A DNA stretch of 10,740 bases from Halococcaceae archaeon. Lineage in GTDB: Archaea; Halobacteriota; Halobacteria; Halobacteriales; Halalkalicoccaceae. Position 1 is the first letter of the stretch. The number at the start of each line of letters is the position of its first letter. The stretch covers positions 1 to 10,740 of the forward strand of contig SKWB01000349.1 of the NCBI GenBank assembly GCA_007129135.1. Direction: 5' to 3'. A program made the translations under genes and the position numbers. This document shows positions 1-10,740 of the stretch, piece by piece. The notes under the pieces were generated by a model. That model was not told the DNA's origin, did not search any database, and was given only the letters and a program-made list of their open reading frames with translations.

Positions 1-619
1 GACAGGCGAGCACGAGGTGATCCGTGCGGGAGAGCGCGTCGTGGAACTCGCTCTCACCGAACCCGACCACCTCGTCGGTCGGCCCGCCCTTTTCGGGGGT
101 GTAGCGCACCCCGATCGTCTCCACGCCGAACCCGTCCAATCGAGCGGCGATAGCCTCCCCGATCGCGCCCAGGCCGACGATCGTCACCGTCTCACCCTGT
201 AACTCACTGGCCTGGAAGTGCCGCCACTCGCGGCGATCCTGCTGGTTCCGTGCGCGGAAGAATCGCCGTGTGAACGCCAGGATCGCCCCAAGAACGTGCT
301 CCGCGATGTTCGGGCCGTGGACGCCCGACGCGCTGGTGACGTTCACGCCAGCGGATTCGAGCGCCGAGAGTGGGAGGTGGCCCGTTCCGGCGTACGCACA
401 CGCGAACAGCTCCAACTCCTCGGCTCGCTCGATCAGTTCTTCCTCGATCGTCATCCCGGCGACGACCCGTACGCGCTCGATCAGCTCTCGCTCCTCCTCG
501 GGCGTCCGTGCGAGCGCGACCTCCCGGTCCGGGAGGCGCGTCTCGATCTCTGCGACCAGGTCGTCGACCGGCATTCCGTGCGTTCCGCGTCTGAGCACCA
601 GCACGTCGGGTTCGGACAT
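1..619 (-). CDS. D-2-hydroxyacid dehydrogenase, NAD-binding (3' end outside window)
   Basis: The frame is open from an ATG at 617-619 to the window edge, giving about 206 N-terminal residues. The protein matches the D-isomer-specific 2-hydroxyacid dehydrogenase family, cytosolic enzymes that interconvert 2-oxoacids and D-2-hydroxyacids with NAD(P)H. Visible are an N-terminal substrate-binding half, the segment SGVHGPNIAEHVLGAIL (about 98-114), which corresponds to the family's NxxxVAEH helix at the domain hinge, and the Rossmann motif GLGAIG at 149-154 after VTIV. The catalytic Arg, Glu and His lie beyond the window, so completeness and substrate cannot be judged. It follows the amidohydrolase gene on the same strand by 36 bases, but a TTAAG box 29 bases before the ATG suggests its own leaderless promoter. 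It could be called phosphoglycerate dehydrogenase-like; the exact substrate is unknown. Confidence 0.93.
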   Translation of the reverse strand, partial: MSEPDVLVLRRGTHGMPVDDLVAEIETRLPDREVALARTPEEERELIERVRVVAGMTIEEELIERAEELELFACAYAGTGHLPLSALESAGVNVTSASGVHGPNIAEHVLGAILAFTRRFFRARNQQDRREWRHFQASELQGETVTIVGLGAIGEAIAARLDGFGVETIGVRYTPEKGGPTDEVVGFGESEFHDALSRTDHLVLAC

Positions 620-642
620 GGCCGACCCTCTCGCGCTCGGGG

Positions 643-648
643 CTTAAC
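643..648 (-). promoter_or_regulatory. TATA-like box for the hydroxyacid dehydrogenase
   Basis: GTTAAG on the minus strand begins 29 bases upstream of the ATG at 619, inside the 36-base gap between the two minus-strand genes. This is the spacing expected for a leaderless haloarchaeal transcript and equals the spacing of TTTAAG before the gene at 1933. The call rests on position and A/T content only. Confidence 0.5.
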
Positions 649-655
649 TCCCGCG

Positions 656-1828
656 TCAGCCCTCGGTCTCGCCGGTTCCGGCGACCCGCTTCCCGTCGAC
701 GAAGACGTGCTCGGGCTTGGCCGAGAGCGTGAACGGCTCGTCGTTCCAGACGACGAGGTCCGCGTCCGTTCCCGGTTCGAGCGTCCCCACCCGATCCGCG
801 ATCCCGAGGATCTCCGCAGGGTTTCGGGTTACGGTCGCCAGCGCCGCCTCCTCGGGCAGCCCCTCCCGCACCGCGAGGCCGACGCAGACGTTCAGGTACT
901 CCTGGGGGAGTATCGGCGCGTCGGTCTGGATCGCCACCTGGACCCCCGCCTCGTGGAGGATCCCGGCCGTCTCGAACGTGATGTTCGAGAGTTCGTACTT
1001 CGCGCCGCTGTAGAGGCTCGGGCCGACCACGGCGGGGACCTCGCGCTCCGCGAACTCCTCCGCGATCAGGTGGCCCTCGGTGGCGTGTTCGATCGAAAGC
1101 CCCTCGATCCCGAACTCCTCCGCGATCCGGAAGACGGTCACGATGTCGTCGGCGCGGTGTGCGTGGACTCTGAGGGGGAGGTCGCCCTCGATCACCCGCG
1201 CGAGGTTCTCCATCCCGAGGTCGCGCTCGAACGGCTCGCCCGCCTCGCTCGCGTACTCGCGCCGCGCGAGGTAGTCCTCGGCGTCCATCAGCGCCTGTCT
1301 GAGCGTCGCGGCCACCCCGGGACGGGTACAGGGCTCGCGGTCGCGTTCTTTCCCGTGGACACGCTTCGGGTTCTCCCCGAACGCCGCCTTCATGCCGTCC
1401 TCTCTGATCAGCATCTCGTCCGCGATCTTCCCGTGGGTCTTTACCGAACAGATGATCCCCCCGATCACGTTCCCGCTGCCCATCCGCGCGCTCACGCTCG
1501 TCACGCCGCCGGCGAGCGCGTGGTCGAGCTCTTCGTCGCCCGGGTGAAAGCCGTCTAAGACGTTCACGTGTGGGGTCACCGGATCGGAGAGTTCGTTGAA
1601 GTCGGCGTCCTCCGGTTCGCCCCACTCGCTCACCCCCGCGTGGCTGTGGGCGTCGATCAGCCCCGGCGTGACGACTTCGCCACCTGCCTCGACGATCGTC
1701 GCCCCGTCGGGGATCTCGAGTCCCTCCCCGACGGCAGTGATCTCGCCGTCCTCGACGAGCACCGTTCCGCCGGCGACGGTGCCCATCTCCGTCTGTGTGT
1801 GGACCGTCCCGCCCACGATCGCGTACAT
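656..1828 (-). CDS. Amidohydrolase, imidazolonepropionase-like (metal-dependent)
   Basis: This 390-residue protein belongs to the amidohydrolase superfamily, cytosolic TIM-barrel metalloenzymes that hydrolyse C-N bonds. The N-terminal beta-sandwich strand set (about 1-55) leads into TPGLIDAHSH with the metal-binding pair His61 and His63. The later ligands are His222/His224 in VHAHRADD, His248 in IEHATEG and the catalytic Asp303 in QTDAP. A C-terminal return to the sandwich follows, ending with the typical GTLEPGTDADLVVWNDEPF. Length is normal for the COG1228-type group, and GMKAAFGENPKRVHG (about 145-159) is a segment I associate with that group. The substrate cannot be told. The ATG at 1826-1828 is the natural start because the strand IVGGTVHT begins right after it. 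The gene is divergent from the flavoprotein at 1933; no strong TATA box lies 25-30 bases upstream, so it may use a short leader. Confidence 0.92.
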   Translation of the reverse strand: MYAIVGGTVHTQTEMGTVAGGTVLVEDGEITAVGEGLEIPDGATIVEAGGEVVTPGLIDAHSHAGVSEWGEPEDADFNELSDPVTPHVNVLDGFHPGDEELDHALAGGVTSVSARMGSGNVIGGIICSVKTHGKIADEMLIREDGMKAAFGENPKRVHGKERDREPCTRPGVAATLRQALMDAEDYLARREYASEAGEPFERDLGMENLARVIEGDLPLRVHAHRADDIVTVFRIAEEFGIEGLSIEHATEGHLIAEEFAEREVPAVVGPSLYSGAKYELSNITFETAGILHEAGVQVAIQTDAPILPQEYLNVCVGLAVREGLPEEAALATVTRNPAEILGIADRVGTLEPGTDADLVVWNDEPFTLSAKPEHVFVDGKRVAGTGETEG

Positions 1829-1903
1829 ACAGGACGGTTCGGGGGTCGGACGGTGAGTGTTTCGGTTCGTAGGGGGTGTCGGGACCGATCGGGTTCAGGG
1901 GAA

Positions 1904-1909
1904 TTTAAG
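1904..1909 (+). promoter_or_regulatory. TATA box for the flavoprotein gene
   Basis: TTTAAG starts 29 bases before the ATG at 1933, which fits a leaderless transcript. It lies in the 104-base divergent spacer. The box is nearly symmetrical, so it could also serve the amidohydrolase on the other strand with a leader of roughly 50 bases, but that is speculation. Confidence 0.65.
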
Positions 1910-1932
1910 CTATCCGGGAGTTCCCTTCGCGT

Positions 1933-3297
1933 ATGGAACGCGCCGACGTCGCGATCGTCGGCGGCGGCCCCGCGGGGATGGCTGCGGCCCACGCCGCAGC
2001 GGAGGCGGGCGCCGACGCCGTCGTCGTGGAGAAGGGGGTGCCGCGGGCCGACCGGGAGGGTCTCGGCCCGGACTCGACCGACGCCGCCGGGATGCTCGAC
2101 TACTGGGTCGACATCATGGGGATCGACCCCGCCGAACTCCCCGAGGACGTGATCCTCCAGGAGCTCTCTGGCGCACGGTTCGTCGGTCCGACCGAACGCT
2201 GCACGCTTCGGGACACCGGTCTGGAGTCGTCGTACCCGAACTTCGGGTTCACATTCCAGCGCGCGCGGATGGACGACTGGATGCGCGAGCGCGCGGAGGA
2301 GAGGGGTGCCGAGTACCGCGTCGGGACGGGCGTCCGGCGGGTCGAATCCGATACGGGTGGCCACACCCTCCACCTCGCCGACGGCTCCGAGATCGGCTGT
2401 GACAGCCTCGTCCTGGCCGACGGCCCGCAGCGAACGGTGACGATGGGTGTGCTCGACCCGTTCCTCCCCGACGGGAAGAAGGCCTCGGAGGTGCTCGGCC
2501 CGCGCCGTGCGAACCACATCGCCTACCAGGAACACCGCCGGATGCCGCCCGAACTGTTCGAGGATGACGTCATCACCTTCTGGTGGGGGCTGATCCCCGG
2601 GAAGACGGCCTATCCGTGGATCTTCCCGAACGACGACGGCGTCGCCCGAATGGGGCTGACGATGCCGATCGGGATGGACGTCGCGGAGATCGAGAACCGA
2701 GACGAGTACGACCTCCTCCGACCCGACGACGAGCGGATCCCCACGGGTGGGACCTACATCCGGCGGCTGCTCGAACGAGAGTTCGGTGACGAGTACGACA
2801 TCGACGAGGAGTTCCCGCTGGTCGAGGACAGGGGGAAACGCGGCGGCGTCGAGTCGTATCCGATCAGTTCGACGCGGCCGATCGACTCACCAACGGAGGC
2901 GGGGATAGCGGTCGCGGGCGGGGCGATGGGGACCACCTCCGCGTTCCACGAGGGCGGCTACCACGTCGCGGTCCGGTCGGGTGCGATCGCGGGCGACCTC
3001 GCCGCCCGCGGACGTCTCGCGGAGTACAACGACACCTGGAAGGCGGCGATCGGCGACGAGGTCCTCCGGAACGTCGCGATGGCCGACGTCGTCGCCGAGT
3101 ACGAACCGGACGACTGGGACCGGACGTTCCGAACGATCGGCACGATGCTCGAGAAACGCGGCGGGGGGCCGATCGACTGGGGTGCGCTCAGCTCCGGCTT
3201 CGGCGCGGCGAAGTTCTACACGGCCTACCGGAAGGCGAAGTTCCGGTATCGGAAAGGCCGGTACGTTCAGCTCTCCGAGTCGGACTACAGCTACTGA
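1933..3297 (+). CDS. FAD-dependent oxidoreductase, geranylgeranyl reductase/FixC-like
   Basis: This 454-residue flavoprotein starts with a beta-alpha-beta dinucleotide fold: VAIVGGGPAG at 6-15 and an acidic strand end VVVEKG near 31-35. It has FQRARMDDWM at 108-117, which fits the RxxFDxWL-type helix of the family, and LVLADGPQRTV at 159-169. PGKTAYPWIFP at 222-232 fits the PxxYxWxFP substrate-cavity motif of geranylgeranyl reductases. Such enzymes saturate isoprenoid double bonds, for instance in archaeal lipid chains, or pass electrons to quinones (FixC). The usual GDAAG flavin-phosphate motif appears as AGGAMG at 328-333, with Gly in place of the Asp. The ATG at 1933 is supported by the TATA box 29 bases upstream. 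The gene is divergent from the amidohydrolase, and its 3' end overlaps an orphan minus-strand fragment by a few bases. The exact substrate is unknown. Confidence 0.88.
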   Translation: MERADVAIVGGGPAGMAAAHAAAEAGADAVVVEKGVPRADREGLGPDSTDAAGMLDYWVDIMGIDPAELPEDVILQELSGARFVGPTERCTLRDTGLESSYPNFGFTFQRARMDDWMRERAEERGAEYRVGTGVRRVESDTGGHTLHLADGSEIGCDSLVLADGPQRTVTMGVLDPFLPDGKKASEVLGPRRANHIAYQEHRRMPPELFEDDVITFWWGLIPGKTAYPWIFPNDDGVARMGLTMPIGMDVAEIENRDEYDLLRPDDERIPTGGTYIRRLLEREFGDEYDIDEEFPLVEDRGKRGGVESYPISSTRPIDSPTEAGIAVAGGAMGTTSAFHEGGYHVAVRSGAIAGDLAARGRLAEYNDTWKAAIGDEVLRNVAMADVVAEYEPDDWDRTFRTIGTMLEKRGGGPIDWGALSSGFGAAKFYTAYRKAKFRYRKGRYVQLSESDYSY

Positions 3298-3404
3298 TAG
3301 GGGTAGCAGAACTCTTCATAGCTTCCGAACTGGCGGTTTGCGGACCCGTCGAATTCGGCGTCCAAGATGAAGATGGTCTGTGCAGCATCCCGCCACTGTT
3401 TGAT
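3291..3404 (-). pseudogene. Orphan 3' gene fragment, about 37 codons, no start
   Basis: A minus-strand frame from 3404 to a TAG at 3291-3293 reads IKQWRDAAQTIFILDAEF and continues DGSANRQFGSYEEFCYPYQ. Its composition is protein-like (aromatic and acidic, C/G-rich third positions). Two consecutive stops (TAG, TGA at 3405-3410) close the frame immediately upstream and there is no ATG, so it looks like the surviving C-terminus of a lost gene. It overlaps the last codons of the flavoprotein gene tail to tail. I do not recognise the family. It could be a chance open frame. Confidence 0.3.
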
Positions 3405-3515
3405 TCACTAAAATAGAAACGAATATCTCGATCGGTAGGGCGTGTGAGGTGATCGCGAGAGTCCCACCAGTCATAGATATAACACCGATTGACATATATG
3501 GGTCCGACAGAAGAG

Positions 3516-3953
3516 TCAGTCGGCGTTTCCGAGCGCAGACGGGTCTACACCGAGTTGTTGGAACCAGGAGAGCGTGTCGAATTCCTCGGTTCTCTCTACG
3601 ATTTTTCCGTCTTCCAATCGGTCGATCATGACGGCTGTGCCTTCGACCTCGTTTCCCGTCGGTTCGATACCCATATACTCCCCTTCGTGTGTGCCGCCAT
3701 ACGTGAAGTGCACGACTACTACGTCGTCTTCTGCTACCATTTCATGGAACTCAACGTCGGTATCCGGGAGCGCCGATAGTCGACCTCGCATGAGACCTTT
3801 GTAGCCATCTAGTCCTTCTATTTCCGTCAGTGGATCGGAGAACGTCATCTCTTCGTCCATCACGTCGTCCAAGGCGTCGAGGTCGTGACCCGAAATCGCT
3901 TCGAAAGTTCTTTCCACTGCGTTTTTGTTGCCCGCTGTGATTTCGGTGCTCAT
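3516..3953 (-). CDS. SnoaL-like ester cyclase family protein (NTF2 fold), second of a tandem pair
   Basis: This 145-residue cytosolic protein fits the SnoaL-like/ester cyclase branch of the NTF2-like superfamily. The N-terminal helix pattern NAVERTFEAISGHDLDALDD is followed by the family core GGTHEGEYMGIEPTG at 86-100 and by LEDGKIVERTEEFDTLSWFQQLG up to residue 135. Members cyclise polyketide esters or bind small hydrophobic ligands; many have no known reaction. The ATG at 3951-3953 overlaps the TGA of the upstream paralogue (ATGA), which points to one mRNA and translational coupling. The longer frame reaching further upstream is only the reading through its partner. The usual EHWD-like active-site segment reads VERTEEFD here, so catalysis is uncertain. 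Third codon positions are less GC-rich than in the flanking metabolic genes. Confidence 0.85.
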   Translation of the reverse strand: MSTEITAGNKNAVERTFEAISGHDLDALDDVMDEEMTFSDPLTEIEGLDGYKGLMRGRLSALPDTDVEFHEMVAEDDVVVVHFTYGGTHEGEYMGIEPTGNEVEGTAVMIDRLEDGKIVERTEEFDTLSWFQQLGVDPSALGNAD

Positions 3954-4387
3954 TGGCTCGCGCCACCTCCGTCGTCTGTGACGCCGAGCTGGGCGAGCAT
4001 CTCTTGCGGGTCGTAATATCCCCGCTCTTCGCCGATTTTCCCATCCGTGATCCGTTGGGTCCCCATCGTGTTGAACTCGATCTTCCGCCCAGTTGGGGGG
4101 ATTCCGTTGAATTCGCCCTCGTGGGTGCCCGTCACCGTCCACTCGGACATGATGACCTCATCGCTGGCGAGCATTTCATCGACCGTATACTCGAGGTCGG
4201 GAAACGCCTCCCGATTTCCACGGACGTATTCTTCGAACGCATCTCGGGTAAGCCCTTCCTCGGGCACCCCTGGCCCGTAAAAGGTATAGGACTTCGAGAG
4301 TACGTCGAGTTTCGAGAAATCCCCGTTCAGCAGGTCGGCATAGTCATGCACGAGTTGTTCGGCATCGGGCGCTGTTGCTTTGGGCAT
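3950..4387 (-). CDS. SnoaL-like ester cyclase family protein (NTF2 fold), first of a tandem pair
   Basis: The paralogue and upstream partner of the previous gene, also exactly 145 residues. The core motif GTHEGEFNGIPPTGRKIEF spans 87-105 and the C-terminal TDGKIGEERGYYDPQEMLAQLG ends at 135. THEGE (88-92), PTG (98-100), DGKI (115-118) and QLGV (133-136) fall at identical residue numbers in both proteins, so the pair arose by tandem duplication and has diverged without indels in this half. The start chosen is the ATG at 4385-4387, which gives the family's normal N-terminus and has a purine-rich GAGAGGA a few bases upstream; the frame continues further upstream but encodes basic, non-family sequence. 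Its stop overlaps the next start by ATGA. The two proteins may form a heterodimer, since NTF2-fold proteins commonly dimerise; this is inference. Confidence 0.87.
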   Translation of the reverse strand: MPKATAPDAEQLVHDYADLLNGDFSKLDVLSKSYTFYGPGVPEEGLTRDAFEEYVRGNREAFPDLEYTVDEMLASDEVIMSEWTVTGTHEGEFNGIPPTGRKIEFNTMGTQRITDGKIGEERGYYDPQEMLAQLGVTDDGGGASQ

Positions 4388-4832
4388 GGTTGGTCCTCTC
4401 TTTTGGGAGCGTCCCTCGCTAGAAGAGTGTCGGCCACTCTTTCGGTGGCGAAGAACACTCGCCGCTCGTACGCGCGCTGATGTGTTAACTCTTCGCATGC
4501 CAGGGCTGATCCTCTCGGTTCCCACCCTTGAAGAGGCGAATAGAGCGATCCAAACCCGATTTATACGGGACAGGTGACGAATACGCGCTCTGGGTCCAGC
4601 GCAGCCACTGAAGCGTATCAAAGATCGATAGATCCGGAAAATCGGACATTTGGAATCGACTGGACCCCGATGCGGACATCTTCGGGTCCGGCCGACGGGT
4701 CGTGGTCACCCAGGTGATCCTCGTCGGGTGCTGGAGATTCTTGAACCCGTCTCTGCGCAACCGGTTGGAGGTATGCCACCATTCCCCCAAATCCGATCTG
4801 GCCACGTAGGGTAGCTGTCCAGACCGAGGACG
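4388..4832 (-). other. Gene-free stretch with a possible degenerate MBL-fold remnant
   Basis: No convincing intact gene lies here. In one minus-strand frame around 4520-4610, interrupted by stops, the translation reads ASVAALDPERVFV, then a stop, then IGFGSLYSPLQGWEP. This resembles the C-terminus of the adjacent MBL-fold pseudogene (RKLASLGRMTLLPGH ... RELYSPLEGIQP). DNA at 4520-4549 and 4877-4906 matches at about 23 of 30 positions, in the same orientation and codon phase. It may be a second, more decayed copy. Confidence 0.3.
4558..4566 (-). promoter_or_regulatory. Possible TATA box for the SnoaL pair
   Basis: GTATAAATC on the minus strand is the best TATA-like sequence upstream of the pair. 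It would start transcription near 4535 and leave a leader of about 150 bases. A weaker GTTAAC at 4484-4489 is closer. I cannot decide between them. Confidence 0.3.
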
Positions 4833-5702
4833 TTACTCTGCGGGAGAGTGAATCTCGCCGTGATCGCCCTCCGATGGTTGAATCCCTTCAAGGGGAGAAT
4901 AGAGCTCTCGGAGATCTCCCTCCCATGGATCAACGTGTCCAGGGAGCAGGGTCATTCGACCGAGAGAGGCCAATTTTCGTGCGGAGTCCTGTTGTTGTCC
5001 GTGATCGAAGTTGAACAGGTTCCTCCTCGCACGGGCTCAGGATCGACGGCCTTCCCACTCATTACATCCATCGTTATCAGCGCGTCGCCAGCGAAGAGGA
5101 TTCGAGACTCCGGCAACCAGAACGAACAATGCCCCTCCCTATGCCCAGGCCTATGGATCACTTCAGGCTGACCGGGGACCTCCAGTACCTGTCCTTCGGT
5201 GAACGTGCTGACCTCGGAAATCGGTTCCCCGTGGAGCATGCCGGCTTTCATCAGGGCCCGGACGAAACGCAGATAGGCGGGTCGCCACACGAGCAGGAAG
5301 AACCCTAACGGTGGCTTGCCTACGCCTGCCAACGCTGCTTCGTACCCATCTTCGTGGACTCAAACGGGGATTCCCTCCTTACGAAGCGGTTCGGCAAGCC
5401 CGATATGGTACGGATCTATGTGCGTGAGAATCACCGCCTCGGTGTCGGTGATTTCGGCCCCGATTCGTTCGAGCCCGGCCTGTAGCAGCTCCATTTGCGC
5501 AGGCAATCCCGCATCGACCAGTGTCAGCCCATCATCGTCCTCGATGAGATACATATTGGTCACGGTCGAACAGAGCTGGTAGACTCCATTGGCCACTCCC
5601 GTGGCCACTCGTTCTTCCCCTGAGATGGGGTTCTACGTTCCAGGGGATCCTCATGTCCCTGCGCTGTACGATTCCTTTCGGGATTTGGTCTGCTGTTGCC
5701 AT
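4833..5702 (-). pseudogene. Metallo-beta-lactamase-fold hydrolase, disrupted
   Basis: An MBL-fold hydrolase can be followed through the region but not in one open frame. The N-terminal core VANGVYQLCSTVTNMYLIED, starting near 5596, runs on through LTLVDAG and LTHIDPYHIG. An in-frame TGA at 5360-5362 then interrupts IPV-VHEDG, and the same frame resumes to RPGHREGHCSFWLPES and LFAGDAL. At about 5020-5030 the sense shifts to another frame, giving RRNLFNFDHGQQQDSARKL and MTLLPGHVDPWEGDLREL, ending at a TAA (4833-4835). The 5' end may contain a third lesion: ATG 5700-5702 with AGGAG upstream opens MATADQIPKGIVQRRDMRIP, which would join the core by a shift at about 5612-5630; otherwise GTG 5606-5608 is the start. 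The metal motif HxHxDH reads HIDPYH, with Tyr replacing the Asp, another sign of decay. The family hydrolyses esters, thioesters or lactams; this copy is probably non-functional. Confidence 0.82.
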
Positions 5703-5776
5703 TGGCTCCTCGATTATACCCTCACTCGCCCTCCGACGTGATGGCAAAGCAGGCGCTGGTCTCCTCTACGACGCGA

Positions 5777-5799
5777 ACCATGTTAACAGTCAACATGGT
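5777..5799. repeat. 23-bp near-palindrome
   Basis: ACCATGTTAAC and GTCAACATGGT flank a single A; the arms pair at 10 of 11 positions. It could be an operator for a dimeric regulator or the scar of a lost element. No intact gene starts within 150 bases on either side. Confidence 0.6.
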
Positions 5800-5830
5800 C
5801 CGCCGGCCAACCGATTCGACTCTCCAAGCC

Positions 5831-5848
5831 GTATATCGTGCGAGATAC
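5831..5848. repeat. 18-bp near-palindrome
   Basis: GTATATCG-TG-CGAGATAC pairs at 7 of 8 arm positions. It lies 31 bases after the palindrome at 5777-5799, and no gene is attached to either. Confidence 0.5.
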
Positions 5849-6156
5849 GCGCTCTGTACCGATTGATCGACTCACCTCGTTGATCGACTTCTACCGTAGT
5901 GCCATACTCGTGCGTCGTGTCTCGCACAGCGTTTCTGGGAGCTACCGGATAGTACGAACTCGATGCCGTGACTTCTGTTGCCAACCCCTGTGATCCGGAC
6001 TGCTGTCCGACCGTATCGGCCAGATCACTGTCGGTCTTTCGGTCGCAGCGGCGAACAGGTACAACAGACCGTACGAAGCGGACGGCCACTCACCGTAGCC
6101 GCGAGCCTCGCGAGTCGGCGAGCGCCTCGATGAGGATAGCACCGATCGTCAGTCCG

Positions 6157-7479
6157 TCACTCCTCGTCGCCTCTCGCGTCCTCGTCCCCGCCGTTCCCGC
6201 CGTTCCCGCCGTCCTCGGCCTCCTCGTCGTCCACGCCGTCGTCCGTCCCCTCGGTATCGTCCACACCGTCGTCTCGCTCGGCTCCGGTCCACGCCTCCGG
6301 AACCACCAGATCGATGTCGGGCATCTCGACGAACGCCGTCTCGTAGCCCTGGTGTCGGGCGGTCTGTGGCGGCGTCTCGATCGCGATCGAGAGGTCGTCA
6401 CCCACGGCGACGTCGTCGAGCGAGAGCCCGTAGTGAAAGCCGATCTCCGAGTCGATCGTCTGTGCGAGGTCCTCCTCGGCCAGGTCGTCGCCCTCCCGCG
6501 AGTGGTCGACCGAGAGCGCCATCTCGGTGAGCGGGACCTCGTTGTACGGCGAGCGTGGGGAGACGATCAGGTACGCCACCTCGCCGACTACCTCCTCCTC
6601 GTCCTCGCCCGGGAGGTCGTCACCGAGGTCGGTCCCGAAGAAGGCCTCCGCCTCGGGGCTCCCGACGAGCGAAGTGAGGAACACCCCGTCGCCGCGCGTC
6701 GCTGGCTCGTCGGTCTCGGGATCGAGCAGGTGTGTTCCGGGCACCTCCCCCGTCGATGGCGCTCGCGCGTACGGGACGTCCCCGGTCTCCTCGCTGTCGG
6801 TGATCGGCGAGAGCGCGCCCTCCTCGCCCCACCGTTCCTCGTCGAGCCACTCGATCCGGTCGACCACTCTGTGTCTGAACGCCTCGTCGAACTCGAACTC
6901 GAAGGAAAAGCGCTCGCCGTCTTCGAAGCGCTCCTCGTAGCCCCGGGTCTTCGCGATGTTGATCCGACTCGTCGTGACCGTCACCTCGTACGTGCCGTCG
7001 CCGTCGAGCGGGACGTTGTCACCGAAGTGAAAGCCCATCTCCTGTGAGAGCATCGGCCAAGGCACCCGTTCGGCGACGACCTCCCCGTCGCGCTCGACCT
7101 CGACGTGTAACCCGGCGTCCATCGGGAGGACGATCCCGGTCCCCTCGTCCCAGACGGTCATCATCAGGTGGACGTCGTCGTCCTCGCTCGGCTCGACTCG
7201 CTCGACGTTCGTCCCGTCGACGATCCAGAACGGGTGTGGGTAGGTGAGCATAGGGGTGACCGCCACCTCGTCGCCGGAGAGCGTCTCGTACGCCTCCATC
7301 CCCTCCCGGTGAGTCGGGAGGTAGACCCGATCGGGGGGGTCTTCGATCTCCGGGAACTCGGGGACGAGCTCCTCCTCGGGTGTCGGCGTCTCCTCGTTGT
7401 CCTCGGTGGGGTCCGAGCAGCCTGCGACGGCCAGTGATCCGACCAGGCCCGCGCGGGAGAGGAACCGGCGACGGTTCAT
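6157..7479 (-). CDS. Tat lipoprotein with two P19/Tp34-like metal-binding domains
   Basis: The 440-residue product starts with a Tat signal (NRRRFLSRAGLVGSLAVAGC) whose lipobox Cys21 would be lipidated, anchoring it outside the membrane. Residues about 70-197 resemble the P19/Tp34 periplasmic iron-transport family: WPMLSQEMGFHFGDNVPLDG (141-160) parallels the family's MPM...HYGNN...MDG segment, with His151 as the expected metal ligand. A second copy occupies about 264-393, with GFHYG (347-351) and RHQGYETAF (375-383). GFHxG to GYE is 31 residues in both copies (149 to 180, 347 to 378). The tail (about 400-440) is a low-complexity acidic Asp/Glu/Gly/Asn segment. The ATG at 7479 is preferred over an in-frame GTG at 7518 because it puts the twin arginines at residues 3-5. 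The gene follows the DyP-like gene by 82 bases and is probably co-transcribed. Metal identity is inferred, not seen. Confidence 0.8.
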   Translation of the reverse strand: MNRRRFLSRAGLVGSLAVAGCSDPTEDNEETPTPEEELVPEFPEIEDPPDRVYLPTHREGMEAYETLSGDEVAVTPMLTYPHPFWIVDGTNVERVEPSEDDDVHLMMTVWDEGTGIVLPMDAGLHVEVERDGEVVAERVPWPMLSQEMGFHFGDNVPLDGDGTYEVTVTTSRINIAKTRGYEERFEDGERFSFEFEFDEAFRHRVVDRIEWLDEERWGEEGALSPITDSEETGDVPYARAPSTGEVPGTHLLDPETDEPATRGDGVFLTSLVGSPEAEAFFGTDLGDDLPGEDEEEVVGEVAYLIVSPRSPYNEVPLTEMALSVDHSREGDDLAEEDLAQTIDSEIGFHYGLSLDDVAVGDDLSIAIETPPQTARHQGYETAFVEMPDIDLVVPEAWTGAERDDGVDDTEGTDDGVDDEEAEDGGNGGNGGDEDARGDEE

Positions 7480-7561
7480 CGACTCGCTCCGTTCATTTCG
7501 TACACGCTCCGTATTCACCTAGTCCCGATCGTCGCGTATCCGAACTCGAAACCGGCAATTT

Positions 7562-8842
7562 TCACCACTCCCCGTCGGGAGTCGGCAGCGCCCTGAGCGA
7601 CCGGGGCGGGAGGAGGAAGTTGCCCCGCCGGTTCACGAACAGGTACTGGAGGATGCCGTTGTTGAGCGTCTGCCCGACCCCGTTGCCCGCCAGGTCCGCG
7701 CCCGTCATCGCCTCCCGTACCCGGACGAACTCCTCGATCTCGCGCTGGAGACAGAGGAAGTGCAGCCCCGGCCGACCCCCGTCGACGGTGTTGAAATCCC
7801 GCCGGAGCAAGAGCGGTTCGCCGTCCTCGCGGGCGCGAGCGGCCTTCTGTGCGTGACCGACGACCCCCTCCGTCCGTGCGTCCGCCGCGGTCGCCTCGAT
7901 CCGCTCTTCGGTGAGCCCGCTCGAGTCCGAGAGCGACTCGCCGTACTCGCCGACGACGTCCTCCCTGGCGTGTTCGGCGCTGAACAGCTTCGCGACCCGC
8001 TGGGCGTGGGTGTCCTGTTCGTACCAGACGTCGAGCTGGATCGTCATCGAGGAGAGGTGTTCGGTCGTCCCGCCGGCGAACGGCCCCCCCTCGATCGTCA
8101 CCCTGTCCTCGGTCGCCTGGCTCTCCCTGAACCCGGAGCGAAAGCCCATGAAGAAGGGCGCTTCCTCCGGGATCGGGTCGGAGGAGGGGATGCCGCGGAC
8201 GTCGTCGTCCTGCTTCTCGGCGGGCAGCCCCTCGCCGACGAAGCCGGATCGTCGGAACTCGAGCGAGAACCCCTCCTCCAGGCCTCGCTCCACCGTCACC
8301 CCGTTGACCTCGTCGTGGCCCTCGACCAGCGCGGATTCGGCCTCGAGCACCGCCTGCTCGTGGTCGCTCGCGAGGTGGAGGAGGAGGTCTGCCTCGTCGA
8401 AGTCGGGCTCTTCGAAGTCGGTGAGCGCGGTCGGGTGTGGGAGCTCGACACCCGCAGGCTCGCTCCCGAAGCGCTCGAAGTAGCTCGGGGAGAGGCCGAC
8501 GGTGAAGAGCAGTCCGTCAGTGCTCCACTCGTAGGCGCGTTCGAGCGTCTCGAGCGCGCCTTCGAGCAGCGCTCTGTCCTCGTCGGTCGGCTCGCCGTCG
8601 CGGTCGAGCGCGAGCGAGAGCAGGACGTGGTGACGCGGCGAGCGAACGTTCCCGTCCTCGTCTGCCTCACAGACCGCGTTCCAGGCGTGCTGGCGCTCGG
8701 GGAGCTCCTCGCCCTCCTCGATACCGCCGGGGATCTCGCGCTCGCCGAACTCGTCGAGACACGCCGAGAGCGCGCCGATGCCGCCGGCTGCGACGAGCGC
8801 TCTCGCGTACCCGCGGCGTGTGAGTCCGGCCCGCTCTGTCAT
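7562..8842 (-). CDS. Tat-exported DyP-type (EfeB-like) peroxidase homologue
   Basis: A 426-residue protein with a Tat signal (TRRGYARALVAAGGIGALSAC) and lipobox Cys28. The body follows the DyP peroxidase plan: an N-terminal ferredoxin-like half with HHVLLSLALDRDG (71-83), FTVGLSPSYFERF (113-125) and DLLLHLASDH (152-161), then FMGFRSGF at 231-238, VGHAQKAARARED with His330 as the likely proximal heme ligand, LLLRRDFNTVDGG (344-356) and GLHFLCLQREIEEF (359-372). DyP enzymes use heme and peroxide; EfeB works on the outer face beside the FTR1-type iron permease. The canonical distal Asp of GFxDG is Ser236 here, so peroxidase activity may be altered. The ATG at 8842 is supported by the signal peptide and by a TATAAT box 30 bases upstream; the open frame continues upstream without sense. 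It leads the P19-like gene and is divergent from the propeller gene. Confidence 0.85.
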   Translation of the reverse strand: MTERAGLTRRGYARALVAAGGIGALSACLDEFGEREIPGGIEEGEELPERQHAWNAVCEADEDGNVRSPRHHVLLSLALDRDGEPTDEDRALLEGALETLERAYEWSTDGLLFTVGLSPSYFERFGSEPAGVELPHPTALTDFEEPDFDEADLLLHLASDHEQAVLEAESALVEGHDEVNGVTVERGLEEGFSLEFRRSGFVGEGLPAEKQDDDVRGIPSSDPIPEEAPFFMGFRSGFRESQATEDRVTIEGGPFAGGTTEHLSSMTIQLDVWYEQDTHAQRVAKLFSAEHAREDVVGEYGESLSDSSGLTEERIEATAADARTEGVVGHAQKAARAREDGEPLLLRRDFNTVDGGRPGLHFLCLQREIEEFVRVREAMTGADLAGNGVGQTLNNGILQYLFVNRRGNFLLPPRSLRALPTPDGEW

Positions 8843-8851
8843 CGTCCCCGC

Positions 8852-8862
8852 TACGTGTCGAA
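8852..8862. repeat. 11-bp direct repeat at the DyP-like core promoter (copy 1)
   Basis: TACGTGTCGAA lies between the TATA box and the start codon of the DyP-like gene. An identical copy lies at 9007-9017 at the divergent promoter, 155 bases away. A shared regulator-binding site is a reasonable guess. Confidence 0.55.
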
Positions 8863-8866
8863 CGGA

Positions 8867-8872
8867 ATTATA
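8867..8872 (-). promoter_or_regulatory. TATA box for the DyP-like/P19-like operon
   Basis: TATAAT on the minus strand (within GGTATAATTCC) begins 30 bases before the ATG at 8842, typical of a leaderless haloarchaeal transcript. Confidence 0.75.
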
Positions 8873-8910
8873 CCTGTTCACCCGCACCGGCCGCTCTCCC
8901 TTTCCGGCAA

Positions 8911-8945
8911 AAACGACTGCTACCCCGGACACATGACAGTCGTTT
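8911..8945. repeat. Inverted repeat in the divergent promoter region (9-bp arms)
   Basis: AAACGACTG at 8911-8919 and its exact reverse complement CAGTCGTTT at 8937-8945 are separated by 17 bases. The repeat sits upstream of both TATA boxes, so it could be an activator or repressor site acting on both genes. Confidence 0.6.
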
Positions 8946-8967
8946 CCGCTATCTCGTGCGGAAGCCC

Positions 8968-8987
8968 CGTTTTCGGCGTCGAAAACG
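8968..8987. repeat. 20-bp inverted repeat next to the propeller gene's TATA box
   Basis: CGTTTTCG and CGAAAACG are perfect 8-bp arms around GCGT. The site ends 16 bases before the TTATAC box at 9004, the usual place for an operator or activator site in archaeal promoters. Confidence 0.6.
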
Positions 8988-9003
8988 CCTTCGAACGGCA
9001 GTC

Positions 9004-9009
9004 TTATAC
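9004..9009 (+). promoter_or_regulatory. TATA box for the beta-propeller gene
   Basis: TTATAC starts 30 bases before the ATG at 9034. This spacing decides the start in favour of 9034 over the in-frame ATG at 9019. The opposing DyP-like promoter has the same six bases on this strand at 8868-8873. Confidence 0.75.
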
Positions 9010-9017
9010 GTGTCGAA
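9007..9017. repeat. 11-bp direct repeat at the propeller core promoter (copy 2)
   Basis: The second copy of TACGTGTCGAA overlaps the end of the TTATAC box and extends towards the expected transcription start. Occupancy here would block TBP or polymerase. Confidence 0.55.
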
Positions 9018-9033
9018 GATGCGAGGAGACACC

Positions 9034-10338
9034 ATGTCGAGACACACGACTCGACGCCGGTTCCTGCACGGTGGGGTAGCTGTCGGCGGCATCGCCCTCG
9101 CGGGCTGTGTCGGCGGCGAACCCGAACCCTCCGCCGTCGCGGGCGGTGGCGAGGAGACCGACGACGAGCACGAAGACGACGAGAGCGAGGAGTACGCCGA
9201 GAACTACGAGGTCTGGGCGTTCGACCAGGGTACCGACGTGGGCTACATCTACGGCCCCGACGGCGAGGGTTCGTTCGAACTGGTCGACGAGATCGATATC
9301 GCGGCACTCGAGGAGACCGAGGACGAGGGGAACGTCCCGCACATGGTCGACTTCTCCTCGGATTACGAGTACGCGGCCGTCGCCTGCACCGCGGGCGCAC
9401 GGACGCTCGTCTTCCGAACCGAGGACCGCGAACTCGTCGGGGCCTGCCCGACCGGTCCCGGAACGCACTTCGCGGGCTTCACCCCAGACGACGAGTACAT
9501 CCAGGTCGACGTCATCGGCGAGGGGCGGATCAAGCGGATCGACGCCGACCTGGAGAACGAGGAGTTCTCGATCGTCGACGAGATCCACGTCAGGGAGGCG
9601 GGACCGGTCGCGGAGCGCATCGAGGAGTTCTCGCTCGACGAGGACGAGCTCCGACCGATCTGTCACGACTACTCGAACGGGACCTCGTATCACACCCTCG
9701 GTCCCAGCATCGACCACGCGGGGGTCGTCGTCGTCGACTACGAGTCCTTCGAGGTCGTCGAGGCGTTCGCGCCGAGCGAGATCCGGGCGAACTGCGGGAC
9801 GATGGCCCACCCGAGCGAGGACAAGCTCTACCTCACCGCGGGCGCGCCGTCGAACCACGAGGAGACCGGCGGCGTCGGCGAGTGGTACGTCGTCGACACC
9901 CAGGAACACCGGCCGATCGACCCCGAGACGGGCGAGGTCGTCGAGGGCGAGTACTCCCACGAGGACGTCTCCCGCGACAGCGAGGGCTACGACGCCCACG
10001 GCTTCTGGTTCACCGCCGACGGGGACGAGTTCTGGATCCTGAACCGCGAGACCGACGACGGTCTCGTCGTCGACCCGGAGACGGACGAGGTGGTAGACGA
10101 CGTCCCGGACTACGGCCCCGCACCGGACATCATGTGGGGGTCGCCCGACGGGAAGTACAAGTTCGTCACGCTGCGTGGTCCGGAGCCGGTCTCGGGCGAC
10201 CCGCACGCGGCGACCGGTGACACGCCCGGTTTCTCCGTCATCGACGTGGAGTCCCGGGAGATCGAGGAGGTCGTCCAGCCCGACGAGGGCAACCCGGAGA
10301 GTGACTTCCACGGTATCGGCGTGCGCGTGCTCGACTGA
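9034..10338 (+). CDS. Tat lipoprotein with YncE-like beta-propeller, histidine-rich
   Basis: The 434-residue product begins with a Tat signal (TTRRRFLHGGVAVGGIALAGC; twin arginines at 7-9, lipobox Cys25), followed by a Gly/Asp/Glu-rich spacer to about residue 58. The rest has repeating four-stranded blades of the YncE/cytochrome d1-like propeller kind: YEVWAFDQGTDVGYIY, HMVDFSSDYEYAAVAC, HFAGFTPDDEYIQVDV, MAHPSEDKLYLTAG, AHGFWFTADGDEFWILNR, MWGSPDGKYKFVTLRG and a closing FHGIGVRV. Many blades carry His near their first strand (PHMV, THFA, CHDY, AHPS, AHGF, FHGI), which could place several His around the central channel. Propellers of this class bind proteins, metals or heme d1; the ligand here is unknown. 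The start is set by the TATA box 30 bases upstream. The gene is divergent from the DyP-like operon, sharing its regulatory spacer, and its stop is followed at once by a perfect hairpin. Confidence 0.82.
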   Translation: MSRHTTRRRFLHGGVAVGGIALAGCVGGEPEPSAVAGGGEETDDEHEDDESEEYAENYEVWAFDQGTDVGYIYGPDGEGSFELVDEIDIAALEETEDEGNVPHMVDFSSDYEYAAVACTAGARTLVFRTEDRELVGACPTGPGTHFAGFTPDDEYIQVDVIGEGRIKRIDADLENEEFSIVDEIHVREAGPVAERIEEFSLDEDELRPICHDYSNGTSYHTLGPSIDHAGVVVVDYESFEVVEAFAPSEIRANCGTMAHPSEDKLYLTAGAPSNHEETGGVGEWYVVDTQEHRPIDPETGEVVEGEYSHEDVSRDSEGYDAHGFWFTADGDEFWILNRETDDGLVVDPETDEVVDDVPDYGPAPDIMWGSPDGKYKFVTLRGPEPVSGDPHAATGDTPGFSVIDVESREIEEVVQPDEGNPESDFHGIGVRVLD

Positions 10339-10360
10339 CCGAGCGGTTGAAACCGCTCGG
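10339..10360 (+). terminator. Perfect hairpin immediately after the stop codon
   Basis: CCGAGCGGTT and AACCGCTCGG form 10-bp arms around GA, starting at the base after the TGA of the propeller gene. It may define the mRNA 3' end or protect it. There is no clear T-run after it, so it is not a classical intrinsic terminator; archaeal termination usually depends on T-rich DNA. Confidence 0.5.
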
Positions 10361-10740
10361 ACGAGTAGTCGACTCGCGCACCACAAGTCCCCACCGGAGC
10401 GACCCCACTTCGGGAGCGATGATCGAGTGGCGAACCCAGGTGTGCGACACGCGGACGGTTGCAGTCACGCGGTTCCGACGAACCGCGCACGCCTCGCCGG
10501 TTCACACCGGCTCGGCACCGAGGTTCTGACGAACCTCGCACCGCCTCGACGGCTCCGCCGTCTCGGCGTTCGGTCGCGCATAGCGCGACCCGATCGGCGG
10601 CTACCGCCGCCTCACCAACGCGGTTCTGACGAACCGCGCACGCCCGGCACGAGGGTTTCCCGACCGACTCGGCACGCCGCCAGGGATGAGGTCGGACGTT
10701 AGTGTTCCGGGCGTACATTTCAAGTATGCTATTACGATTA
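10361..10740. other. Non-coding right end; possible gene start at the edge
   Basis: Apart from the hairpin array, I see no gene. A short stem CGAGT/ACTCG lies at 10362-10376. After the array the sequence becomes A/T-richer, and an ATG at 10726-10728 opens a frame (MLLRL) that runs off the window; it could be a new gene, but five codons and no clear TATA box do not establish one. Longer open frames across 10110-10718 pass through the hairpins and look like chance. Confidence 0.4.
10468..10638. repeat. Array of seven short hairpins with covarying stems
   Basis: Seven perfect palindromic stems follow each other with 5-9 base linkers. They are: 10468-10487 (8-bp stem, loop CGAC), 10496-10511 (6 bp, TCAC), 10519-10538 (8 bp, TGAC), 10548-10562 (6 bp, TCC), 10572-10590 (8 bp, ATA), 10596-10611 (6 bp, TACC) and 10619-10638 (8 bp, TGAC). 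Long and short stems alternate strictly. Stems differ in sequence but keep pairing: CGCGGTTC/GAACCGCG against CGAGGTTC/GAACCTCG, and GCCGGT/ACCGGC against GACGGC/GCCGTC and GGCGGC/GCCGCC. Linkers recur in part (CACGCCTC, CACCGCCTC; TCGGCAC, TCGGCGTTC). The layout resembles bacterial BIME elements built from REP palindromes. It could be a structured RNA, a protein-binding DNA array or a mobile repeat. Confidence 0.75.

Follow-up and report, generated by a model that had tools for sequence, protein, structure and literature searches.

The two exported proteins DUF7405 and DUF7350 form a common gene pair in haloarchaea, and the beta-propeller encoded divergently from them in the analyzed DNA is a minority add-on. 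The reading we prefer is that of a surface pair that handles copper or iron without the bacterial permease and that is joined in some species, presumably alkaliphilic ones for the most part, by a possibly copper-binding propeller; we put its chances at about even.

The window, i.e., the whole stretch of 10,740 nucleotides that was analyzed, is an entire contig of a genome that is 70.9% complete. Among named organisms, Natronorarus salvus has the most similar proteins (identity, 85% for the propeller, 87% for DUF7405, and 74% for DUF7350). The three open reading frames that the original prediction had placed here were found at the positions given in Table 1; residues are numbered from position 8839 in DUF7405, one codon after its Met, and from 7482 in DUF7350 and 9031 in the propeller, each one codon before its own Met. 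The proposed Tat signal and lipobox are borne out on all three proteins by alignment counts across each family: R8 (47/48), R9 (48/48), and C27 (48/48) in DUF7405, R8, R9, and C26 (each 42/42) in the propeller, and R4 and R5 (39/39) and C22 (37/39) in DUF7350. A lipid anchor is predicted for the exported pair. Behind DUF7405, after a gap of 82 bp, comes DUF7350, which is presumably on the same transcript. A cohesin-domain gene that directly follows DUF7350 in locus L091 of N. salvus is missing from the window.

Table 1. Position and character of the features in the window
Feature	Position	Strand	Remarks
Stretch without blastn alignment to Natronorarus salvus L091 (3300-6288) or to L223	3300..6226		blastn
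DUF7350 CDS	6157-7479	-	Tat lipoprotein; two P19/FtrA-like domains; conserved Met and His
DUF7405 CDS	7562-8842	-	Tat lipoprotein; DyP fold; proximal His and distal Arg retained, GxxDG Asp replaced by Ser
Divergent intergenic promoter region, 191 bp	8843..9033		From the sequence
TATA-like box, DUF7405	near 8866-8874	-	~28 bp before the ATG, by eye
Inverted repeat, two perfect 9-bp arms, 17-bp spacer	8911..8945		Putative operator
Propeller upstream element	8931..9013	+	TTGCC/TTTCC-CTATCT block at about -88; second block at about -58
Inverted repeat, two perfect 8-bp arms, 4-bp spacer	8968..8987		Putative operator
TATA-like box, propeller	near 9002-9009	+	~28 bp before the ATG, by eye
Propeller CDS	9034-10338	+	Seven-bladed beta-propeller Tat lipoprotein; conserved His, D366, Cys

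Distribution and linkage of the three genes

Profile searches placed DUF7405 in 262 and DUF7350 in 255 of the 292 haloarchaeal class genomes, among the matches listed, and the propeller was found in 40 of them (22 of 77 genera). Every genome with the propeller also encodes DUF7405, and all but one of the 40 encode DUF7350; the presence of DUF7405 in 40/40 genomes with the propeller versus 222/252 without it corresponds to a Fisher P value of 0.02 (both statements again among the matches listed). Among 80 named loci, which are biased toward the window protein because they were chosen by similarity as the best 80 of 289, 68 have DUF7350 no more than 5 kb from DUF7405, and 58 have it immediately downstream. 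Both families also have a match in the genome of Haloferax volcanii. In a second sample of 39 genus-spread DUF7405 loci, taken from genomes not listed with the propeller, DUF7350 fell inside the fetched stretch in 24 and was not near in 15.

The propeller shows a different picture. DUF7405 was in the fetched stretch of nine of the 42 propeller loci, either partner in 11, and neither in 31. Chance linkage in 9/42 loci was estimated at ~2e-11, a rough figure that assumes copy number and genome size and ignores shared ancestry. The full divergent trio occurs in nine genomes (the window, L091, L101, L117, L129, L130, and the named loci L223 to L226, where L226 and L117 are one organism and are counted once). 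At L092, DUF7405 and the propeller are divergent without DUF7350, and L125 has the head-to-tail order DUF7405, DUF7350, c11 (a cohesin-domain gene), propeller. Thus, of the conserved co-occurrence proposed for three genes, the part concerning DUF7405 and DUF7350 stands, as these are often neighbors, but the trio is rare; a propeller found in 40/292 genomes and mostly apart from both partners is also no general stand-in for EfeO. The propeller loci further hold c3, read by eye as ilvD, in 26/42 cases and c5, read by eye as ribL, in 22/42. Two alignments drew on part of the matches: A4 contains 59 rows from the 120 listed of 226 matches, leaving out rows of ~43% coverage, probably permuted, and others, and A5 contains 54 rows from the 120 listed of 1,361.

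The pair comes in two forms. Among the named loci (best 80 of 289), the first form has a helix-turn-helix gene in 22 and a DUF7471 gene in 21 within 5 kb of DUF7405, and the second has c11, which matches Pfam Cohesin with 35 bits, after DUF7350 in 25. This gene is also missing from L223, and it is present at L227, L230, and L267, whose genomes gave no propeller. The top word of an unguided scan, ACCAnAACC, stands upstream of 15 of the 39 genus-spread loci versus 8 of 600 background upstream regions. In a DUF7405 tree of 57 rows, built with a quick method and rooted at the midpoint, a branch with 100% SH-aLRT support places all 25 propeller-positive rows within a side of 35 rows, the other ten of which are propeller negative, and none within the remaining side of 22 rows.

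A survey of 50 named genomes, drawn from 50 of the 80 named loci (best 80 of 289), found the propeller in 18 and not in 32. We take most of the 18 to be haloalkaliphiles, for example, Natronococcus amylolyticus, Natrialba chahannaoensis, Natrarchaeobius, Natronorubrum bangense, and Halorubrum alkaliphilum, and most of the 32 to be neutrophiles, such as Natronococcus jeotgali, Natrialba asiatica, and N. taiwanensis. Likely exceptions are Natronorubrum thiooxidans and Halovivax sp. KZCA124, which carry the propeller and presumably are not clear alkaliphiles, and Halobiforma nitratireducens, presumably an alkaliphile, which does not carry it. This contrast is a lead rather than a test.

Folds and conserved residues

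DUF7405 matches its Pfam family PF24152 with 508 bits, and its fold matches DyP, with EfeB among the matches. H329, R346, and R347 are invariant (48/48), and in an hhalign alignment that as a whole has a probability of 6.7%, the window's H329 and R346 correspond to H329 and R347 of EfeB; we take H329 to be the position of the proximal heme-ligand His and the conserved Arg to be the distal Arg. Asp 235 of the GxxDG motif of EfeB aligns, at low hhalign probability, with DUF7405 position 235, which holds S (27 sequences), A (17), G (2), T (1), or N (1) and Asp in 0/48. By sequence, the similarity to DyP is marginal: the best hmmsearch E value was 0.066, the scores of 17.9 bits with PF04261 and 23.2 bits with TIGR01412 fall under the cut-offs of 20.4 and 428, and precomputed PF20628 matches exist for 5 of 120 listed relatives. 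The designation as a DyP-like peroxidase therefore holds for the fold and the His and Arg positions but not for the GxxDG Asp or the family cut-offs. DUF7405 has Tat export, too, in common with DyP-type peroxidases and the deferrochelatase EfeB, but differs from them in its lipobox and in having DUF7350 rather than EfeO/EfeU as a neighbor.

DUF7350 matches PF24041 with 157 bits and belongs marginally to PF10634 (P19/FtrA), where its score of 21.5 bits is just above the cut-off of 21; a PF10634 search of the whole genome at an E value of 0.001 listed no match. The profile of its first domain matches the FtrA structure 8vv5 with an E value of 1.7e-5 and other P19 and Tp34 structures more weakly, and its second half repeats the first (hhalign probability, 96.6%; E value, 5e-10), in agreement with the double P19-like protein originally proposed. 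Residues H83, H105, M107, M144, M149, H152, and H377 are each invariant (39/39). Like P19, FtrA, and FetP, the protein is exported, and the PF10634 match spans the pM...G.HyGdN stretch; it differs from them in joining two domains within one lipoprotein and in that no FTR1 permease was found in the haloarchaeal class sample. In Campylobacter P19, a copper site lies ~7 angstrom from an acidic metal site (PMC9174327). A fusion of DUF7350 with plastocyanin also occurs (P0260).

The structure model of the propeller is seven-bladed (pLDDT, 88.3; pTM, 0.85), and H104, H146, H212, H221, H323, H392, and H427 are conserved, as are D366, C211, and C255, so that the His-rich beta-propeller was correctly recognized. 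In the predicted structure, most blades present a His on the inner strand. The top match by sequence profile and fold is the YVTN propeller of an archaeal surface-layer protein (1l0q) and the YncE family, which is, however, a broad repeat class. Nitrous oxide reductase (NosZ and L-NosZ) and thiocyanate dehydrogenase likewise combine a seven-bladed propeller with Tat export and inner-strand His, and the channel of thiocyanate dehydrogenase carries a trinuclear copper site. H427 coincides with NosZ H494 provided that the C-terminal alignment contains no gap. Unlike in these enzymes, one inner-strand position is an Asp (D366), and unlike NosZ and L-NosZ, the protein has 435 amino acids and no match to a CuA domain in Pfam or NCBIfam. 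An assignment to L-NosZ was rejected, with a score of only 18 bits versus a cut-off of 700. Haloarchaeal NosZ-like proteins reach at most 147 bits with the L-NosZ profile, which also matches 7 of 14 control genomes, including Escherichia coli and Bacillus subtilis (both among the matches listed), and a profile alignment between the propeller and these NosZ-like proteins was not significant. Copper or another transition metal is probably bound in the His-lined channel.

The divergent promoter region

A single divergent promoter region had been claimed for all three genes; this is valid for DUF7405 and the propeller but not for DUF7350, given its place behind DUF7405. The TATA-like boxes recur, by eye, in L091, and their spacing from the start codons fits that expected for leaderless transcripts of both divergent genes. 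The two inverted repeats are possible operators; the left arm of the one with 9-bp arms is not retained in L091.

An alignment (A6) revealed an upstream element of 84 positions common to 32 of the 42 propeller promoters, six of which belong to loci with the pair or DUF7350; the ten promoters left out were mostly those where the block is not evident. One of these, at L092 (genome G226), was recovered by model R1 with an E value of 6e-4. The best match of R1 was the propeller promoter in 18/18 genomes, with a next-best E value overall of 0.035, although this search is not an independent test because 17 of the 18 genomes had contributed to the training set and no more than 150 candidates were scored in each genome. 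A regulon did not emerge from either approach taken: an exact 12-mer had 10 matches in 10 of 30 genomes, four of them at propeller promoters, versus 11 matches in nine genomes for the control, and model R1 found only the propeller below an E value of 0.03 among up to 150 candidates per genome. From these patterns, the propeller seems to be under its own control and not part of a large regulon.

Possible roles of the pair and the propeller

With Tat export and a predicted lipid anchor, DUF7405 and DUF7350 would be displayed outside the cell membrane. There, the Met/His sites of DUF7350 may capture copper, ferrous iron, or both, and DUF7405 would bind heme and do redox work beside it, be it metal or peroxide oxidation or heme handling, probably not as a standard DyP peroxidase; any uptake would proceed through a carrier that is not FTR1. 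In one lineage, the pair has gained the downstream cohesin-domain surface gene, and part of this lineage encodes a Tat-lipoprotein propeller, beside the pair or elsewhere, whose recruitment may have taken place mainly in alkaline brines.

Several observations speak against a metal-handling pair. Sequence similarity of DUF7405 to DyP is marginal, DUF7350 lies away from DUF7405 in 15/39 loci, and 31/42 propellers are without both partners. The 135 neighbors scanned, out of 221 collected and 148 retained, came from 36 of the 39 loci (L143, L150, and L160 had no gene call); copper-type neighbors are few among them (Copper-bind in 2/135), and the commonest families, helix-turn-helix (10/135) and DUF7471 (9/135), do not indicate metal (all among the matches listed). 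The pair does occur with multicopper oxidase, ZIP-like, and heavy-metal ATPase genes, and in two cases with a plastocyanin-like gene, at L154, L164, and L165, but these three loci look like one mobile cluster.

The original prediction had compared the genes with bacterial iron import. EfeUOB, too, includes a Tat-exported DyP-fold protein, and in a haloarchaeal version of EfeUOB or P19-FTR1, DUF7350 would bind ferrous iron, DUF7405 would help to oxidize it, and a permease replacing FTR1 would receive it. The P19/FtrA similarity of DUF7350, the DyP fold with EfeB among its matches, and the labels "iron transporter" or "EfeB" on relatives in some databases are in line with this scheme, as are two potential partners: eight of the 80 named loci (best 80 of 289; two of the eight are in one genome) have, no more than 5 kb from DUF7405, the gene c25 for a multi-pass membrane protein with no Pfam match and ~8 to 11 hydrophobic segments, and the ZIP-like protein of the three loci above scores 24.9 bits, below its Pfam cut-off of 35.1. 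Nevertheless, we regard the scheme as unlikely. FTR1 was found in 0/292 class genomes and M75/EfeO (PF09375) in 0/145 haloarchaeal genomes, while each was positive in 4 of 14 control genomes; no metal-permease family is within the 25 commonest families of the 135 scanned neighbors, where MFS_1 accounts for 5/135 (among the matches listed); and all 48 DUF7405 sequences have lost the GxxDG Asp. Import of the EfeUOB or P19-FTR1 type is therefore not supported in the genomes searched.

Other readings give the propeller or the redox chemistry a larger part. Modeled on nitrous oxide reductase and thiocyanate dehydrogenase, with copper between inner-strand His, the propeller could be an uncharacterized enzyme with a copper cluster, or a protein with a copper site, in mostly alkaliphilic haloarchaea, with DUF7350 supplying its copper and DUF7405 serving as its heme redox partner on the surface; we consider this rather improbable. 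By analogy with the cobalamin-binding BtuG, a heme-binding DUF7405 and a ligand-binding surface propeller might instead scavenge heme or corrinoids, which strikes us as quite improbable. We give an equally low probability to a pair for oxidative stress or surface redox, with DUF7405 as a low-activity peroxidase and DUF7350 sequestering copper against Fenton chemistry: the DyP fold with its retained proximal His and distal Arg and the conserved Met/His of DUF7350 would suit such a role, but the lack of the GxxDG Asp argues against it. All of these readings overlap, and their probabilities need not sum to one.

In a search of mainly open-access journal papers, no publication naming DUF7405 or DUF7350 was found, nor any description of this system in work on EfeB, P19, FtrA, or DyP. 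Term searches gave no P19, FTR1, or EfeB in the main text of a review on haloarchaeal metal homeostasis (PMC3600143) and no EfeB, peroxidase, or DUF7405 in a review of open annotation issues (PMC8305020). The system is uncharacterized under these names, as had been supposed: DUF7405 and DUF7350 are present in roughly nine in ten of the haloarchaea sampled yet absent by name from the literature searched. Protein types of bacterial iron import that occur without FTR1 or EfeO matches suggest either a role independent of FTR1 or another haloarchaeal permease, and the propeller may be a new metal-site protein, a possibility that can be put to the test.

Gene neighbourhoods of the trio

In the window, the stretch behind the DUF7350 gene (3300-6226) holds two SnoaL-like genes in tandem and a metallo-beta-lactamase-like gene split into two pieces; its counterpart in Natronorarus salvus (L091) is a cohesin-domain gene. 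At locus L125, such a cohesin-domain gene lies within a head-to-tail row that runs DUF7405, DUF7350, cohesin-domain gene and propeller, and a member of the plastocyanin-like cluster c70 flanks this row on the other side. Members of the flavoprotein cluster c27 also lie close to the trio or DUF7405 in L091, L092, L101, L129, and L130. In L154, L164, and L165, DUF7405 and DUF7350 are clustered with genes for a multicopper oxidase, a ZIP-like protein, and a heavy-metal ATPase, joined at two of these three loci by a plastocyanin-like gene.

Features of the window
Feature	Coordinates	Remark
Flavoprotein gene	1933-3297	Cluster c27
Stretch without alignment to Natronorarus salvus	3300-6226	Compared with L091

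Circular permutation of the propeller

The propeller gene is circularly permuted in L127 to L130 and in L170, with the later blades leading and blades 1 to 3 placed at the end. All six channel motifs are present in the permuted propellers of L127 to L130, and two of the motif patterns are unmatched in that of L170.

Upstream word of DUF7405 and a candidate partner carrier

Among the genus-spread loci L131 to L169, the word ACCAnAACC occurs upstream of DUF7405, mostly 40 to 50 bp from the gene, in 15 of 39, versus 8 of 600 background upstream regions. Cluster c25, a family of multi-pass membrane proteins with no Pfam match, is encoded near DUF7405 in L133, L137, L158, L161, L162, and L169, as well as in eight of the named loci (the best 80 of 289 by similarity to the window protein). 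This membrane protein is a candidate partner carrier.
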